A stretch of 64,000 nt of DNA, taken from NCBI GenBank assembly GCA_023663945.1, contig JAMPGL010000011.1, positions 1-64,000 of the forward strand, read 5' to 3'. This document shows positions 1-64,000 of this stretch, in pieces. This stretch comes from Lachnospiraceae bacterium (lineage in GTDB: Bacteria > Bacillota > Clostridia > Lachnospirales > Lachnospiraceae). The translations under genes were made by a program, and so were the position numbers. The notes beneath the pieces are model-generated. The model was not told the DNA's origin. It was given only the letters and a program-made list of their open reading frames with translations, and searched no databases. Position 1 is the stretch's first letter, and the number at the start of each line of letters is the position of its first letter.

Positions 1-220
1 CAACTTGACTTTCCTCTATCAAATGGCTCTGCTCTAAATAATCAGATTGAAGCTCCGAATATTCCAGTTGAAGTTTTGAGTATTTTTCTTCTAACTGTTC
101 CTTTTCTTTTTCCAAAACTGCGATATGCAATCTGCTTCTATATAACCCGTACATAGGCAGCACAATTAAAATGACACAGACAAGTATTATTCCAACTTTG
201 CATATAGTATTTTTCTTCAT
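1..220 (-). CDS. Membrane-anchored coiled-coil protein (3' part outside window)
   Basis: The minus-strand frame opens with ATG at 218-220 and stays open to the window edge, so only the first ~73 residues are visible. A GAGGAG ribosome binding site lies a few bases upstream, which supports the start. The protein begins MKKNTICKVG, has one hydrophobic segment (about residues 8-24) and then a charged heptad-like stretch (EKEKEQLEEKYSKLQLEY) typical of a coiled coil. I do not recognise a family. It is the most downstream visible member of a run of AT-rich genes on this strand, most of which also have a single N-terminal membrane anchor. Confidence 0.6.
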   Translation of the reverse strand, partial: MKKNTICKVGIILVCVILIVLPMYGLYRSRLHIAVLEKEKEQLEEKYSKLQLEYSELQSDYLEQSHLIEESQV

Positions 221-260
221 TCGATGCACTCCTCTTCATTTAAATCTGAAAAAATACAAT

Positions 261-761
261 TTATGGCAATTGTTCAATATATACAATAATGTTGCCGTAC
301 TCCTTTCCATAATAAACATATCCTATTTTCAAATGCTGACCGCTTCTTATTGTGCAGTCTCCTTTCGCTTTGTGATAGCCCGATACAACTCTATGATTTG
401 AGTATTCAAATTTGACTCCGTTTATTTCAAATTTTTCTGGCGGAAAACCGCCGTTGCCCATTGGTTCAAAATTTTCTACATATCCTTCTACAATCTGGTA
501 GTCACCATTTTGATAGGCTGCCACCGTTTTGTTATACAAATCAATCCGAAAAATAAGTCCCAAAATATTTATTATGCATGAAAATATAATCGCACTGAGG
601 AAGAAAATCTTTACTATCTTAATCCCTAATGCAGGCGCACCTTCCCTTTTTAGCTTCCTGCTTAAAAAAACGAAAAGCAATATCATTGCGACAAGCATTA
701 TTAACGGTGCAAATACCACAAAATGAAAATAGAAACGGCATTCATACAATATCCCTCCCAA
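261..761 (-). CDS. Hypothetical two-segment membrane protein
   Basis: A 166-residue protein of unknown function. Two hydrophobic segments lie in the N-terminal third (about residues 11-34 and 50-70), followed by a hydrophilic domain of about 90 residues rich in Tyr, Gly and beta-branched residues that should sit on one face of the membrane. The start is probably the TTG at 759-761, because GGAGGA lies 8 bases upstream; another TTG four codons on is an alternative. It is the second of the run of small membrane proteins between 1 and 5.4 kb. Confidence 0.6.
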   Translation of the reverse strand: MGGILYECRFYFHFVVFAPLIMLVAMILLFVFLSRKLKREGAPALGIKIVKIFFLSAIIFSCIINILGLIFRIDLYNKTVAAYQNGDYQIVEGYVENFEPMGNGGFPPEKFEINGVKFEYSNHRVVSGYHKAKGDCTIRSGQHLKIGYVYYGKEYGNIIVYIEQLP

Positions 762-809
762 GCTTTATTCCTCCAATTATTCTTTTATCGGTCCGATATA
801 CACCTGTCC

Positions 810-1406
810 TCATTCCAGTTCTAATGCTTTAATAATACACCGGTCATTACTGTCGTTTACTCCAAAAATGGTGATATATGTCCTATCAGCCCCAATGCAT
901 ACCCAATAATCGGTTGCTCCTGAAAAAGCATTTTTATTTATGAACGCTAAAACATTTTTATATTTTTCTTGGACAGACTGAATGTTTGTAATAAAATTAG
1001 GCGCAGAATCGTCAAGAGCATATTGCTCTTCTGCATTTGCCATGACCCATTTTTCCTCTTTAAAATAACACATCACACTGCAAGTTCCCTTATAGTCTTT
1101 TATCTTTCCAGAATAATACACCAAACTGCAATGCGTGTTTACACCCTCATTATCTATCTTCATATTACACGAAATTAGATTTTGCTCTCCTGTCCATTTT
1201 TCAACATATTCTCCTACGCCCGATAGCAATAAATCTAAATTATCATTCGCCAATTCAAAAACTATCTCCTGATCCATCAAGTTTCGGTCATATGGAGATT
1301 CCCATAAAGGCTCATCAGTCAAAAAGTAAATTACTGCCCACCGAATCAACAGTATAAATGCAATTAAAATTACAACCCTCGCCAGTATTCCGCCAGTTCT
1401 CTTCAT
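810..1406 (-). CDS. Hypothetical protein with N-terminal membrane anchor
   Basis: 198 residues, start ATG supported by GGAGATAATTAA just upstream. One hydrophobic helix (about residues 8-29) precedes a soluble domain containing several Cys and aromatic residues (for example CSLVYYSGK, WVCIGADR). The topology suggests a single-pass protein with its domain outside the cytoplasm. No family is recognised. Same strand and same AT-rich composition as its neighbours, with no terminator visible in the short gap to the next gene. Confidence 0.6.
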   Translation of the reverse strand: MKRTGGILARVVILIAFILLIRWAVIYFLTDEPLWESPYDRNLMDQEIVFELANDNLDLLLSGVGEYVEKWTGEQNLISCNMKIDNEGVNTHCSLVYYSGKIKDYKGTCSVMCYFKEEKWVMANAEEQYALDDSAPNFITNIQSVQEKYKNVLAFINKNAFSGATDYWVCIGADRTYITIFGVNDSNDRCIIKALELE

Positions 1407-1571
1407 TTAATTATCTCCATCACAGCCATTCACCACATTATACCGCTTAAATGCATCATAATATAATATCGACCTGCCAGCTTCTATTAATGTTCCACTG
1501 CAATTCACTTCCCAGTTTAATCTACTCATTTTCTTTAGTTTCAAAATTACATAAAGATTGTCGCAAAATTA

Positions 1572-2123
1572 TTAATATTTTTCCATATCACATTTTCTCA
1601 TATAATTTTGAGGATAAAAATTTGATGGCAAAATTCTATTTCTTACAATCGGATATACTGGATACCACTCAATTATTTCATAGGAATCTACTTGTCCTTC
1701 AACTGCTCCATGGTCAACTAATCCTTGATATTTTATAATACATAAAAAAGTATTAAATTGATCCGGCAATTTAGCTTCTGGCAATTTTTCCCCGCTAATG
1801 ACAATATCTTTTACCTGACTATCAGAAAAATATCCCGTTTCATCTCCCACAATAGTCCAACCTGTACCTGTATAATGAACTTCTTGAACCAAAATATAAT
1901 TTGCGTATTGATTTAATTCGTCTTCTTTTATGGCATATTTGATTGGATAATTCCCAAAAATGAATGAAGCAGCTCTTATTATCAGGAATAGGAAAATTAA
2001 AAAAATTATGCTTTTTATACCTTTGTTTTCCATATGTTTGTAAACATACAGCCACGCCAAAACCATGGCTACAGCTAATAATATCATTATTAAGATAATT
2101 ATTATTTCTTTTTTTATATACAC
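1572..2123 (-). CDS. Hypothetical two-segment membrane protein
   Basis: 183 residues beginning at a GTG codon, preceded by GGGAGAAAAAGT. Two hydrophobic helices occupy the first ~60 residues (IIIILIMILLAVAMVLAWLY and a second around residues 38-56). The remaining ~120 residues are polar and aromatic, with the motif VHYTGTGWTIVGDETGYF. No known family is recognised. The overall plan, membrane hairpin plus a small exported domain, resembles the 261-761 gene. Confidence 0.6.
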   Translation of the reverse strand: MYIKKEIIIILIMILLAVAMVLAWLYVYKHMENKGIKSIIFLIFLFLIIRAASFIFGNYPIKYAIKEDELNQYANYILVQEVHYTGTGWTIVGDETGYFSDSQVKDIVISGEKLPEAKLPDQFNTFLCIIKYQGLVDHGAVEGQVDSYEIIEWYPVYPIVRNRILPSNFYPQNYMRKCDMEKY

Positions 2124-2206
2124 ACTTTTTCTCCCGTTTTTCCATACGGCATCTTATTAAAATGCAAATAATGCATAGGCGATAACGCATTTATTTTTTA
2201 GCTTAA

Positions 2207-2467
2207 TCACTTCTTCTTTCTTTTCTGTGCTCTATACTCATCATACATTTTCTGATTTTCGATATGTATTTGAACAGTCATATATTTATCTTCTAATATG
2301 TCATTTCTTTTTCCACTCCACGTAAGAATTACATCAGCTAAAGGTACAAGGTAAACTGCGTGATGATTTGGCGCAGTCCATACTGACGTCTCTCCCGGGA
2401 CATAAGCAAATCCTTCCTTTTCCAGTTCTTTTCCCAATATCTCCTGAATGATCTTTTTGTGCTGCAT
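2207..2467 (-). CDS. Small soluble hypothetical protein
   Basis: 86 residues. The start chosen is the ATG of MQHKKIIQEIL because AGAAAGGG lies at the right distance; an upstream in-frame ATG would place this ribosome binding site inside the gene. It lacks a membrane segment, unlike the genes around it. It contains a beta-rich middle (VWTAPNHHAVYLVPLADVIL) and a very basic C-terminus (RAQKRKKK). Function unknown; an immunity-type or regulatory partner for a neighbour is conceivable but nothing in the sequence proves it. Confidence 0.5.
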   Translation of the reverse strand: MQHKKIIQEILGKELEKEGFAYVPGETSVWTAPNHHAVYLVPLADVILTWSGKRNDILEDKYMTVQIHIENQKMYDEYRAQKRKKK

Positions 2468-2547
2468 ATTTTTCCCTTTCTCTATAATCACTGACTTACG
2501 CAAATACCGGACACAGCCTGCAATCTTAAACCAGAAAACAGTTCTTT

Positions 2548-3186
2548 TTATCTTGTATCACATTGATAATAATACCAATTCCCAAATATCTTTTCAGTTT
2601 CATATTTGAAATAACTTCCTAACTGCACATACATACCATCCTGCTCTAAAAGTTCTCTTTCTCCACCCCAATCAGCAGGCCCGCCAGTTTTAGAATAATA
2701 AATTCCCCAGTAATCAAAACCATCAGGTACATAGTCAAACCAAATATCTACCTGCCTTACTTCATCTACTTTATTTAACGCAATATATGTTGCAGAAACC
2801 TCATTAAATAATTTATTTACGTTATCAAGCGAACTCAATTCCTGATCATATTTATATAAAATAGTTACTCTATCATCGCTTGTTCCATAATTATTTACCA
2901 TTTCACATACAACACGATCTAATTCTTCCTGATTATCAATAACAAACTGAAACATTTCTTCTTTATTAGTTATTTTCGTTATATTCATATGATTAATAGA
3001 TATATTAGTTGGATTCCAAAAAGTAAAGATGCTGGCAATGATTATTTGAAATACTAAAATCCATCTGATTATAAATGCTAAAATCCATCTGATTATAAAT
3101 ATTCCCATCAAAAATACTATAACTCCGCCTATCATCTTTATAAATTTTTTATGTCTATTCATCACAGATATTTTTTCCTTCCACAT
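2548..3186 (-). CDS. Hypothetical single-pass membrane protein
   Basis: About 212 residues from the ATG preceded by AAAAAAGGTATTGAT; earlier in-frame ATGs at 3214-3216 and 3220-3222 are possible but have weak ribosome binding sites. The N-terminal hydrophobic stretch contains an eight-residue duplication (IIRWILAF then IIRWILVF) caused by a 24-bp tandem repeat in the DNA. After the membrane part comes a mixed alpha/beta domain ending WYYYQCDTR. It follows the 3224-4516 gene by a short gap and is probably co-transcribed with it. Confidence 0.55.
   Translation of the reverse strand: MWKEKISVMNRHKKFIKMIGGVIVFLMGIFIIRWILAFIIRWILVFQIIIASIFTFWNPTNISINHMNITKITNKEEMFQFVIDNQEELDRVVCEMVNNYGTSDDRVTILYKYDQELSSLDNVNKLFNEVSATYIALNKVDEVRQVDIWFDYVPDGFDYWGIYYSKTGGPADWGGERELLEQDGMYVQLGSYFKYETEKIFGNWYYYQCDTR
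3054..3100. repeat. 24-bp in-frame tandem duplication in a membrane segment
   Basis: The unit ctaaaatccatctgattata followed by aatg occurs at 3054-3077 and again, minus its last base, at 3078-3100. It is a multiple of three, so the gene stays in frame and simply gains eight hydrophobic residues. The near-perfect identity points to a recent slippage event. Confidence 0.85.
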
Positions 3187-3223
3187 ATCAATACCTTTTT
3201 TATAGCGTCTATGCATCCCCATT

Positions 3224-4516
3224 CTACTGTATTTTCTCTATGATAAAAACCACTCCATTGCCACTATATATCATCTTTTCATGGTTAATAATAACGAACA
3301 TTTTCGCTTTGTCATAAACTTTTCTCCTTGCAATATGGATAATATCATCTTTACTGAAAAAAGACTCAAAATACTCATTTCTCCCCATTTCGTCGATAAA
3401 ATTAGACACCGCACAATCTTCTATTTCCCAGTCCGTTACCGCTCCTTTGACATATTCTCCTATGTCCAGTAGTGTAATGCTCTTCGTATAATATTCGGAA
3501 ATCACTTGTTCCTCTACTGGCTCTGTCAACGCAAGATACTGCGTAAATTTCCATTCACCGCTTAATTGCTCCTCCCAATTTATGGATGGTTCCACATATT
3601 GATCCATTCTATATAAGCGAAACCATTGTCCATTGATTTGTGTTATTATTTCATCGTTGTTGATTGGAATTACACACAATAGCTGCTCCTCTCCTTTTCG
3701 CGCCGACCATACATAAATTTCTCTGTCCGATACTCCTAATCCTTCTACAATTCCATTTTCTTTTTCAAAAAGCATCCTTTCAGCTCTTTCAATATGCCAA
3801 TTTATGCCTTGTATTTTTTCACCTCTCCCTATCCTCAATGATTCTTCCGCAAGTTCATAGCATTTCCCGTATTTTTTTAAAAATTGAAGTCCTTCCCGTG
3901 CTTCAGTCCCACGAGACACCATACTTTCCACATACCATTTTCCATAAGGATCATCTGTTTTATGCGCGTTCTTAAAGCGTTCCAACAAGTAATAAGCTCC
4001 ATTCAGCCAAACTACCAATTTATCTTTATCTTGATAATCATATGTAAATACAAAAAATTTTTCATAAGTTTTCTGTGCTGACGTATCCGAATAGAAAGTG
4101 AACCCCTGTATTTTTCCATTGGGTATTCCTGCTGATGCTCCTGCTGCTTTTAGAGGAATATTGCCTTCCTTCTCAAATGCTGTATGGTTCGCATATTTCT
4201 TTTTTTCAAATGACGAGTAAGCCATACTATAGCTGTTCTCCCCTTTCTGCATCCCCATTTCCCCTGATCTGCTGTCTGTGATTTGACTCTCAGAAATCGT
4301 AAATGACCTCCCAATCTCATTTCCTAAAGGAATATGACCGTAACTTCCTTTGCTTTTATATATCAGCCGCGTAACTTTCCATTGCCCATAAATATCATTT
4401 ATCGTCCAATGTCTGCTGCAAAAGCAGGCAGTACAAATTCCGCATACTATAATTAAAGTAATTGGTATTATTAATGTAATACGCCTTTTATTCCTTACCC
4501 TATTACTAATACTCAT
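3224..4516 (-). CDS. Hypothetical anchored protein with three GxW repeat domains
   Basis: About 430 residues. The start used is the ATG of MSISNRVRNKRR, with GGGG seven bases upstream; an ATG four codons earlier is possible. A hydrophobic N-terminal helix with nearby Cys residues (CGICTACFC) anchors it. Three segments then begin with the same pattern: IYGQWKVTRLIY (about residue 44), PYGKWYVESMV (about 190) and LSGEWKFTQYL (about 325), each followed by a strand-rich stretch of ~100-130 residues. This looks like internal triplication of a small lipocalin-like beta-barrel, whose hallmark is a GxW motif in the first strand. The fold is inferred; no ligand or function can be given. Confidence 0.6.
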   Translation of the reverse strand: MSISNRVRNKRRITLIIPITLIIVCGICTACFCSRHWTINDIYGQWKVTRLIYKSKGSYGHIPLGNEIGRSFTISESQITDSRSGEMGMQKGENSYSMAYSSFEKKKYANHTAFEKEGNIPLKAAGASAGIPNGKIQGFTFYSDTSAQKTYEKFFVFTYDYQDKDKLVVWLNGAYYLLERFKNAHKTDDPYGKWYVESMVSRGTEAREGLQFLKKYGKCYELAEESLRIGRGEKIQGINWHIERAERMLFEKENGIVEGLGVSDREIYVWSARKGEEQLLCVIPINNDEIITQINGQWFRLYRMDQYVEPSINWEEQLSGEWKFTQYLALTEPVEEQVISEYYTKSITLLDIGEYVKGAVTDWEIEDCAVSNFIDEMGRNEYFESFFSKDDIIHIARRKVYDKAKMFVIINHEKMIYSGNGVVFIIEKIQ

Positions 4517-4631
4517 TTCGCACCCCATCTAAATCTAATTCATCTGACATATCTCCTATGTTAATATCATCAATTTCATAAAAATACCATGCGCCTTCAT
4601 TGTAGTTCTTTTTATTTCGGATTTCCGTCAT
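4506..4631 (-). CDS. Small ORF overlapping the next gene, possible gene remnant
   Basis: A 41-codon ORF (starts MTEIRNKKNYNEG, very acidic tail SDELDLDGVRNEY) that ends inside the start of the 3224-4516 gene, so the two overlap by 11 bases. No clear ribosome binding site is visible. Just upstream another frame reads EEYPDFDYDGNPK and then stops, which suggests the decayed end of a larger Asp-rich coding sequence rather than an intact small gene. Confidence 0.3.
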   Translation of the reverse strand: MTEIRNKKNYNEGAWYFYEIDDINIGDMSDELDLDGVRNEY

Positions 4632-4696
4632 AGTCGAAATCTGGATACTCTTCTTTTTACTGCTTTTTCCAGACTAGTATTGTTTCCTGCTCATCT

Positions 4697-5386
4697 TTAC
4701 ACATTATTAAGCTTATCAAACGCCCATCCCCATTTAGACCAAAAGGGATTGGAATCTACAAAATGAATCTGCTTTGAACCATAAGCAGGTTTTTCTCTTT
4801 CCGCATACGGAGTCGCGTACATATGCAGTTTTCTTGTAATAATTTCACCTTTTCGCTTAAATTTGAAATCATCTCTTGGGAGTCTATGGTAGTACATCCG
4901 ATTCCTTTCGTACTCCGTCTTATAGGTAAATTCAGCGCACACATAGGGCGTATCTCCATCCCACATTCTGTCTCTCTCACTGATTCTTACGGCGCTGATT
5001 GGGCTGTTGGCTGAAATCAGCAATATGTAATTCTCAAAATCAAAATCCTCCACCCAGCTTCCGTCCACCCCATAATCTCCATATAAATTCTCAAATTCCT
5101 CTTCGCTGTCAATCACAAAAGTCCATAGGCTTTCCTTCTGTTCAGCACCCAGAATATATCTCCACTCAGCCAGACCCACCGCGTCTACATCCAGCCCACT
5201 GCTCCCTATATATTCAAAAGGAAGGTCAATTGTTTCAAAATATTCCGCAGCAGTCATCATCGTTATAAGAGAGGGCAATGCGTGAATCCCTAATATCGAT
5301 GCAAAAATATTTCCTTTGCTTGCTGCGTATATGGTGCTTACAATCAAAATAATGTAAACCATGATAACTGCTTCTTTTCGTTTCAT
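4697..5386 (-). CDS. Hypothetical exported protein
   Basis: 229 residues from an ATG preceded by GGGAGAAGG. A hydrophobic N-terminus (about residues 8-25) looks like a signal anchor, followed by a second weakly hydrophobic stretch to about residue 48. The rest is polar and rich in aromatic and acidic residues (GSWVEDFDFENYILLIS). No family is recognised. It is the first gene of the AT-rich run that extends to the window start. The 220 bp upstream, back to the histidine kinase stop, hold only AT-rich sequence with a weak dyad. Confidence 0.6.
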   Translation of the reverse strand: MKRKEAVIMVYIILIVSTIYAASKGNIFASILGIHALPSLITMMTAAEYFETIDLPFEYIGSSGLDVDAVGLAEWRYILGAEQKESLWTFVIDSEEEFENLYGDYGVDGSWVEDFDFENYILLISANSPISAVRISERDRMWDGDTPYVCAEFTYKTEYERNRMYYHRLPRDDFKFKRKGEIITRKLHMYATPYAEREKPAYGSKQIHFVDSNPFWSKWGWAFDKLNNV

Positions 5387-5606
5387 AGGTCAGCCTTCTC
5401 CCATCTTAAATTCCTTTCCTATTGCTTTCCAGTTAAAATCCCATATAATTCCCCAAATACGAAAAGAATCATGACTTTTTTGAATTTTTCAAAAAAATCA
5501 TGACCTATCCAAACAAAATAAACAATCAGCCACATTTTACCTTTGTCAATAACAAAACACAACGCCAAATCCAATATTGTACATCAAAACTGCCGAAATT
5601 AGCAGA

Positions 5607-6905
5607 TTACCTTTTATCACTCGATAAATACAGGATCGTCACAAACCATTCATCTTCTCCTGTCATTTCAAAGTCCCCTCCGTATTTATGGGCAAGCTCC
5701 TTAACAATGTCGATTCCCAGTCCATGATTTCCGGCATCCCTTTTCATGCTTAGCAGTTTTTGGTCTTCTTTTTCCAGCACACCATTCCAAGTATTTCTGA
5801 CCTCAAAATATAAAATATACCTGCTTCCCATAAACAGTCTTGCATCCGCCCTGCGTTTCCCCGGCTCACACTTTGCCGCCGCTTCTATGGCATTATCCAG
5901 AATGTTTCCAAACATGGAAATCATATCGATGTCCTTAACAAAGGACATATCGATATTCTCTTCCGCCAGAATTGACAGCTCCACGCCATATCCTTCCGCC
6001 TTTTGACTGCTTACCGCCAGAATGGAGTTCAACATCCGATTTCCTACATAAATCCTCTTGTCCGTCTCCGTTTTTATTTGTCCTTCCACCTGGTCAATCA
6101 TATCCATGATGGCATGATCTTCTCCCTCCATTGCAAGATTCCTGATCTGATAAAAGTAGTGGTGAATATCATGCATATACCTTCTGTATGCCATATTTAG
6201 TTTTTCCATATTGTCAAAATTAGCCTTGTCTAAGTCCTGCTTCAAAAGCGACAGCTCCGCAAGTTTCACCTGATTCAAAGCCACCGTAAAATGTGCAAGG
6301 ATTACAAAAACCACCAGATTGGCAAAATCAAGCAAAAAGGCGCCTCCGCACATCAGAACCTGCAAAACCCTGTTATCCGGAAAATCCAGATAGGCAAAGC
6401 AGAACAGGATCACAATCGATGCAATCGGCATGATTAAAAGATACCAGTCTCCCCGGCTGTTTTCCGGAAGTTCCACTTTTCTTGTATATCTTCCAAGAAT
6501 GACAAGCACGCAGATGGAATAGATATATTCAATGGTCATAAAGGGAATCTCTCCCGGCACGAAATACTTCGCGCCGAACTCCGGGCAGACGCTCATTAGA
6601 AGCTCGGCAAGCAGCATAAACGCCAATTCCCGTCCGCACGCCAGAATAATATGATGAATAAAGGTAAAGACCACCGCCCTGTAGGTTGATATCTGAAAAG
6701 TGAGCCTTACAAATATCGTAAGTATAAGCGGAACAAAGAAAAAGTTAAGCCACGTATTGTTAAAGAGATTTACCCCGCAGACTCCAAGCGCCGCCAGAAA
6801 TCCCAGCAGAATAAAGTGCAGTTTATCCGCCTTGCTTCGAAACAAATTATGAGTAAACAGATAAATTGCAAAAACATCTAAACATGTATATACCAGATTG
6901 ATCAT
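5607..6905 (-). CDS. AgrC-like sensor histidine kinase (GHKL type)
   Basis: 432 residues. The first ~210 residues form six or so membrane helices, as in the AgrC/ComD family of peptide sensors. A coiled linker leads to the phospho-acceptor region RRYMHDIHHYFYQIRN (His near 245), then the ATPase N-box FGNILDNAIEAA and a G-box NHGLGI. Family knowledge says such kinases sense extracellular peptides and phosphorylate LytTR regulators. Its start lies one base after the stop of the response regulator gene. No agrB or agrD gene is visible nearby, so the signal is unknown. Confidence 0.85.
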   Translation of the reverse strand: MINLVYTCLDVFAIYLFTHNLFRSKADKLHFILLGFLAALGVCGVNLFNNTWLNFFFVPLILTIFVRLTFQISTYRAVVFTFIHHIILACGRELAFMLLAELLMSVCPEFGAKYFVPGEIPFMTIEYIYSICVLVILGRYTRKVELPENSRGDWYLLIMPIASIVILFCFAYLDFPDNRVLQVLMCGGAFLLDFANLVVFVILAHFTVALNQVKLAELSLLKQDLDKANFDNMEKLNMAYRRYMHDIHHYFYQIRNLAMEGEDHAIMDMIDQVEGQIKTETDKRIYVGNRMLNSILAVSSQKAEGYGVELSILAEENIDMSFVKDIDMISMFGNILDNAIEAAAKCEPGKRRADARLFMGSRYILYFEVRNTWNGVLEKEDQKLLSMKRDAGNHGLGIDIVKELAHKYGGDFEMTGEDEWFVTILYLSSDKR

Positions 6906-6906
6906 T

Positions 6907-7677
6907 TTATCTCCCGTACTTCGCCCCGTAGAACTCTCTTTTTACCCGGTTAAATTCCATCATTTTTCCGCGCGATATATTGAACGCAGTTTCCTCATAG
7001 CCTTCCATGCGCAGTTCTCCCTGCGAAAGGGAGGTCACATATTGCAGGTTTACAATATAACTGTCATGAGGATACCCAAACCCGCTGGCTCGGAACCGCT
7101 CGTAAACATCTTTCAGCCGATCCGGCGCCTTAATCTCCGCTCTCTTCTGGTGATTCCACTCTATTTTGCGTCTTTTGGCGGCAGCTTCCGTGATATAGAC
7201 CCGGACCGACTTATTTGCTTTTTCGATATATACAATTTCATCCGCCCTTAAAATAAGCTTTCTGCTTCCAGTCTTTGCTTCCAGAACAGGCGTCTTTGCC
7301 GCCGCTTCCATCCGCTCCAAGATTTCCAGCAGGTTCCCGTCAAGCTCATCCTCACTCATGCTTTTCTTTAAAAAGCGGAAGGGCTGAACTACTATGCTGT
7401 GAGGGGTAGGATCCGCATAGCCCGTAAAAAACACTAATACAACATGGTCATCTTGTTTGCGGATTTCCTCCGCAATCTGCTCCCCATCCAGCTCATCCAT
7501 GCACACATCCAGAAAAATCAGAGAAAAGTTTACCTCTTCAACTGCCGATAAGAGTTCTCTCCCTGTCTGGTATGTGTGAAATCTGATTTTATCCTGATAC
7601 TTTTTAAGGTGCTGAATCCTTTTGATCAAAAAATCCGCATCTTCAAAAATATCGTCACAAATAGCAATATCGTACAT
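6907..7677 (-). CDS. LytTR-family response regulator
   Basis: 256 residues: a receiver domain (acid pair CDD near residues 8-9, phospho-acceptor Asp57 in IFLDVCMDELDG, conserved Lys in RFLKK) and a C-terminal LytTR DNA-binding domain from about residue 130 (KLILRADEIVYIEKANKSVR ... GYPHDSYIVNLQYV). It is partnered with the kinase that follows. The receiver is slightly unusual around residues 85-100 (TGYADPTPHSIVVQPF). The ribosome binding site is weak, and the leader in front of it is a 32-bp tandem repeat. Confidence 0.88.
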   Translation of the reverse strand: MYDIAICDDIFEDADFLIKRIQHLKKYQDKIRFHTYQTGRELLSAVEEVNFSLIFLDVCMDELDGEQIAEEIRKQDDHVVLVFFTGYADPTPHSIVVQPFRFLKKSMSEDELDGNLLEILERMEAAAKTPVLEAKTGSRKLILRADEIVYIEKANKSVRVYITEAAAKRRKIEWNHQKRAEIKAPDRLKDVYERFRASGFGYPHDSYIVNLQYVTSLSQGELRMEGYEETAFNISRGKMMEFNRVKREFYGAKYGR

Positions 7678-7740
7678 TCTCTATATCCATTTCTATTCAG
7701 CGCACCAATTCTTTATTTCCATTTCCATTCAGCACGCCAA
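7677..7740. repeat. Two 32-bp tandem repeats in the LytTR regulator leader
   Basis: Copies at 7677-7708 and 7709-7740 are directly adjacent and match at 27 of 32 positions. They fill the gap between the aldo-keto reductase stop (7745) and the regulator start codon, so the second copy supplies the translation start region. LytTR proteins bind direct repeats, which makes an autoregulatory site possible, but a simple duplication of the leader is equally plausible. Confidence 0.7.
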
Positions 7741-7744
7741 TTTT

Positions 7745-8878
7745 TTACAACACCATTTCCTTTTTGTCCAAATCCGCCTGCACCTTTTTCAAATCCTCGC
7801 GGATTGCAATCTTTTGAGGGCACTGTGCCTCACATTTTCCGCACTGGACGCAGTTTTTCGGCTGGTGCTCCTCTCCCATTCCTTCCCAGTTCCAGCTGAC
7901 AGCTGCATAATTCTGATACATATGATAGGTATTCCACACCGCAAAGCTTCCCGGAATATTCACGCCTGCCGGACAAGGCATACAGTACCTGCATCCGGTG
8001 CACCCGTTCTGCACCCGGCTTCTTAAGATTTCAGTCACCTGTCTGATGGTATCCTGTTCCTTGTCTGACAGGGGTTTAAAGTCCGCGAACGTGCGGAGAT
8101 TGTCTTCCACCTGCTCCATGGAGGTCATTCCGCTTAAGATTACCTTTACTCCGGGAAGGCTGCCCACCCAGCGAAGCGCAAAGGATGCAGGGGACGCTTC
8201 CAGATTCAGTTCCTTAAGCTTTGCGGTAATATCTTCTGCAAAGACTGCAAGCGAACCACCCTTTACCGGCTCCATGACCACAACCGGAATCCCTTTATCC
8301 GCGGCAAGCTGATAGCCCTTTAGTCCTGCCTGCTCTTCGGCGTCCATGTAGTTTAACTGAATCTGGCAGAAATCCCAATCGCGATAATTCAGCATCTCTT
8401 CAAACACTTCGTATTTATCATGAAAAGAAAATCCCAAATATTTAATTTTCCCTTGCTCCTTTAACTTTTCCAGACGCTTTACGCAGCCAATCGCAAGCAT
8501 CTTATCCCAGCGTTCTCTGCTCATGGCATGCATCAGATAAAAATCAATATGATCCGTCTGAAGCTTGGCAAGCTGTTCCTCAAAATATTTGTCCACATCT
8601 TCTGCCGTATTTACCAGCCATACCGGCAGCTTCGTGGCAAGGTAGAAGGAATTTCTGTCGTATTTCTTTAATGCCTTTCCGACCACAATCTCACTCTGCC
8701 CGTCATGATAAGGATACGCGGTATCAATATAATTGACGCCCTGTGCTATTGCCCGGTCCAGCATCTTTTCCGCCGTCTCCTCGTCAATCTTTCCTTGGGG
8801 CGTCTGTGGGAACCGCATACAGCCAAACCCAAGAAGAGAAGTCTCCACTCCCAGATTTTCCATTTTTCTCATTTCCAT
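7745..8878 (-). CDS. Aldo/keto reductase with C-terminal 2[4Fe-4S] ferredoxin domain
   Basis: 377 residues from the ATG at 8876-8878, which has an excellent AGGAGGAGCAAAGGCT upstream; longer starts would run into the aspS terminator. An NADPH-type TIM-barrel reductase domain (GFGCMRFPQ, IDTAYPYHDGQSE with the catalytic Tyr, KYLGFSFHDK) is followed by two cysteine clusters, CTGCRYCMPC and CVQCGKCEAQC, that should bind iron-sulphur clusters. This architecture is common in anaerobic Firmicutes; the substrate is unknown. It follows aspS behind a terminator and precedes the LytTR genes. Confidence 0.88.
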   Translation of the reverse strand: MEMRKMENLGVETSLLGFGCMRFPQTPQGKIDEETAEKMLDRAIAQGVNYIDTAYPYHDGQSEIVVGKALKKYDRNSFYLATKLPVWLVNTAEDVDKYFEEQLAKLQTDHIDFYLMHAMSRERWDKMLAIGCVKRLEKLKEQGKIKYLGFSFHDKYEVFEEMLNYRDWDFCQIQLNYMDAEEQAGLKGYQLAADKGIPVVVMEPVKGGSLAVFAEDITAKLKELNLEASPASFALRWVGSLPGVKVILSGMTSMEQVEDNLRTFADFKPLSDKEQDTIRQVTEILRSRVQNGCTGCRYCMPCPAGVNIPGSFAVWNTYHMYQNYAAVSWNWEGMGEEHQPKNCVQCGKCEAQCPQKIAIREDLKKVQADLDKKEMVL

Positions 8879-8916
8879 AGCCTTTGCTCCTCCTGTCCTT
8901 TTCTCTGTTCTTTCAC

Positions 8917-8942
8917 AAAAGAGCCCTGTTGCGGGCTCTTTT
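8917..8942 (-). terminator. Rho-independent terminator of aspS
   Basis: AAAAGAGCCC and GGGCTCTTTT form a 10-bp hairpin with a 6-base loop; on the minus strand it ends in a T-run, ten bases past the aspS stop codon. Confidence 0.9.
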
Positions 8943-8951
8943 AAGTTTGCT

Positions 8952-10724
8952 TTATAACTCGTCTTTTGCCTCCGGAAGATCCAGCTTAATATGTACATCC
9001 TTAAGCTGTTTCTCATCTACCTCAGAAGGCGCTCCCATCATCACATCCTGGGCGGTCTTATTCATAGGAAAAGGAATGATTTCGCGGATGCTCTCCTCTC
9101 CGGCAATCAGCATTACCATCCGGTCTACGCCGGGAGCAATTCCCGCGTGCGGAGGCGCTCCATAACAGAACGCATTGTACATGGCAGGGAATTTGGCTTT
9201 TACATCCTTTTCCTCCAAACCTACAATCTGGAATGCCTTTACCATAATCTCCGGGTCATGGTTTCTCACCGCCCCCGAAGAAAGCTCCACGCCGTTGCAC
9301 ACCAAGTCGTACTGGTACGCATAAACATCCAGAGGATCCTTGGTCTCCAACGCCTCCATACCGCCCTGAGGCATAGAAAAAGGATTATGACAAAATTCCA
9401 GCTCTCCGGACTCCTCCCCAATCTCATACATAGGGAAATCCACAATCCAGCAAAATTCGTAGCACTCCTTTTTCATGTGCTTCTCACTTGCCATTCCAAG
9501 GAACTTCCGAAGAACCCCGGCAGTCTTCTGGGCATCGGACTTTTTCCCTGCGGTAAGACCGATAAAATCGCCGTTCTTAAGTCCCAGCGCATCAATCACC
9601 TGCTGCTTTCTCTCCTGAAGGAACTTGGAGATTCCGCCCACCAGCTCACCGTTTTCGTCCAGTTTAAACCAATACGCCTTCTGCCCGCTCTGCACTTCCA
9701 CATCGGCACAAATCTTATCAATCACCTTCCGGGTGGCGCCAAATTCATCCACCACAACCGCCTTTACGGTCTGTCCTTCAAAAGGTCCGAATCCGCATCC
9801 GCTCATGCAGTCCGTAGCATCCTGAACCAGCAGGTCAATTCTGAGATCCGGCTTGTCTGAACCGTATTTCTCCATTGCCTCCCGATAAGAAATTCTGGCA
9901 AAGGGCGCCTTAGAAGCGGTCTGATACTTCCCGTACTTTGCAAAAATCGGCGGAAGCACATCTTCAATCACCCCGAATACATCCTCCTGAGAAGCAAACG
10001 CCATTTCCATATCCAGCTGGTAAAACTCTCCCGGCGAACGGTCTGCTCTGGCATCCTCGTCACGGAAACAGGGCGCTACCTGAAAATACCGGTCAAACCC
10101 GGAGGTCATAAGAAGCTGTTTAAATTGCTGCGGTGCCTGGGGAAGCGCATAAAACTTCCCTGGATGATTCCGCGCCGGAACCAGATAATCCCTTGCCCCT
10201 TCCGGAGAGGAACAGGTTAAGATAGGCGTTGTGATTTCCAAGAAATCATGCTCGATCATACTCTTACGAATCTCAGCCACAATCTTGCTGCGGAGCACAA
10301 TCTTTTCTTTCACGGCAGGATTGCGGAGATCCAAATATCTGTATTTCAGACGCACAGCCTCGTCCGCCTCTTTGGAGCGGTTAATCTCAAAAGGCAGTTC
10401 ATTGTAAATGCATTTTCCAAGCACGGTAATCTCCTCGGGAACTACCTCAATCTCTCCCGTGGCAAGCTGTGCATTCTTGCTGGAACGCTCCCGCACCACG
10501 CCGGTAACAGAAAGAGTGGATTCATTGTTGACACCGGAAAGCCGGTTCATCATCTCCTCGGTCTCCACCACCACCTGAGTCACCCCATAGAAATCCCGCA
10601 AAATTAGAAATCCAAGGTTTTTACTTACCTTGCGCATGTTGTCATACCAGCCTGCAATTGTGACCTTTTGACCTACATGCTCCATTCTTAACTGATTACA
10701 TGTATGTGTTCTTGACTGTACCAT
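8952..10724 (-). CDS. aspS: Aspartyl-tRNA synthetase
   Basis: 590 residues, the normal size of the bacterial-type enzyme that charges tRNA with aspartate in the cytoplasm. The N-terminal OB-fold anticodon-binding domain (VTIAGWYDNMRK) is followed by the class II catalytic core with motif 2 (CFRDEDARADRSPGEFYQLD), the bacterial GAD insertion domain (about residues 290-420) and motif 3 (GIAPGVDRMVMLIAG). The QLD after motif 2 is the usual Asp-recognition element. A strong promoter lies just past the iscR-like gene, and a repetitive purine-rich leader of ~150 nt separates it from the start. Confidence 0.97.
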   Translation of the reverse strand: MVQSRTHTCNQLRMEHVGQKVTIAGWYDNMRKVSKNLGFLILRDFYGVTQVVVETEEMMNRLSGVNNESTLSVTGVVRERSSKNAQLATGEIEVVPEEITVLGKCIYNELPFEINRSKEADEAVRLKYRYLDLRNPAVKEKIVLRSKIVAEIRKSMIEHDFLEITTPILTCSSPEGARDYLVPARNHPGKFYALPQAPQQFKQLLMTSGFDRYFQVAPCFRDEDARADRSPGEFYQLDMEMAFASQEDVFGVIEDVLPPIFAKYGKYQTASKAPFARISYREAMEKYGSDKPDLRIDLLVQDATDCMSGCGFGPFEGQTVKAVVVDEFGATRKVIDKICADVEVQSGQKAYWFKLDENGELVGGISKFLQERKQQVIDALGLKNGDFIGLTAGKKSDAQKTAGVLRKFLGMASEKHMKKECYEFCWIVDFPMYEIGEESGELEFCHNPFSMPQGGMEALETKDPLDVYAYQYDLVCNGVELSSGAVRNHDPEIMVKAFQIVGLEEKDVKAKFPAMYNAFCYGAPPHAGIAPGVDRMVMLIAGEESIREIIPFPMNKTAQDVMMGAPSEVDEKQLKDVHIKLDLPEAKDEL

Positions 10725-10744
10725 AACTGCTCCTTTATCCTTAT

Positions 10745-10865
10745 CTTTTATTTTTATTTCTTAATCTTTACTTTTTAAAATCTTTTCTTCATTTAAATCT
10801 TCTTTTCTTTAAATCTTTTCTTCTTTAAATCTCTATTTCTTTAATCTTTTCTTCTTAAATCTTGT
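10745..10865 (-). repeat. Purine-rich repetitive leader of aspS
   Basis: On the minus strand this stretch is almost pure A and G with T, built from imperfect repeats of AAAGAAGAAAAGATTTAA-like units. It lies wholly within the predicted 5' untranslated region. It has little potential for stable hairpins and shows no T-box features, so it is not a tRNA-sensing leader of the usual kind. Confidence 0.6.
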
Positions 10866-10909
10866 GCCTTGTTCTTGCTTTTTTCATCCTTCTTCATTGA
10901 AACCACTTC

Positions 10910-10938
10910 ATTATACACGTTTTTCTGCTTTCATACAA
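10910..10938 (-). promoter_or_regulatory. Sigma-A-type promoter for aspS
   Basis: On the minus strand TTGTAT (10933-10938), 17 bases, then TATAAT (10910-10915). The -35 box begins just after the stop codon of the upstream Rrf2 gene, so aspS can be expressed independently of it. Confidence 0.7.
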
Positions 10939-10940
10939 GA

Positions 10941-11375
10941 TTAAATGCAGTACTGGTCTCCTTGATTTTCCTGCCATTCCACCATATCCGCCAAGGTGAC
11001 ATGATCGACCACTCCGTTTATGGCGTCGCTGATCATCTCCCAGACGCGCACGCTCACACAGCCCGCCTTCCGGTCGCAGTCGGCGCCTTCCGCTCCCACA
11101 CAACTCACCGGTGCAAGGTCACCTTCTGTCAGGCGCAGAATCGCCCCCACTGTGTACTCCGACGGGTTTCTGGTCAGCAGGTAGCCTCCCTGGGCACCCC
11201 GGATGCTCCGGACAAATCCCGCCTTGTTGAGCAGGGATATGATCTGCTCCAAATATTTTTCTGAAATCTCCTGTCTTCTTGCCACATCTTTAAGACTCAC
11301 CGGCTCCCCGGTGTTGTAAACTGCCAAATCCAGCATAAGACGCAGCGCGTATCTTCCTTTTGTTGATATTTTCAT
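10941..11375 (-). CDS. Rrf2 family transcriptional regulator, IscR-like
   Basis: 144 residues. The N-terminal winged helix (MKISTKGRYALRLMLDLAVY, SLKDVARRQEISEKYLEQII) is the classic Rrf2 DNA-binding fold, with RGAQGGYLL as the wing. Three cysteines in CVGAEGADCDRKAGC (about residues 92-106) have the spacing that binds an iron-sulphur cluster in IscR and relatives. No isc/suf genes are next to it, so the targets are unknown; it precedes aspS on the same strand. Start ATG has a GGCGG site upstream. Confidence 0.88.
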   Translation of the reverse strand: MKISTKGRYALRLMLDLAVYNTGEPVSLKDVARRQEISEKYLEQIISLLNKAGFVRSIRGAQGGYLLTRNPSEYTVGAILRLTEGDLAPVSCVGAEGADCDRKAGCVSVRVWEMISDAINGVVDHVTLADMVEWQENQGDQYCI

Positions 11376-11582
11376 GATAATTCCGCCTTTAATCTGTATT
11401 TCTGTCTATGATTCCTGATAAATCGCTTTTAACTGCATTTAAATTCCGACTGATTTAATATGAATTGTATAGTTTCCCATTCCAAAAGTCAAGAACATCT
11501 CAGTCCGAGTTTTGTCTGATTACTTTGAAATGAGTAAATAGGCTGAACTGTTACTGAATTGCGAACTATTTCTCAATTATGC

Positions 11583-11611
11583 TTGCGTCAGATTTGCAGA
11601 TATGATATATT
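11583..11611 (+). promoter_or_regulatory. Promoter of the antisense RNA in the toxin locus
   Basis: TTGCGT (11583-11588), 17 bases, TATATT (11606-11611). The transcribed sequence that follows (CATG, GGGAAA, CTAGA, GCGGCT, ACCCT in order) repeats the 5' end of the toxin mRNA on the other strand, so the two converging promoters look like inverted duplicates. Confidence 0.6.
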
Positions 11612-11617
11612 AAGCAT

Positions 11618-11723
11618 GAAAAGGGAAAGCTAGAAAAGCGGCTACCCTTCGAATAGATTTTAGCAATAACCTTTTACAAGGTCAGCCGTCACTATTGGCA
11701 GTAGTGGCGGCTATTTTCGTTTT
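11618..11723 (+). ncRNA. Putative antisense antitoxin RNA (about 105 nt)
   Basis: Predicted from a plus-strand promoter at 11583-11611 and a strong terminator at 11684-11723. Its 3' end overlaps the last codons of the convergently transcribed toxin gene, the arrangement of TxpA/RatA-type type I systems in Bacillus. The RNA is complementary to any toxin transcript that extends beyond its stop codon. Existence is inferred from signals only. Confidence 0.5.
11684..11723 (+). terminator. Terminator of the antisense RNA
   Basis: AGCCGTCACTA (11684-11694) and TAGTGGCGGCT (11702-11712) form an 11-bp stem with one G-U pair, followed by ATTTTCGTTTT. The toxin stop codon lies at the base of this stem on the other strand. 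Confidence 0.8.
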
Positions 11724-11806
11724 CCCTTGAAAATTGTGTAACACAATCCGATAAGGGCAATAATGAATATTCCAGTCTGAACTAAATCAGAATATGTAAT
11801 CATCAT
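11711..11806 (-). CDS. Putative holin-like toxin (Hol-Tox), type I TA
   Basis: 31 residues from the ATG at 11804-11806, with GGAGGG upstream. The peptide MMITYSDLVQTGIFII... is a short polar start, one hydrophobic helix (about residues 10-23) and a basic tail ending FKGKRK. This matches the recalled pattern of Firmicutes holin-like toxins (ITYSDL near the start, KKK-like end), small peptides that insert in the membrane. A longer in-frame upstream extension exists but contains the ribosome binding site and 5' hairpins, so it is rejected. Controlled probably by the convergent antisense RNA and by mRNA structure. Confidence 0.72.
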   Translation of the reverse strand: MMITYSDLVQTGIFIIALIGLCYTIFKGKRK

Positions 11807-11814
11807 TGGCAACG

Positions 11815-11849
11815 CCCTCCTTTCTTTCGTCTGGAGGTTCAACCCCTCC
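11815..11849 (-). promoter_or_regulatory. Ribosome-binding-site sequestering hairpin of the toxin mRNA
   Basis: On the minus strand GGAGGGG (11843-11849), CCTCC (11833-11837) and the ribosome binding site GGAGGG (11815-11820) follow one another. CCTCC can pair with either GGAGG, so the binding site can be hidden or exposed. Such switches are usual for type I toxin mRNAs; here the folding is inferred from complementarity. Confidence 0.5.
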
Positions 11850-11895
11850 GATAAAAGAGGGTAAGCCGCCCGGCTCTCTAGTTTCCCATGAACAA

Positions 11896-11924
11896 AGTAT
11901 ATCACGCCTGACTTTATCAGACAA
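11896..11924 (-). promoter_or_regulatory. Promoter of the holin-like toxin
   Basis: On the minus strand TTGTCT (11919-11924), 17 bases, TATACT (11896-11901). Transcription would start near 11890 and leave an ~80-nt structured 5' untranslated region. Confidence 0.65.
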
Positions 11925-12072
11925 TAATAACCATCACAAAAAGACCAAGAACCGTCTTGACGTTCCCCGTTTCTGATACTATAGTTGAAATACGGGCAAT
12001 TGCATCATTGACTCGCCATCTATGAATGCAGATGCCGGAAGATACTGATATTATCAGAAGGAGACTAAAATT

Positions 12073-12546
12073 ATGGAAATCAGACGTGCGAAAGAACAGG
12101 ACATGGATGGAATCAACAAACTTTTATTGCAGGTCTGCCTTGTACATCACAAGGGCAGACCGGATTTATTTAAATATGGTGCCAAAAAATACACCGATGA
12201 CCAGCTTAAAGCTATTATCCAAGACGATACGCGCCCCATTTTTACTGCTGTTGACGAGGAGGGGAACGTTCTCGGATATGCTTTCTGCGTGCTCCAACAA
12301 CACATCGGCGACAATGTCCTGACCGATATTAAAACCTTGTACATTGATGATCTGTGCGTGGACGAAGCCATCCGCGGAAAGCACATCGGCAGCCGGCTTT
12401 ATGAACATGTTCTTTCCTACGCCAAGGAAGCCGGATGCTACAACGTTACCCTGAACGTGTGGAGCTGCAATGAGCCCGCCATGAAATTTTATCAGGCATG
12501 CGGACTAAAGCCCCAAAAAACAGGAATGGAAACTATTTTATCCTAA
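12073..12546 (+). CDS. GNAT family N-acetyltransferase
   Basis: 157 residues, start ATG preceded by GAAGGAGACTAAAATT. The GNAT fold is clear: MEIRRAKEQDMDGINKLL at the N-terminus, the central strand TLYIDDLCVDEAIRGKHIGS with the acetyl-CoA pyrophosphate-binding R-G-x-H-I-G-S loop, and NVTLNVWSCNEPAMKFYQ with the usual N-x-x-A-x-x-F-Y ending. It transfers an acetyl group from acetyl-CoA to an unknown amine. It stands alone on the plus strand between the toxin locus and the HD hydrolase. Confidence 0.88.
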   Translation: MEIRRAKEQDMDGINKLLLQVCLVHHKGRPDLFKYGAKKYTDDQLKAIIQDDTRPIFTAVDEEGNVLGYAFCVLQQHIGDNVLTDIKTLYIDDLCVDEAIRGKHIGSRLYEHVLSYAKEAGCYNVTLNVWSCNEPAMKFYQACGLKPQKTGMETILS

Positions 12547-12618
12547 TGGGGTTTATCAAGTAAAATGTGTAAGTTTCCCTAAATGCGGCTGCCGTCTGCG
12601 GAAATGCTCCGCTCCGCT

Positions 12619-13206
12619 TTATGCCATCTCCTCCTGTATCTGCTTTTCGCAGGAACGCATGGCAAGAATCGTCTTTTCAAAGAGAGTTTCTAATTCCCAG
12701 CCCAGCATTTCCGCTCCCTGACGGATTACATCCCTAGAGCATCCTGCCGCAAATTTCTTGTCCTTAAATTTCTTTTTGACGCTGGACGCTTCCATATCCA
12801 TTACGCTTTTGGAAGGGCGCATCAGCGCCGCCGCCCCGATAAGCCCTGTCAGTTCGTCCGCGGCAAACAGAACCTTTTCCATCTCATGCTCCGGCTCTAT
12901 ATCACAGCATAATCCGTATCCGTGAGAACATACCGCATGAATCATGTCCTCACCCGCGCCGCCCTCCTTAAGAAGCTCCGGTGCCTTCTGACAATGCTGC
13001 TCCGGATACAATTCAAAATCAATATCGTGAAGGAGCCCCACCTGCGCCCAAAACTCTGCCTCATCGCCATAGCCTAAATTTTCGGCATACCAGCGCATCA
13101 CCCCTTCTACGGTCAGCCCGTGCTGAATGTGAAAAGGCTCCTTATTGTACTTTTTTAACAGTTCCAGTGCTTCCTGTCTGGTCAAATTACTTGTCCTGCT
13201 CATCAT
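12619..13206 (-). CDS. HD domain hydrolase
   Basis: 195 residues (or 194 if the second of two adjacent ATGs is used, which has the better distance to AGGAGGAAC). The metal-binding HD pattern is present: H in EPFHIQHGLTVEG, then WAQVGLLHDIDFE (the HD pair), and AVCSHGYG. HD proteins hydrolyse phosphate esters, often of nucleotides; the substrate of this group is not known to me. It sits upstream of the small FakA-like domain gene and likely shares a transcript with it. Confidence 0.8.
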   Translation of the reverse strand: MMSRTSNLTRQEALELLKKYNKEPFHIQHGLTVEGVMRWYAENLGYGDEAEFWAQVGLLHDIDFELYPEQHCQKAPELLKEGGAGEDMIHAVCSHGYGLCCDIEPEHEMEKVLFAADELTGLIGAAALMRPSKSVMDMEASSVKKKFKDKKFAAGCSRDVIRQGAEMLGWELETLFEKTILAMRSCEKQIQEEMA

Positions 13207-13242
13207 GTTCCTCCTTTAATTCGAGTGTTCTTTTACACATCT

Positions 13243-13494
13243 TTAACCCTTCAATCCTCTTGACTGCCGATCCATATCCTCCACCACAATATCATAAATC
13301 TCACCGATGGAAGCACAGTATTCCAGCACCTTCCAAGGCTCGTTGGTGTGAAAGTGTATCTTGATCAATTCTTCATCGCCTACTGCAAGCAGGCAGTCTC
13401 CCTTAAAGTTTTCCGTAAAATATTCGGAAATGGCATCTTCATCCAAATCTTCGCCTTCGATCAACAATTGTGTATCATACTTAAATTCTAACAT
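13243..13494 (-). CDS. Stand-alone domain resembling the C-terminal part of FakA
   Basis: 83 residues from the ATG with AGAAAGGAGAAAATC upstream. The sequence LEFKYDTQLLIEGEDLDEDA ... GDCLLAVGDEELIKIHFHTN ... VLEYCASIGEIYDIVVEDM resembles the segment of the fatty acid kinase FakA/YloV that follows its DhaL domain (recalled pattern: Y-x-T-E-F ... G-D-S-L-V-V-V-G-D-D-x-L-V-K-V-H-V-H-T-N). Here it exists without the kinase half. The family similarity is from memory; the function of the isolated domain is unknown. Confidence 0.6.
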   Translation of the reverse strand: MLEFKYDTQLLIEGEDLDEDAISEYFTENFKGDCLLAVGDEELIKIHFHTNEPWKVLEYCASIGEIYDIVVEDMDRQSRGLKG

Positions 13495-13559
13495 GATTTT
13501 CTCCTTTCTCTTCTTTGCCATTTGGTCAAATGTTATTCGTTTAGTATTATAGCATTATC

Positions 13560-13733
13560 TTACCTATTCATTCTACCCCTAACGTTCACTTTTTCAAGAT
13601 AAACTCTGGACTGCTCATCAGCGTAAAAAGTCTTTATATTTCTGATAACTTCCATCATTTTCCCGCTTTTATCTATGCTCTTTTGCAGTTCAATCTCATC
13701 CACTCTATAATTAGGGCGAGTCCCAAATTTAAT
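13560..13733 (-). pseudogene. Short coding remnant behind the PDDEXK nuclease gene
   Basis: A frame of about 57 codons (KFGTRPNYRVDEIELQKSID ... YLEKVNVRGRMNR) with normal protein-like composition but no ATG and no ribosome binding site at its head. It overlaps the last bases of the nuclease gene in another frame. It looks like the C-terminal end of a lost gene; I do not recognise the family. Confidence 0.3.
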
Positions 13734-14760
13734 CCTTTTTCATTTCTGCAATATTTTCTTCCCCTGCTTTCGCAGATTCCAAGGCTTGATATTCCCTATT
13801 CAATTCACACAATAATTCATCTTCACTCGGCAGATATAATTTATATTTTGAAGCAAAAATCTGTGTTTCATTCTCGGGCAATGTATACTTAACCACAGAC
13901 TCGCTTTTATCTGCACATAATACAATGCCAATCGGCGGATTATCCCCTTCATTCATAAGTTCCCGTTCATAATAATGAACATACATCTGCATCTGCCCTA
14001 AATCCTGATGTGTTAAATCTCCAACTTTTAAATCTATCAGAACAAAACATTTCAAAATATAATTATAGAATACAAGGTCAATTCTAAAATGTCGTCCATC
14101 AAATGTAATGCGTTTCTGTCTAGCCACAAAAGAAAATCCTCTTCCAAGCTCTAAAAGGAATTTTTGCAAATGCGTAATCAATGCCTGTTCTAAATCACTT
14201 TCATAAAAATCATCATTTGAACTCAAACCAAGAAATTCCAAAACATACGGATCGCGGATAATGTCTTCTGGTTTCTTAGCAGGCTCCAATGCCTGAACTT
14301 CTGCTGCAACCTGTTCTTTCTCCTTACTGGATAATAATCTTTCATAAAAGAAAGAATTGATCTGCCTTTCAAGCTGTCTGGTACTCCATTGTGCTTTTAT
14401 GGCTTCCTGCATATAAAATTCTCGTGCATTATCATTTTCTACACGCATCAAAAGTCGATAATGAGTCCAACTCAATTCGCTACGCAGTGCGTAGCCATTT
14501 GGAAAGGTTAAATAGAACTGCCGCATATTTTTCAAATTAGCAACAGTAAATCCTTTTCCAAAATCCTGTGTCATCTGTTTTGACAATTCTTTTAATAAAC
14601 CTGAACCATATTCTGATTTTTCATTACCGCCCTGTTCTTCAATGATTGATTTTCCTATATTCCAATAGGCTTCAACCATTGCAAAATTAGCTGTTTGATA
14701 AACTTTATTTCTTGCCGAAATTAAAATTTCTTTAATTTCCTTATAAAAAGATACGTTCAT
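13729..14760 (-). CDS. PDDEXK nuclease domain protein (DUF1016/YhcG family)
   Basis: 343 residues, the usual length. The N-terminal DUF1016 region (MNVSFYKEIKEIL, AYWNIGKSIIEEQ, FTVANLKNMRQFYLTFP, SWTHYRLLMRVEN) is followed by a PDDEXK nuclease core (FRIDLVFYNYILKCFVLIDLKVGDLTHQDLGQMQMY), in which D, and the D-L-K pair, are the catalytic pattern. The E of the motif is replaced by D, as is common in this group. YhcG-type proteins are thought to act on DNA and are often carried by mobile or defence regions. The surrounding DNA is AT-rich, consistent with transfer. Confidence 0.87.
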   Translation of the reverse strand: MNVSFYKEIKEILISARNKVYQTANFAMVEAYWNIGKSIIEEQGGNEKSEYGSGLLKELSKQMTQDFGKGFTVANLKNMRQFYLTFPNGYALRSELSWTHYRLLMRVENDNAREFYMQEAIKAQWSTRQLERQINSFFYERLLSSKEKEQVAAEVQALEPAKKPEDIIRDPYVLEFLGLSSNDDFYESDLEQALITHLQKFLLELGRGFSFVARQKRITFDGRHFRIDLVFYNYILKCFVLIDLKVGDLTHQDLGQMQMYVHYYERELMNEGDNPPIGIVLCADKSESVVKYTLPENETQIFASKYKLYLPSEDELLCELNREYQALESAKAGEENIAEMKKD

Positions 14761-14844
14761 TCTATCAAAGTTGTCCTTTCATTATATCTTCGCTAATCCA
14801 GATATTCACTGTTTATTATATCATCCTTTTTTTACCTCCACCAC

Positions 14845-15135
14845 CTACCTTTTCCCCCTTCTCCGACCGCGCCGTTTCTTATAACCTGCATATTGAACAC
14901 GCAAATCCTTGTTATCCTCTCCCGCTTTCCGAAAGACGGTTTCAACCTTCCAATAATAGTCCCGTGCTTCACATCGGTGCAAAATAACAACTTCCATGTC
15001 TGAAATCTCGCACAGGCATTCATAAAGCGCGTCCAGATTTTTCCCGTAATACTCCGGGAAGCTCAGCTTCTCTTGCAAATAAGCGTGTGCAGATTCTTTT
15101 GTCTCCATACGTCGTGCATCCAAAACAACATTCAC
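14845..15135 (-). CDS. Barstar-family ribonuclease inhibitor
   Basis: 96 residues. The barstar signature is clear: ESAHAYLQEKLSFPEYYGKN followed by LDALYECLCEISDMEVVIL. Barstar binds and blocks barnase-type RNases inside the producing cell. The gene starts three bases after the stop of the barnase-like gene, and its ribosome binding site GGAGG lies within the last codons of that gene, so translation is coupled. The C-terminus carries an unusual basic tail (KKRRGRRRGKR) absent from classic barstar. Confidence 0.88.
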   Translation of the reverse strand: MNVVLDARRMETKESAHAYLQEKLSFPEYYGKNLDALYECLCEISDMEVVILHRCEARDYYWKVETVFRKAGEDNKDLRVQYAGYKKRRGRRRGKR

Positions 15136-15138
15136 AGC

Positions 15139-15840
15139 CTATTCCTCCCCATATAACAGTTCAAAAGTCTCATAATGATCCTCTGTATAATAAATCAGTC
15201 CGTCATTGGAATATACCAGACGCTTTGCTCCCCGATACCCGCCGTCGCTGTCAATATCGCACTCATGATATTCTCTGCCTTTCTTTTCCGGCAGATTTCC
15301 TTCAAAGTTTCCAAAATAATCACCGCCTATACTCTTTCCCGGCGCCGCCTCTGCCAGATTTCCCTCACTGCTCACCCAGCCCAGAGCCTTCGCTTCCTTT
15401 TTGGTGATATAATTATCCGGCAAGTGTCCATAAAGAAATAGATATTCCGCCACCTCTTCCTTTGAAGTATAAGTGCCGTCCTCCGCGATTTCTGACTCTT
15501 GGCTTTCCGCCTCATCCGAGGCATCCGTTTCTGATACTTCTGGAATTTCCGACTCGTCCAAAGTCTCCTCTTCTGAAACTTCCAGAATTTCCGACTCGTC
15601 CAAAGCCTCCTCTTCAGAATCTTCCAAAATTTTCGACTCGCCCACTGTCTCTGTCTCTAGCGCATCCAGCTCTTCCGGCGTCTCTGTCCCTAAAGCTTCA
15701 TCCGGCATCTCCGCTTCCGGCGTCTTGGTTTCAACTATCTGCGCCGGTTCCTGCGCCGGTACTGCTTCCGCACTGCATCCTGTGAGCAATCCTGCTGTTA
15801 AGAGAAACGCTCCTAACAGATACTTCCATTTTTGTTTCAT
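15139..15840 (-). CDS. Barnase-like guanyl-specific ribonuclease lipoprotein
   Basis: 233 residues from the ATG of MKQKWKYLLGAF, with AGAGGAGAGGAAC upstream. A lipoprotein signal peptide ends at LLTGC, so the protein should be lipid-anchored outside the cell. Residues ~45-130 are a very acidic spacer containing 14-residue repeats (SEILEVSEEETLDE). The C-terminal ~105 residues are a barnase domain with the catalytic Glu (REYHECDID), Arg (AKRLVYSNDG) and His (YTEDHYETF) all present. Followed directly by its barstar inhibitor. A surface RNase could act in competition or RNA scavenging; this is inference. Confidence 0.88.
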   Translation of the reverse strand: MKQKWKYLLGAFLLTAGLLTGCSAEAVPAQEPAQIVETKTPEAEMPDEALGTETPEELDALETETVGESKILEDSEEEALDESEILEVSEEETLDESEIPEVSETDASDEAESQESEIAEDGTYTSKEEVAEYLFLYGHLPDNYITKKEAKALGWVSSEGNLAEAAPGKSIGGDYFGNFEGNLPEKKGREYHECDIDSDGGYRGAKRLVYSNDGLIYYTEDHYETFELLYGEE

Positions 15841-15876
15841 ATGTTCCTCTCCTCTGTTCACAAAATATTCGGCTCT

Positions 15877-16248
15877 CTATGATTTCTTCCGCCCAGCCGT
15901 CATCTCATAGCTCATATCCAATAACTGATAAATCGTCTCATCCGGCACCGTTCCATTTAAAAGAATCGATACCCAATGGATTTTATTCATATGGTATGCC
16001 GGAGCAAATCCCGGCTGAGAAGACAGGAGCGCCGCCATCTCCGGCTCACACTTTACATTCATAACGTCAATAAGCGCATCCTCCGAAAGCCCTACCCGGT
16101 TTTCCGGAATCTCCATGATAATAGCAAACCATTTTCCGTTGGTCTCATGCCTCCAGACTTCATTCGTCGGCGTCTTCGCCCACAACCGCACAGAGGCAAT
16201 TCCATAGGTTTCTACAGTATATTTTAAAATATCTTCACGATTTACCAT
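15877..16248 (-). CDS. MmcQ/YjbR family protein
   Basis: 123 residues with GGAAAGAAAGGAAACAGC before the ATG. The pattern matches MmcQ/YjbR: MVNREDILKYTVETYG, then NGKWFAIIMEIPENRVGL, VMNVKCEPEMAALL and PGFAPAYHMNKIHWVSILL. The family has a small CyaY-like fold and is described as DNA-binding-like, without a defined role. It lies between the barnase pair and the SNF2 helicase gene. Confidence 0.88.
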   Translation of the reverse strand: MVNREDILKYTVETYGIASVRLWAKTPTNEVWRHETNGKWFAIIMEIPENRVGLSEDALIDVMNVKCEPEMAALLSSQPGFAPAYHMNKIHWVSILLNGTVPDETIYQLLDMSYEMTAGRKKS

Positions 16249-16366
16249 GCTGTTTCCTTTCTTTCCATCCTCTGTCTTTTCTTCGCATCACAAGCCTTTT
16301 GCTTCCAATATTTTACCATTTATCTTCTGCATGGAAAAGGAACATCTTAAGAATTTACCACTTCCC

Positions 16367-19300
16367 TTACATGGTCAAAAGTTCCAGCAATTCTTCTCTT
16401 GTAAAGCTTCCGCTTCCCAGATTCTCCCCGGAAAGAACCTGCTCCGCCAGTTCCCTTTTCCGTTCCTGCAGCTTTATGATATTTTCTTCTATCGTATCCT
16501 TCATAATCAGCTTATAAACATTCACAACATGTTTCTGACCGATTCGATGCGCCCGGTCGGTTGCCTGATTTTGAACTGCCAGATTCCACCATGGATCGTA
16601 ATGAATAACAATATCAGCCGCCGTCAGATTTAGTCCCGTTCCTCCCGCTCTAAGCGAAATGCAGAACACGCTGGTTTCATCTTTGTTGAAATCTTCAACC
16701 AGTTTCAGCCTTTTTTCCTTGGGAGTAGTTCCCGTGAGCACATAATAGGAAATCCCTTCTTCCGTCAAATTTTTCTGTAAATTTTCCAGCATGGATGTAA
16801 ACTGCGAAAACAAAAGTATCTTATGTCCGCCTTCCACCGCATTTTTAATCAAGTCTATGCACATAGCTGTTTTAGCAGAAGGGCTTTCATATTTTTCGTA
16901 AATTAATGACGGGTCACAGCATAACTGCCTCAATTTGGTGAGTTCGGATAAAATCTGTATTTTTGCGGTCTTAAACTCTTCGTCCGTCTGATCATCAAGC
17001 ATCATCTTAAGTCTTTGCACATGGGCGCAGTACAGTTTCCACTGTTCTCCCTCCATATGGGCATACATGCATTCTTCCAATTTATCCGGAAGGTCGGTGA
17101 GAACGTCCTTTTTCAGTCTCCGCAGAATAAACGGTCTGACCATTTTCTGTAGTTTTGTCATAGCCTTTTCATCCTGATTCTGCACCACCGGCACCTCGAT
17201 TTCTGTCCGGAAACGCTGGTATCCGTACAAAAATCCCGGCATCAGGTAGTCAAAGATGCTCCACAGCTCACTCAGCCTGTTTTCGATGGGAGTTCCCGTG
17301 AGCGCAAAACGGCACACCGCATCTATTTCTTTTACCGCCCTTGCAGCCTGGGTGTTATGATTTTTAATATACTGCGCTTCATCTATAACCTGACAAAAGA
17401 AGGAGGTCAGGGCATATTCCTCCAAGTCTCTTTTCAGCAGTTCGTAAGAGGTAATCAATATATCTCTGCTCTGCGCGTTCTGTATAATTACTTTCCGTTC
17501 GGGCACTGTCCCGATTACCATCTTGACCGGAAGCACCGGGGCAAAACGTTCAAATTCATTTTTCCAGTTAAATACCAGTGATGCCGGCGTGACAATTAAG
17601 ACTCTCCGATTGTCCTCCGCCTCCGCCTCAAGATATTCGGTCAGCAAAAAAGAAATCACCTGAAGGGTCTTCCCCAGTCCCATATCATCCGCCAGAATCC
17701 CACCAAAACCGTTGTGCTTTAATGTTTTCAGCCACAAAAACCCGTTTCTCTGATAAGGGCGCAAAACAGGTTCCAGACTTGCAGGCGGCTCAAAATCATT
17801 ATCCTCGATTGTTTTCATGTTGCGGATCAGCTCTTTAAATTCTTTATTTTTGACTGCGGACAAATTTTGCTTTTCTCTCAGTTCGCTGTCCAGATAAAGA
17901 GCCCTGTACTTGGGCGCAGTAATCGTTCCCCTGCGAAGCTGTGTGTCTGTCAGGTTCAGACTGTGCTTTACTTCAAGGAGCGTCTGCAGCCCTTCATCTT
18001 CCATCTGCACAAAGCTTCCGTTCTTCAATCGGAAATACTTTTTCTTTCTGTCGTACTTCGATAAAATTTCTATCAGCTCGTCCTTTGACAATTCAGCGCT
18101 TTCCATTGTCAGTTCCAGCAAATCTCCCGATAAGGAAACGCCGACCTCAACCCTGCCGCTGTGTACGACATGGATTCTTTTTAATGCATCTGAGACATAA
18201 ACATCCCCCAGCTCCTGTAGACGCAGAATCCCAAAGGTAAGCAGTTCATAAATCTTGTCCTCGTCACCGGAAATAACCATTGCATGTTCCTTTTCATCAA
18301 AGGCATTACAATAAGAAGCAGCAATATTTCCCACCTGCATCTCCTTGACCACGTCCCTGCCTTCATTTTCTTTCCTTTTGTCATATACCTCAAATCTTTT
18401 CTCCCCATACACCGCGTAAACCTTGCAGGTGACAAAATCCTTTTGAGGCGCGTCCAAATAAATCTCAAAGGAGGCCGGCTCCACTCCATAATCCGTTTCG
18501 CGAAAATCCTTCTTTTCACACTCGTAATACTTTTCCAAAAGGGGCAGTAATTCCCTGCAAAATGCCGGAACATCGCTTTGGTCTATATAGAATCTCTTTT
18601 CCGGAAGCTTCGCAATACAGGCTAAAAAGTCCTGTATCGGCATCATATCATCCTTTTTTTCCTTATAAATAAGCCCATCCTTAAAGCTGATGACATGACG
18701 GGCGCAGTCATATCCCGGCAAAGATTCCAGCTCCACCTCGATTCCCTCATGTTTCCCCGTTATCACCATCTTGCGGACTGGTTTATCTTCCGTCTGCTGC
18801 CACTTTCTTTCCCCCGAACCATAAAAATTAATTGTGACAGGCTTCTCCTTCAAAATTTCCAGAAGCTCCTCAAAATCCGCTCTTCCAATCGACATTTTGC
18901 GAAGTCTGGGAAAAAGGGAGTTATAGTAATAAAAATTATAGGAATATTGGGAGCGGTAGGCTTTGTTTTTGTCTGTCCAGCTTAAAATAAACTCAGCCAG
19001 CTTCTGCGAAACAGGAGTAAACGCACCCAGCTCATGAAAAAATTTGAGATTTTTTCCATAGGAATACTCCGCATTCGACTCCATATTCCTTGCAAACTCA
19101 AATATATCCTTTAACACGTATTTTTTGCCTGCGCCGATCCTAAATTCCACGGTAATATTGTCCGCGCTACATTCAAAAAAAGGCTCCAGTTCTACTTTTC
19201 CGTGAATTTTTTCCTGCAATAAGGGCATCGCCGCCTTTATGGTCTGCCGCTTAAGCAGTTCTTTCACGGCAGGCGTGGTTTCCCGGACGTGCTTCTTTGA

Positions 19301-19696
19301 GTGAGGCATGTCCTCATCCATGTCTATGTAATCACTCAGCCTGCGCATGTCTGACCTGTACAGCAATTGATCCATATAATCAAACATTGTCTGTTGAACA
19401 TTTGTTTTGCTTTCATACTCCAATAGTACCGCGGCGCAATGCTTGCAAATCCCCTCATAATTGCGAAAAGCCGGACATTCGCAATAGGATTCCGACAAAT
19501 CCTCATAATATGCGTCATAAGCCAGTTTCACTTTATATTTTTTTCTTCCGCTTCCCTGCACGACGGCCCTGATAAAAATCTGCTCGTCCTCTTCTCTGTA
19601 TTCAAGCGATTCCACTTTATTCTGCTCAACGATTTCAAGACCTCTGTTATAAATTGCTGCTCCTGCAAGCCGTTTAATGATTTTCTTATTCAACAA
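16367..19696 (-). CDS. SNF2 family DNA-dependent ATPase with SWIM zinc finger
   Basis: 1109 residues, TTG start with AGGAG seven bases upstream. A SWIM zinc finger sits near residues 70-92 (CECPAFRNYEGICKHC). A long SNF2-associated region follows, then the Swi2/Snf2 motor: Walker A GILADDMGLGKTLQ, Walker B DEAQ, LTGTPIEN, and the C-terminal lobe ILLFSQFTSM ... SLRAGGTGLNLTAAD ... ATDRAHRIGQ. All helicase motifs are intact. Bacterial members are thought to remodel protein-DNA or RNA polymerase complexes. The downstream gap to the MmcQ gene is ~120 bp. Confidence 0.93.
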   Translation of the reverse strand: MLNKKIIKRLAGAAIYNRGLEIVEQNKVESLEYREEDEQIFIRAVVQGSGRKKYKVKLAYDAYYEDLSESYCECPAFRNYEGICKHCAAVLLEYESKTNVQQTMFDYMDQLLYRSDMRRLSDYIDMDEDMPHSKKHVRETTPAVKELLKRQTIKAAMPLLQEKIHGKVELEPFFECSADNITVEFRIGAGKKYVLKDIFEFARNMESNAEYSYGKNLKFFHELGAFTPVSQKLAEFILSWTDKNKAYRSQYSYNFYYYNSLFPRLRKMSIGRADFEELLEILKEKPVTINFYGSGERKWQQTEDKPVRKMVITGKHEGIEVELESLPGYDCARHVISFKDGLIYKEKKDDMMPIQDFLACIAKLPEKRFYIDQSDVPAFCRELLPLLEKYYECEKKDFRETDYGVEPASFEIYLDAPQKDFVTCKVYAVYGEKRFEVYDKRKENEGRDVVKEMQVGNIAASYCNAFDEKEHAMVISGDEDKIYELLTFGILRLQELGDVYVSDALKRIHVVHSGRVEVGVSLSGDLLELTMESAELSKDELIEILSKYDRKKKYFRLKNGSFVQMEDEGLQTLLEVKHSLNLTDTQLRRGTITAPKYRALYLDSELREKQNLSAVKNKEFKELIRNMKTIEDNDFEPPASLEPVLRPYQRNGFLWLKTLKHNGFGGILADDMGLGKTLQVISFLLTEYLEAEAEDNRRVLIVTPASLVFNWKNEFERFAPVLPVKMVIGTVPERKVIIQNAQSRDILITSYELLKRDLEEYALTSFFCQVIDEAQYIKNHNTQAARAVKEIDAVCRFALTGTPIENRLSELWSIFDYLMPGFLYGYQRFRTEIEVPVVQNQDEKAMTKLQKMVRPFILRRLKKDVLTDLPDKLEECMYAHMEGEQWKLYCAHVQRLKMMLDDQTDEEFKTAKIQILSELTKLRQLCCDPSLIYEKYESPSAKTAMCIDLIKNAVEGGHKILLFSQFTSMLENLQKNLTEEGISYYVLTGTTPKEKRLKLVEDFNKDETSVFCISLRAGGTGLNLTAADIVIHYDPWWNLAVQNQATDRAHRIGQKHVVNVYKLIMKDTIEENIIKLQERKRELAEQVLSGENLGSGSFTREELLELLTM

Positions 19697-19706
19697 AACT
19701 TTTCTC

Positions 19707-20471
19707 CTATTGTTTCACAACATAATATGCCAGTTCCAGCGCAATATCAAAATGCCCGGTATCATGCTGGGTTCCTTTTGTCTGTCCCTCCTTCCGCCTG
19801 CTGTCCCACTTAGGCGCATCGAGCAAATCCCCGCTGGTAAAAAAGGTATACAAATTTAATCCCCTGAAATCACACACCGCCTGCAGGGCGGCACATTCCA
19901 TTTCCACGGAAATACAGCCCTCCGCCTTGCGCTTTTCAAAGTTGTTTGTGGTTTCTCTATAAAAAGCGTCCGTTGTCCATGTTTTTCCTTTTACATAAGG
20001 AAGCCCGCTCTCTTCCATAAAGTCTGCAACAATATCTGCATTCTTTATGGTAATATAATCCGCCGCAGATGCATAGTGGTAAGAGGTTCCCTCGTCGCGG
20101 TAAGCATGTGTCGGAACCATCACTTTTCCATGGGCAATCTCTTTATTTAAACAGCCTGCGCCTCCAAAGACGATATATTTATCCGCCCGCAATTCCGACA
20201 GCGTATCTTCTACTGTGCCGACACATGCGGGCGCGCCTACATAAGTTTTGAAAAAAGCAAATCTTCTCCCCTTATAATCTATGCCGTAAATCGTCGTTTT
20301 CCCCGTGGCAAACCAAAAAGCCGCAATCGGCTCACACTCATAATTCGCCAGCACAAACTCCTCAATCTGATTTGAAAATGTCATAATGCACGCATCCACT
20401 CTGGGCGCGTCTTCTCTGCAATGCGGATTGATGATTGCCTGCGATTGATTGTCAAAAGTCTCTGTTATCAT
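19707..20471 (-). CDS. Nucleoside phosphorylase
   Basis: 254 residues. The PNP/UDP family fold shows in FFKTYVGAPACVGTVEDTLS, KYIVFGGAGCLN and the substrate-site motif GCISVEMECAALQAVCDFRG, whose Glu-Met-Glu binds the ribose. It would split a nucleoside with phosphate into base and ribose 1-phosphate; purine or uridine cannot be separated by eye. The gene overlaps the 3' end of the DUF4143 ATPase gene by 20 bp in another frame, with its AAGGAGGAAACC inside that gene. Confidence 0.85.
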   Translation of the reverse strand: MITETFDNQSQAIINPHCREDAPRVDACIMTFSNQIEEFVLANYECEPIAAFWFATGKTTIYGIDYKGRRFAFFKTYVGAPACVGTVEDTLSELRADKYIVFGGAGCLNKEIAHGKVMVPTHAYRDEGTSYHYASAADYITIKNADIVADFMEESGLPYVKGKTWTTDAFYRETTNNFEKRKAEGCISVEMECAALQAVCDFRGLNLYTFFTSGDLLDAPKWDSRRKEGQTKGTQHDTGHFDIALELAYYVVKQ

Positions 20472-21825
20472 GGTTTCCTCCTTGACTATAAGAATGATCC
20501 TTCAAATATTTCTTCAATAAAAAAGCGCAAAAGTACGGAAAGGTATATATTTTATCTGCATAACCAATATTCCCTCCGGTCAGCTTGATTCCACAATGAA
20601 TATCTTCATATTGCTTTTCACTGATTAATGTCCTTAAGGATTTTGATCTCCCATTTGTGGATTTCACTTCAATAGGGATTAAATCCTGTGCTGTCCGCAC
20701 AAAAAAGTCCTCCTCCAGCGTAGAGTCTTCCTTCTTATAATAATACAGCCCGTACCCGCTTTTGGAAAGAGCTTCTCCAACCACATTTTCATAAAGCGCT
20801 CCTTTATAGACGCCTAGGTTTTTGTTTGCCCGCAGATCATCCTGCGCTTCTTCATCAAGCATTGCCACAAGCAGACCGCTGTCTACAAAATAAATCTTAT
20901 ACTTCGTTTCATCAAAATTTCCCTTAAGAGGGAGGGTGGGATATTTCATGCAGTGGCAGACATTAATAATTCCCGTATCCTCCAGCCATTCAATACAGCC
21001 CCTGTAGTCCTTAAACCTGGCGCCTGCCGCCACTTTGGAAATCTGAAATTTTTTATTATTCTTCGCAAGCTGCAAGGGAATCTGACGAAAGATATTTAAA
21101 ATCCTTGCCTGATCCATTCCCTGTGCGTATTTGCGCACATCCTCCTCATAATCGGAGAGAAGCTGTCTCTGCGTGGAAAGAGATCCTTCAAATGTTCCTT
21201 TTTCAACGTATTCCCTGACCACTGCCGGCATCCCGCCCAAAATACAAAAATCCAAAAACAGACCGCCATAAACTGACATTTCTACCGAATTAAAAGGGAT
21301 AAGGTTTTTCATGTGCCCTAAAAGCTCCTCCACCGCCGAATCGGAATATCCTTTTCCCCACAAAAACTCTTCAAAATCCAGCGAACGCATTTCATAATCC
21401 ACCTTATACCCCACACTATTGCTCTCTATTCTGGTATAATGAATGCCAAGCATAGAACCACTACAGATTACGTCAAATCTTCCATCCTGACAAAAAAATT
21501 TTAATGCGGTTGCAATCTCCGGAAATTCCTGCAGCTCGTCAAAAAAGATGAGAGTCTTACCTTCTATAAACTGCTTTGACGGATCCATTCTGGAAATATT
21601 CTTAATCAGCTCATCCGTTTTGTAGCCGTCTGCTGTAATCATTTTATATTTAGGTTCTTCGACAAAATTAATTTCTATCAGCTGCGCATAATTTTCTGAC
21701 CCAAACTTTCTAATTGATTCTGTTTTTCCAACCTGTCTTGGACCTTTTACAATCAGCGGTTTTCTGTCCGGATTCTGTTTCCATTCCTTTAAAAAGACAT
21801 CTAATTTTCGCTTTAAATAAATCAT
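20452..21825 (-). CDS. ATP-binding protein, AAA_14 + DUF4143
   Basis: 457 residues. The N-terminal P-loop (KPLIVKGPRQVGKTESIRKF) with Walker B LIFFDELQEFP is an AAA_14 domain; the C-terminal ~200 residues carry DUF4143 with the nuclease-like ending DLIPIEVKSTNGRSKSL. These ATPases are frequent in anaerobes and are suspected to act in mobile or defence contexts, without a defined reaction. Start ATG has GAGGTAGTTTC. The protein overlaps the following phosphorylase gene, suggesting a linked transcript. Confidence 0.87.
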   Translation of the reverse strand: MIYLKRKLDVFLKEWKQNPDRKPLIVKGPRQVGKTESIRKFGSENYAQLIEINFVEEPKYKMITADGYKTDELIKNISRMDPSKQFIEGKTLIFFDELQEFPEIATALKFFCQDGRFDVICSGSMLGIHYTRIESNSVGYKVDYEMRSLDFEEFLWGKGYSDSAVEELLGHMKNLIPFNSVEMSVYGGLFLDFCILGGMPAVVREYVEKGTFEGSLSTQRQLLSDYEEDVRKYAQGMDQARILNIFRQIPLQLAKNNKKFQISKVAAGARFKDYRGCIEWLEDTGIINVCHCMKYPTLPLKGNFDETKYKIYFVDSGLLVAMLDEEAQDDLRANKNLGVYKGALYENVVGEALSKSGYGLYYYKKEDSTLEEDFFVRTAQDLIPIEVKSTNGRSKSLRTLISEKQYEDIHCGIKLTGGNIGYADKIYTFPYFCAFLLKKYLKDHSYSQGGNHDNRDF

Positions 21826-21937
21826 GAAACTACCTCGCTCCCATTTTATAAGTTAAGGTCGTCAGAATTTTGCCTTTTCGGACTTGTAAAAGCTTACATA
21901 TAGTATATGTCATTATAACTGAAATTACAACCATTGT

Positions 21938-22018
21938 GCAAAAAAATGAGCGAGTTTTTACAGATGTGTTACAAAAACATGAGCGAATTGTACGTCAAAA
22001 TCACAAAAACATGAGGGA
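21938..22018. repeat. Three copies of a 16-bp repeat at 32-33 bp spacing
   Basis: ACAAAAACATGAGCGA-like sequences lie at 21938-21953, 21971-21986 and 22003-22018 (consensus matches 14 to 16 of 16). The intergenic gap 21826-22132 holds no gene. Subterminal repeats of this style occur at ends of IS21-type elements, but no transposase is present; a regulator binding array is the alternative. Confidence 0.55.
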
Positions 22019-22132
22019 ATAACTTTTAGTAGCCACTTCCTCTCCTATTTGATACAATACTAATATATTTGATACACTACTATAGTCATAGCAAACGACA
22101 GAACAACATCAAAATTGAAAGGAGACCTTATT

Positions 22133-23554
22133 ATGGCAATACTTTCTGCATATATGGTTCCGCACCCGCCGCTTATCGTGCCCGAAATCGGCAAAGGCAG
22201 GGAGCAGACCATCAAGCACACGATTGATGCTTATCAGGAGACGGCGCGCCGGATTGGCAGGCAGCAGCCGGACACCATCATCCTTTTTTCTCCTCATCAG
22301 ATTATGTATACCGACTATTTTCATATTTCTCCCGGAAAAGGTGCAAAGGGAGATTTCTCCACATTTGGAGCCGGTCATGTGAAGATGGAAGTCTCCTACG
22401 ACACTAATTTTGTCGATAAACTCTGCGAACTGACCGACAGCGCATCTTTTCCTGCCGGAACTTACGGCGAGCGGGACAGGCATCTCGACCATGGAACAAT
22501 GGTTCCGCTTTATTTTATCAATCAATATTGGCAGAATTACCGTCTGGTGAGAATCGGGCTGTCAGGACTGCCCTTAATCAGACATTACGAGCTGGGGACT
22601 TATATCCAGCAGACTGCCGCTCTTCTCAATCGAAGGGTTGTCCTGATTGCCAGCGGCGACCTCTCCCATCGGTTAAAGGACGACGGTCCTTACGGTTATC
22701 AGAAGGAAGGTCCAGAATATGACAGGCGCATTATGGACGTTATGGAAAGAGGCGCCTTTTTGGAGCTTTTCTCCTTTTCGGAAGATTTTTGTGAAAAGGC
22801 GGGCGAATGCGGGCACCGCTCCTTTACCATTATGGCAGGAGCCTTGAACGGGATGGGCGTTTTGCCCGAAAGGCTTTCTTACGAAGGTCCCTTCGGCGTG
22901 GGGTACGGCATTTGCTGTTATCAAGTATCCGGTTCTGACCCCGCACGGGATTTCCGCACGCAATATGAATCAAAACAGAGAAACGCGTTTCTGCAAAGGC
23001 AGAAAGGGGAAGACTCTTATATCCGCCTTGCGAGAGCCACTATTGAAACTTATGTGCGCACAGGCACTATTCCGGATATTCCAAAAGATTTGCCGGAAGA
23101 GATGTACCGCAGACAGGCAGGAGTTTTTGTTTCCATTAAAGAAGACGGGCGTCTCCGGGGCTGCATCGGAACCATTCAGGCCGTGCAAAATTCCATTGCG
23201 GAAGAAATCATTGCCAATGCCGTCAGCGCTTCCACCAAAGATCCCAGATTTTCTCCTATTGAACCTTGGGAGCTGGAACGGCTGGCCATCAGCGTGGATA
23301 TCCTTGGTGAAAAAGAAGCCATCGACTCCCCGGCACAACTTGACCCCAAACGCTATGGCGTAATCGTTACAAAAGGCCATAAGCGGGGGCTTCTGCTTCC
23401 CAACTTAGAAGGCGTGGATACCGTGGAAGAACAGATTTCCATTGCCAAAAACAAAGCTGGAATCCGCGAAAAAGAATCGGCATCGCTGGAACGCTTTGAA
23501 GTGATACGGCACGAGGTCTCTCCTGCTCCGCAGTCAAATACCTCTCGGGAATAA
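22133..23554 (+). CDS. AmmeMemoRadiSam systems proteins B and A fused (MEMO + AMMECR1)
   Basis: 473 residues from the ATG with GAAAGGAGACCTTATT upstream; an earlier ATG overlaps that site and is rejected. Residues ~1-275 are a MEMO1-like/extradiol dioxygenase B-type domain (MVPHPPLIVPEIG, ILFSPHQIMY, ERDRHLDHGTMVPLYF, IASGDLSHRLKDDGPYG) with metal-site His residues. Residues ~290-470 are AMMECR1 (PEEMYRRQAGVFVSIKEDG, LRGCIGTIQ, STKDPRFSPI). The radical SAM member follows 31 bp later. The three parts are conserved together across bacteria and archaea but their joint reaction is not established. Confidence 0.92.
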   Translation: MAILSAYMVPHPPLIVPEIGKGREQTIKHTIDAYQETARRIGRQQPDTIILFSPHQIMYTDYFHISPGKGAKGDFSTFGAGHVKMEVSYDTNFVDKLCELTDSASFPAGTYGERDRHLDHGTMVPLYFINQYWQNYRLVRIGLSGLPLIRHYELGTYIQQTAALLNRRVVLIASGDLSHRLKDDGPYGYQKEGPEYDRRIMDVMERGAFLELFSFSEDFCEKAGECGHRSFTIMAGALNGMGVLPERLSYEGPFGVGYGICCYQVSGSDPARDFRTQYESKQRNAFLQRQKGEDSYIRLARATIETYVRTGTIPDIPKDLPEEMYRRQAGVFVSIKEDGRLRGCIGTIQAVQNSIAEEIIANAVSASTKDPRFSPIEPWELERLAISVDILGEKEAIDSPAQLDPKRYGVIVTKGHKRGLLLPNLEGVDTVEEQISIAKNKAGIREKESASLERFEVIRHEVSPAPQSNTSRE

Positions 23555-23585
23555 TGGAAAACCCATAGAAAGGCAAGGTAATCCT

Positions 23586-24428
23586 TTGAAAACAATCTGT
23601 CAGGTTTGTATGCATCATTGCCAATTGGAGCCCGGACAGTACGGAATCTGCCGGGCAAGAAAAAATGAAAACGGAGTGATTCGATGTGAAAACTATGGTC
23701 AGATAACCTCTCTGGCTTTGGATTCCATTGAGAAAAAGCCTCTCCACATGTTTTATCCCGGAAGCTTTATTTTGTCGGCTGGCAGCTACGGGTGTAATTT
23801 ACGATGCCCTTTCTGCCAGAATCACGAAATTTCCATGATAAGCCAAAGGGAGGCGGATTGCGTCTATCTTTCTCCCGAATCGCTTGTGCGAAAAGCCGTC
23901 TCATGTCAAAAATACGGAAACATCGGAGTTGCATTTACTTACAATGAACCGCTGATCGGCTGGGAATATGTGCGCGATACCGCAAAACTCCTAAAAAAGG
24001 CTGATATGAAGACCGTGCTGGTCACTAACGGAAGCGCTTCCCTTGAAATCCTTGATGAGCTTCTTCCACTGACAGATGCCATGAATATTGATTTAAAAGG
24101 ATTTAACCGCCAATATTACCAGATGCTTGGAGGCGATTTAGAAACCGTAAAAGAATTTATCCTTCATGCCGCCGCGGAATGTCATATAGAACTTACCACC
24201 CTGATCATCCCCGGCGAAAATGACGATCTTGCGCAAATGGAGGAGGAAGCGCGCTGGATTGCTTCTCTCAAAACTAAGAATGCTTCCGGTCAGATTCCTC
24301 TCCATATAACCCGCTTTTTTCCTCAATATCACATGATGGATAAAGCGCCAACTGACATTGCGCAGATACGCCGTCTTGCCAAGACCGCCGCAAAATACCT
24401 GAAAAACGTATTTATTGGCAACTGCTGA
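23586..24428 (+). CDS. AmmeMemoRadiSam system radical SAM enzyme
   Basis: 280 residues, TTG start. The radical SAM cluster motif CNLRCPFC (CxxxCxxC) follows GSYGCNLR; an extra N-terminal cysteine set (CQVCMHHCQL ... GICRAR) is typical of this subfamily and resembles pyruvate formate-lyase activases. It would cleave S-adenosylmethionine to start a radical reaction on an unknown substrate, together with the MEMO/AMMECR1 fusion upstream. Its 3' end overlaps the DUF2798 gene on the other strand by 17 bp. Confidence 0.92.
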   Translation: MKTICQVCMHHCQLEPGQYGICRARKNENGVIRCENYGQITSLALDSIEKKPLHMFYPGSFILSAGSYGCNLRCPFCQNHEISMISQREADCVYLSPESLVRKAVSCQKYGNIGVAFTYNEPLIGWEYVRDTAKLLKKADMKTVLVTNGSASLEILDELLPLTDAMNIDLKGFNRQYYQMLGGDLETVKEFILHAAAECHIELTTLIIPGENDDLAQMEEEARWIASLKTKNASGQIPLHITRFFPQYHMMDKAPTDIAQIRRLAKTAAKYLKNVFIGNC

Positions 24429-24999
24429 CGCCGTTTGCTATCGGGCAATGCTCCGCCGCAATCTGCTTTTGGAACAAAAATTTAAAAGCAGTCCGAATAA
24501 GCGGCTGAATAAAGAATAATTGCGAAAAGAACGCAAACGGAAGATTAAGGCATACCAGCTTCAGCCAGTTTGCCAGCAGCGTGACCAGATTAAATCCCGT
24601 ATAGTACGGATAATAAAACCACGCCGCAAGAAAACTCATTATCGGGCACATGATTCCCACGGTTGCGCAGATAACCGCGCTCTCCAAAATAACGGGGTGA
24701 GTTTTTTCGATTTCAAAATTTTGACAAGCCAGCTTAAATGAGCAGGGGCTCCCCACCAGACATTCCAGTCCATATGCAAAGATAAACTCAATCAAAACCA
24801 CCGCCCAAATCGGCATCATCCTCCCGAACGCATAAACCCCTCCCTGTGCATTTAAGGCTTGAAGCACGGAATCAGCTCCTGTAACCTGCATCAGCGTAGA
24901 ACCGTTGACCACGTACAGGCTGTAAAACACATACCCATGAACGGTTACAAGAACCGTCAAAAAGGCAAACACCATCCTTTGAAATTGATTTTTTGGCAT
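24412..24999 (-). CDS. DUF2798 family membrane protein
   Basis: 195 residues from the ATG with AAGGAGGAGAAAATT upstream. Four hydrophobic helices arranged as two similar halves (RMVFAFLTVLVTVHGYVFY; LESAVICATVGIMCP) with the motif NLPFAFFSQLFFIQPLIRT fit DUF2798. Function unknown; likely an integral inner-membrane protein. It is preceded by a ~170-nt leader with a promoter, a 13-codon leader ORF and a terminator-like stem, so expression is probably controlled by attenuation. Confidence 0.78.
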   Translation of the reverse strand: MPKNQFQRMVFAFLTVLVTVHGYVFYSLYVVNGSTLMQVTGADSVLQALNAQGGVYAFGRMMPIWAVVLIEFIFAYGLECLVGSPCSFKLACQNFEIEKTHPVILESAVICATVGIMCPIMSFLAAWFYYPYYTGFNLVTLLANWLKLVCLNLPFAFFSQLFFIQPLIRTAFKFLFQKQIAAEHCPIANGVSSCQ

Positions 25000-25022
25000 A
25001 ATTTTCTCCTCCTTCAGCACAC

Positions 25023-25126
25023 AAAAAACACAGGTCCGCTCATACGCATCCGTTACAGAATCCTATCATGTTCCGTAATCAGCTTTACGTGCAGAGCACC
25101 ACCTGTGTCATCATGTATGTCTTCAT
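25023..25126 (-). promoter_or_regulatory. Leader peptide and attenuator before the DUF2798 gene
   Basis: On the minus strand a 13-codon ORF (MKTYMMTQVVLCT, 25085-25126) lies near the predicted transcript start. The bases ACACAGGT inside its codons (25101-25108) are perfectly complementary to ACCTGTGT (25028-25035), which is followed at once by six T residues. A ribosome stalled on the leader would cover the first arm and prevent termination. No start-proximal GGAGG is seen for the leader ORF. A known riboswitch class was not recognised. Confidence 0.55.
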
Positions 25127-25143
25127 TATTTATTTGCTTTTGG

Positions 25144-25173
25144 ATTTTACCACATGAAAATTGGAAAAGTCAA
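25144..25173 (-). promoter_or_regulatory. Promoter of the DUF2798 leader
   Basis: On the minus strand TTGACT (25168-25173), 18 bases, TAAAAT (25144-25149). The sequence from -10 onward (TAAAATCCAA, AATAAATAATGAAGACAT) recurs at 33.74 kb. Confidence 0.6.
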
Positions 25174-25205
25174 ATATTTTCCGCACCATGAGTGATGGAA
25201 GTTTC

Positions 25206-25234
25206 TTGTAATCTTTCTTTTGTTTTGATATAAT
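25206..25234 (+). promoter_or_regulatory. Promoter of the YesM/YesN-type genes
   Basis: TTGTAA (25206-25211), 17 bases, TATAAT (25229-25234); transcription would begin ~30 bases before the GTG start codon. Confidence 0.65.
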
Positions 25235-25271
25235 AAAAAATAAATAAAAACTTGAACAGGAGGTCACTTCC

Positions 25272-27056
25272 GTGTACCTACACCGCATAAAAAAGGCTTT
25301 TTTTAACCTTTCTTTGACCTCAAAACTAAAGTATATTTATATTGGCTTAATTTTTGTCTGCATAATTTGTAATTTCATAATTTTATATGGTTTCTTTTCC
25401 CGTGAGATGCAAAAAACTCTTTCTACTCTCACGTCCCAAACTGTGGAAACTGTTTCCCAAAATGTAAACAGCTCTCTTACAACAATTTCTAAAACTTCTA
25501 CATACCTTCTCGGTGCTGCGGAAGTGCAAAACTATCTTCAAAATGCCAGCCATTCAGAATACGCAATTATTTCCAGGCAATTACGGAATTTTTTATATTT
25601 ATCATTGGAATCCATGCCCCTTGCTTCTTCAATTATTGTAATGCAGCCCTCCGGTCTCTATGAAGGTGTGGCAAGATATACTCTCCCATCCGTACAGATA
25701 AAATCACCAGAAAATGCTCCTTGGTACGAGGAACTGAACGCACAGAAGGGATCTCCCATTTTAACTATAAATGGAGGTGACTGCCTTCGTTTTGAAGATC
25801 AAGGCAATTATGTCACTTTGATTCGACTGATTAACAGTACGGAAAACGCTCAGCCACTAGGTTACATGTTTATAAATATTTCTGTAGATTCTCTGCTCTC
25901 CTTTGCCCGCGAAGATAATAATAATTACTCCGATTTCTATGTGTCTTCCGGCAATGATACCATCCTGCCATTTTTGAACGATGATTTAAATATGTGGGTA
26001 AGTGTCGCCTCCGTAGATTCTCTTCATGCCGAAAACATTATCACACTAAATCACGATCGTTATCTTTTGTTGAAATTTAAAGCCTCTGAATTTGATTGGA
26101 ACTATATTGCCGCAATTAACTATCATTTATTTACCAATCAACACAAAACCTTTATTGTAATTTCCATTGTTATGCTTCTTGTCTGTTTCAGTTTTTTTCT
26201 CTTAACCGCTATAATCACAAACCGCTATGTCACTGCTCCAATCGGACAACTTATGAATGCAATGGAAAAGTCTGAAAATGGTGTTTTTAAGCATGCAAAT
26301 GTAACCTCATATTATGATGAAATTGGTCAACTCCAAAATGCTTACAATGATATGGTTGATAAAATCGAACAGCTTCTTGAGGCAAAAGTTTCCGAGCAAA
26401 AAAGACTTCGCGAAGCAGAATTAAATATTCTACAAGAACAAATTAAGCCCCACTTTCTCTACAACAGTCTTGGTGCTATTTCCTATTTAGTTACTTCAAT
26501 GCAAAATGACAAGGCTTATGAACTTCTCATTTCCCTGTCTGAATATTATAGAGAAAGTTTAAGCAAAGGAAATAAAATTATTTCTTTATCAACAGAAATT
26601 AATATTGTGAAAAACTATTTAAAGCTCCAAAAAGTTCGTTTTCCGGATGCTTTTGCAGATGAATACGAATTACAGAACGAGGTTCTTTCCTATCGCATTC
26701 CCCGGCTTATTTTACAACCGCTTGTGGAAAATGCACTTTATCACGGCATCATTCCAACCGGTGATTTTGGAATAATAAAAATACGTGCTTATATTGAAAC
26801 TGAATATTTAATCCTCAGTGTTCAGGATAACGGTATTGGTATGGCTAAAGCAGCTCCAGACAAAATTTTGTCCTCACATTCAATCAATGGCACATCACAG
26901 AGTTTTGGATTACGAGGAACAATTGAACGAATGCAGATTTTTTATGAAACTCAGAATATTTGTACTATAACCAGCTGTCCTAATGAGGGCACTACAATCA
27001 CCTTTTCTATTCCACTTGATAAAACGGAGGTACAAAATGAACAGTTCGATTCTTAA
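25272..27056 (+). CDS. YesM-type sensor histidine kinase
   Basis: 594 residues, GTG start behind a perfect AGGAGG. A membrane helix at about residues 18-40, an extracellular sensor domain to ~290, a second helix ~296-320 and a HAMP linker lead to a His_kinase domain with the acceptor QEQIKPHFLYNSLGAISY and the ATPase box LILQPLVENALYHG, DNGIGM. This architecture pairs with AraC-type regulators and usually senses carbohydrates or their binding proteins. The regulator gene overlaps its 3' end by 20 bp. The gene is AT-rich compared with its left neighbours. Confidence 0.9.
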   Translation: MYLHRIKKAFFNLSLTSKLKYIYIGLIFVCIICNFIILYGFFSREMQKTLSTLTSQTVETVSQNVNSSLTTISKTSTYLLGAAEVQNYLQNASHSEYAIISRQLRNFLYLSLESMPLASSIIVMQPSGLYEGVARYTLPSVQIKSPENAPWYEELNAQKGSPILTINGGDCLRFEDQGNYVTLIRLINSTENAQPLGYMFINISVDSLLSFAREDNNNYSDFYVSSGNDTILPFLNDDLNMWVSVASVDSLHAENIITLNHDRYLLLKFKASEFDWNYIAAINYHLFTNQHKTFIVISIVMLLVCFSFFLLTAIITNRYVTAPIGQLMNAMEKSENGVFKHANVTSYYDEIGQLQNAYNDMVDKIEQLLEAKVSEQKRLREAELNILQEQIKPHFLYNSLGAISYLVTSMQNDKAYELLISLSEYYRESLSKGNKIISLSTEINIVKNYLKLQKVRFPDAFADEYELQNEVLSYRIPRLILQPLVENALYHGIIPTGDFGIIKIRAYIETEYLILSVQDNGIGMAKAAPDKILSSHSINGTSQSFGLRGTIERMQIFYETQNICTITSCPNEGTTITFSIPLDKTEVQNEQFDS

Positions 27057-28638
27057 AGTAATTGTTGCAGATGATGAAGAATTAGCACGCAAAATGCTAA
27101 TTACCAGCACCGATTGGCATGCTATAAATATGGAAATTATTGCAGAGGCTGTTTCTGGACAAGATGCCCTTTCTATTATGGAGGAACAAATACCGGATAT
27201 TCTTTTTACTGATATTAAAATGCCTTATATGGATGGAATGGAACTATGTCGCATTGTAACCAGAAGATATCCACATATTAAAATTGTTATTACCACTGCA
27301 TTTAAAGATTTTGACTATGCCCACCAATGCATTAGTCTGGGAGTCTCTCATTTTTTATTAAAACCAATTAATCGCAATGATTTAGTGACAACTCTGCTAA
27401 AGCTTCGTGAACAGATTGAAAAAGAAAAACAGCAATGGCTGGAATTTGACCATCTAAAAAAAATACTGGAAAAAAACTATTCTTTTTTAAGGGAACGCTT
27501 TTTACTAGAATTTTGTGAAAACAGTGCTCACTCCACATCTTCCGAAAAGCAGATTGCCTACTATTTTCCTAATGGAATTCCTACATACATTCAAGTAACT
27601 TTGATTGAATCACACTCTTCCTACTCTGGTAATCTTTCAGAAGAAGAGCACCTTTTGCAGGATATGAAAAATCTAGAATTTATTAAGAACTACTTGCACG
27701 GAATTGAAAATGTTGAAATATTTGGAGACAATAATCATCACCTTGTGCTCCTTTCTTATTCTCCTGACGTTCAGGTTGTTACTCTTTGCGAACAACTTCA
27801 ACACAGTATTTTTCAATCATCCGGAAATGAGATTTTATTTGGCATTGGCAATCATTATGACAGTTTTTACAAAGCGGAACTCTCTTGGTCAGAAGCCTTA
27901 GAATCTCTTAAATTCAGTCGCTATATGCCCAATCAACCAATTATTATTTATCAAAATGATATTCACGTTCAAAATCCTGACTGGATCTCTTCGCCTGCCG
28001 ATTTGGAGGATCTCAATTTTTATGTAAAAGCCGGACTTCCTGATCCTGTTCAAAAACTACTTCCTTCTCTGTATTTAAATTCAGAGGGCAGATTAATCAG
28101 CTTAGAACATGCACGTTTTTTATCCATGACATTGCTCTCTTCTGCTATTAATGCAGCAAATGATATTGGAATTCCTTTGCAAGAATTATTTGCCGAATCA
28201 GGCAATTCCTTTATGCAGATTTTACTTGAACCCACTAGTCAGGATTTATGTAATCAAACAAATTCCTTTTTAACAAAACTTACCAATGAAATTTCTGCAT
28301 ACCGAACCAACAAAAACAAATCTGTTCTATGGGAAATTCTCCAATATATCCAGAATCACTTGACAGATTCCACTCTGTCCCTTGGCTCTGTTGCAGAAAT
28401 CTTTCACATGAATGACAGTTATTTAAGCCGTACTTTTACAAAAGAACTAGGGTTCACCTTTTCCAAATATCTGAACCGGCTTCGTATGGAACACGCAATT
28501 TCACTCCTCAATACTACGAATTTAAAAGCCTATCAGATTGCCGAAGCTGTCGGCATTCCAGATGCTTACTATTTCAGCAATTGTTTTAAAAAATACACTG
28601 GAAAATCGATTCGTGACTACAGAAAAGGGACAATTTAG
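27037..28638 (+). CDS. YesN-type response regulator with AraC DNA-binding domain
   Basis: 533 residues from the ATG of MNSSILKVIVADDEE, inside the end of the kinase gene and preceded by ACGGAGGTACAAA. Receiver domain with acid pair ADDEE and phospho-acceptor Asp in ILFTDIKMPYMDGMEL; a middle region of ~270 residues; a C-terminal AraC/XylS helix-turn-helix pair (TLSLGSVAEIFHMNDSYLSR, AYQIAEAVGIPDAYYFSNCF). The neighbouring, convergent xyloside operon is the obvious target, by context only. Confidence 0.92.
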   Translation: MNSSILKVIVADDEELARKMLITSTDWHAINMEIIAEAVSGQDALSIMEEQIPDILFTDIKMPYMDGMELCRIVTRRYPHIKIVITTAFKDFDYAHQCISLGVSHFLLKPINRNDLVTTLLKLREQIEKEKQQWLEFDHLKKILEKNYSFLRERFLLEFCENSAHSTSSEKQIAYYFPNGIPTYIQVTLIESHSSYSGNLSEEEHLLQDMKNLEFIKNYLHGIENVEIFGDNNHHLVLLSYSPDVQVVTLCEQLQHSIFQSSGNEILFGIGNHYDSFYKAELSWSEALESLKFSRYMPNQPIIIYQNDIHVQNPDWISSPADLEDLNFYVKAGLPDPVQKLLPSLYLNSEGRLISLEHARFLSMTLLSSAINAANDIGIPLQELFAESGNSFMQILLEPTSQDLCNQTNSFLTKLTNEISAYRTNKNKSVLWEILQYIQNHLTDSTLSLGSVAEIFHMNDSYLSRTFTKELGFTFSKYLNRLRMEHAISLLNTTNLKAYQIAEAVGIPDAYYFSNCFKKYTGKSIRDYRKGTI

Positions 28639-28649
28639 CTGTCCCTTTT
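28623..28649. terminator. Bidirectional terminator between convergent operons
   Basis: AAAAGGGACA (28623-28632) and TGTCCCTTTT (28640-28649) form a 10-bp stem with A- and T-runs on both sides; the regulator stop codon sits in the loop. Confidence 0.88.
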
Positions 28650-28655
28650 GTAATA

Positions 28656-30296
28656 CTAAATATATTTTCCGTCTACCTCTATGTCCAATTCACGATAAGA
28701 GAAGTAATCAAAGTCTGCCGGAAGTCCTGTGCCCAATCCGTCTACGCTGAACATACCTGTAAATGCCCCGGTAAATGCAGCATCATAAACAGCTTTGATA
28801 TATTCATCCGACAACTTTGCGGAATCAAACTGATGTGCCGTCTCCTTCCATATCTTTCCGTCAAAAGAATAAAAATACTGATAATATATACCTCTTACTT
28901 GGACTTTCAAGTAAATGTATTCTATGCTTTCCGGAATCAAAATTGGATTTTCTTGATATAGGCTGAATGTATTTCCCAAATCTGTTGCAACTACATCAAT
29001 TACTCTTCCATATTTTTCATTCCAAGTAACTTGAATACAAGACCAGTTTTTTGTATTATAGTAACAGCTCAAGCCTGCAAACTGTTGAATGTTCCACGGT
29101 TGGTATGCCATTTTTGTTTCCGCGTCAAACGTAAAGCTCTGCCATCGTCTTGCAACATGCGCCTGTGTGAAAGTAGATGCAAGAGACTGCCTTCCATAAA
29201 GTCTTAAATGTCCAGGCCGTTCCTTTAACGAAAGGGTTTCCTCTCCAAGCGGAATCCTAAGTGTTTGAAAATGAATGCTTAACTTTTCCTCATCAAAATC
29301 ATCTTTTTCTATAAATTGCTCTTTTTCCGCCTCAGCCACATCCATTGGAGCCTCTACCTCAAGCATTCCCTGATGCCCACCTACAATGTGTGGCCAACCG
29401 TCTTCATCCCATATAACTTTTTGAATTCCGGTCTCCCTTCCAAGCGGACACCATCCTCTTACTTCTGCAACCGACTCTGTATGGTGATGCAGCGGTCTTC
29501 CCATCAAGTGTGTAAAATACCACTCTCCAGACTGGGTCTGCACCAACGAACCATGCCCTGCTTTTTGAATAGAATGAAACGGTGTGTCCAGCGTTGTCAG
29601 AAAAGGATCACCAGGCTGTGTTTCAAATTCATCCCAAAGAGTCTTTGCACGTGCAACCCTCTCTTGATGTGCATATACTGTTCCCCCTTGGGCTACAAAA
29701 AGATAATAGTATCCGTTAATTTTATACAAATGCGGGCCTTCCGTAAAACGGTCAATAGTTCCTTTATATATAACCCACGGTTTCCCGACTAATTTTTGTT
29801 CTCTTTCGGAATACTCTGTGCACATGATTCCATAAAATGGATGATGAAAACTTCTCGGATCCCAATACTGGTTAACCAAATACTTCTTACCATTGTCGTC
29901 ATGAAACAGAGATGCATCAAAGCCTGCCGTATTGAGCACAATAGGATCTGACCATGGTCCCATAATATCTGTAGCTGTAGTAAGATAATTGACACAATCT
30001 TTATAAGCACCATCTGTCACCTTTACATCTGTATACACCAGATAAAACTTCTCATCATAGTAAGATAAATCTGGTGCCCAGATGCCTCCTGAATCAGGAT
30101 TTCCCGCCATATCTAAAAGTCTCTTTTCATTAATCGGGCAAGTAATCAGTTTCCAATGTGCCAGATCCTTTGATACATGGATTCTAACCCCCGGCCACCA
30201 CTCAAACGTTGATGACGCAATATAATATACGTCTCCTACCCGAACAATACTTGGATCCGGATGGAATCCTGTCAAAATTGGATTTTTTATTTTCAT
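28656..30296 (-). CDS. Glycoside hydrolase family 43 beta-xylosidase
   Basis: 546 residues. The five-bladed GH43 catalytic domain shows PILTGFHPDPSIVRVGDVYY (nucleophile-side Asp), GIWAPDLSYYDEKFYLVYT and FTEGPHLYKINGYYYLF (acid Glu); the C-terminal ~200 residues form a concanavalin-like domain (RRWQSFTFDAETKMAYQPWN, GLSCYYNTKNW), as in GH43_11 xylosidases. No signal peptide, so it acts inside the cell on imported xylo-oligosaccharides. Last gene of the operon with the CUT1 transporter. Confidence 0.92.
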   Translation of the reverse strand: MKIKNPILTGFHPDPSIVRVGDVYYIASSTFEWWPGVRIHVSKDLAHWKLITCPINEKRLLDMAGNPDSGGIWAPDLSYYDEKFYLVYTDVKVTDGAYKDCVNYLTTATDIMGPWSDPIVLNTAGFDASLFHDDNGKKYLVNQYWDPRSFHHPFYGIMCTEYSEREQKLVGKPWVIYKGTIDRFTEGPHLYKINGYYYLFVAQGGTVYAHQERVARAKTLWDEFETQPGDPFLTTLDTPFHSIQKAGHGSLVQTQSGEWYFTHLMGRPLHHHTESVAEVRGWCPLGRETGIQKVIWDEDGWPHIVGGHQGMLEVEAPMDVAEAEKEQFIEKDDFDEEKLSIHFQTLRIPLGEETLSLKERPGHLRLYGRQSLASTFTQAHVARRWQSFTFDAETKMAYQPWNIQQFAGLSCYYNTKNWSCIQVTWNEKYGRVIDVVATDLGNTFSLYQENPILIPESIEYIYLKVQVRGIYYQYFYSFDGKIWKETAHQFDSAKLSDEYIKAVYDAAFTGAFTGMFSVDGLGTGLPADFDYFSYRELDIEVDGKYI

Positions 30297-30317
30297 AGTT
30301 TTCTACCTTTCTTTTTG

Positions 30318-31148
30318 TCATCCTTTTACAGCACCTGCAACCATACCACTTTGTACCTGATTACTAAACAATAAATATATAATTACTGTGGGAAGAGTTG
30401 CTACTACAAGCCCTGCCCCCATTGTCCCCCAATCTGTCGTATACTGTCCCACCATCTGCATAATTCCTACCGTCAGTGTTCTATATTTTTCAGAATTGAT
30501 AAATGTAATTGCAAACATCATTTCATTCCATGTGGATAGAAACGTAAAAATAGAAATTGTTGCTAAAGCAGGCTTTACAAGAGGGAGTATAATAGAGAAA
30601 AATGTCTTGAATATCCCACACCCGTCTAAAAATGCTGACTCTTCCAATTCAAGTGGCAGCACTTGAAAGAAACCTATCATAAAAAAGATTGCCATTGGAA
30701 GTGCAAATGCTATGTAAGGAACAATAATTGCCTGATAACTATCCAGCATTTTTAAATCTCGGAGCATAATAAACACAGGCAGAAGCACTGCATGAAGCGG
30801 AATCATCAGACCGATTGAAAAAAATGGTTTCACAAAACGATTCGCTGTTACCCTCATTCTGGCAATTGCATAAGATACCATGCAGGCAAGTATATCTGAT
30901 ACCACAATCACGATTGCTGTTACCAAAATACTATTCAGCAGGTAATGTCCAACATTTGCATTAAACAATGCATTCTGATAGTTTGACCAGTGAAACTCTT
31001 TAGGGAGACCCATTACATTTCCACTATAAATTTCATTATTATCCTTTAGTGAAAAAAACGCGAGAAAGATTAACGGATAAATCTGCACCACCGCAAATGC
31101 AATTAATACTATATGGAGCAGAATCTTTGTAGGTTTTATCTTTTTCAT
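30318..31148 (-). CDS. Carbohydrate ABC transporter permease (MalG type)
   Basis: 276 residues from the ATG preceded by TAGGAGGTGGGAAGA. Six membrane helices and the EAA loop (LEESAFLDGCGIFKTFFSII) that contacts the ATPase identify a CUT1 MalG-type subunit. It pairs with the MalF-type gene 12 bp upstream. No ATPase gene is in the operon, so a shared MsmK-like ATPase encoded elsewhere is expected. Confidence 0.93.
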   Translation of the reverse strand: MKKIKPTKILLHIVLIAFAVVQIYPLIFLAFFSLKDNNEIYSGNVMGLPKEFHWSNYQNALFNANVGHYLLNSILVTAIVIVVSDILACMVSYAIARMRVTANRFVKPFFSIGLMIPLHAVLLPVFIMLRDLKMLDSYQAIIVPYIAFALPMAIFFMIGFFQVLPLELEESAFLDGCGIFKTFFSIILPLVKPALATISIFTFLSTWNEMMFAITFINSEKYRTLTVGIMQMVGQYTTDWGTMGAGLVVATLPTVIIYLLFSNQVQSGMVAGAVKG

Positions 31149-31160
31149 TCTTCCCACCTC

Positions 31161-32036
31161 CTAATAAGTCATGTTTTCTACTTTAAAAAATTTTTCAATA
31201 AGGAAATAAAACAGCAAACACTCAAGTACAATAAAAATTGCCATTGCACTTCCCATTCCATATTCCATCCTAGTAAAAATAGATGTATACATTAAAGTAC
31301 TTGGTACTTCACTTGCATGCAGCGGTCCTCCCTTTGTCAAAACCCATATCAAATCAAAAAGTTTTAATGAACCAATGACTGCAAATGTCAAACTCACTTT
31401 CATTGTATTTTTAATTAATGGAATGGTCACATGAAATGCCATCTGCCTTTCGTTTGCTCCATCAATCTGTGCTGCCTCATAGATATCCGCAGGCACACTT
31501 TTAATTCCCGTATAAAGAATCAACATATGGTATCCTATATACTGCCATACAATTGGAAAAAAAGAAGCTGCAAGTACAAAACGTTTATCCCCCAGCCAAT
31601 CAACTCCTTCTAAACCAAAGCTCTTTAAAATTGCATTCAACGCTCCATAATCAGGATTATATATTTTCAAAAATAACTGTCCGATAACCACTGTTGAAAG
31701 CAGTACCGGAATGAAGTAAATCGTTCGGTAAGCTTTTTCTCCTTTTATGCTTCTTGCAAGAACAAGTGCAAAAAACAGTGCCGGTATTAGCTGACCAACA
31801 ATAGATGCCACTGCCAAAATCAGTGAATTTCTAGCCGAAATAAGAAAAGCTTCATTCTTCATCAATGCCAGATAATTATCAATACCGATAAAAACTTTAG
31901 CTCCAATCCCATCCCATTGTGTGGTGCTATAATAGCCAGACATAGCAATCGGCACAAATGCCATTATCAGATATATAGCCAATGCCGGAATCACAAAGAC
32001 AAGGTATGCTTTTTTATTCCCCAACATCTTCTGCAT
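31161..32036 (-). CDS. Sugar ABC transporter permease (MalF type)
   Basis: 291 residues with GAAAGGAGAAACGCT before the ATG. Six membrane helices and an EAA loop (IYEAAQIDGANERQMAFHVT) mark the MalF-type CUT1 permease. It forms the channel with the MalG-type partner just downstream and receives sugar from the lipoprotein encoded upstream. By context the cargo is probably a xylo-oligosaccharide. Confidence 0.93.
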   Translation of the reverse strand: MQKMLGNKKAYLVFVIPALAIYLIMAFVPIAMSGYYSTTQWDGIGAKVFIGIDNYLALMKNEAFLISARNSLILAVASIVGQLIPALFFALVLARSIKGEKAYRTIYFIPVLLSTVVIGQLFLKIYNPDYGALNAILKSFGLEGVDWLGDKRFVLAASFFPIVWQYIGYHMLILYTGIKSVPADIYEAAQIDGANERQMAFHVTIPLIKNTMKVSLTFAVIGSLKLFDLIWVLTKGGPLHASEVPSTLMYTSIFTRMEYGMGSAMAIFIVLECLLFYFLIEKFFKVENMTY

Positions 32037-32113
32037 AGCGTTTCTCCTTTCAAAAAATATGACTTTAAAAGCATGAGAGAATCCGGAAAGTCTTCCGGAT
32101 TCTCTGCTTCTAA

Positions 32114-33481
32114 CTACTGATTTAATGCCTGAAGGTTTGCACAGAAATCTTCCGGTGTTACAGAACCGTCAATCAGCTTCGCAATCTCATTCATGATAGT
32201 GTCTGCCTTTGATCCTCCGGTCAGAGAATCTAACCAATATACATATCCAGTTGCATCTGCCGTCAATGTCGCAATTTCCTGTGATAACCGATTTAAATTA
32301 TCAGTATTACCCATATCAGCCTCCCATGCCGGCATACCTGAACCAGCAAGATACTGATCTTTGGACATCTTCTCACAAATATACTGTGCAACTGCTGCTG
32401 CCTCCGCAGGATATTCCGTACTGCTGCTTACCAAGAAAGTTTCCCCTGATCCACCGTGGAATTCATCAATTGTTCCCTTTCCGCCTTCAACAACCGGAAA
32501 CTTAATAACAGATATTTTCCCTTTTACTGCCGCATCATCTGCTTCGCAGTCACCATTCAGCCAACTTCCCATAAACATCATTGCTGCTCTTCCCTGCTTG
32601 AATGCAGCCACAGCATCATCTTCTGACGTCCCCATGGCGCTACTTCCAAAGCCATTTCTTGCCGCAAGCTCCTGTACCAGTTTTGCTGCCTCTTTCAATT
32701 CAGGTGTATCAAAAGAACCTGTTCCGTTTAATGCTGCATTAAAGTCTTCTGCCCCTGCCATCCGGATTGCATGAATTCCAAAAATCATCAGACCCGGCCA
32801 CAAATCTTTTTCTCCAAGTGAAATCGGTGTAATTCCCACAGCATTAAAAGCATCTACTGCTTCAAGAAGTTCATCATAGGTTTCCGGAACTTTTACATTA
32901 TTCTGCTCAAATAATTCTGTATTTACATACAGTGATGCAACAGCAACACTATATGGGTATCCATATGTCTTTCCGTCAAAAATGAAATTATCCAGTGTTC
33001 CGCCCAAGATTCTGCTCTTTACCTCATCTGTCATATACTCATCCAACGGCAATACCAGCCCTGCATCCACATAGGGTTTCATGGTTCCTGCTCCCCAGTT
33101 AAAAAACACATCCGGTAATTCATTACCTGCCATTGCTGTCTTTAATTTAACCTTATAAGATTCTGACTCTGTTCCTTCATGCACAACTTCTACATTAGGC
33201 ATATCTGTTTTAATAGATTCGAGCGCATTATAAAACGCTACATAATTTCCATCTGTGGAATTGGGGTCTGAAAACTGCGACCACAAGGTAATCGTAACCT
33301 TCTCACCTTCATCTGCCGAATCCACTTGCGATTCCTGCGCATCCGATGAATCACTTTGCGATTCCTGTACACTGCTTTCTGTCACTTCCGGACTTTTACT
33401 TGAATTTCCACAAGCCGTGCATCCCAACACCAAAACTGCTGACATCATTAAACCAATTGTTCTTAATAACCTTTTTTTCAT
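32114..33481 (-). CDS. Extracellular sugar-binding lipoprotein
   Basis: 455 residues, GAAAGGAGAGGCTC before the ATG. A lipoprotein signal peptide (MKKRLLRTIGLMMSAVLVLG) ends at Cys in LGCTACG, followed by a Ser/Gln/Asp-rich linker and a family 1 solute-binding fold (VTITLWSQFSDPNSTDGNYV, NELPDVFFNWGAGTMKP, AAFKQGRAAMMFMGSWLNGD). It captures oligosaccharides for the two permeases. First gene of the operon. Upstream ~170 bp are AT-rich and lack a convincing -35 box. Confidence 0.93.
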   Translation of the reverse strand: MKKRLLRTIGLMMSAVLVLGCTACGNSSKSPEVTESSVQESQSDSSDAQESQVDSADEGEKVTITLWSQFSDPNSTDGNYVAFYNALESIKTDMPNVEVVHEGTESESYKVKLKTAMAGNELPDVFFNWGAGTMKPYVDAGLVLPLDEYMTDEVKSRILGGTLDNFIFDGKTYGYPYSVAVASLYVNTELFEQNNVKVPETYDELLEAVDAFNAVGITPISLGEKDLWPGLMIFGIHAIRMAGAEDFNAALNGTGSFDTPELKEAAKLVQELAARNGFGSSAMGTSEDDAVAAFKQGRAAMMFMGSWLNGDCEADDAAVKGKISVIKFPVVEGGKGTIDEFHGGSGETFLVSSSTEYPAEAAAVAQYICEKMSKDQYLAGSGMPAWEADMGNTDNLNRLSQEIATLTADATGYVYWLDSLTGGSKADTIMNEIAKLIDGSVTPEDFCANLQALNQ

Positions 33482-33634
33482 GAGCCTCTCCTTTCAAAAT
33501 TAACTTTCATTGATAGATTTATTTTATCTTTTCCAAATCTTCATTTGAATAGAATTGCTTTACTACTTTTTAGATTTTTTTGACTCGATTATTATAAAGT
33601 TGTAATTTTTTTATTTTTGATGGAATTATTTTTC

Positions 33635-33800
33635 TTACGTGATACAATAAAAAAACAGCATAGAACAAGTTCTTTCATTAGCCTTGTCTACGCTGTTTTC
33701 CACACCCTGCCTGCTTCTCCTTCTCCACAAGAGAGCACATGTCTTCATTATTTATTCGCTATTGGATTTTAGTACATGATAAAGTCAAATATTCCCTCTC
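33635..33800 (-). promoter_or_regulatory. Second attenuator-like leader, promoter apparently truncated
   Basis: The minus strand repeats the 25.1-kb leader: TTGACT ... TAAAATCCAA ... AATAAATAATGAAGACAT, but -35 and -10 are only 11 bases apart, so the promoter looks broken. A 37-codon ORF (MKTCALLWRRRSRQ ... LFFYCIT, 33635-33748) runs through a strong terminator: arms 33683-33697 and 33654-33669, then seven T residues. The next minus-strand gene is the sugar-binding lipoprotein 150 bp on. It may be a relic of a lost gene's control region. The whole gap 33482-33955 holds no larger gene. Confidence 0.5.
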
Positions 33801-33820
33801 CTATATATATTATGAAATAA

Positions 33821-33849
33821 TTGTTTAAACTATTCTTTTAGTCTATAAT
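33821..33849 (+). promoter_or_regulatory. Promoter of the small antitoxin-like gene
   Basis: TTGTTT (33821-33826), 17 bases, TATAAT (33844-33849), giving a ~100-nt leader before the coding sequence. Confidence 0.6.
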
Positions 33850-33955
33850 GAAGTATATAAAGGGTGGTGCGAAAATTTTTAAACCAATGCCGTCAAATCA
33901 AAACCTATACTAAAGTCACAGAACCTAACCAATGGTTATCGGAGGTATTATATTT

Positions 33956-34165
33956 ATGATCACAGCAAAATTAAATGTAATAAACAATATCGAGCTCCAA
34001 AAGAACGGTTTAAATGCCTTAAAAGAATCCTTGGGCATCACTGGAACAATGCGCTTCTTGGAACAATTTGATAACGGCGGTTCCGGAGATTATACAAAAG
34101 AAAAATATGAAAACGATGATGCCGAACCTACAGACTCCGAAATCCGTCAAATGTTTGGGAAATAA
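33956..34165 (+). CDS. Small antitoxin-like protein without visible toxin
   Basis: 69 residues from the ATG of MITAKLNVINNIELQKNG, with CGGAGGTATTATATTT upstream; an earlier ATG would contain the ribosome binding site. The sequence GLNALKESLGITGTMRFLEQ followed by F-D and GDYTKEKYE resembles small bacterial and archaeal proteins annotated as antitoxin-like or of unknown function (recalled pattern A-L-G-x-x-x-x-I-R-F-L-x-Q-F-D ... G-D-Y-T-K-E). It has its own promoter and a terminator-like hairpin, and no partner gene. Confidence 0.6.
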   Translation: MITAKLNVINNIELQKNGLNALKESLGITGTMRFLEQFDNGGSGDYTKEKYENDDAEPTDSEIRQMFGK

Positions 34166-34195
34166 GCAATACTTATTTTAAGTATGCTTATTTCT
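34164..34195 (+). terminator. Terminator of the small antitoxin-like gene
   Basis: AAGCAATACTTA and TAAGTATGCTT form a hairpin with one bulge directly after the stop codon, followed by ATTTCTCC. The T-run is short. Confidence 0.5.
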
Positions 34196-34227
34196 CCTAT
34201 AGCCTCCACTCACAGCCGCCCCACTTG

Positions 34228-36840
34228 TTACTCCGCTGTCACAAGGGACTCCGCCAGCTCATATTCCACTGCGTAATCGCCCGGCTGTAAACAGCATAAC
34301 CCTTCCCTCACATCGGCAAACATAACATTTTCCGATTCAAAGGTTTCCTGTTTTGCCATAGGCAGACGCAGGACTGCGCTGCATCCAAAGGGCACGCTGA
34401 CAGACAATCTCACATGAGAAGGATCCGTCATTTCCCACGCGCACCGCCATAAGCCTGCGGGAGAATCATACCGCCCATCCATGCTTCTAAGCTCCCAGCT
34501 CAAAGTAGGAATAAACTCTACTTTTGTAAAGCCCGGCGCATCCTCACAGGGCTGAATACCGGCGCTGTGGCGGAATATCCATTCTTCCACGGAACCATAA
34601 GCATAATGATTCATGCTGTTCATGCCGATTCCGGATATTGTACCATCGGAAAGCAGGCTGTTCCAACGCTCCCAAACTGTAGTTGCTCCCAGCTTTACCT
34701 CATTCAGCCATCCCGGATATTCCTCATTCAGAAGAAGCCCATAGGCAAGCCGGTCATAACCATTGTCAGAGAGCACGTTGCATAAAAGCGGTGTTCCCAC
34801 AAAACCAGTCCTCAGCTTATTTCCACTGTCCTCAAATAGCTTTTCCAGCTGTTTCTTTGTCAGGTCAATATTATCCGATAAGTGATATTTTAAGGTTAAG
34901 ATTAACGCCGTCTGCGTTTTGATGCAGCACCTTCCGGTAACGCTGTAATACTCATTCTTCACCACCGAAAACTGCTCATTCGAAAGCTTTTGGTAAGCCT
35001 CCTCTTCCTCCTTTTTGCCAAGAACCCTTGCCGCCTTTGCCACCAATCCGGCGCTCACCGCATAATAAAGATTGGCAATAAACTCTTCATCCGTTGCTCC
35101 TCTGACCTCTTCTGAGTTACCATTTAAGTTATCCAGGGCAAGCCAGTCCCCATAATGAAATACGTAACGCCAGCCGTGGTCATCACCGTCCACCCTGCGC
35201 ACATAATCCACCCAAGACTTCATACTGGCAAACTGGTCTTCCAAAATACTTTTATCCCCATAAAATAAGTACAAATTCCAAGGGATGATACACGCCGCAT
35301 CTCCCCACACGCAGGCAGTGGTCTCCTTCCCGAAAGAAGGAATCGTATCCGGCACTTTCCCGTCTAATCCTCTTTGTTCGCTTGCCATATCATAAAGATA
35401 CTTCGCATAAAAAGCATAAGTATCCTTTAAATAAGTTGCCGCAGCGGAAAACACCTGAGCATCTCCGGTCCAGCCCATGCGCTCATCCCTCTGAGGGCAG
35501 TCCGTGGGCACATCCACAAAATTACTTTGAAGTCCCCACCGCACATTGCTGATCAGCCGGTTCACCAGCTCATGTCCGGTCTTCAGGCTTCCCTTTTCTT
35601 CAATATCGCTGTACAACGCTAATCCCTTCAGGTCTTCTTTCCTTAAATTCGCCGCCCCGTCAACCTTTACATAACGGTATCCGTAAAAAGTAAAATGAGG
35701 AACAATCTCCGTCTCTTTACCATCCGATACATACCAGTATTCCGATTTCGCCGAACGCAGATTTTCATTATAAAAATTGCCGTTCTGCAAAATTTCTCCT
35801 GTCTGGATATGTATTTTTGTTCCTGCCGGTTCCTTTACCTTTAAAGAAAAGAGTCCCGTAAATTCCTGCCCCAAATCAAAAACCTGCTCCCCTGCCGGCG
35901 TGGCAAGAAGCTCCACCGGTTCAAAAATTTGTTGAATCACAACAGGAAGGCTCATTCTCTCTGTCAGCTTCCCTTGCGGCGGTTCACAACAGACGGCAGG
36001 CTCCGTCGGCAGTTCCTTTAAAGTATCATCACGACACTCCCCGTCATAAATATTAGAAAAGGTAATGTTACTGCGCCGTACCGTCCAGCTCTCATCCGTT
36101 CCGATAACGTCCTCCGTCCCATCTGAATAGGTAATCCGGACTTCCGCAATCAGTTTCCACTCATTTCCATATATTCCCGACCCGTCATTTTCCCAAAAGC
36201 CGAATTTTCCCTTATACCATCCATTCCCCAAAAGCACAGACAGCTTCCCGTCTCTCCGTATCAGCTCCGTCACATCGTAAGTCTGATACTGTATCCACTC
36301 CTTGTAATTGTTACAGTACGGAGTCAAATATTCCTGTCCAATCCTCACCGGATTTCCTGCTGCTCCTTTTTCAGAAGGAAAATAGTATGCTTCGTACAAT
36401 CCAAGACCGCTGATATATAATCTGGCACAGGCTACATCCTTTTGAGGAATTATCTCTTTTTCAAAATAAGGATGACGGCTCTCCTCGTTATTACAGGTAA
36501 TCCACTCTGCCTGCCAAGGTTCCTGCCTTTTCCCCGTCTCAAACCACTGCACCTCTCCCGATGCTTCCTCGTCTGCATCACTCCGCACCGTCACCGTCCA
36601 ATAATAACGGGTATAAGGCATTAAATCCATCTTAACGCCAAACCCCAGAGGATCCGCTTTCGCGTCAAACCCTGAGTCAAACAAAATCTCCTCCATCTGT
36701 GCATCCGCTGCCACCTGTATTCTGGCTTCCTTTTGCCTCCTGCCAACCGCTCCGGACACCTTCCAAGTAAATACAGTGCGCTCCATACGGAATCCAAGGG
36801 GATTTTTCAAGTGATTGACCTTCATGTCATAGATTTTCAT
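34228..36840 (-). CDS. Alpha-L-rhamnosidase, GH78
   Basis: 870 residues from the ATG of MKIYDMKVNHLKNPLGFRME, with AGAGGAAATGCATC upstream; the longer frame runs into the HAD gene. Beta-sandwich domains fill the N-terminal half (NPLGFRMERTVFTWKVSG, ARLYISGLGLYEAYYF, GNGWYKGKFGFWEND). The (alpha/alpha)6 barrel carries the family motif CPQRDERMGWTGDAQVFSAA with the acid residues, and GATTVWERWNSLLSDG near the end. It removes terminal rhamnose from glycans or plant glycosides. No signal peptide is visible, so it is cytoplasmic. Confidence 0.93.
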   Translation of the reverse strand: MKIYDMKVNHLKNPLGFRMERTVFTWKVSGAVGRRQKEARIQVAADAQMEEILFDSGFDAKADPLGFGVKMDLMPYTRYYWTVTVRSDADEEASGEVQWFETGKRQEPWQAEWITCNNEESRHPYFEKEIIPQKDVACARLYISGLGLYEAYYFPSEKGAAGNPVRIGQEYLTPYCNNYKEWIQYQTYDVTELIRRDGKLSVLLGNGWYKGKFGFWENDGSGIYGNEWKLIAEVRITYSDGTEDVIGTDESWTVRRSNITFSNIYDGECRDDTLKELPTEPAVCCEPPQGKLTERMSLPVVIQQIFEPVELLATPAGEQVFDLGQEFTGLFSLKVKEPAGTKIHIQTGEILQNGNFYNENLRSAKSEYWYVSDGKETEIVPHFTFYGYRYVKVDGAANLRKEDLKGLALYSDIEEKGSLKTGHELVNRLISNVRWGLQSNFVDVPTDCPQRDERMGWTGDAQVFSAAATYLKDTYAFYAKYLYDMASEQRGLDGKVPDTIPSFGKETTACVWGDAACIIPWNLYLFYGDKSILEDQFASMKSWVDYVRRVDGDDHGWRYVFHYGDWLALDNLNGNSEEVRGATDEEFIANLYYAVSAGLVAKAARVLGKKEEEEAYQKLSNEQFSVVKNEYYSVTGRCCIKTQTALILTLKYHLSDNIDLTKKQLEKLFEDSGNKLRTGFVGTPLLCNVLSDNGYDRLAYGLLLNEEYPGWLNEVKLGATTVWERWNSLLSDGTISGIGMNSMNHYAYGSVEEWIFRHSAGIQPCEDAPGFTKVEFIPTLSWELRSMDGRYDSPAGLWRCAWEMTDPSHVRLSVSVPFGCSAVLRLPMAKQETFESENVMFADVREGLCCLQPGDYAVEYELAESLVTAE

Positions 36841-36872
36841 GATGCATTTCCTCTTTCTTATTAATTTCAAAT

Positions 36873-37520
36873 TTAATATATTTTTTGAATTTGTTTGTCT
36901 TCGTTCAGAATTGGGAGCAAATCCGATGGTGCCCGCAAATAATATACTGCCGGTGTCTCCTCCGTATGGCTTCCCCATACCGCCAGAGCAAAATCTACCC
37001 CGGCGTTCTCAGCGCACTGACTATCGTGAACACTGTCACCCACATATAAAACTTCTTTCTTCCCCAGTCCGGAAAGCTCCATATATTTCAAGAGCGGTCC
37101 CGCCGTCGGCTTATGTTCCGCGGTGTCATCTGCACAGACTTTTATTTCAAAATATTTACTGATTTTGAGTTTATCAAAGTCTTTTTCTAATAATTCCCTT
37201 GACCTCGATGAGGCAAGTCCCAGCTTATATCCCCTATGTGTCAATTCCTGCAAGAGTTCTTCTATCCCCTTGTGAATTGATGTCATATTTTCATACCGGC
37301 GCAGCATCTCAATCCAAAGCTCCATCCCTGCCGGTATGTCTTCCACATTCAGCCTTTCCAAGGTATCCTCACCCAGTATCCCCAAGCAGAATGCCAGCTC
37401 CTCAAATGGGTATTCCTTTCCCTTTATCTGACGCATCACATCCTGAAGCGAATACAAAATAGCCTTTTCGTTGTCCACTAATGTTCCGTCAATATCAAAA
37501 ACAATATGCTTGTACATCAT
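36873..37520 (-). CDS. HAD family phosphatase (phosphoglycolate phosphatase-like)
   Basis: 215 residues. HAD motif I HIVFDIDGTLVDNE (nucleophile Asp), motif II LGLASSRSR, motif III Lys in AEHKPTAG and motif IV VLYVGDSVHDSQCAENAG are all present with a four-helix cap between I and II. It dephosphorylates a small phosphorylated metabolite of unknown identity. It lies 32 bp upstream of the rhamnosidase and may share its transcript. Confidence 0.9.
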   Translation of the reverse strand: MMYKHIVFDIDGTLVDNEKAILYSLQDVMRQIKGKEYPFEELAFCLGILGEDTLERLNVEDIPAGMELWIEMLRRYENMTSIHKGIEELLQELTHRGYKLGLASSRSRELLEKDFDKLKISKYFEIKVCADDTAEHKPTAGPLLKYMELSGLGKKEVLYVGDSVHDSQCAENAGVDFALAVWGSHTEETPAVYYLRAPSDLLPILNEDKQIQKIY

Positions 37521-37650
37521 TTCACCTGCCTGTTCTTTTATGCTAAATTCGTATTGACTGTTTTACGCGGAGGATTCACTCTCTTGAATCGTAACGCCAT
37601 GACTATACCTTACCATAGACTACTTTCATTATCAAGCAGGCTTCTTAACA

Positions 37651-37687
37651 GAAAAAGATTTGATGTTCCTGTAAACTCATCAAATCT
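37651..37687 (-). terminator. Minus-strand terminator without an upstream gene
   Basis: AGATTTGATG (37656-37665) and CATCAAATCT (37678-37687) form a 10-bp stem; on the minus strand it ends in TTTTTCTG. No intact minus-strand gene lies upstream for almost 1.4 kb, so it may have belonged to a gene lost from the mobile scar. Confidence 0.65.
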
Positions 37688-37732
37688 ATGCAACATTGTC
37701 AAGTGATGAATTTAATTTTGTTCAAAAAAATC

Positions 37733-37761
37733 TTGATATTATGTATTCTGCTGCATATAAT
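37733..37761 (+). promoter_or_regulatory. Promoter of the AbrB/PIN toxin-antitoxin operon
   Basis: TTGATA (37733-37738), 17 bases, TATAAT (37756-37761): a near-consensus promoter 50 bases before the antitoxin start. Confidence 0.75.
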
Positions 37762-37811
37762 AGAGGTAAAGAAAGTAAAGAAAACCAAGCAACAATGAAA
37801 GGATGATGAAT

Positions 37812-38069
37812 ATGGAAGTTGCAAAAATTTCCAGTAAAGGGCAGATTACCATTCCTATATCTGTGAGAAATAAGCTGAAGCTGAAAGCGGGAGATAAGAT
37901 TGTTATTTTAGAAGAAAACGGACGGTTTTATTTTGATAATTCAGCGGTACTGGCATTTAAGAGGGTAGAAGATGCTTTTGCCGGGGAAGCAGAGAACGCA
38001 GGCTTTTCTACCGAAGAAGAAATGCAGGACTATATGAAAGAAATCCGAAAAGAAGTCAGGGGGTATTAG
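37812..38069 (+). CDS. AbrB/MazE-like antitoxin
   Basis: 85 residues from the ATG preceded by GAAAGGATGATGAAT. The swapped-hairpin DNA-binding motif VAKISSKGQITIPISVRNKL and LKAGDKIVILEENGRF is the SpoVT/AbrB fold; the acidic C-terminus (STEEEMQDYMKEIRKEV) would wrap the toxin. It should repress its own promoter and neutralise the PIN toxin whose gene begins three bases after its stop. Confidence 0.88.
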   Translation: MEVAKISSKGQITIPISVRNKLKLKAGDKIVILEENGRFYFDNSAVLAFKRVEDAFAGEAENAGFSTEEEMQDYMKEIRKEVRGY

Positions 38070-38071
38070 TT

Positions 38072-38470
38072 TTGCGGGTAATGCTTGATACCAACATTTT
38101 TATTTCCATGATTTTTTTCCCATCCCCACAAACAAGAGACCTGGCAAAAAGACTGGCAGACAATCACCAGATTGTAATATGCGATTATGTAATCGAGGAA
38201 TTACGGCTTGTAACTGACCGAAAATTTCCGGCGAAGAGGCAGTTCCTTGACCATTTCTTTTTGGAACTTCCTTTTGAATTGGTCTACACACCGAAAACAT
38301 TGAATTTAAATGAGTTTCCTGAAATGCGTGATACAAAGGACTCGCCTATATTGGCAACAGCAATTATGGAGGGAATCGACGTATTTGTAACTGGTGATAA
38401 AGATTTTCTTGTTTTAGATGTGGAAATACCTGAAATTATCACAATGGCAGATTTTTTGGAACAATATTAA
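38072..38470 (+). CDS. PIN domain toxin (VapC-like)
   Basis: 132 residues, TTG start with AGGGGGT upstream, overlapping the antitoxin end closely. PIN-domain acidic residues are in place: MLDTNIFISM (first Asp), a central Glu in VIEELRLVTD, RDTKDSPILATAI and VTGDKDFLVL. Such proteins are Mg-dependent RNases that cut tRNA or rRNA. Second gene of the AbrB-PIN toxin-antitoxin operon. Confidence 0.88.
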   Translation: MRVMLDTNIFISMIFFPSPQTRDLAKRLADNHQIVICDYVIEELRLVTDRKFPAKRQFLDHFFLELPFELVYTPKTLNLNEFPEMRDTKDSPILATAIMEGIDVFVTGDKDFLVLDVEIPEIITMADFLEQY

Positions 38471-38515
38471 GAGAATCCACATCTGCTGAATCACAGCAGA
38501 TATGGCTTCAAATTT

Positions 38516-38677
38516 TTACAGTTCCCCAACAAAATTATAAACAATCCGCACTTCCTGTGTCTTTATACCGTCAACCTTCTCCGGCTTGCCTATCAGTATG
38601 CGGTTAATCAGCCGGTTTAACACCGTTTCGTCAAGCCCCGTAATAGCGGCATACCGCTTGATTTGACGCTAATACCT
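38516..38677 (-). pseudogene. C-terminal remnant of a large serine recombinase (DUF4368)
   Basis: The minus-strand frame reads IKRYAAITGLDETVLNRLIN ... VDGIKTQEVRIVYNFVGEL and then stops; upstream it meets a stop codon within a few codons. This matches the DUF4368 tail of Tn4451/Tn5397-type serine recombinases, which ends in a YNFVG motif. Only ~50 codons of what is normally a protein of over 500 residues remain. Between here and 39063 there is no intact gene, only a 35-codon ORF (38729-38836) and one degraded prfA-end repeat. Confidence 0.65.
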
Positions 38678-38728
38678 CTGTCCTTTACGGATTCAAATCC
38701 AGTTCCATAGTGCTTTCCCAGAACTTAA

Positions 38729-38836
38729 CTATTTGATAAGCGTTATAGGTGAAACTGTCTGGAAAACAATCATTCCATCAAACGCTTCATTCGGAACAAT
38801 CGTTGTTGTATATGCCGCTTTCATCATCTTTTGCAT
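38729..38836 (-). pseudogene. Unrecognised 35-codon ORF in the mobile scar
   Basis: Reads MQKMMKAAYTTTIVPNEAF ... VSPITLIK on the minus strand. It has protein-like composition but no clear ribosome binding site and no recognised family; probably debris beside the recombinase remnant. Confidence 0.2.
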
Positions 38837-38895
38837 TCCTAGCAAGCTCACGTTTAGCGTAGTAATTGTCTGCTCGTTGCTCGTGGGAATCAATT

Positions 38896-38943
38896 CAGCT
38901 CAGGCGTTTTAGTTTTCATTCATCTTTGCAAATTTTGCCACCT
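38896..38943. repeat. Degenerate copy of the prfA 3' end
   Basis: Matches 42 of 48 bases of the copy at 39897-39944, all six differences being transitions. It lies on the far side of the RelB/PIN module, so this module is bracketed by direct repeats of the prfA end, as expected for the borders of an integrated element. Confidence 0.75.
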
Positions 38944-39063
38944 AAATGTAAAGAAAAAGAACATCATGCAAAAGAATTTAACAATTGCAATAATATAGCA
39001 TTTTGGTTTATATTTAATCACATAAGAAAAACAAGTTTACCAGTTATCGGCATTCGAAAATAT

Positions 39064-39474
39064 TCAGATTTCTATGATTTCCATCATTTCCATTGGCGTA
39101 ACAATAAAGTCCCTAATCGGATAATGTTTCTGATTCCCCGTCACTAAATACGCATTATCATTCCTCTTTTCCATAGCCACCTCATAAAATATCAAATCAT
39201 CCATATCAACAAGGATTTCTCCCATAGGCTGTGGAAAAACCTCCATGCCAAATTCTTTAACTGCCATAAGTATCTTCTGTATGGACTTCTCTTGAAATTG
39301 AAATTTATCTCTATGAAGCACCTCATCATATTCAGCCAAAATCTCATTATGATACAGCGGCACAATCCTGCCATCAAGAATCGCCCGCAACACTTTTACC
39401 GTTGCGGCATCGCTATTTTTCGACAGAAGGGCAGATATAAATACATTTGTGTCTATTACTGCATAATATATCAT
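39064..39474 (-). CDS. PIN domain toxin
   Basis: 136 residues from the ATG of MIYYAVIDTNVFISALLSKN, with GAGGTAATGAC upstream. PIN acidic residues: VIDTNVF, NEILAEYDEVLH (Glu) and MDDLIFYEVA. It would be an RNase toxin of the putative toxin-antitoxin PIN group. It starts four bases after the stop of the RelB-like antitoxin gene, with which it forms a module between direct repeats of the prfA 3' end. Confidence 0.87.
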   Translation of the reverse strand: MIYYAVIDTNVFISALLSKNSDAATVKVLRAILDGRIVPLYHNEILAEYDEVLHRDKFQFQEKSIQKILMAVKEFGMEVFPQPMGEILVDMDDLIFYEVAMEKRNDNAYLVTGNQKHYPIRDFIVTPMEMMEIIEI

Positions 39475-39478
39475 GTCA

Positions 39479-39778
39479 TTACCTCTTTTTTCTTTCTGCT
39501 CTTGCCGCCGATATTTCTGCATTGATTTCTTCCAGTGTCATCTCTGGAAGATTACTTGCCTGCGCCCGTAGTTCTTCAAAAGCTCTCATTGCTTCAGCTC
39601 TTGTAACCGTATTCTCTGGAAGTCTTACATCGAATGGAACGCCTTTGACTATTTTGCTTTTATTCATAAACATACGCAATGCTGTAGGTAAGTCCATCCC
39701 AAGAGATTCGTAGATTTCTGTCACTTCCTGTTTTAATGCCTTATCTGCACGGAACTGAATCAATACTTGTTCTGCCAT
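39479..39778 (-). CDS. RelB/DinJ family antitoxin
   Basis: 99 residues from the ATG with CGGAGGTATATT upstream. The ribbon-helix-helix N-terminus MAEQVLIQFRADKALKQEVT and SLGMDLPTALRMFMNKSKIV is the RelB/DinJ pattern; the charged C-terminus would bind toxin. The partner here is a PIN protein rather than a RelE fold. Its promoter contains an inverted repeat between -35 and -10 that could be the operator. Confidence 0.88.
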   Translation of the reverse strand: MAEQVLIQFRADKALKQEVTEIYESLGMDLPTALRMFMNKSKIVKGVPFDVRLPENTVTRAEAMRAFEELRAQASNLPEMTLEEINAEISAARAERKKR

Positions 39779-39833
39779 AATATACCTCCGTTCTACTTCA
39801 TAGCGTAGTTGTTTTGCAGTTGTTTTTAATACT

Positions 39834-39862
39834 ATTATATGCTTGATTTCAAATTCTATCAA
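39834..39862 (-). promoter_or_regulatory. Promoter and operator of the RelB/PIN operon
   Basis: On the minus strand TTGATA (39857-39862), 17 bases, TATAAT (39834-39839). CTTGAT ... ATCAAG forms a dyad overlapping the -35 box and spacer, a likely site for the ribbon-helix-helix antitoxin. Confidence 0.75.
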
Positions 39863-39880
39863 GATGAACACAAGAATTTC

Positions 39881-40001
39881 GCCGCCTTGATCTTAGCAGC
39901 TCAGGCGTTCTAGTTCTCATTCATCCTTGCAAGCTTTGCCGCCTTGATCTTAGCAGCTCAGGCGTTCTAGTTCTCATTCATCCTTGCAAGTTTCGCCGCC
40001 T
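39881..40001. repeat. 57-bp tandem copies of the prfA 3' end
   Basis: Units begin at 39881 and 39938 (period 57 bp); the second runs into the true end of prfA (stop codon at 39967-39969). The first carries the same codons for AAKLARMRT-like sequence outside the gene. Together with 38896-38943 there are three copies of this end. Confidence 0.85.
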
Positions 40002-41043
40002 GATCTGCGGCGATGCAGGCGTCAATAATCTCCTGAATATCCCCATTCATGACCTTATCCAGCTTGTATATCGTTAATCCGATGCGGTGGTCTGTCACGC
40101 GCCCCTGAGGGAAGTTGTAAGTACGAATCTTCTCAGAGCGGTCTCCGGTGCCGATCTGGCTCCTCCGAAGCTCCGCCTCCGCGTCGTGACGCTGCTGCTG
40201 CTGAATATCGTAAAGCTTTGCTTTCAGCAAGGCAAATGCCTTTGCCTTGTTTTGAAGCTGGGATTTTTCTGTCTGGCTGTATACCACAATTCCAGTGGGA
40301 TAATGGGTAAGGCGCACCGCAGAGTCGGTGGTGTTAACGCACTGCCCTCCGTTTCCGGAAGCACGCATAACGTCAATACGAATATCCTTTTCATCAATTA
40401 CAATATCAATATCCTCATCCACTTCGGGCATCACTGCCACGCTGATGGTCGAGGTGTGAATGCGCCCGCCGGACTCTGTCTCCGGCACACGCTGTACACG
40501 GTGCACGCCGCTCTCATATTTTAGTCTGGAATAAGCACCCTGTCCGGAAATCATAAAGTTCACTTCCTTCATGCCTCCGATTCCAATCTCGTCCACGTTC
40601 ATGGTCTCTACCTTCCAGCGCTGTCCCTCCGCATAATGAACATACAGCCGGTACATTTCTGCCGCAAATAAAGCCGCCTCGTCACCGCCTGCTCCTGCAC
40701 GGATTTCCACAATAACGTTTTTGTCATCATTGGGATCCTTGGGAAGAAGCAGAATCTTCATCTCCTGTTCCAGCTCCTCAATGCGCTTTTTGCCCGCATT
40801 CAGCTCCTCCTTCAGCATTTCGCGCATGTCTTCATCGGATTCCTCATCCAGCATGACAAGAGAATCTTCCACATCCTGTTTTGTCTTTTTGTACTCTTTG
40901 TACGCCTCCACAATCGGGGTCAAATCGCTCTGCTCTTTCATCAGTCTGCGAAACCGTTCCTGATTGTTGGTCACATCGGGTTCGCCAAGCGCCCCCATAA
41001 TCTCCTCAAAGCGGATCAAAAGATCCTCCAATTTGTCAAACAC
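39967..41043 (-). CDS. prfA: Peptide chain release factor 1
   Basis: 358 residues, the usual size; GTG start with AAGGTAAGGGATTAAC upstream. The GGQ peptidyl-hydrolysis loop ([20 protein letters not shown]) and the class 1 release factor core ([40 protein letters not shown]) are intact. It frees finished proteins at UAA and UAG codons. It follows prmC, whose product methylates the GGQ glutamine. The extreme 3' end has been used as a recombination or duplication target. Confidence 0.96.
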
Positions 41044-41131
41044 GTTAATCCCTTACCTTTCTGACAGCCACTGTCAAATAATAATCAGTATTTATGCAAA
41101 TTATTTCATTATATTCTATGTTTTTGAAATA

Positions 41132-41968
41132 CTAGATTTTGGAAAATCTTCCATAAACTACCCGGTCAAGCCCTGCTAAATCCTTGCACACCGTCACATC
41201 CCGGTAACCGGCATCTCCCATATATGCCGAAACCTGTCCTGCCTGATCAGCTCCAATCTCCAAAAAGAGCATTCCTCCAAAGTGCAGATGCGCACCTGCC
41301 TGAGCAATAATTTGGCGGTAAAAGGCAAGACCGTCTTCTCCGCCGTCAAGCGCCATCATCGGGTCATGATCCCGGACCTCCTCCATCAGCCCCAGAATAT
41401 CACCGCTTGGGATATAGGGCGGATTAGATACGATAACCTCGTACTTTCCCTCAATCCTTTCAAAAAGGTCACTACAGACAAACTCCGCTTCAAGCCCCAA
41501 CCGGTAGGCATTCTCCTCCGCGATCCTAAGAGCCTCTTTTGACAAATCGGAGCCAGTTCCCGCACAGTCATTTGAATATTTAAGAAGGCTCAAAAGAATA
41601 CAGCCGGAACCGGTACACAAATCCAGTATCCGCATTCCGTCGTGCAAAAACCGCATGACCTCCTCCACCAGCGTTTCCGTATCCTGCCGGGGTATCAGAA
41701 CATCCGGAGACACCTTGAATTTAAGTCCCATAAATTCCTGATAACCGATAATGTGCTGCAGCGGAACATGACGGCTTCTCTGTTCGATATAGTTTACATA
41801 ACATTCCTTCTGCTGTTCTGTGACCAAATAATCACCATGGGCTAACAGGGTGTTCTGATCAGTATCACACACCGCTTCCAAAAGAAGCCTTGCATCCAGC
41901 AAAGCTTCCTCAATTCCCGCCTTCTGCAGACGCTCCGCGCCCATGCGGTAGATAGCTGCATACTCCAT
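41132..41968 (-). CDS. prmC: Release factor glutamine methyltransferase
   Basis: 278 residues. SAM-binding motif ILDLCTGSGCILLSLL and the catalytic NPPY motif in EVIVSNPPYIPSGD identify PrmC/HemK, which methylates the Gln of the GGQ loop in release factors. The N-terminal substrate-binding helical domain ends with HIIGYQEFMGLKFKVSPDVL. The start codon abuts the stop of the DUF1385 gene and prfA is next downstream, the standard Firmicutes arrangement. Confidence 0.95.
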   Translation of the reverse strand: MEYAAIYRMGAERLQKAGIEEALLDARLLLEAVCDTDQNTLLAHGDYLVTEQQKECYVNYIEQRSRHVPLQHIIGYQEFMGLKFKVSPDVLIPRQDTETLVEEVMRFLHDGMRILDLCTGSGCILLSLLKYSNDCAGTGSDLSKEALRIAEENAYRLGLEAEFVCSDLFERIEGKYEVIVSNPPYIPSGDILGLMEEVRDHDPMMALDGGEDGLAFYRQIIAQAGAHLHFGGMLFLEIGADQAGQVSAYMGDAGYRDVTVCKDLAGLDRVVYGRFSKI

Positions 41969-42988
41969 TTATTCATCCTCATCCGCTGTTTCAGCAGAAG
42001 CATCCTCTCTCATCCATGACTCTTCGTATCCAAAATTTTCCTTTAAATATACTTTCCAGTCAAACACCGCCTCCACGGATTTAATGGCAACCTCCGCCAT
42101 ACTCTCATCCGGCTCCTTGGTGGTCAACCGCTGTAAAAACATTCCGGGCGCTGAAATAATGCGCACAAAAATATTATCCGTCCTCCCTGCAAGCCGGATA
42201 ATCTCGTAAGAAATTCCGGCAATCACCGGGATCAGCAGGATTCGCAAAGCCAGCTTAAGCGCCGGATTATCCACCCGGATAAAGAAAAACAAAATGATGC
42301 TCACAAACATAACAAAGAACAAAAAACTGGTTCCGCATCTCTTATGAATACGGGAGCTGCGCATCACATTGTACACCGTGAGCGGTCTTCCTTTTTCAAT
42401 GCAGTTAATGCATTTATGTTCCGCCCCGTGATACTGATACAGCCTGTGAATATCTTTCATCAAACTGATTCCCACCACATAAGCAAAAAAGATTATGATA
42501 CGGATAGCGCCCTCCAAAATCGCCAAAAGAGAAGCGTTTCGAATATGCTCCGAAAGCAGCGACGACAAAAAGAAGGGCAGAAGGATAAAGATTCCTACGG
42601 CAAGCACAACCGAAATCACCGTGGTAATTCCCATCAGGATGTTTTCGCCTCTGCCGCCTGACACTTTATCTAATGCTTTATCAAGCACCGTCTCCTTTGC
42701 CTCCTCATCTTCATAAAAAGATGCTGAATAGTTCAGCGTTTTCACTCCGATGCGCAGAGAGTCAATAAAGTTAAATACGCCTCTGATAAAGGGAATCTTG
42801 GTAATCTTACTGTCGTGGAAACAGCCGTGGAAAACATCTACCTCCACCTCGATCTCTCCATCCGGCTTTCTCACCGCCACCGCATAATCGTCTTTATTCC
42901 GCATCATTACGCCCTCTAAGACCGCCTGGCCGCCGATTCCCGAGGAGCGGCTGGAACGATTGGAGCGATTGATTTTTTTCTTTTTCAT
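41969..42988 (-). CDS. DUF1385 family membrane protein
   Basis: 339 residues. Signature sequences GIGGQAVLEGVMMRNKDDYA and LYQYHGAEHKCINCIEKG with several membrane helices (about residues 110-140, 155-175, 215-260) define DUF1385, a conserved Firmicutes membrane protein of unknown function, usually found between rpmE and prmC/prfA as here. The conserved His/Cys motif suggests metal binding. Start has AGAAAGGCAAATAAC. Confidence 0.92.
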   Translation of the reverse strand: MKKKKINRSNRSSRSSGIGGQAVLEGVMMRNKDDYAVAVRKPDGEIEVEVDVFHGCFHDSKITKIPFIRGVFNFIDSLRIGVKTLNYSASFYEDEEAKETVLDKALDKVSGGRGENILMGITTVISVVLAVGIFILLPFFLSSLLSEHIRNASLLAILEGAIRIIIFFAYVVGISLMKDIHRLYQYHGAEHKCINCIEKGRPLTVYNVMRSSRIHKRCGTSFLFFVMFVSIILFFFIRVDNPALKLALRILLIPVIAGISYEIIRLAGRTDNIFVRIISAPGMFLQRLTTKEPDESMAEVAIKSVEAVFDWKVYLKENFGYEESWMREDASAETADEDE

Positions 42989-43065
42989 ATGTTATTTGCC
43001 TTTCTAAATACTGTCAAAGAGAGCGCCGAATAATGGTGCGCGCCGATTGTCTGACTAATATTATG

Positions 43066-43094
43066 AAAGGTTGAGATGTAACACCTCAACCTTT
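43066..43094 (-). terminator. Hairpin after rpmE
   Basis: AAAGGTTGAG and CTCAACCTTT form a 10-bp stem ten bases past the rpmE stop. The T-run on the minus strand is short (TTTCAT), so termination may be partial, allowing some read-through into the DUF1385 gene. Confidence 0.65.
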
Positions 43095-43104
43095 TCGTGC
43101 ATAA

Positions 43105-43311
43105 CTATTTGCTTACTACGCCGTACTTTCTGTTGAACTTGTCAATACGTCCGTCCGCTCTTGCCGCCTTCTGCTGACCTGTGTAGAATGGATGGCACTT
43201 AGAACAAACTTCAACGTGAATATCCTGTTTGGTTGAACCTGTTACAAATGTATTGCCACAGTTGCAAGTTACGGTTGCCTGATAAAACTCAGGATGGATT
43301 CCTTCTTTCAT
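43105..43311 (-). CDS. rpmE: 50S ribosomal protein L31
   Basis: 68 residues from the ATG of [29 protein letters not shown] lies somewhat far upstream. Cys pairs CNCG and CSKCH make it the zinc-binding form of L31. It sits on the large ribosomal subunit near the central protuberance. A good promoter precedes it and leaves a ~120-nt leader with a small GTTTC/GAAAC hairpin that could be an L31 autoregulatory element, although this was not tested. Confidence 0.95.
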
Positions 43312-43436
43312 TTTAAAAATATGCTCCTTTCTCTGTCTCAAAATTTGCATTCGATAATTTTCGGTTATGGTTTAACTCCATCAACCTCTCTATAAGTCAA
43401 TTAAAATAACTACGTTTCGCCCGAAACAGCTTTTTA

Positions 43437-43465
43437 ATTGTATCACAGGCTATCCTATGTTGCAA
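43437..43465 (-). promoter_or_regulatory. Promoter of rpmE
   Basis: On the minus strand TTGCAA (43460-43465), 17 bases, TACAAT (43437-43442). Confidence 0.7.
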
Positions 43466-43490
43466 GCCCTTTTTACAATTTTAAAAGAAA

Positions 43491-44987
43491 TTACAGCCAC
43501 TTAATCTTTTTCACCATATGGACAAATTCCTGATTATTTCTGGTTCTTGCGAACATATCCAGAATCTTGTCCACAGCCTCCTCCGGCTTCATGCCGTTTA
43601 ATGCCTTCCGGATAATATTGATGGCTTCCAGCTCATCCGGCGCCAGTAAAAGATCCTCTCTTCTGGTGCTTGACTTGGGTATGTCAATTGCCGGAAAGAC
43701 TCTCTTTTCGGAAAGCTTGCGGTCCAGAACAAGTTCCATGTTGCCGGTTCCTTTAAATTCCTCGTAAACCACGTCATCCATCTTGCTTCCGGTCTCTACC
43801 AGCGCCGTTGCAAGTATGGTCAGGGAACCGCCCTCACGCATATTTCTAGCCGCACCAAAGAACCGCTTCGGCATATGAAGCGCCGCCGGATCAAGACCGC
43901 CGGATAAGGTACGTCCGCTGGGGGGAACCGTCTGATTGTAAGCTCTGGTTAATCTGGTAATGCTGTCAATCAATATCATAACGTCCTTTTGGTGTTCTAC
44001 CAGACGCTTACCTCTCTCAATTACCATCTCGGAAACTCTCTTATGATGCTCAGGGAGTTCATCAAAGGTGGAATAAATCACTTCCACATTCGGACCTTCA
44101 ATGGCTTCCTTAATGTCGGTAACTTCCTCAGGACGCTCATCAATAAGCAGAATAATCAAATGAACTTCCGGCGAATTGCGCTTAACGGACTGCGCCACTG
44201 CCTTAAGCAGCGTTGTCTTACCTGCCTTGGGGGGAGATACGATCATACCTCTCTGTCCCTTTCCGACCGGGCTGAGCAGATCCATGATACGCATTGCCAC
44301 ACTTGCGCCGGGCATTTCCAAATGAAGCCTTTCATTGGGGAAAATAGGCGTCATGTCCTCAAAATTTCTTCTTTTGGCGGCCTCCTCCGGCGTATATCCG
44401 TTGATGGTCTTAACATAAAGGAGCGCCGCAAATTTCTCTCCCTGAGTTCTCACTCTCGTGTTTCCCACGAGAATGTCTCCTGTTTTTAATCCAAATCTTC
44501 TGATCTGGCTGGGCGCCACATACACATCATGATCTCCGGGAAGATAATTGGCACAGCGTATAAAGCCGTATCCATCGGGCATAACCTCCAAAATGCCATC
44601 GGCTGTGATTCCGCTGTCAAGCTCTGCCGGATACTTGTCCTCTTCGCTCTTAGCCTCCTCCGTCCGGCTCTCCTGACGTTCATTTTGGGTCTCCTGACGC
44701 TCCTTAGACGCCAGTGCTTCTGCCTTGTCGCCAGCCTCCGCACTGCGTCCCTCAGAACGCTCGCCCTTTCCTGCCGGACGCTCCGCCCTCCTGCCGTCCG
44801 CTCTGGGAGCCTTCTCCATGACTCCCTTGGGCTGCACGCTCTTTCCTTCCGCCTTGTCCTTCTCATCCTCTGCAAGCATCAGCTCGACAAGCTCCGCCTT
44901 TTTCATCGTCGAAGTGCCTTTCAGTCCTCTTGCCTTTGCGATTGCCTTCAAATCGGCAAGTCCTAAAGACTCGTATTTTTCTCTCAT
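43491..44987 (-). CDS. rho: Transcription termination factor Rho
   Basis: 498 residues from the ATG of [20 protein letters not shown]; a longer frame exists but lacks the normal Rho start. N-terminal Rho_N helices, then an unusual ~100-residue low-complexity insert rich in Glu, Arg and Lys (about residues 45-130), the RNA-binding cold-shock-like domain ([20 protein letters not shown]) and the RecA-type motor with Walker [15 protein letters not shown] and Walker [15 protein letters not shown]. It ends transcripts by RNA translocation. Charged inserts of this kind vary between clostridia. Confidence 0.95.
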
Positions 44988-45094
44988 AAAATGTAACCAT
45001 ACCTTTCTATTATAAATAATCAAATTCTGCACAAAAAATAATTTTTCTTTTGGGAAAAATATACGATCTGTCATTTGAAATGTTTACAAAGGAT

Positions 45095-45100
45095 ATTATA
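45095..45100 (-). promoter_or_regulatory. Probable -10 box for rho
   Basis: TATAAT on the minus strand about 110 bases before the rho start; the matching -35 (TTTCTA) is weak, so this is tentative. Confidence 0.4.
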
Positions 45101-45147
45101 CAACATATTTATCAAAATAGAAAGCATTTTTTTAAATTTTTTATTAT

Positions 45148-45222
45148 ACAGCAATTCAGCCTTGCAGGAACGGAACATGACACGGAACTTTCCCGTTGCC
45201 CGAAACTGCAAGGCTAAGCTGT
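45148..45222 (-). other. Long stem-loop after the symporter gene
   Basis: AGCCTTGCAG (45158-45167) pairs with CTGCAAGGCT (45206-45215), extended by ACAGC (45148-45152) and GCTGT (45218-45222); the loop contains a second dyad ACGG-GAA/TTCCGT. It starts six bases after the symporter stop. No T-run follows, so it is a 3'-end structure or small RNA element rather than a classic terminator. Confidence 0.5.
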
Positions 45223-45227
45223 TATAC

Positions 45228-46766
45228 TTAATCGCTTAAAGATCTCTTTACCGAAACCTCAATCTTCTTATTATAACAGGAGAAGGTATCCTCCACCCAT
45301 TTCTGATCCGGCTTCGGGGTCAGAAGACTCACCACCGGAACAATCACAAGCCCTGCCAGCATTGCAAACGCACCTGCGTTGATGGGCGACTGTAATAATA
45401 CCGGGAAACTGCTCCTCGCCAGCATATTTAAAATCATAAATCCCGCTCCAAAAACAAAGCTTACATAGCATGCCGCCTTGGTTGTCCTTTTCCAGTATAG
45501 CCCATAAAGGAACGGCGCCAAAAATGCCCCCGCAAGCGCTCCCCAGGAAACGCCCATAAGCTGAGCAATAAAGGTAATATTGCTTTTATACTGTATCCCT
45601 GCAATCACTGCGGAAATAGCTATAAACACCACAATCAGCACCCGCATGATCAGCACCTGTCTTTTTTCATCCATGTCCTTAATCACATGCCCTTTGAGCA
45701 CGTCCAATGTCAATGTGGAACTGGACGCCATAACTAAGGAAGACAGGGTTGACATGGAAGCCGAAAGCACCAGAATCACTACCAGGCCGATTAAAATCGG
45801 TGAAAGCCCGGAAAGCATAGTGGGAATCACAGAGTCATATCCGTTTGCCGCAATATCAATCTGGTCGGAGAATAATCTTCCGAAACCGCCAAGGAAATAG
45901 CATCCGCCGGAAACCACTACCGCAAAAAGCGTGGAAATAATGGTTCCCTTTTTGATGGATTCCTCACTCTTAATGGCGTAAAATTTTTGAACCATCTGAG
46001 GCAGTCCCCAAGTGCCCAGCGAAGTCAAAATAACGACCCCGAGAAGATTCAGCGGATCCGGTCCAAAGAAGGAAGCAAATACGCCCGGCTGTGTGGAAAC
46101 CGTCTCATCCTGAATGGAAGCAAGCCCGTTCAGCGCCTCCATGAACCCTCCGTTGGTCTTCAGCACTGCCGCAATGACTATCACAATTCCTACCAGCATA
46201 ATCATTCCCTGCAAAAAGTCATTGATTGCGGTTGCCATATAGCCTCCGGCAATTACATAAATTCCCGTCAAAACTGCCATTGCCACAATACATACGGTAT
46301 AGTCAATGTCAAACGCCATCCCAAACAGGCGGGACAATCCGTTATATAAGGAAGCCGTATAAGGAATCAGAAAAATAAATACGATGACTGACGCGCAGAT
46401 TTTAAGCCCCTTTGACTGAAATCTGGTTCCAAAAAACTCCGGCATTGTGGCACTGTCCAAATGCTGGGTCATGACTCTGGTTCTTCTTCCCAAAATCACC
46501 CATGCCAACATAGAGCCGATCAGCGCATTTCCAATGCCAATCCAAGTGGATGCAATTCCATATTTCCATCCAAACTGTCCTGCATATCCTACAAAGATTA
46601 CCGCTGAAAAGTAAGAAGTTCCATAGGCAAAAGCGGTAAGCCAGGGGCCTACGCTTCTCCCTCCCAAAACGAACCCGTTTACATCGGTAGCGTGTTTTCT
46701 ACAGTAAAATCCAATGCCGACCATAGCACCGAAAAATACCAGTAACATTAAGATTTTGATAATCAT
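45228..46766 (-). CDS. Sodium:solute symporter (SSS family)
   Basis: 512 residues with about 13 membrane helices. GFVLGGRSVGPWLTAFAYGT and the SSS signature-like region GGYMATAINDFLQGMIMLVG, together with GTWGLPQMVQKFYAIKSEES, place it in the sodium/solute (PutP/PanF-like) family. It imports a solute with Na+. An acyl-CoA ligase gene lies 14 bp upstream in the same operon, so a carboxylate cargo that is then activated with CoA is likely, by context. Start has AAAAGGAGAAAAGAAA. Confidence 0.92.
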   Translation of the reverse strand: MIIKILMLLVFFGAMVGIGFYCRKHATDVNGFVLGGRSVGPWLTAFAYGTSYFSAVIFVGYAGQFGWKYGIASTWIGIGNALIGSMLAWVILGRRTRVMTQHLDSATMPEFFGTRFQSKGLKICASVIVFIFLIPYTASLYNGLSRLFGMAFDIDYTVCIVAMAVLTGIYVIAGGYMATAINDFLQGMIMLVGIVIVIAAVLKTNGGFMEALNGLASIQDETVSTQPGVFASFFGPDPLNLLGVVILTSLGTWGLPQMVQKFYAIKSEESIKKGTIISTLFAVVVSGGCYFLGGFGRLFSDQIDIAANGYDSVIPTMLSGLSPILIGLVVILVLSASMSTLSSLVMASSSTLTLDVLKGHVIKDMDEKRQVLIMRVLIVVFIAISAVIAGIQYKSNITFIAQLMGVSWGALAGAFLAPFLYGLYWKRTTKAACYVSFVFGAGFMILNMLARSSFPVLLQSPINAGAFAMLAGLVIVPVVSLLTPKPDQKWVEDTFSCYNKKIEVSVKRSLSD

Positions 46767-46780
46767 TTTCTTTTCTCCTT

Positions 46781-48418
46781 TTAACTTCTGATCTGTGCCT
46801 CTACCAGCCTTGTCCCACAGTAAATCTCACGCAGCTTGGGCTTTTCGATTTTACCGGTAGGGTTTCTGGGAATCTCTGCAAAAACTACCTTGTGGGGACG
46901 CTTATATCTGGGAAGCTTTAAGCAGAAATTCATGATTTCCTCTTCGGTGCACTCCATATCAGGCTTTAACTCAATCACTGCAAGGGTTGTCTCACCCAGC
47001 CGCTTATCGGGAATGCCGATTACCGCCACGTCATGCACGGCGCCGTGATTGCGGATAAAATCCTCAATCTGCACCGGATAGATATTTTCACCGCCGCTGA
47101 TGATCACGTCCTTTTTCCTATCTACCAGAAAAATAAATCCATCTTCATCTTCCATTGCCATATCTCCGGTAAAAAGCCATCCATCCGGAGAAAGGACTTC
47201 TGCGGTGGCTTGCTCGTCATTGTAATAGCAGGTCATAACGCCGGGACCCTTCACGGCAAGCTCTCCCACGTCTCCGCGCTTTACTTCTTCCCGGTTTTCG
47301 TCCACAATCTTTACCTTCCATCCAAATCCCGGTTTTCCAATAGCGCCAACCTTATGTATATTTTCCACCCCCAAATGCACACAGCCCGGGCCAATGGACT
47401 CACTCAGCCCGTAATTGGTGTCATACTGATGCGACGGAAAATAACTGCACCAATGCTTAATCAGACTGGGCGGAACCGGCTGAGCCCCGATATGCATCAG
47501 CCTCCATTGGGAAAGCTCATAGTCTTCCAATTTCAGCCTTCCGCTGTCGAGGGCTTCCAGAATATCCTGCGCCCAGGGCACTAACAGCCAGACTATGGTA
47601 CATTTTTCCTTAGACACCGTATCCAAAATATATTCCGGCTTCGTTCCTTTTAAAAGGATCGCTTTGCTTCCTGAGAGCAGGGAACCAAACCAGTGCATCT
47701 TTGCTCCTGTGTGATAAAGAGGCGGAATGCAGAGAAAAACATCGTCCCTGGTCTGTCCGTGGTGGTTCTGTTCCACCCGGCAGGAGTGGATTAAACTCTC
47801 ATGATTGTGCAGAATCGCCTTGGGGAATCCGGTAGTCCCCGATGAGAAATAAATTGCAGCATCATCCGCCTCCGTCAGCGCAATCTTGGGCGCGGTGCTG
47901 GAACAGTTGGATGTCAGCGAATTGTAATCCTCCGCAAAGGAAGGGCACGGTTCTCCCACAAAAAACAACAGCCGGTTCTTGCTGATGGTATCTGCAATCT
48001 CCTCCACGCGTCCGATAAACTCCGGGCCAAAAACTAAAATATCTGCCTCTGCAAGATTCACGCAATATTCGATTTCGTCCGATGCATAGCGGAAATTTAA
48101 AGGCACCGCCAGCGCACCCGTCTTCAAAATGCCAAAATAAATAGGCAGCCACTCTAAACAGTTCATCAAAAGGATTGCCACCTTATCACCCTTTTTAATT
48201 CCTCTTTGAAGCAGCAGATTCGCAAACCGGTTTGCCTTTTCATCAAAAACCCTCCAAGAGATTTCCCTGCGGTAATGAGTCAGGGGATTCGGCTCCATCA
48301 GTTCATATTCCTTCCACGTCACCCGGCGGACTTCCTTCACCTCCGGATTGATTTCCACCAGACAAATCTCGTCTCCATAGCTCCTGCTGTTCTGCTCCAG
48401 CACATCAACAATTGTCAT
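46781..48418 (-). CDS. Acyl-CoA synthetase (AMP-forming)
   Basis: 545 residues. Class I adenylate-forming motifs are complete: P-loop IYFSSGTTGFPKAI, NYGLSESIGPG, the adenine/ribose motif GWLFTGDMAMEDEDGFIFLV and the C-terminal catalytic Lys in PRNPTGKIEKPKLRE. It joins a carboxylic acid to CoA through an acyl-adenylate. The substrate pocket cannot be read by eye; carnitine-like, aromatic or fatty acids are possible. The paired symporter suggests an imported substrate. An insertion near residue 40 (YELMEPNPLTHYRRE) looks unusual for the family. Confidence 0.9.
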   Translation of the reverse strand: MTIVDVLEQNSRSYGDEICLVEINPEVKEVRRVTWKEYELMEPNPLTHYRREISWRVFDEKANRFANLLLQRGIKKGDKVAILLMNCLEWLPIYFGILKTGALAVPLNFRYASDEIEYCVNLAEADILVFGPEFIGRVEEIADTISKNRLLFFVGEPCPSFAEDYNSLTSNCSSTAPKIALTEADDAAIYFSSGTTGFPKAILHNHESLIHSCRVEQNHHGQTRDDVFLCIPPLYHTGAKMHWFGSLLSGSKAILLKGTKPEYILDTVSKEKCTIVWLLVPWAQDILEALDSGRLKLEDYELSQWRLMHIGAQPVPPSLIKHWCSYFPSHQYDTNYGLSESIGPGCVHLGVENIHKVGAIGKPGFGWKVKIVDENREEVKRGDVGELAVKGPGVMTCYYNDEQATAEVLSPDGWLFTGDMAMEDEDGFIFLVDRKKDVIISGGENIYPVQIEDFIRNHGAVHDVAVIGIPDKRLGETTLAVIELKPDMECTEEEIMNFCLKLPRYKRPHKVVFAEIPRNPTGKIEKPKLREIYCGTRLVEAQIRS

Positions 48419-48504
48419 TTTCTCTTCGCCTTTCTTTCGTCACACTAATAGTAAACGGCATTTGTTATGTCGTTCACCACAATTTAAAGCTTTAACGCTT
48501 TGAC

Positions 48505-49908
48505 TTATAAAAGTATACCTAAAAGAGACGGTATTGTCAACAGCGTTTGAAATCCGCCCTTTTCCCTATGACATATTTCTATCTTTCCGTGATGCGCATC
48601 TATAATCTGCTTCACAATCCGCAGTCCAAGCCCATGCTGTTCTCCAAAAGCCGCGGTATCACAGTACAGGGAGCATAGTGCGTAATTCAGTCTTTCCATC
48701 TGCTCATCCGACACGCCTGCCCCATCATCCGCAACGCGTATTACACAGTCCTTTTCCTTTAATGCAATTGATACCCAAATCCGGCATCCGTCCTCATTAT
48801 GGTTGATACTGTTTTGAATCAGATTTGCAACGGCGCGCCGAAGCAAATCGCTATCCGCCTCAACCTCACAGACCGCAAACCCGGCATCCGTCCCCCATTC
48901 TATCGGAAATTTATCTTCTATATCCAAATTCACAAAATCCGTGACCACTTGACGGACGATGGCAACAGCATTCTCCTTTTTGAATTTAAGAGGCTGTGCG
49001 TGATATTCCAGCCGGGAGGCAAGATTCAGGTCGTCAACCAGATCTTTTATTTTTCTGCTCTGCCTTACAATCACCGTGGCTTTTCTACGTTCGCTCTCCA
49101 AAAGAGCTCCGGAGCTTTCCAACTGTCCGGCATATCCCATCACCATCGATAAGGGCGTCCGGATGTCATGGGAGATGCCTGCAATCCAGTTTGCCCTTGC
49201 GGTTTCCTTCTTTTGCAGTTCTGATGCCTGCTCCTGCAAAGTCATGGACGTCCTGTTAATACTTTCCGCCAGCTCAGACAGCGCCCCCTTTTCCTCTACA
49301 TGCACCGGAATCCCCTCCGCCAGCCCCTGTATTCCACCGATTATAGGCTTGATGGAGCGGATCAGCCCAAAGTTGGCGGCCACATAAATTAGGAAAATCA
49401 ATCCCATATTTATTCCTAAAGCAATCAATATATTTCTCGGAAGGCTGGCAATAAAATCATAGTCCCAGTTCGCCCGTGTGAGCTTCCAATAGCTGTCTTT
49501 CGGGTATCCCAGCACCAAAATTCCTTCCTCTGCCTCCCCGGTAAAAGCCGGATAACCGTTCACATATCCCCGCGACAAATCGGCAATTTCAGACAAGGTG
49601 TACTGCATGGGAATCCCTTCCGGCAGATTGTCCGACTGCCAGATGACTTTTCGGGTATCGTTATCAATCAAAATACCCCAGACGTTTTGCTCTTCCAATT
49701 CCTCACGCATCTCATCCGCAGGCAAATATCCCTCTTCCGTCCATTGGAATCCTTCCGCCGTCCATTGTGCGGTGTCCCATGCAGAAACGGCGGAAATGTT
49801 TCTCACAAAGACCAGTCCAAAAAAGATTATGTTTAAAATTACAAGTATCAGGATACTCAATATCATAATGCCTACAAAACGGCGTATCAGCTTTGGTATG
49901 CTCCTCAT
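48505..49908 (-). CDS. Sensor histidine kinase (HisKA type)
   Basis: 467 residues from the ATG one base after the regulator stop, with GGAGGGAAAATAGA upstream. Two membrane helices (about residues 10-32 and 160-182) enclose a ~125-residue extracellular sensor. HAMP-like linker, H-box WIAGISHDIRTPLSMVMGYA, N-box NLIQNSINHNEDG and G-boxes DDGAGVSD and HGLGLRIVKQII are present. It should phosphorylate the OmpR-type regulator just upstream and control the divergent ABC exporter. Confidence 0.92.
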   Translation of the reverse strand: MRSIPKLIRRFVGIMILSILILVILNIIFFGLVFVRNISAVSAWDTAQWTAEGFQWTEEGYLPADEMREELEEQNVWGILIDNDTRKVIWQSDNLPEGIPMQYTLSEIADLSRGYVNGYPAFTGEAEEGILVLGYPKDSYWKLTRANWDYDFIASLPRNILIALGINMGLIFLIYVAANFGLIRSIKPIIGGIQGLAEGIPVHVEEKGALSELAESINRTSMTLQEQASELQKKETARANWIAGISHDIRTPLSMVMGYAGQLESSGALLESERRKATVIVRQSRKIKDLVDDLNLASRLEYHAQPLKFKKENAVAIVRQVVTDFVNLDIEDKFPIEWGTDAGFAVCEVEADSDLLRRAVANLIQNSINHNEDGCRIWVSIALKEKDCVIRVADDGAGVSDEQMERLNYALCSLYCDTAAFGEQHGLGLRIVKQIIDAHHGKIEICHREKGGFQTLLTIPSLLGILL

Positions 49909-49909
49909 T

Positions 49910-50614
49910 CTATTTTCCCTCCACAATCAGCTTATAGCCCAGCCCTTTCACCGTGACCAGAGAGACGGGCTGGGAAGGATTCTGTTCAATTTTTTCCCGG
50001 ATACGGCGTATATGCGCCATCAAAGAGTTTTCGTACCCAAAGGGATTGTCGCCCCACGCCGCCTCACACAAAGCGTCAATCGTCACAATCCGCCCTGCGC
50101 CGCGGTATAACGCCGACAATAATTCATACTCTTTTGCTGTAAGAGGAATCTGTTCCCCATTTTTAATCACCTCCGCACGGGAAAAATCAATTTGACTGCC
50201 CCGCAGGCGGACAAGCGGATTTTCTTCCTTATAGCTCCTTCTAAGGACTGCCATAACCCGAAAACAAAGCTCCTTCGGCAAAAACGGCTTTACCATATAG
50301 TCATCCGCGCCTAGTCCAAAACCCTTGAACTTGCCCTCCTCTTCCCCGCGCGCCGTCAAAAATAATACCGGATGGTCCCTGTCGCGTTTCAACTGCTCTA
50401 ACAGTTGAAATCCGTCCCCGTCGGGAAGCATTACGTCAAGAATTGCCAGCTCAGGGCGAAATTCCCGGGCTTCTTCCAGCGCACGGCTTATGCTGTCTGC
50501 CGTTCTCACATTTTCAAATCCATATTCCGTCAAAATCTCAAAGACCATGTCCAAAAGCTTCTGTTCATCATCCACAAGCAGTATCCGTTTTCTTAATAAG
50601 TAATCATCGCCCAT
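49910..50614 (-). CDS. OmpR family response regulator
   Basis: 234 residues, start ATG with TTAAGGAGATTTAAGC. Receiver with acid pair VDDEQK, phospho-acceptor Asp in LAILDVMLPDGDGFQ, Lys in YMVKPFLPKEL; C-terminal winged helix (LTAKEYELLSALYRGAGRIV, MAHIRRIREKIEQNP, VKGLGYKLIVEGK). Gene order regulator-kinase facing a LanFEG-type transporter suggests control of peptide-antibiotic resistance. Confidence 0.93.
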   Translation of the reverse strand: MGDDYLLRKRILLVDDEQKLLDMVFEILTEYGFENVRTADSISRALEEAREFRPELAILDVMLPDGDGFQLLEQLKRDRDHPVLFLTARGEEEGKFKGFGLGADDYMVKPFLPKELCFRVMAVLRRSYKEENPLVRLRGSQIDFSRAEVIKNGEQIPLTAKEYELLSALYRGAGRIVTIDALCEAAWGDNPFGYENSLMAHIRRIREKIEQNPSQPVSLVTVKGLGYKLIVEGK

Positions 50615-50709
50615 GCTTAAATCTCCTTAAGACCTCTTTTTGGCAAGCCTGCTAATCGGCTTTGTAACTATTGTATCACAAATCCCTTGTTCTTTTGCCC
50701 TTCTGTAAA

Positions 50710-50728
50710 AATGTAAGGTAAATGTAAG
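50710..50728 (+). promoter_or_regulatory. Direct repeat in the divergent regulatory region
   Basis: AATGTAAG occurs at 50710-50717 and 50721-50728, one helical turn (11 bp) apart, between the regulator and the ABC exporter. Same-face direct repeats are the typical binding site of OmpR-family regulators. Confidence 0.5.
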
Positions 50729-50789
50729 ACAGCGGAAAGGTTAACGCAAGATCCGCAGAGTATGATAAGACTTGAAAGGAGAGATTACT

Positions 50790-51554
50790 ATGAATACTAT
50801 CATTGAAACAGAACATTTAACCAAAAAATTTAAATCTTTTGTTGCGGTAAACGACATTTCACTCCATATCCGCAAAGGGAGTATTTACGGATTTTTGGGT
50901 CCCAACGGAGCTGGAAAATCCACTACCATGAAAATGCTTTTAGGGCTGACCGCGCCGACCAGAGGAAGCTTTACCATTGACGGAAAGCACTTTCCCGAAG
51001 ACCGCCTTGCCATTTTAAAAGGCGTTGGATCTCTGATTGAATCGCCTTCTTTTTATGCAAATCTGACTGGCAGGGAAAATCTTGATATAATCCGCCGTAT
51101 TTTAAGACTTCCCGAAACCGCCGCCGATGATGCGCTGGAGCTGGTTGGGCTTTCCGAATTTGGCAGCCGGCTTGCAAAAAAATATTCGCTGGGCATGAAG
51201 CAGAGACTCGGGCTTGCCGGAGCCTTAATCGGCAGACCGCCCGTTTTGATTCTGGACGAACCCACCAACGGGCTTGACCCTGCCGGCATCCATGAAATCC
51301 GCAATCTAATTAAGTCTCTGCCCGGTCTCTACGACTGCACCGTCTTAATTTCCTCGCACATGCTGTCGGAAATTGAGCTGATGGCTGACGACATCGGGAT
51401 CCTGAATCATGGCAGGCTGCTGTTTGAGGGCAGTCTGGACGACTTACGGCAGAGAGCGTTACAGTCCGGATTCTCTGCGGAGCATCTGGAAGATATGTTT
51501 CTATCTATGGTTGAAGAGGATAATACCCACAGAAAGCAGAGGGCGCAGTTATGA
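50790..51554 (+). CDS. ABC transporter ATPase (lantibiotic immunity LanF type)
   Basis: 254 residues from the ATG preceded by GAAAGGAGAGATTACT. Walker A GPNGAGKSTTMKMLLG, signature YSLGMKQRLGLAGALIG, Walker B PVLILDEPTNGLDPAG and the switch His in LISSHMLSE are intact. With two different permease genes downstream it fits the LanFEG/BcrAB-like group that expels lantibiotics from the membrane. The next gene overlaps by four bases. No lantibiotic precursor or maturation gene is near, so it probably serves protection. Confidence 0.9.
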   Translation: MNTIIETEHLTKKFKSFVAVNDISLHIRKGSIYGFLGPNGAGKSTTMKMLLGLTAPTRGSFTIDGKHFPEDRLAILKGVGSLIESPSFYANLTGRENLDIIRRILRLPETAADDALELVGLSEFGSRLAKKYSLGMKQRLGLAGALIGRPPVLILDEPTNGLDPAGIHEIRNLIKSLPGLYDCTVLISSHMLSEIELMADDIGILNHGRLLFEGSLDDLRQRALQSGFSAEHLEDMFLSMVEEDNTHRKQRAQL

Positions 51555-52282
51555 AAATGCTTCTGATTGAACTTCAAAAAGAAAAACGAACCGGAATTGT
51601 CCCGCTCATGCCTGCCGTTGGGATTTTGGGCGCTCTGTATGCCCTTGTAAATTTTCGCGTGCGGAAGGAGACGCTTCTTGACCTGCCGTTACCTCCCATG
51701 GATATCCTGCTCACTCAGCTGTACGGAATGATCATGATTCTGAACCTGTTCGGCGTCATCGTCACTGCCTGTATGCTTTACAATATAGAATTTCAAGGAA
51801 ACGCCGTCAAAAAAATGTGCCTGCTTCCCGTAAAGATTTCCGCCGTATACCTTTGCAAGTTCTTTCTTTTGACGGTGATGCTTTTGCTTGCTGTCTGCAT
51901 CCAAAATCTTGCCCTTGCAGGAATCGGCATGACAGATTTACCGCCGGATGCCTTTCATCCCCAAATGCTGACCGCTTTTGCCGGATATTCCTTCCTGACA
52001 TCCATGCCCGTATTGTCCTTTATGATTTTAATTTCTTCCCTGTTTGAAAATCTATGGGTGCCTCTGGGGATTGGCGTGACAGGCTTTTTAAGCGGTATGG
52101 CACTGGCAGTATCCGATTTTGCACTGTTTACGCTTCATCCCTTTGTCATTATGCTGAAGCCCGCCGTTTCCATGCGTGCACAGCCAGACATTTCCCTGAT
52201 TATCTTGTCCTTGATTGAAACATGCATTTTCCTCTGCGCCGGGCTATGGCGTTCAAAAAAAATATACTATGAAATGTTATAA
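51551..52282 (+). CDS. ABC-2 type permease (LanE/MutE-like)
   Basis: 243 residues with six membrane helices starting MLLIELQKEKRTGIVPLMPA. The opening LIELQKEKR and overall layout match permeases of lantibiotic immunity exporters. It shares ATGA with the ATPase gene, so translation is coupled, and pairs with the next permease as a heterodimer. Confidence 0.85.
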   Translation: MKMLLIELQKEKRTGIVPLMPAVGILGALYALVNFRVRKETLLDLPLPPMDILLTQLYGMIMILNLFGVIVTACMLYNIEFQGNAVKKMCLLPVKISAVYLCKFFLLTVMLLLAVCIQNLALAGIGMTDLPPDAFHPQMLTAFAGYSFLTSMPVLSFMILISSLFENLWVPLGIGVTGFLSGMALAVSDFALFTLHPFVIMLKPAVSMRAQPDISLIILSLIETCIFLCAGLWRSKKIYYEML

Positions 52283-52299
52283 ATAGGAGGCAAAGAACT

Positions 52300-53064
52300 A
52301 TGAACTTTTTTGAATTGCTTAAGATTGAATTTCTCAAAATAAAACGAAGCAGACTGATTCCATTAATTTCCACTGCTCCTCTGCTGGTCGTTTCGTCCGG
52401 CGTTGCAAGCCTGCATAAGTACCTTACCCCGGAATATACCAATGCGTGGGCGGCTATGTTTATTCAAAGCGCGCTGGTCTATTCTTACTACTTACTTCCC
52501 TTCAGCGCTATTATCGTCTGCGTGCTGATTGCCGGACGGGAAACACAGCATAACGGAATCTTAAAGATGCTGGCTCTGCCGGTGGACAGACATGCTCTTT
52601 CCGCAGCAAAATTTTGTGTGCTGTTATTTTGTTTATGGATAGAAGTGATGCTGTTTCTTGTCGTATTTGTAATCGCAGGGCTTATCGCTGTTAAAAACGC
52701 CGGAGTTACGGAAACACTTCCAATTGGATATCTGATAAGCTGGTGCATAAAGTTATTTCTCAGTATGCTTCCCGGTACGGCAGTGATGTGGGCTGTCACC
52801 CTGCTGTGCGGGAGGCACCTGCTGTCCGCAGGATTGAATCTGCTCCTTGTTATCCCCGGCGTATTAGTTGCAAACACACCGCTTTGGGTCGTTTATCCAT
52901 ACTGCTACAGCGGTTATCTGGTCTCCTGCTCCCTGCATGACTTCACCGCAGGCGGTGCAAGCAGGGAGTTTTCGCTGTTTCCGTTTTTGCCCTGCGCTGT
53001 TTTGATTTTTGTGTTGGGAATTTTTATTGCAGCATTCTGTTTTGGGAAAAAGGAAATGCGGTGA
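52300..53064 (+). CDS. ABC-2 type permease (LanG/MutG-like)
   Basis: 254 residues, TAGGAGGCAAAGAACT before the ATG. Six membrane helices; the start LLKIEFLKIKRSRLIPLIST is typical of MutG-like permeases. Third and last gene of the exporter operon; its stop codon lies inside a perfect 20-bp palindrome that acts as terminator. Confidence 0.85.
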   Translation: MNFFELLKIEFLKIKRSRLIPLISTAPLLVVSSGVASLHKYLTPEYTNAWAAMFIQSALVYSYYLLPFSAIIVCVLIAGRETQHNGILKMLALPVDRHALSAAKFCVLLFCLWIEVMLFLVVFVIAGLIAVKNAGVTETLPIGYLISWCIKLFLSMLPGTAVMWAVTLLCGRHLLSAGLNLLLVIPGVLVANTPLWVVYPYCYSGYLVSCSLHDFTAGGASREFSLFPFLPCAVLIFVLGIFIAAFCFGKKEMR

Positions 53065-53076
53065 AATTTCACCGCA
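53057..53076. terminator. Perfect palindromic terminator after the exporter operon
   Basis: TGCGGTGAAA and TTTCACCGCA are exact inverse complements, followed on the plus strand by CCTTTCCTT. It separates the exporter from the convergent DUF3368 gene and could act in both directions. Confidence 0.7.
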
Positions 53077-53095
53077 CCTTTCCTTAAATTGATTT

Positions 53096-53602
53096 CTAAT
53101 ATCGAACGTCCAAGCCGACATGAGCCATTACAGTATTACAAATATTTTTCCCTAGCCTAATTTCATTTTTGAGCATTGCATCTATACATTCCTTAACGCC
53201 TGCAGCCTGAATGATTCCTTTATCATAAGCAAGCATTAAAATACCTGCCGTACCAATATGCCTAACCTTAAGCTGTTTTGCAACGCTCCTTCCTTTCTGT
53301 TCATCGATCAGCAGGAGATCCGCTTTCTGCTCATCATACATAATAAGTGCTTCGCTCTCCCCCTCATCCAAACCAGTAACAAAACGAAGGACTTCCACTG
53401 ACCTTGCATTTTCGACTGCCACAACTGACAAATAATCCGCATTTTTAATTATTTCTGCCTCTTTTATATATGCAGGATTCTCTGTAAGCTCTCTATAAAC
53501 AGCCTGTGGCATCAAAACTGTCTTATACAGCTTCTGCAGCAATTCCAGCTGTTTTCCTTTCAGCAGTGAAATGATTGGCGTTGTATCCGAAATAACTATC
53601 AT
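53096..53602 (-). CDS. DUF3368 PIN-like putative toxin
   Basis: 168 residues. MIVISDTTPIISLLKGKQLE with the first Asp, then GLDEGESEALIMYDEQKADL and LLIDEQKGRSVAKQLKVRHI show the DUF3368 variant of the PIN fold. Its start overlaps the UPF0175 gene stop by four bases. This pairing is a widespread putative toxin-antitoxin module. Confidence 0.87.
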   Translation of the reverse strand: MIVISDTTPIISLLKGKQLELLQKLYKTVLMPQAVYRELTENPAYIKEAEIIKNADYLSVVAVENARSVEVLRFVTGLDEGESEALIMYDEQKADLLLIDEQKGRSVAKQLKVRHIGTAGILMLAYDKGIIQAAGVKECIDAMLKNEIRLGKNICNTVMAHVGLDVRY

Positions 53603-53874
53603 GCCATCACTTCCTTCAAATAATTAACCATTTCAAGCTCCTCTTCAAGTTCCTCTTCTGACATCTCAATGTAAGATAATCCCATTTTGCCATATAAGGT
53701 GATCAGATCCATTTTGAAAATCCCAAGAATTTCAGCAGCTCTTCCATGGGAAATTGTTCCTTGCTGTATATAAGGATACAATATCATGGCGTTGATCTTA
53801 AGCTGTTCCTCTTTATTGGATGTCACAGCATATGTTATCATTTCATCAGGCATTTCCATACTTACCACTGCCAT
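53599..53874 (-). CDS. UPF0175 family putative antitoxin
   Basis: 91 residues from the ATG with AAAAGGAGTGGTGAGG upstream. The helix-turn-helix like stretch QQGTISHGRAAEILGIFKMD and LITLYGKMGLSYIEMSEEEL match UPF0175, a small DNA-binding-type partner of DUF3368 PIN proteins. The ~90 bp upstream are very AT-rich with repeated AATATTATTTA units. Confidence 0.85.
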   Translation of the reverse strand: MAVVSMEMPDEMITYAVTSNKEEQLKINAMILYPYIQQGTISHGRAAEILGIFKMDLITLYGKMGLSYIEMSEEELEEELEMVNYLKEVMA

Positions 53875-53963
53875 CCTCACCACTCCTTTTCCGTCTTTCT
53901 TATACAGGCTCCTATAAATATTATTTAAATATTATTTATATATTATTCACACCCTATTTTCTC

Positions 53964-55370
53964 TTATTCCTTCCCATCCCAGCAATAGGTGCACAGCTTA
54001 TCCTTATCAATCCCCACGGACTCTATCATATCATCCAGCCTGTGATACCGGAGAGACGTAAAATTAAGCTGAACGCCGATCCGTTTAACCATCTCCTGAT
54101 ATTCCGGCGTTTCCGGATTGGAGTAGGCGCTTAGATTTACATTCTTCCCTTCCCCCTCCATCTCTTTAATGATTCGTCTGGTGATTAAATCCATTTCCGA
54201 AGAGGAGCGGGAGAAGTTCAAATATTTGCATCCGTACAAAAGGGGCGGGCACGCCGGACGGATGTGTACCTCCTTAGCGCCGCTCTGATAGAGAAACTCC
54301 GTGGTTTCCCGAAGCTGTGTTCCCCGCACGATGGAATCGTCAATGAGGAGAAGGCTCTTATTCTGTATTAAATCATGAACCGGCAGAAGCTTCATCTTAG
54401 CGATAAGATTTCTCTTGCTCTGAATGGTAGGCATAAAAGACCTGGGCCACGTAGGCGTATATTTGATAAAGGGTCTTGAAAAAGGAATCCCCGACTCATT
54501 GGAATATCCCACCGCATGAGCGATGCCGGAATCCGGAACTCCCGCCACATTATCCGGCTTTGCGTCGTCCCTTCTCGCCAAAAGGGCTCCGCAGTTATAG
54601 CGCATCTTTTCCACGCTGATTCCCTCATAGGACGAAGAGGGATAACCGTAATAAATCCAAAGAAAGGTACATATTTTCATCTTGCTTCCCGGTTTAACCA
54701 GTGTGCGCACCTCTTCCGGCGTGATAATCGCCACTTCTCCCGGACCTAACTCCCTCTCCTCCATATATCCCAGATTTAAATAAGCAAAGCTCTCAAAGGA
54801 TATGCAATAACCGTCTTCCTTTTTGCCGATTGCCACCGGCGTTCTCCCCATCTTATCCCTTGCCGCATAAATCCCTTTCGGAGTGAGAAGCGCCAAGGTC
54901 AGAGACCCGTCAATCAATTCCTGAGCGTATGTAATCCCCTCAATCAGATTATCCTTCTGGTTAATAATCGCCGCCACCAGCTCCGTAGCATTAATATCTC
55001 CGCCGCTCATTTCCAAAAAGTGAGCATGCCCCAAGGTAAAAATCTTCTGGACAATCTCGTCCACATTGTTAATCTTGCCCACCGTCATAATGGCATAAGT
55101 GCCGTGATGGGAACGCACCAAAAGAGGCTGAGGTTCATAATCGGAAATACATCCGATTCCCATATTTCCGTGCATCTCATTGACATCCTTGTCAAACTTT
55201 GTCCGGAAAGGCGAATTTTCAATATTATGTATCGCCCGGTCAAACCCGTATTCTTTACTGTAGACTGCCATTCCGGCTCTTCTTGTCCCTAAATGCGAAT
55301 GATAGTCCGTGCCAAAAAATAAATCAAATACACAGTCCTTTTTTAAAGCTGCTCCAAAAAAACCACCCAA
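53964..55370 (-). CDS. PurF homologue lacking the glutaminase nucleophile
   Basis: 468 residues if translation starts at the TTG that follows GGAGGAATTAATT; an ATG five codons earlier lacks any ribosome binding site. The C-terminal phosphoribosyltransferase half is good (PRPP loop LLIDDSIVRGTQLRET). Four Cys match the iron-sulphur ligands of B. subtilis PurF: ICTFLWIYY, YGCKYLNFS and LCTYC. The N-terminal glutaminase half is degenerate: the first residues are MGGFFGAAL where PurF has Cys-Gly-x-Phe-Gly after its propeptide, and RYST is missing. It lies in a pur operon. It may use ammonia, another donor, or be regulatory. Confidence 0.82.
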   Translation of the reverse strand: MGGFFGAALKKDCVFDLFFGTDYHSHLGTRRAGMAVYSKEYGFDRAIHNIENSPFRTKFDKDVNEMHGNMGIGCISDYEPQPLLVRSHHGTYAIMTVGKINNVDEIVQKIFTLGHAHFLEMSGGDINATELVAAIINQKDNLIEGITYAQELIDGSLTLALLTPKGIYAARDKMGRTPVAIGKKEDGYCISFESFAYLNLGYMEERELGPGEVAIITPEEVRTLVKPGSKMKICTFLWIYYGYPSSSYEGISVEKMRYNCGALLARRDDAKPDNVAGVPDSGIAHAVGYSNESGIPFSRPFIKYTPTWPRSFMPTIQSKRNLIAKMKLLPVHDLIQNKSLLLIDDSIVRGTQLRETTEFLYQSGAKEVHIRPACPPLLYGCKYLNFSRSSSEMDLITRRIIKEMEGEGKNVNLSAYSNPETPEYQEMVKRIGVQLNFTSLRYHRLDDMIESVGIDKDKLCTYCWDGKE

Positions 55371-55438
55371 AATTAATTCCTCCATTTAATAGGCATAACG
55401 CACTGTTTCATAGCCGCCTGCCGAAAACTGTTAAACCC

Positions 55439-56890
55439 CTATACATTAATCTCCGCTTTTACCCCCAGCAGTTCTTCATTTTCCTGAAGAATCGGCTGTA
55501 TAACCTTTGAAAGAAAGCTCTCTACCTGCTCCTTTGACCGCCCTGTGTATCTGGACGGCTCCATGGTCTTTTTCAGGTCATCCAGCGTCATGTTAAACGC
55601 CGGATCCTCCGCAATCAATTCCAAAAGATTGTTTTCTTTTCCTTCCTCCTTTACATTTTTACCGGCTTTCATGGAAAGTTCCCGGATTTTCTCATGTAAC
55701 TCCTGTCTGTTGCCCCCCATCTTCACTGCGTCCATCATAATATTTTCCGTTGCCATAAACGGAAGCTCGCTCAGCATATGCTTTTCAATCACTTTGGGAT
55801 ACACTACCAGCCCGTCCACCACATTCAGGCACAAATCCAAAATTCCGTCAACGGCAAGAAAGCCTTCCGGGATGGAAAGCCTCTTATTCGCCGAATCGTC
55901 CAAGGTTCTCTCAAACCACTGAGTTGCCGAGGTAATCGCCGGATTTAAGGCGTCAATCATGACATATCTGGAAAGGGACGCAATCCGCTCACTTCTCATG
56001 GGATTCCGTTTGTACGCCATAGCCGAAGAGCCAATCTGGCTTTTCTCAAAAGGCTCCTCCACTTCCTTAAGATGCTGTAACAGCCGAATGTCATTGGACA
56101 TTTTGTGGGCGCTTGCCGCAATCCCCGCAAGCACGTTTGCCACCCGTGTATCCACTTTGCGGGAATAAGTCTGTCCGGACACCGGACAGCACTCCTTAAA
56201 GCCCATCTTTTTTGCAATCATAGGGTCAATCTTATCAATGGTCTCCTGATCGCCGTCAAACAGCTCCAAAAAGGACGCCTGTGTTCCGGTCGTTCCTTTC
56301 GAGCCAAGCAGCTTCATGCCGGAAAGCACATGGTCAAGATCCTCCAAATCCAAGCAGAACTCCTGCATCCAAAGAGCAGCGCGCTTCCCTACCGTAGTAG
56401 GCTGGGCGGGCTGAAAATGCGTGAATGCAAGGGTCGGCTGGGCTTTATACTTATCCGCAAAATCCGAAAGCTCCTTTAAAACATTGACCAGCTTCTTTTT
56501 AACCAGCCCTAATGCCTTCGTCATCACAATAATGTCCGTGTTATCACCCACATAACAGCTTGTAGCGCCTAGGTGGATAATGCCCGCCGCCTTGGGACAC
56601 TGCTGCCCGTAAGCATACACATGACTCATCACATCGTGGCGCACTTCCTTTTCCCGTGCTTTTGCCACATCATAATTAATATCCTCGGCATGTTCACGGA
56701 GCTCCTCAATCTGCTCCATGGTGATTACCGGCTTCCCATTCTGGGAAAGCCCCAGCTCCATCTCCGTCTCTGCAAGCGCAATCCAAAGCTTTCTCCATGT
56801 TTTAAACTTCATATCCGGCGAAAAAATATACTGCATCTCTTTACTTGCATAACGCTCCGACAATGGGCTTACATATTTATCTGTACTCAT
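55439..56890 (-). CDS. purB: Adenylosuccinate lyase
   Basis: 483 residues. The fumarase/ASL superfamily signature GSSAMAYKRNPMRSERI, the tract HLGATSCYVGDNTDIIVMTK and TRVANVLAGIAASAHKMSND are clear. PurB removes fumarate at two steps of purine synthesis (SAICAR to AICAR; adenylosuccinate to AMP). It follows purC closely, with CAGGGAGAATTTAATT before the ATG, and the PurF homologue follows. Confidence 0.95.
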   Translation of the reverse strand: MSTDKYVSPLSERYASKEMQYIFSPDMKFKTWRKLWIALAETEMELGLSQNGKPVITMEQIEELREHAEDINYDVAKAREKEVRHDVMSHVYAYGQQCPKAAGIIHLGATSCYVGDNTDIIVMTKALGLVKKKLVNVLKELSDFADKYKAQPTLAFTHFQPAQPTTVGKRAALWMQEFCLDLEDLDHVLSGMKLLGSKGTTGTQASFLELFDGDQETIDKIDPMIAKKMGFKECCPVSGQTYSRKVDTRVANVLAGIAASAHKMSNDIRLLQHLKEVEEPFEKSQIGSSAMAYKRNPMRSERIASLSRYVMIDALNPAITSATQWFERTLDDSANKRLSIPEGFLAVDGILDLCLNVVDGLVVYPKVIEKHMLSELPFMATENIMMDAVKMGGNRQELHEKIRELSMKAGKNVKEEGKENNLLELIAEDPAFNMTLDDLKKTMEPSRYTGRSKEQVESFLSKVIQPILQENEELLGVKAEINV

Positions 56891-56907
56891 AATTAAATTC
56901 TCCCTGA

Positions 56908-57615
56908 TTACGCCAAACCCAAGCGTTTAAACACTTCGTTGTATGCTTCTTCCACATTCCCAAGGTCTCTGCGGAAACGGTCCTTGTCCAGTTTCTCATT
57001 GGTATTTACATCCCACAGACGGCAGGTGTCCGGCGATGTCTCATCCGCAAGCAGAATCTCTCCGTGGAAGCGTCCAAATTCAATTTTAAAGTCAATCAAT
57101 TTTATATCCGCTTGAAGGAAGTATGCCTTTAAAACCTCATTCACCTTAAACGCATATTTCTTGATTGTCTCAATCTCCTCCCAGTCTGCCAGTCCAAGCG
57201 CAACCGCAAAATAGCTGTTGATCAGCGGATCGCCCAGCTCGTCATTTTTGTAGCTGAATTCAATGGTAGGCTCTTTAAAAGGAGTTCCCTCCGGAACGCC
57301 CAGACGCTTGGAAAAGCTCCCCGCCGCAACATTGCGGATGATTACCTCAAGAGGAACGATCTCCACCTTCTTTACGGCTGTCTCCCTGTCGCTCAGCTCT
57401 TCGATCAAATGTGTAGGAACCCCTTCCTTTTCAAGGAGCTTAAAAACGTGATTGGTCATGCGGTTATTAATCACGCCCTTTCCCACAATCGTTCCTTTCT
57501 TTTCTCCGTTAAATGCCGTTGCATCGTCCTTATAGTCTACAATGACTACGTCCGGATCGTCCGTTGCAAATACTTTTTTGGCTTTTCCCTCATAAATCTG
57601 CTCCAATTTTTTCAT
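56908..57615 (-). CDS. purC: SAICAR synthetase
   Basis: 235 residues from the ATG with GAAGGAGGAAAC; a longer frame upstream is rejected because it passes through this site. [40 protein letters not shown] and [20 protein letters not shown], then SPDTCRLWD, are hallmark PurC motifs. It joins aspartate to CAIR with ATP. First gene of purC-purB-PurF homologue. Confidence 0.96.
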
Positions 57616-57731
57616 GTTTCCTCCTTCTGCCGTCCTGCGGCTGTAAAACTTATTTATTAATCTTGCAGAAATAATCTGCATGAAAATCTGAAAGATGCAG
57701 ACAAAAACCCCAAATGCAAAACTGCATACAC

Positions 57732-58919
57732 TCACCCAGCCTCCGAATTTGCATACTGCGCCACAATCCCCAGCACCTCTTTCGCATATTCCGGGTACTT
57801 ATCTACCAAATCCTTAATTTCCGCCTGCGCATTTCCGGCAATCACTTCCCGGTTATAATCCATCCGTTTTCTAAGGGACTGCCTGCGGATGATCAGATTA
57901 TGCCGGACTTCCACCATTTCCTTTTTATTTAGGATTGCCTGTGTCTGATGAAGCCATATCATAGGGTCTTTCACCTGATACCGCCGCAGCACATGCAGAA
58001 GCTCCTTCTGGCAGAGGTCTAACTCCCGCTCCGCATCCTGATATTTCTGCCGTTCTTCCTTTTCTTCTATATATTGCTGCCAGCTTTTCCCAAGCTCTCC
58101 GGCGCTTGAAACATTGTATTTCATATAGAGATAGTCCAAAAGATGGGTATTATTCACATAGCGGATTTTAACCGTATTTTGAAGCCGGATAATCCTTCCA
58201 ATCCCGTTTTCAACCTGTGCAAGCTCCCGCACTCCGTCATTGTGCTTGATAAAGATTACCGTGATTACCGCCGCCCCTACCGCCGCCGCAGCCAGATACC
58301 CCAGCTTGGTATTCAACCGGAAGCCGAACTGTAATATCAGCAGGATTAAGATACATGCCACCAGCGCCGACGTGCACACAATGGTCATAGACCTAGTATC
58401 CTCAATAATTCTCTGCAGCTCTCTTTTCCGGAAAAGATACGCCTGCTTTTCCCCATCCAGCTTCCGAAGGTCGCGCCTTATCAGCTCTTGATATTCCTCC
58501 GCCTGAGTCAGCTTTTCAAGCCCTTCCTGCACTTCCTCCTCCAGACGCTCCATCTGACGGAACTTTTCCTCATCCATATGGTTCTTCCGTTCCCTATAGC
58601 CGGACTGCTGCAGTTCAAGCGCTTCAATCTTTCTGGCGCTGTCCTCCAGCGAAGCCTTTTCTTCGGGCGGAAGAGCCTCGATCTCTTCCATATCCGTCAA
58701 ATAGGACGTTACCATATTATACTCAAATTGAAGGTTTTCCAGTTCTTTGGAGGCCTCTGCAATCTGTTCCAGACACCCTTTTACATACTCACGCCTCTGT
58801 TTTTTGTCCTTAATCTCAAAATCATCCCGGTTATAGACGACTTCGTTCCAGTCTCCGCCTTCATATTCCGGCTCATTTGCCTTTTTCCTTAAACTCAATA
58901 GCTTTTTAATTAAGCCCAT
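57732..58919 (-). CDS. Coiled-coil membrane protein, end of DUF5717/DUF5716 operon
   Basis: 395 residues from the ATG one base after the upstream stop, with GTGGAGGCTTAGG. Residues ~40-180 are strongly charged heptad repeats, interrupted near 190-230 by two membrane helices ([34 protein letters not shown]), then a second coiled-coil region to the end. It should be anchored by a helical hairpin with both coils in the cytoplasm. No family is recognised. Probably a scaffold for the operon's other proteins. Confidence 0.65.
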
Positions 58920-58920
58920 C

Positions 58921-59754
58921 CTAAGCCTCCACAAGCTGACGATACTCGTTTTTTAACTGCGCAATAATCTTATCAATTTCTTCGTAGTAGGAAGACACAT
59001 TCCCCTCTTCCTTATAAATCTTAAGCGCCGACAGCATCCGGTTCTCCCTAGATGCTTCAAACTGTCCCCGCGCATCTGTCAGTTTCTTTTCCACAAGCAG
59101 GGACAATTCGTGGTACTCCTCATGCTCCGCAATAAAAGCAATGTACGCCTCGTCATGCAGAAAAAGCCTTTTCGCCGCAAGGAAAGAAACTCCCGACTCT
59201 GTACTTCCCGTCATATCATACGCCCTTTTAAAATACTTTGCCGCCATATCAAATAGAAAGAATCCGGCATAAGCTGTCCCCATATTATGAAAAATGGAAG
59301 GCTGCAGTGCGCTTTCCGTCTCCGGAAGCTCCCTGATAAGGCGGTCGTACTCGTCTATCGCCAGATGGTATCTGTGATTTTTCATCAGGTAGTCCGCCTG
59401 CTTTTTCCGCCTTTCAAAATCGTTCAGCCCGACGCTCCCCTGTAAAACCTCCTCAATCTTTGCCTTTTCCTGCGGTGTGCAGAAATTCACGTAATCTAAG
59501 ATCGTACTGACAAAGATTCCGGGCTGGCAGCCTCTTTGAAACAAGGTGAGAAGCTGGTGACTGAGCTCCGTCAATCCACATTCCCGATCCAGCCACTCCG
59601 CCAGCTCTTTATCCATCACGTCATTATCGATCATAAAGGGATTGCTGGCAAACAGATAACACAGCTCTTCCACGCAATATACATTTACGCACATCCCGTT
59701 AAAATGATACGGCTTCTTAGCATATCTCCCAATGCACAAGATCATTCTGCCCAA
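58921..59754 (-). CDS. Helical-repeat (TPR-like) protein of the DUF5716 operon
   Basis: 277 residues; TTG start with GGGAG seven bases upstream (an ATG three codons on is less well placed). N-terminal part MILCIGRYAKKPYHF has several Cys; the middle YHLAIDEYDRLIRELPETES ... PSIFHNMGTAYAGFFLFDMA, then AAKYFKRAYDMTG, is a clear pair of TPR-type helical hairpins. Function unknown; TPR segments mediate protein binding. Placed between DUF5716 and the coiled-coil protein with only one base before the latter. Confidence 0.7.
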   Translation of the reverse strand: MGRMILCIGRYAKKPYHFNGMCVNVYCVEELCYLFASNPFMIDNDVMDKELAEWLDRECGLTELSHQLLTLFQRGCQPGIFVSTILDYVNFCTPQEKAKIEEVLQGSVGLNDFERRKKQADYLMKNHRYHLAIDEYDRLIRELPETESALQPSIFHNMGTAYAGFFLFDMAAKYFKRAYDMTGSTESGVSFLAAKRLFLHDEAYIAFIAEHEEYHELSLLVEKKLTDARGQFEASRENRMLSALKIYKEEGNVSSYYEEIDKIIAQLKNEYRQLVEA

Positions 59755-59772
59755 ACCAAACGCTCCCTTCCG

Positions 59773-61089
59773 CTATACCTGTATGGTTGAAGACCATGCT
59801 TTTCCGCTTGTAGGAAACAGCTCCCCAAATCCACGGTCCTCAATGGTAACCGACGCTTGATTTACATCGGTCATTTCAATATGAATATTAAGCCGGGTGG
59901 CTCCCCTCGGGCGGTCCGGAATCCCCGGAAGATGCACCTGCCGGTCAATCACGCCGCTTCCTGTCAAGGGCGTAATCAAGAAATCCACCGTATTTCCGCT
60001 TTCCAAAATAACATCAAAGTCTGCCGCCGCCTCGTACCAGTTGGTTCCGGCATCTAAAATAGCATAGTACGAGTCTTCTCCCCTCCGCAAAGCCTTGATT
60101 CCAATGTTGGATTTCAGCTTGTCCGCTCCTAAGTATACGTGCTTTTTCCACTCTTCACTGGGGTTTAGCCTCTCCGCCATCGCATAGCAGGCGCCTTTGC
60201 TGTACAGATTGTTACCCTGAAACACTCTTCTGTTTTTGCACAGGATTTTCAGGGATTCTTTTGCCCAGTCCTCCTTAAAGCCGTCTCCTAACAGAAACAC
60301 CGTGGAAACCATTCCGTCCCCAAAAGCCTCCTGCACGGTATGGGTGAACAAAAGATCCAGCTCCTGCTTCTGCCGTTCCCGTTCCTGTTCATTCTCTGAC
60401 CACACCCGCCGCATAATGTCGGGAAATTCCTCCTGCCCGATCAGCACCACCATAGGAGATGTCCTTTGATTGCATTCTAACCGCAGCATTCTTAAATTTG
60501 TATTATATTCAAAGATTACCACATCATTCTTCCGCAGTTCCTCATCCTGATGCAGCGTGTAGGCATAAAAGCTTTCCAAATGATTTTGGAAGCAGATATT
60601 TGTTGTTTTCAGCTGCAGCCCCGCCGCCACTCTGGAAAGCACATCCACCAGCCGGGGCGTCAGCTCTTCCACGGTGAACATAAGCGCATCCACCTGATAC
60701 AGGGATAAACGGATATTTAAAAGGGAAAGGCTTCTCTTTACAAACAGGGTAAGAAGCGCCGCCGGGTCGAACGCCTCCCCTTCCACGATCACATCTTCTC
60801 CCCGCTGTGCAAGCATCAGAAGATCCTCAACCAGAATCCCCTCCTCTTCCTTAGCAAATTTGACCGCTTCCCTTCCGTAATACCACTGTCCCACTCCGGC
60901 TCTCTTACACAGCACGGTGGGAATATTGTACTGTTCTGTCCCTGTCACCGCGGAAACCGTCTCCGGAACTGGCTGTAATTCATCGGTACCGCAATAACTG
61001 ATCTGTGCAAATTGATGTCCCAGATCGTATCCAAGTATAATCCCTTTTCCGGATTTTTTGCTATTTCCATCCCTTTGACTCTGAAACAT
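59773..61089 (-). CDS. DUF5716 family, actin/Hsp70-like ATPase fold
   Basis: 438 residues. The N-terminus GIILGYDLGHQFAQISYCG resembles the phosphate-1 loop of the actin/Hsp70 superfamily; VDALMFTVEELTPRLVDVLS and the later STVFLLGDGFKEDWAKESLK (adenosine-loop-like G-D-G in place of GGx) support this. The C-terminal ~110 residues are beta-rich (YAILDAGTNWYEAAADFDVI, HIEMTDVNQASVTIEDRGFG), like an Hsp70 substrate-binding domain. DUF5716 assignment is from memory. It follows the DUF5717 gene by ~19 bp. Confidence 0.72.
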   Translation of the reverse strand: MFQSQRDGNSKKSGKGIILGYDLGHQFAQISYCGTDELQPVPETVSAVTGTEQYNIPTVLCKRAGVGQWYYGREAVKFAKEEEGILVEDLLMLAQRGEDVIVEGEAFDPAALLTLFVKRSLSLLNIRLSLYQVDALMFTVEELTPRLVDVLSRVAAGLQLKTTNICFQNHLESFYAYTLHQDEELRKNDVVIFEYNTNLRMLRLECNQRTSPMVVLIGQEEFPDIMRRVWSENEQERERQKQELDLLFTHTVQEAFGDGMVSTVFLLGDGFKEDWAKESLKILCKNRRVFQGNNLYSKGACYAMAERLNPSEEWKKHVYLGADKLKSNIGIKALRRGEDSYYAILDAGTNWYEAAADFDVILESGNTVDFLITPLTGSGVIDRQVHLPGIPDRPRGATRLNIHIEMTDVNQASVTIEDRGFGELFPTSGKAWSSTIQV

Positions 61090-61108
61090 ATCCTCCGTCC
61101 ATGCCCTT

Positions 61109-64000
61109 CTATGTCATTTGAAAAAATTCTTTTACCAGATAATCATACTCATAATAATCGTTCAGCAGATTTTCCATGGTATCATAATCGTGCAGATTTC
61201 TGCCTATTGCAATATCATTGACCAGATTATACCGGTTCTCCCTCTGATCGACTCCCGTCTCATTTCGGCTTAGGGTTCCGCTTTCCGTAAGCTGCTCCCT
61301 AATCCCTTCCGTCTCGGTGATGTAATATTGAAGCCTTTCCCCGAAAAAGAGGATAAACTGCTTGACGCATACTCCGCCGAACATGTCCTTCATATCTTCC
61401 TTTTCATATTCGCCGTCCGTCTGGCCGTCCTTTTCAAGAAGATAATGAATGACCGCGCGGCACCCCTCTTTTACCCGATACTCCACCATGGTCTTGTCCG
61501 CAAACTGGCGCATGAACACGATATTGTCCGCATATTCCTTAAAATAAGGAAAATATCTGCCTCCTTCTATGATTTCCCGCAAAAAGACCAATAGCCACCG
61601 GGACACATTCTCGTCCACCAGCTTCTTGTTTTCTGCATAATATTTGGTATAAGCAAGCTTGCATACAAGCGGAATTTCCTCTTTCCGCTCAATCACTCTC
61701 TGCATATCCTCCATCACAAACAAATCCGTAATCTTGTCTTTGACAAAGTAATCATAGGAACACTGCGCAAGAAAAGCCGTCTCCACCGTGCTTTTCGCTC
61801 CGCCGGAAATATACCTTCTGAAAATTGCGGCCTTTTCTCCAATATGTGCGCCAGTGTAAAGTGTCTGAATCAGGATTCGTTCGCACAAATCATAGTCATC
61901 AATCCCGAAGCTCTCCGCCGCTTTCCAGACATCCCGCATTTCCTTACTGGTTCCCCGAAAGAAACGGCATAGATAGGTCAGCAGGTTTTCGTCATATTTT
62001 CCTGCCCGGAATGCCATAAATACAAGGTCTGTCAGAACCTCATTCTCCTCCATCCCATCCAGCGCCATGAGCCTGCTGCAAAGCCTGACGATTATTTTTG
62101 CCTCAATGCCCTCTCCGCCGCGCCGCATAATCCACTGATATGCCTTCTCATACATACCGCGCATGACCATCATGCGGACGACCTCCGCAAAACAGCTTCC
62201 TTCCACCTGCTCCGGCATTAACTCCTGCAAGTAATCATCCAAATCCGTCATCCGGTCCCTGTCATAATAAAACCGCACCAGCCGAATCCTTATCTCCTGC
62301 TGAAGCTCCTCCACCACAATGGGGGAATAGGTAATCCGCTTCATATACTCCACATTCTCGTCGCTGATTCCCGCAATCTCCCTTCCCCTTTCGCAGAACC
62401 ACAAATCAAAATGCTCGTTGCCGGAGACATAAGGCGCCGCCATTGCCGCCAGCTTATCCGGCATAAGCAGTCTCTCCAAGGTATACTCCTCTTCCCTGCA
62501 AAACCGGTTTCCGTTTTTGTCCTCCAAAAGCAGCCTCACATCCGTTCCGTAAACCGGCAGATAAAGCTCCTTCCCGCTCACGGCAAAGAAGGTCTCTTCC
62601 TTTTCCTTCTCATAAATCAAAATAACCCGGCGGATATCCTTCCGCTGTACAATAAGACGCTGGGTAAACAACGCCTCGATGAGACCGGGAGCCGTTTCCG
62701 GCGTGACCATCACCGGAGTGATCAAATTCCGATATAAGTACGCCAGATATTGATTGCTCTTTCCCTTTAGCAGCTGAAATACCATAAACCGTTCTATCTG
62801 CTCCCGGTAGCTTTCGTACAGCTCCGGGTACTCCCCTCTGTTTCTGTAAACATAATAATAAAGGTAAGAATTGTGCAAAGTGTCCAGATTGCTGTCAAAG
62901 GCAAAATACATCAGCACAATCTTAGGTATCGCTTTATCGGCGGACAAATCAACCGACATCATATAATACTCATACAATCTGGTGATGCGCAGTTCCTTTT
63001 CAATTCCCTTTTCATACCACAAAAAAGCTTCGTTATCCGTTTTATTTCCTTTGATGAGAAGCGTGCAGACAGCCTGCAGAACCTCATCACTGGGCATCAC
63101 CTGATAACAGCTCTTTAAAATCATAAACAGCCGTTTCGAATAATTCTTCTGTCTCCCTGCCAGATAGATAATCTGCGTAATGATTCCCGGCGTCAGTATT
63201 TCCCTTTTGGCCGCATACGACAAAATCTGTAACTCAAAATTTTCTAAACGCATCAGCATGGCAGGGTTTGCCATAAGCAGATTCCATGCTTCGATATAAA
63301 TGACCGGACTGCTGCATCCCTGCCTGCACTGCTCTTCCAGAATCAGCCATTTCCGGGAGGGGCTTCTGGCATAATCCTCCGACAAATATAGGAGCAGCCA
63401 CGCAATCCGCCAGTTGTGGTCATTCTGGGCAAAAATGCGTTCCACCTGACCCGCCGCCTCGTCAATGTAGCTTCCGCTTCCGTCAATCAAAGTTGTCAAG
63501 TAGAGATAGTAGCTGTAAAGCGTCGGGTCAAAATCATCTCCCATCATCTCTCTCGCCTGATCTAAATGCCATTTCGCCTCGTTAAACCGTTCCTGAGTCA
63601 ATAAGAGCTGTACCTGAAACAGCCGGAACGCCGCATCATGACCGTCCAGATCAATCAATCGGTCAATCAAAACCTCCGTCTCCTTCATCCAAGATGCGGA
63701 GCTGATCTTTTTGGTGCGGAACGCCTCATAATACTGCATCAGCTCCATAATACTGTGCCGTTTCTGCCTGCGCATCCCGGAAAGCTTTGCCGTTACCGGG
63801 CTGTTCACCACAATAATATCCGCTTTCAACGACACATACGGATTATACAGCCGGATCGTTCCATAATTACGTCCTCCGTGAAGCTTATCGCCTGCCACAT
63901 AAAAGGGAAGACGGCATGTATTTCCCAAAAAATCCTCCTCACGGACCGCTTCCTTTTCCAGAACCAGAAAGTCCCCTTCCGCCTCCAAAAACAGTTCCGA
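61109..64000 (-). CDS. DUF5717 family large helical-repeat protein (5' part outside window)
   Basis: At least 960 residues; the frame is open to the window edge, so the start lies beyond it. The visible N-terminal ~70 residues are beta-like (GRNYGTIRLYNPYVSLKADI), then long helical repeats follow (AAFRLFQVQLLLTQERFNEA, WHLDQAREMM) to the C-terminus DYYEYDYLVKEFFQMT. It resembles the Lachnospiraceae DUF5717 proteins that travel with DUF5716. Possibly a client-binding scaffold for the Hsp70-like partner; no activity is known to me. Confidence 0.7.
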   Translation of the reverse strand, partial: SELFLEAEGDFLVLEKEAVREEDFLGNTCRLPFYVAGDKLHGGRNYGTIRLYNPYVSLKADIIVVNSPVTAKLSGMRRQKRHSIMELMQYYEAFRTKKISSASWMKETEVLIDRLIDLDGHDAAFRLFQVQLLLTQERFNEAKWHLDQAREMMGDDFDPTLYSYYLYLTTLIDGSGSYIDEAAGQVERIFAQNDHNWRIAWLLLYLSEDYARSPSRKWLILEEQCRQGCSSPVIYIEAWNLLMANPAMLMRLENFELQILSYAAKREILTPGIITQIIYLAGRQKNYSKRLFMILKSCYQVMPSDEVLQAVCTLLIKGNKTDNEAFLWYEKGIEKELRITRLYEYYMMSVDLSADKAIPKIVLMYFAFDSNLDTLHNSYLYYYVYRNRGEYPELYESYREQIERFMVFQLLKGKSNQYLAYLYRNLITPVMVTPETAPGLIEALFTQRLIVQRKDIRRVILIYEKEKEETFFAVSGKELYLPVYGTDVRLLLEDKNGNRFCREEEYTLERLLMPDKLAAMAAPYVSGNEHFDLWFCERGREIAGISDENVEYMKRITYSPIVVEELQQEIRIRLVRFYYDRDRMTDLDDYLQELMPEQVEGSCFAEVVRMMVMRGMYEKAYQWIMRRGGEGIEAKIIVRLCSRLMALDGMEENEVLTDLVFMAFRAGKYDENLLTYLCRFFRGTSKEMRDVWKAAESFGIDDYDLCERILIQTLYTGAHIGEKAAIFRRYISGGAKSTVETAFLAQCSYDYFVKDKITDLFVMEDMQRVIERKEEIPLVCKLAYTKYYAENKKLVDENVSRWLLVFLREIIEGGRYFPYFKEYADNIVFMRQFADKTMVEYRVKEGCRAVIHYLLEKDGQTDGEYEKEDMKDMFGGVCVKQFILFFGERLQYYITETEGIREQLTESGTLSRNETGVDQRENRYNLVNDIAIGRNLHDYDTMENLLNDYYEYDYLVKEFFQMT

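What the first reader, a model, noticed from the sequence alone, without database searches (positions are those of the whole stretch)
11583..11924. Mirror-symmetric type I toxin locus: both promoters and 5' ends are inverted copies
The holin-like toxin gene lies between two convergent promoters with 17-bp spacers. Downstream of each, the same blocks (CATG, GGGAAA, CTAGA, GCGGCT, ACCCT) appear, as if the toxin promoter had been duplicated in inverse to make the antisense RNA. A read-through toxin mRNA could pair its own 5' and 3' ends, the fold-back seen in other type I toxin mRNAs, while the antisense RNA overlaps only the 3' end.
Basis: partly seen in the sequence, partly recalled or inferred. 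Interest (0 to 1): 0.75.

Follow-up and report, generated by a model that had tools for sequence, protein, structure and literature searches.

The report
Toxin mRNA zipped end to end
A tiny membrane-toxin gene makes an mRNA whose two ends are built to pair with each other, and its predicted RNA antidote begins with a near-copy of the mRNA's own start, so it could take over that pairing; relatives have kept their two ends matched while the sequence changed, and a known Bacillus toxin system folds in a similar way.

Summary
The mirror-image blocks are real and lie just inside the two predicted transcripts. In the toxin mRNA (about 11889 to 11619, minus) they form a 5'-3' long-range helix of about 24 predicted pairs. 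The arms co-vary: on average cognate arms pair better than swapped ones in 114 family loci, 82 further loci, and 23 and 21 more distant Hol_Tox loci; one column matches in 73 of 79 loci across all four bases. Mismatches lean to G-U in the toxin-sense RNA. Promoters co-vary weakly or not at all, so an inverse promoter duplication is not supported.

The 5' arm also holds the anti-Shine-Dalgarno. Folding predicts a closed ribosome site in nascent mRNA, a partly open one when the 3' arm pairs with the 5' arm, and a closed one again when the antitoxin covers the 3' arm. The same calculation on bsrG resembles the published effect of SR4. I read the locus as a Hol_Tox (TxpA/BsrG-like) type I toxin-antitoxin in a compact layout whose antitoxin starts at the 3' arm and mimics the mRNA's 5' end. 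The switch direction, opposite to hok/AapA, is predicted, partial, and inconsistent in distant relatives. New variant of a known kind.

The parts
11711..11806 (-). Hol_Tox-type toxin ORF, 31 codons plus stop; one hydrophobic stretch and a basic end
   Evidence: PF16935 26.1 bits, cut-off 23.3; ORF
11896..11924 (-). toxin promoter-like site TTGTCT-17-TATACT, TG before the -10
   Evidence: -10 lies 8 nt before GGGA in 41 of 79 loci
11857..11889 (-). 5' arm of the toxin mRNA; its end ACCCTC (11862-11857) is the anti-SD (segment A)
11833..11849 (-). leader hairpin B:C (GGAGGGG / AACCTCC) between anti-SD and SD
   Evidence: fold; coordinates
11815..11820 (-). Shine-Dalgarno GGAGGG (segment D)
11623..11650 (-). 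3' arm (segment E) of the toxin mRNA, pairs with the 5' arm
   Evidence: 24 predicted pairs in the full-length mRNA; cognate-vs-swapped tests
11618..11622 (-). short U-tract directly after the 3' arm (TTTTC); possible toxin mRNA 3' end
   Evidence: at least 5 U in the 8 nt after the arm in 72 of 82 loci
11583..11611 (+). antitoxin promoter-like site TTGCGT-17-TATATT
   Evidence: antisense -10 TATATT in 45 and TATAGT in 18 of 79 loci
11618..11722 (+). predicted antitoxin RNA, about 105 nt; its 5' end is the complement of E and resembles the toxin mRNA 5' arm
   Evidence: promoter and terminator positions; no transcript data
11684..11722 (+). antitoxin terminator-like hairpin (13 pairs) and T-rich tail; the tail lies opposite the end of the toxin ORF

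Best explanation
[quoted passage not shown] The toxin mRNA runs from about 11889 to about 11619, and its 5' arm pairs with its 3' arm (E). The end of the 5' arm is also the anti-SD. In the nascent mRNA it closes the SD; once E is made, E takes the arm and the SD becomes more open. The antitoxin RNA starts at E, so its 5' end is nearly the toxin mRNA's 5' arm over again. It competes for E, forms a long duplex with the 3' part of the mRNA, frees the 5' arm, and the anti-SD closes the SD again; RNase III would probably cut the duplex, as in B. subtilis relatives. The mirror symmetry is therefore forced by two pairings sharing strand E; it is not a copied promoter. Shown here: the complementarity, its co-variation and its spread. 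Predicted by folding: SD closing and opening. Inferred: transcripts, antitoxin action, toxicity, RNase III.
For: Cognate arms: -45.8 kcal/mol vs swapped -38.2 (sd 0.51; lowest of 20000 permutations -40.3) in all 114 non-redundant loci. Second set of 82 loci: -51.7 vs -47.3, sd 0.50. Closest-relative swaps: 45 of 57 disjoint pairs better, 11 worse, p = 1e-6; for neighbours with similarity of at least 0.4, 24 better and 8 worse of 33, p = 0.007. Column 18: 73 of 79 loci matched over four bases, MI 1.26 vs maximum 0.22 of 500 permutations. G-U lean towards the toxin-sense RNA: 247 vs 87, ratio 2.84 vs 1.97 +/- 0.06 in 2000 permutations; both kinds are rarer than in permutations (289 and 147), the second more so. 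Other Hol_Tox subclades: -43.4 vs -30.2, sd 1.56, 23 loci of the class; -50.7 vs -37.9, sd 1.65, 21 loci from elsewhere in the phylum; minimal form -40.7 vs -33.7, sd 1.6, 12 loci. SD unpaired: nascent 0.116, full 0.236, E blocked 0.119, E shuffled 0.124; full above E-blocked in 53 of 79, below in 2. SD paired with the anti-SD arm: 72% nascent, 26% full, 58% E blocked. Window: 0.02 nascent, 0.30 full, 0.03 E blocked (with slightly other ends 0.04, 0.43, 0.05). bsrG: SD-to-leader pairs 4.1 in full, 6.9 with E blocked; reviews report 4 to 8 bp on SR4 binding and SR4 pairing with the 3' part of helix P1 (passages).
Against: No transcript, probing or toxicity data exist here. The SD effect is partial (mean 0.24 in the full-length mRNA), flat (within 0.02) in 24 of 79 loci, and inconsistent in distant Hol_Tox loci (8 up, 4 down of 22). 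In 12 of 79 loci the nascent SD pairs mainly with the middle of the leader rather than with the arm. Reviews report no change around the SD for txpA/RatA and bsrE/SR5. The folding method ignores kinetics, pseudoknots and ribosomes. Of 114 loci, 15 had lost or replaced an arm or had other arms that the consensus missed, and 5 more gave a wrong arm. Some distant loci show no cognate preference (e.g. L142, L150, L299, L320).
Confidence: 0.7

Rival explanations
1. Hok/AapA-like direction: the 5'-3' helix keeps full-length mRNA silent, and 3' trimming activates it; the antitoxin then silences the trimmed form.
For: Described for hok and AapA, where a long-distance interaction occludes the SD (passages of PMC6733600). 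24 of 79 loci show no SD opening, and 4 of 22 distant loci show less.
Against: The anti-SD found by folding is in the 5' arm, and E draws it away from the SD. Only 2 of 79 loci lower SD access. bsrG, the characterised relative, goes the other way. An mRNA ending at the stop codon, without E, is predicted closed (0.122).
Confidence: 0.15
2. The long-range helix mainly protects both mRNA ends from exonucleases (such as RNase J1 at the 5' end) and makes the toxin mRNA stable; the antitoxin exposes the ends and recruits RNase III. SD effects are secondary. This can hold together with the main reading, so the confidences do not add up to one.
For: The helix starts 2 nt from the predicted 5' end. 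The complementarity is kept in distant sets where SD opening is not consistently predicted. RatA acts by mRNA decay (passages).
Against: Does not explain why the SD's nascent partner lies mainly in the arm, 59 of 79 loci. mRNA stability was not tested.
Confidence: 0.35
3. DNA-level inverted repeat: duplicated promoter, ends of a small mobile element, or gene conversion between the arms; no RNA role.
For: Mirror order of blocks; tandem and multiple copies occur; promoter 48-nt score slightly raised (p = 0.009).
Against: Mismatches lean to G-U in the toxin-sense strand. Co-variation is largely confined to the transcribed arms. Distant relatives keep the complementarity with other arm sequences. 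Ends of a mobile element were not searched for.
Confidence: 0.05

Closest known systems
bsrG/SR4 (B. subtilis SPbeta), TxpA/BsrG family
   Same: Small toxin of the TxpA/BsrG kind; 3'-overlapping antisense RNA; predicted long-range helix between the mRNA's 5' leader and its 3' region, which I take to be the published helix P1 whose 3' part is bound by SR4; SR4 binding lengthens the SD stem (passages).
   Different: bsrG has its own terminator after the 3' arm (sequence). From the reported lengths and overlap (294, 180 and about 120 nt) SR4 starts about 60 nt beyond the bsrG 3' end, some 90 nt before the arm, so the two RNAs do not begin alike. In the window the antitoxin starts at the arm itself.
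txpA/RatA and bsrE/SR5
   Same: B. subtilis type I loci with 3' overlap; duplex cut by RNase III (passages).
   Different: No SD change on antitoxin binding reported; their arms were not examined here.
par (fst, RNA I/RNA II) of pAD1
   Same: Convergent promoters, short toxin, repeats carried by both RNAs, SD sequestered in the leader (passages).
   Different: par has direct repeats DRa/DRb, so the two RNAs are complementary there in trans; here the repeats are inverted and complementary within the toxin mRNA. Toxin family differs.
hok/Sok and aapA/IsoA
   Same: 5'-3' long-distance interaction in the toxin mRNA.
   Different: There the interaction shuts translation, and for AapA 3' truncation opens it (passages); here predicted opposite.
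sprG/sprF (PepG1), S. aureus
   Same: Weakly related toxin: NCBIfam PepG1 model 20.6 bits, far below its cut-off 70; a review calls sprG1/sprF1 a txpA/ratA homologue (passage).
   Different: RNA structure not compared here.

Membership tests
Hol_Tox toxins (PF16935) | profile match over the curated cut-off | tested here: met
   26.1 bits vs 23.3
Type I toxin-antitoxin, TxpA/BsrG kind | short hydrophobic toxin with basic C-terminus | tested here: met
   31-residue sequence ending KGKRK, by inspection
Type I toxin-antitoxin, TxpA/BsrG kind | antisense RNA from its own convergent promoter, overlapping the mRNA 3' part | tested here: inconclusive
   promoter and terminator signals present, promoter conserved; no RNA data
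Type I toxin-antitoxin, TxpA/BsrG kind | toxicity suppressed by the antisense RNA | not testable with these tools
   none
bsrG/SR4-like switch | long-range helix between leader and 3' region | tested here: met
   co-variation; fold; not probed
bsrG/SR4-like switch | antitoxin binding at the 3' strand increases SD sequestration | tested here: inconclusive
   predicted in 53 of 79 loci and in the window; not measured
bsrG/SR4-like switch | own toxin terminator after the 3' arm, antitoxin starting further upstream (true of bsrG; not known to define the family) | tested here: not met
   antisense -10 and predicted start lie directly at the arm; layout count
hok/AapA-like fold-back | 3' end carries the anti-SD and closes the ribosome site | tested here: not met
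   by folding, the anti-SD is in the 5' arm
par/Fst | direct repeats DRa/DRb giving complementarity in trans | tested here: not met
   the arms are inverted repeats

The most novel reading that the evidence does not exclude
Hol_Tox toxin mRNAs are switched on by closing on themselves. The mRNA is translated only after its own 3' end captures the anti-SD-bearing 5' arm, and the antitoxin is a decoy of that 5' arm. In the compact mirror layout the 5' end may even serve as the upstream strand of the mRNA's own terminator (arm:E helix plus U-tract), so 3'-end formation and translational activation would be one event.
Probability: 0.25. Interest if true: 0.75.

Novelty: new variant of a known kind. 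Interest (0 to 1): 0.52.

Why it matters
Such loci are frequent: the toxin was found in 82 of 397 genomes of the window's family, and the Pfam model in 34 of 291 of its class and 38 of 299 of its phylum. The reviews I saw in passages describe probed RNA structures for a few B. subtilis loci. The co-variation suggests that one long-range helix is under selection across the family, offers a physical reason for SR4's remote effect on the bsrG ribosome site, and makes the predicted direction (fold-back opens) directly testable against the hok/AapA direction (fold-back closes). No Rfam family reached its threshold in the window, so the arms offer a handle for finding and pairing such loci.

Tried and rejected
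Inverse duplication of the promoter: rejected, because the promoters hardly co-vary while the arms do. Attenuator-like A:B + C:D hairpins in the leader (my first model, note): dropped, since the window folds as anti-SD A with SD D around a B:C hairpin. Pairing of E with the toxin's KGK codons (repeat I1): about 8 pairs in the isolated 3' fragment, nearly none in the full-length fold; the antitoxin's own fold does pair its 5' end with its 3' tail. Rfam at relaxed threshold gave only RefA9 (18.4 bits, cut-off 49) and SpF22 (15.5, cut-off 55), taken as chance. Phage and plasmid collections gave no match. Specificity between three copies in the genome: not clear-cut; for L001 a non-cognate 3' region scored better (-54.0) than its own (-48.6), the other two preferred their own.

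Rows lost: 19 weaker places (E 1.5e-4 and above) were not fetched. One search gave 140 tblastn hits; 4 fell to a score cut or lacked a stop and 10 lay at contig edges, leaving 126, of which 114 were non-redundant. A generic consensus found both arms in 87 of 114; 5 were set aside by eye for a wrong arm (82), 79 were folded. Of the 27 others, 12 are the minimal form tested. 23 of 30 class loci and 21 of 29 phylum loci had an ORF that passed my filters. The layout count uses a loose -10 pattern and is rough.

Full report
What is there. On the minus strand, 11806-11711 encodes a 31-residue peptide with one hydrophobic stretch and a basic end. It matches Pfam Hol_Tox (PF16935) at 26.1 bits, cut-off 23.3. 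The toxin promoter-like site is at 11924-11896 minus, the antisense one at 11583-11611 plus, both with 17-bp spacers; a 13-pair terminator-like hairpin with a T-rich tail, listed on the plus strand only, lies at 11684-11722. The predicted toxin mRNA runs from about 11889 to 11619 and the predicted antitoxin RNA from about 11618 to 11722. These ends are inferred from signals; no RNA data were available.

The mirror blocks. Just inside each predicted start lies the same series of blocks, GGGAAA - CTAGA - GCGGCT - ACCC. Read along the toxin mRNA, one copy is the 5' arm (11889-11857) and the other, reversed, is the 3' arm E (11650-11623). Their duplex is -36.8 kcal/mol; none of 2000 dinucleotide shuffles did as well, and none of 656 window position pairs at the same spacing reached the alignment score. 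The 271-nt RNA folds 5.9 sd below the mean of 200 shuffles, with the arms paired.

Conservation and co-variation. A protein search hit 12 of 37 genomes of the genus and 82 of 397 of the family. Of 140 hits in the fetched loci, 126 had full flanks and passed a score cut, and 114 were non-redundant. With fixed windows and no further exclusions, cognate leader x 3'-region duplexes average -45.8 kcal/mol against -38.2 for swapped pairs (sd 0.51, lowest of 20000 permutations -40.3). To control for relatedness I swapped arms only between closest relatives: 45 of 57 disjoint pairs do better with their own arm, 11 worse; among the closest 33 neighbour pairs (similarity at least 0.4) 24 better and 8 worse. 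A generic consensus found both arms in 87 of 114; 5 wrong picks were set aside by eye. In the remaining 82, Watson-Crick matches are 73.6% against 65.3% permuted (sd 0.6), and the variable centre reads G/G 39, T/T 25, A/A 6, C/C 3 of 79. A second set of 82 loci, from public genome contigs (a capped scan) and viral contigs and non-redundant with the first, gives -51.7 against -47.3, sd 0.50.

RNA or DNA? If the arms matched only as DNA copies, transitions should not care about strand. In the aligned core, mismatches that are G-U in the toxin-sense RNA number 247 (289 expected by permutation), those of the other kind 87 (147 expected); the ratio 2.84 exceeds all 2000 permutations (mean 1.97, sd 0.06). 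The promoters, by contrast, co-vary weakly or not at all, and the two sides differ in -10 distance and in the A-run. So the symmetry belongs mainly to the RNA, and pairing within the toxin mRNA explains the co-variation best.

How far it reaches. Hol_Tox loci drawn from the class, most of them from other families and with other arm sequences, show the same effect: -43.4 against -30.2, sd 1.56, 23 loci. So do 21 loci from elsewhere in the phylum: -50.7 against -37.9, sd 1.65. A short form within the family, 12 loci, gives -40.7 against -33.7, sd 1.6. Single loci without any preference for their own partner occur in both distant sets (L142, L150, L299, L320).

What the pairing does. The end of the 5' arm (ACCCTC) is complementary to the Shine-Dalgarno (GGAGGG). 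In the window's nascent RNA the two pair around an inner hairpin, and the SD is 2% unpaired; in the full-length RNA the arm is taken by E, and the SD is 30% unpaired; with E blocked, as the antitoxin would do, it returns to 3%. Over 79 loci the means are 0.116, 0.236 and 0.119, and 0.124 with shuffled E; against E-blocked, 53 rise by more than 0.02, 2 fall and 24 stay flat. The SD's pairing with the anti-SD arm is 72% nascent, 26% full and 58% E blocked. In the class set the effect is inconsistent: 8 up, 4 down of 22. The direction is thus a prediction, fairly steady for this group only.

A characterised yardstick. I located bsrG in the SPBc2 record NC_001884 (38 aa) and ran the same calculation. 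The leader pairs with the 3' region (28.7 pairs); the seven SD bases have 4.1 pairs to the leader in the full RNA and 6.9 with the 3' arm blocked. Reviews report that SR4 binds the 3' part of helix P1 of bsrG RNA and that the SD stem grows from 4 to 8 bp (passages of PMC6562991, PMC4147584 and PMC7430163). The original 2013 paper was not held. That helix P1 equals the helix I compute is my inference. The same reviews say that RatA and SR5 cause no such change, which fits the mixed result in distant loci.

What is different here. In bsrG the mRNA has its own terminator beyond the 3' arm, and SR4 starts some 90 nt before the arm by the reported lengths. By a rough pattern, 6 of 21 phylum-level loci look like this, 7 of 21 have an antisense -10-like site close behind the arm, and 8 neither; at class level 19 of 23 have the -10-like site and 4 neither. 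In the window the antitoxin begins at the arm itself, so toxin mRNA and antitoxin begin with nearly the same sequence: the antitoxin mimics the mRNA's 5' arm. A U-rich stretch follows E in 72 of 82 loci, which may be the toxin mRNA's end; it could equally be an A-rich start of the antitoxin. Whether the arm:E helix itself terminates transcription is open.

Novelty. Searches of the held library (between 2 and 20 papers listed per search) listed no paper that, from titles and abstract starts, describes this layout; subscription papers are largely absent, and only passages of nine papers were seen. No Rfam family reached its threshold in the window. I rate it a new variant of a known kind: the switch is that reported for bsrG/SR4; the compact mirror layout and the family-wide co-variation are the additions.

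Noticed in passing
G000 contigs C10, C52, C48, C19, C89, C62, C69: The window's genome holds about seven Hol_Tox-like loci: three by protein search at E 1.2e-8 or better, and four more by the Pfam model.
   Followed up: partly
L051 (G315:C11): Three toxin copies in tandem, 371 bp apart.
   Followed up: no
window 11621-11645 and 11704-11728: The antitoxin's 5' arm is also 76% complementary to its own 3' end, opposite the toxin's KGK codons; the antitoxin's predicted fold pairs part of these ends.
   Followed up: partly
L025, L031, L035, L042, L068, L077 (copy at 1015), L098, L109; L093, L095, L112: Loci that keep the antitoxin-side arm but lack a recognisable 5' arm (first eight), or keep the 5' arm but lack a recognisable 3' arm (last three).
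   Followed up: no
L068, L093, L116: Toxin frames cut by a premature stop (TGA, TAG, TGA) in relatives.
   Followed up: no
L281-L291: Eleven viral contigs carry the conserved leader pattern, so some copies may ride on phages.
   Followed up: partly
L234, L170: These named contigs (Parablautia intestinalis; a Lachnospiraceae bacterium) have the same lengths as G001:C78 and G024:C46 of the window's genus, which hints at the window's kinship.
   Followed up: no
window 13729-14760 (-): DUF1016_N/YhcG_C protein, a PDDEXK nuclease domain family.
   Followed up: no
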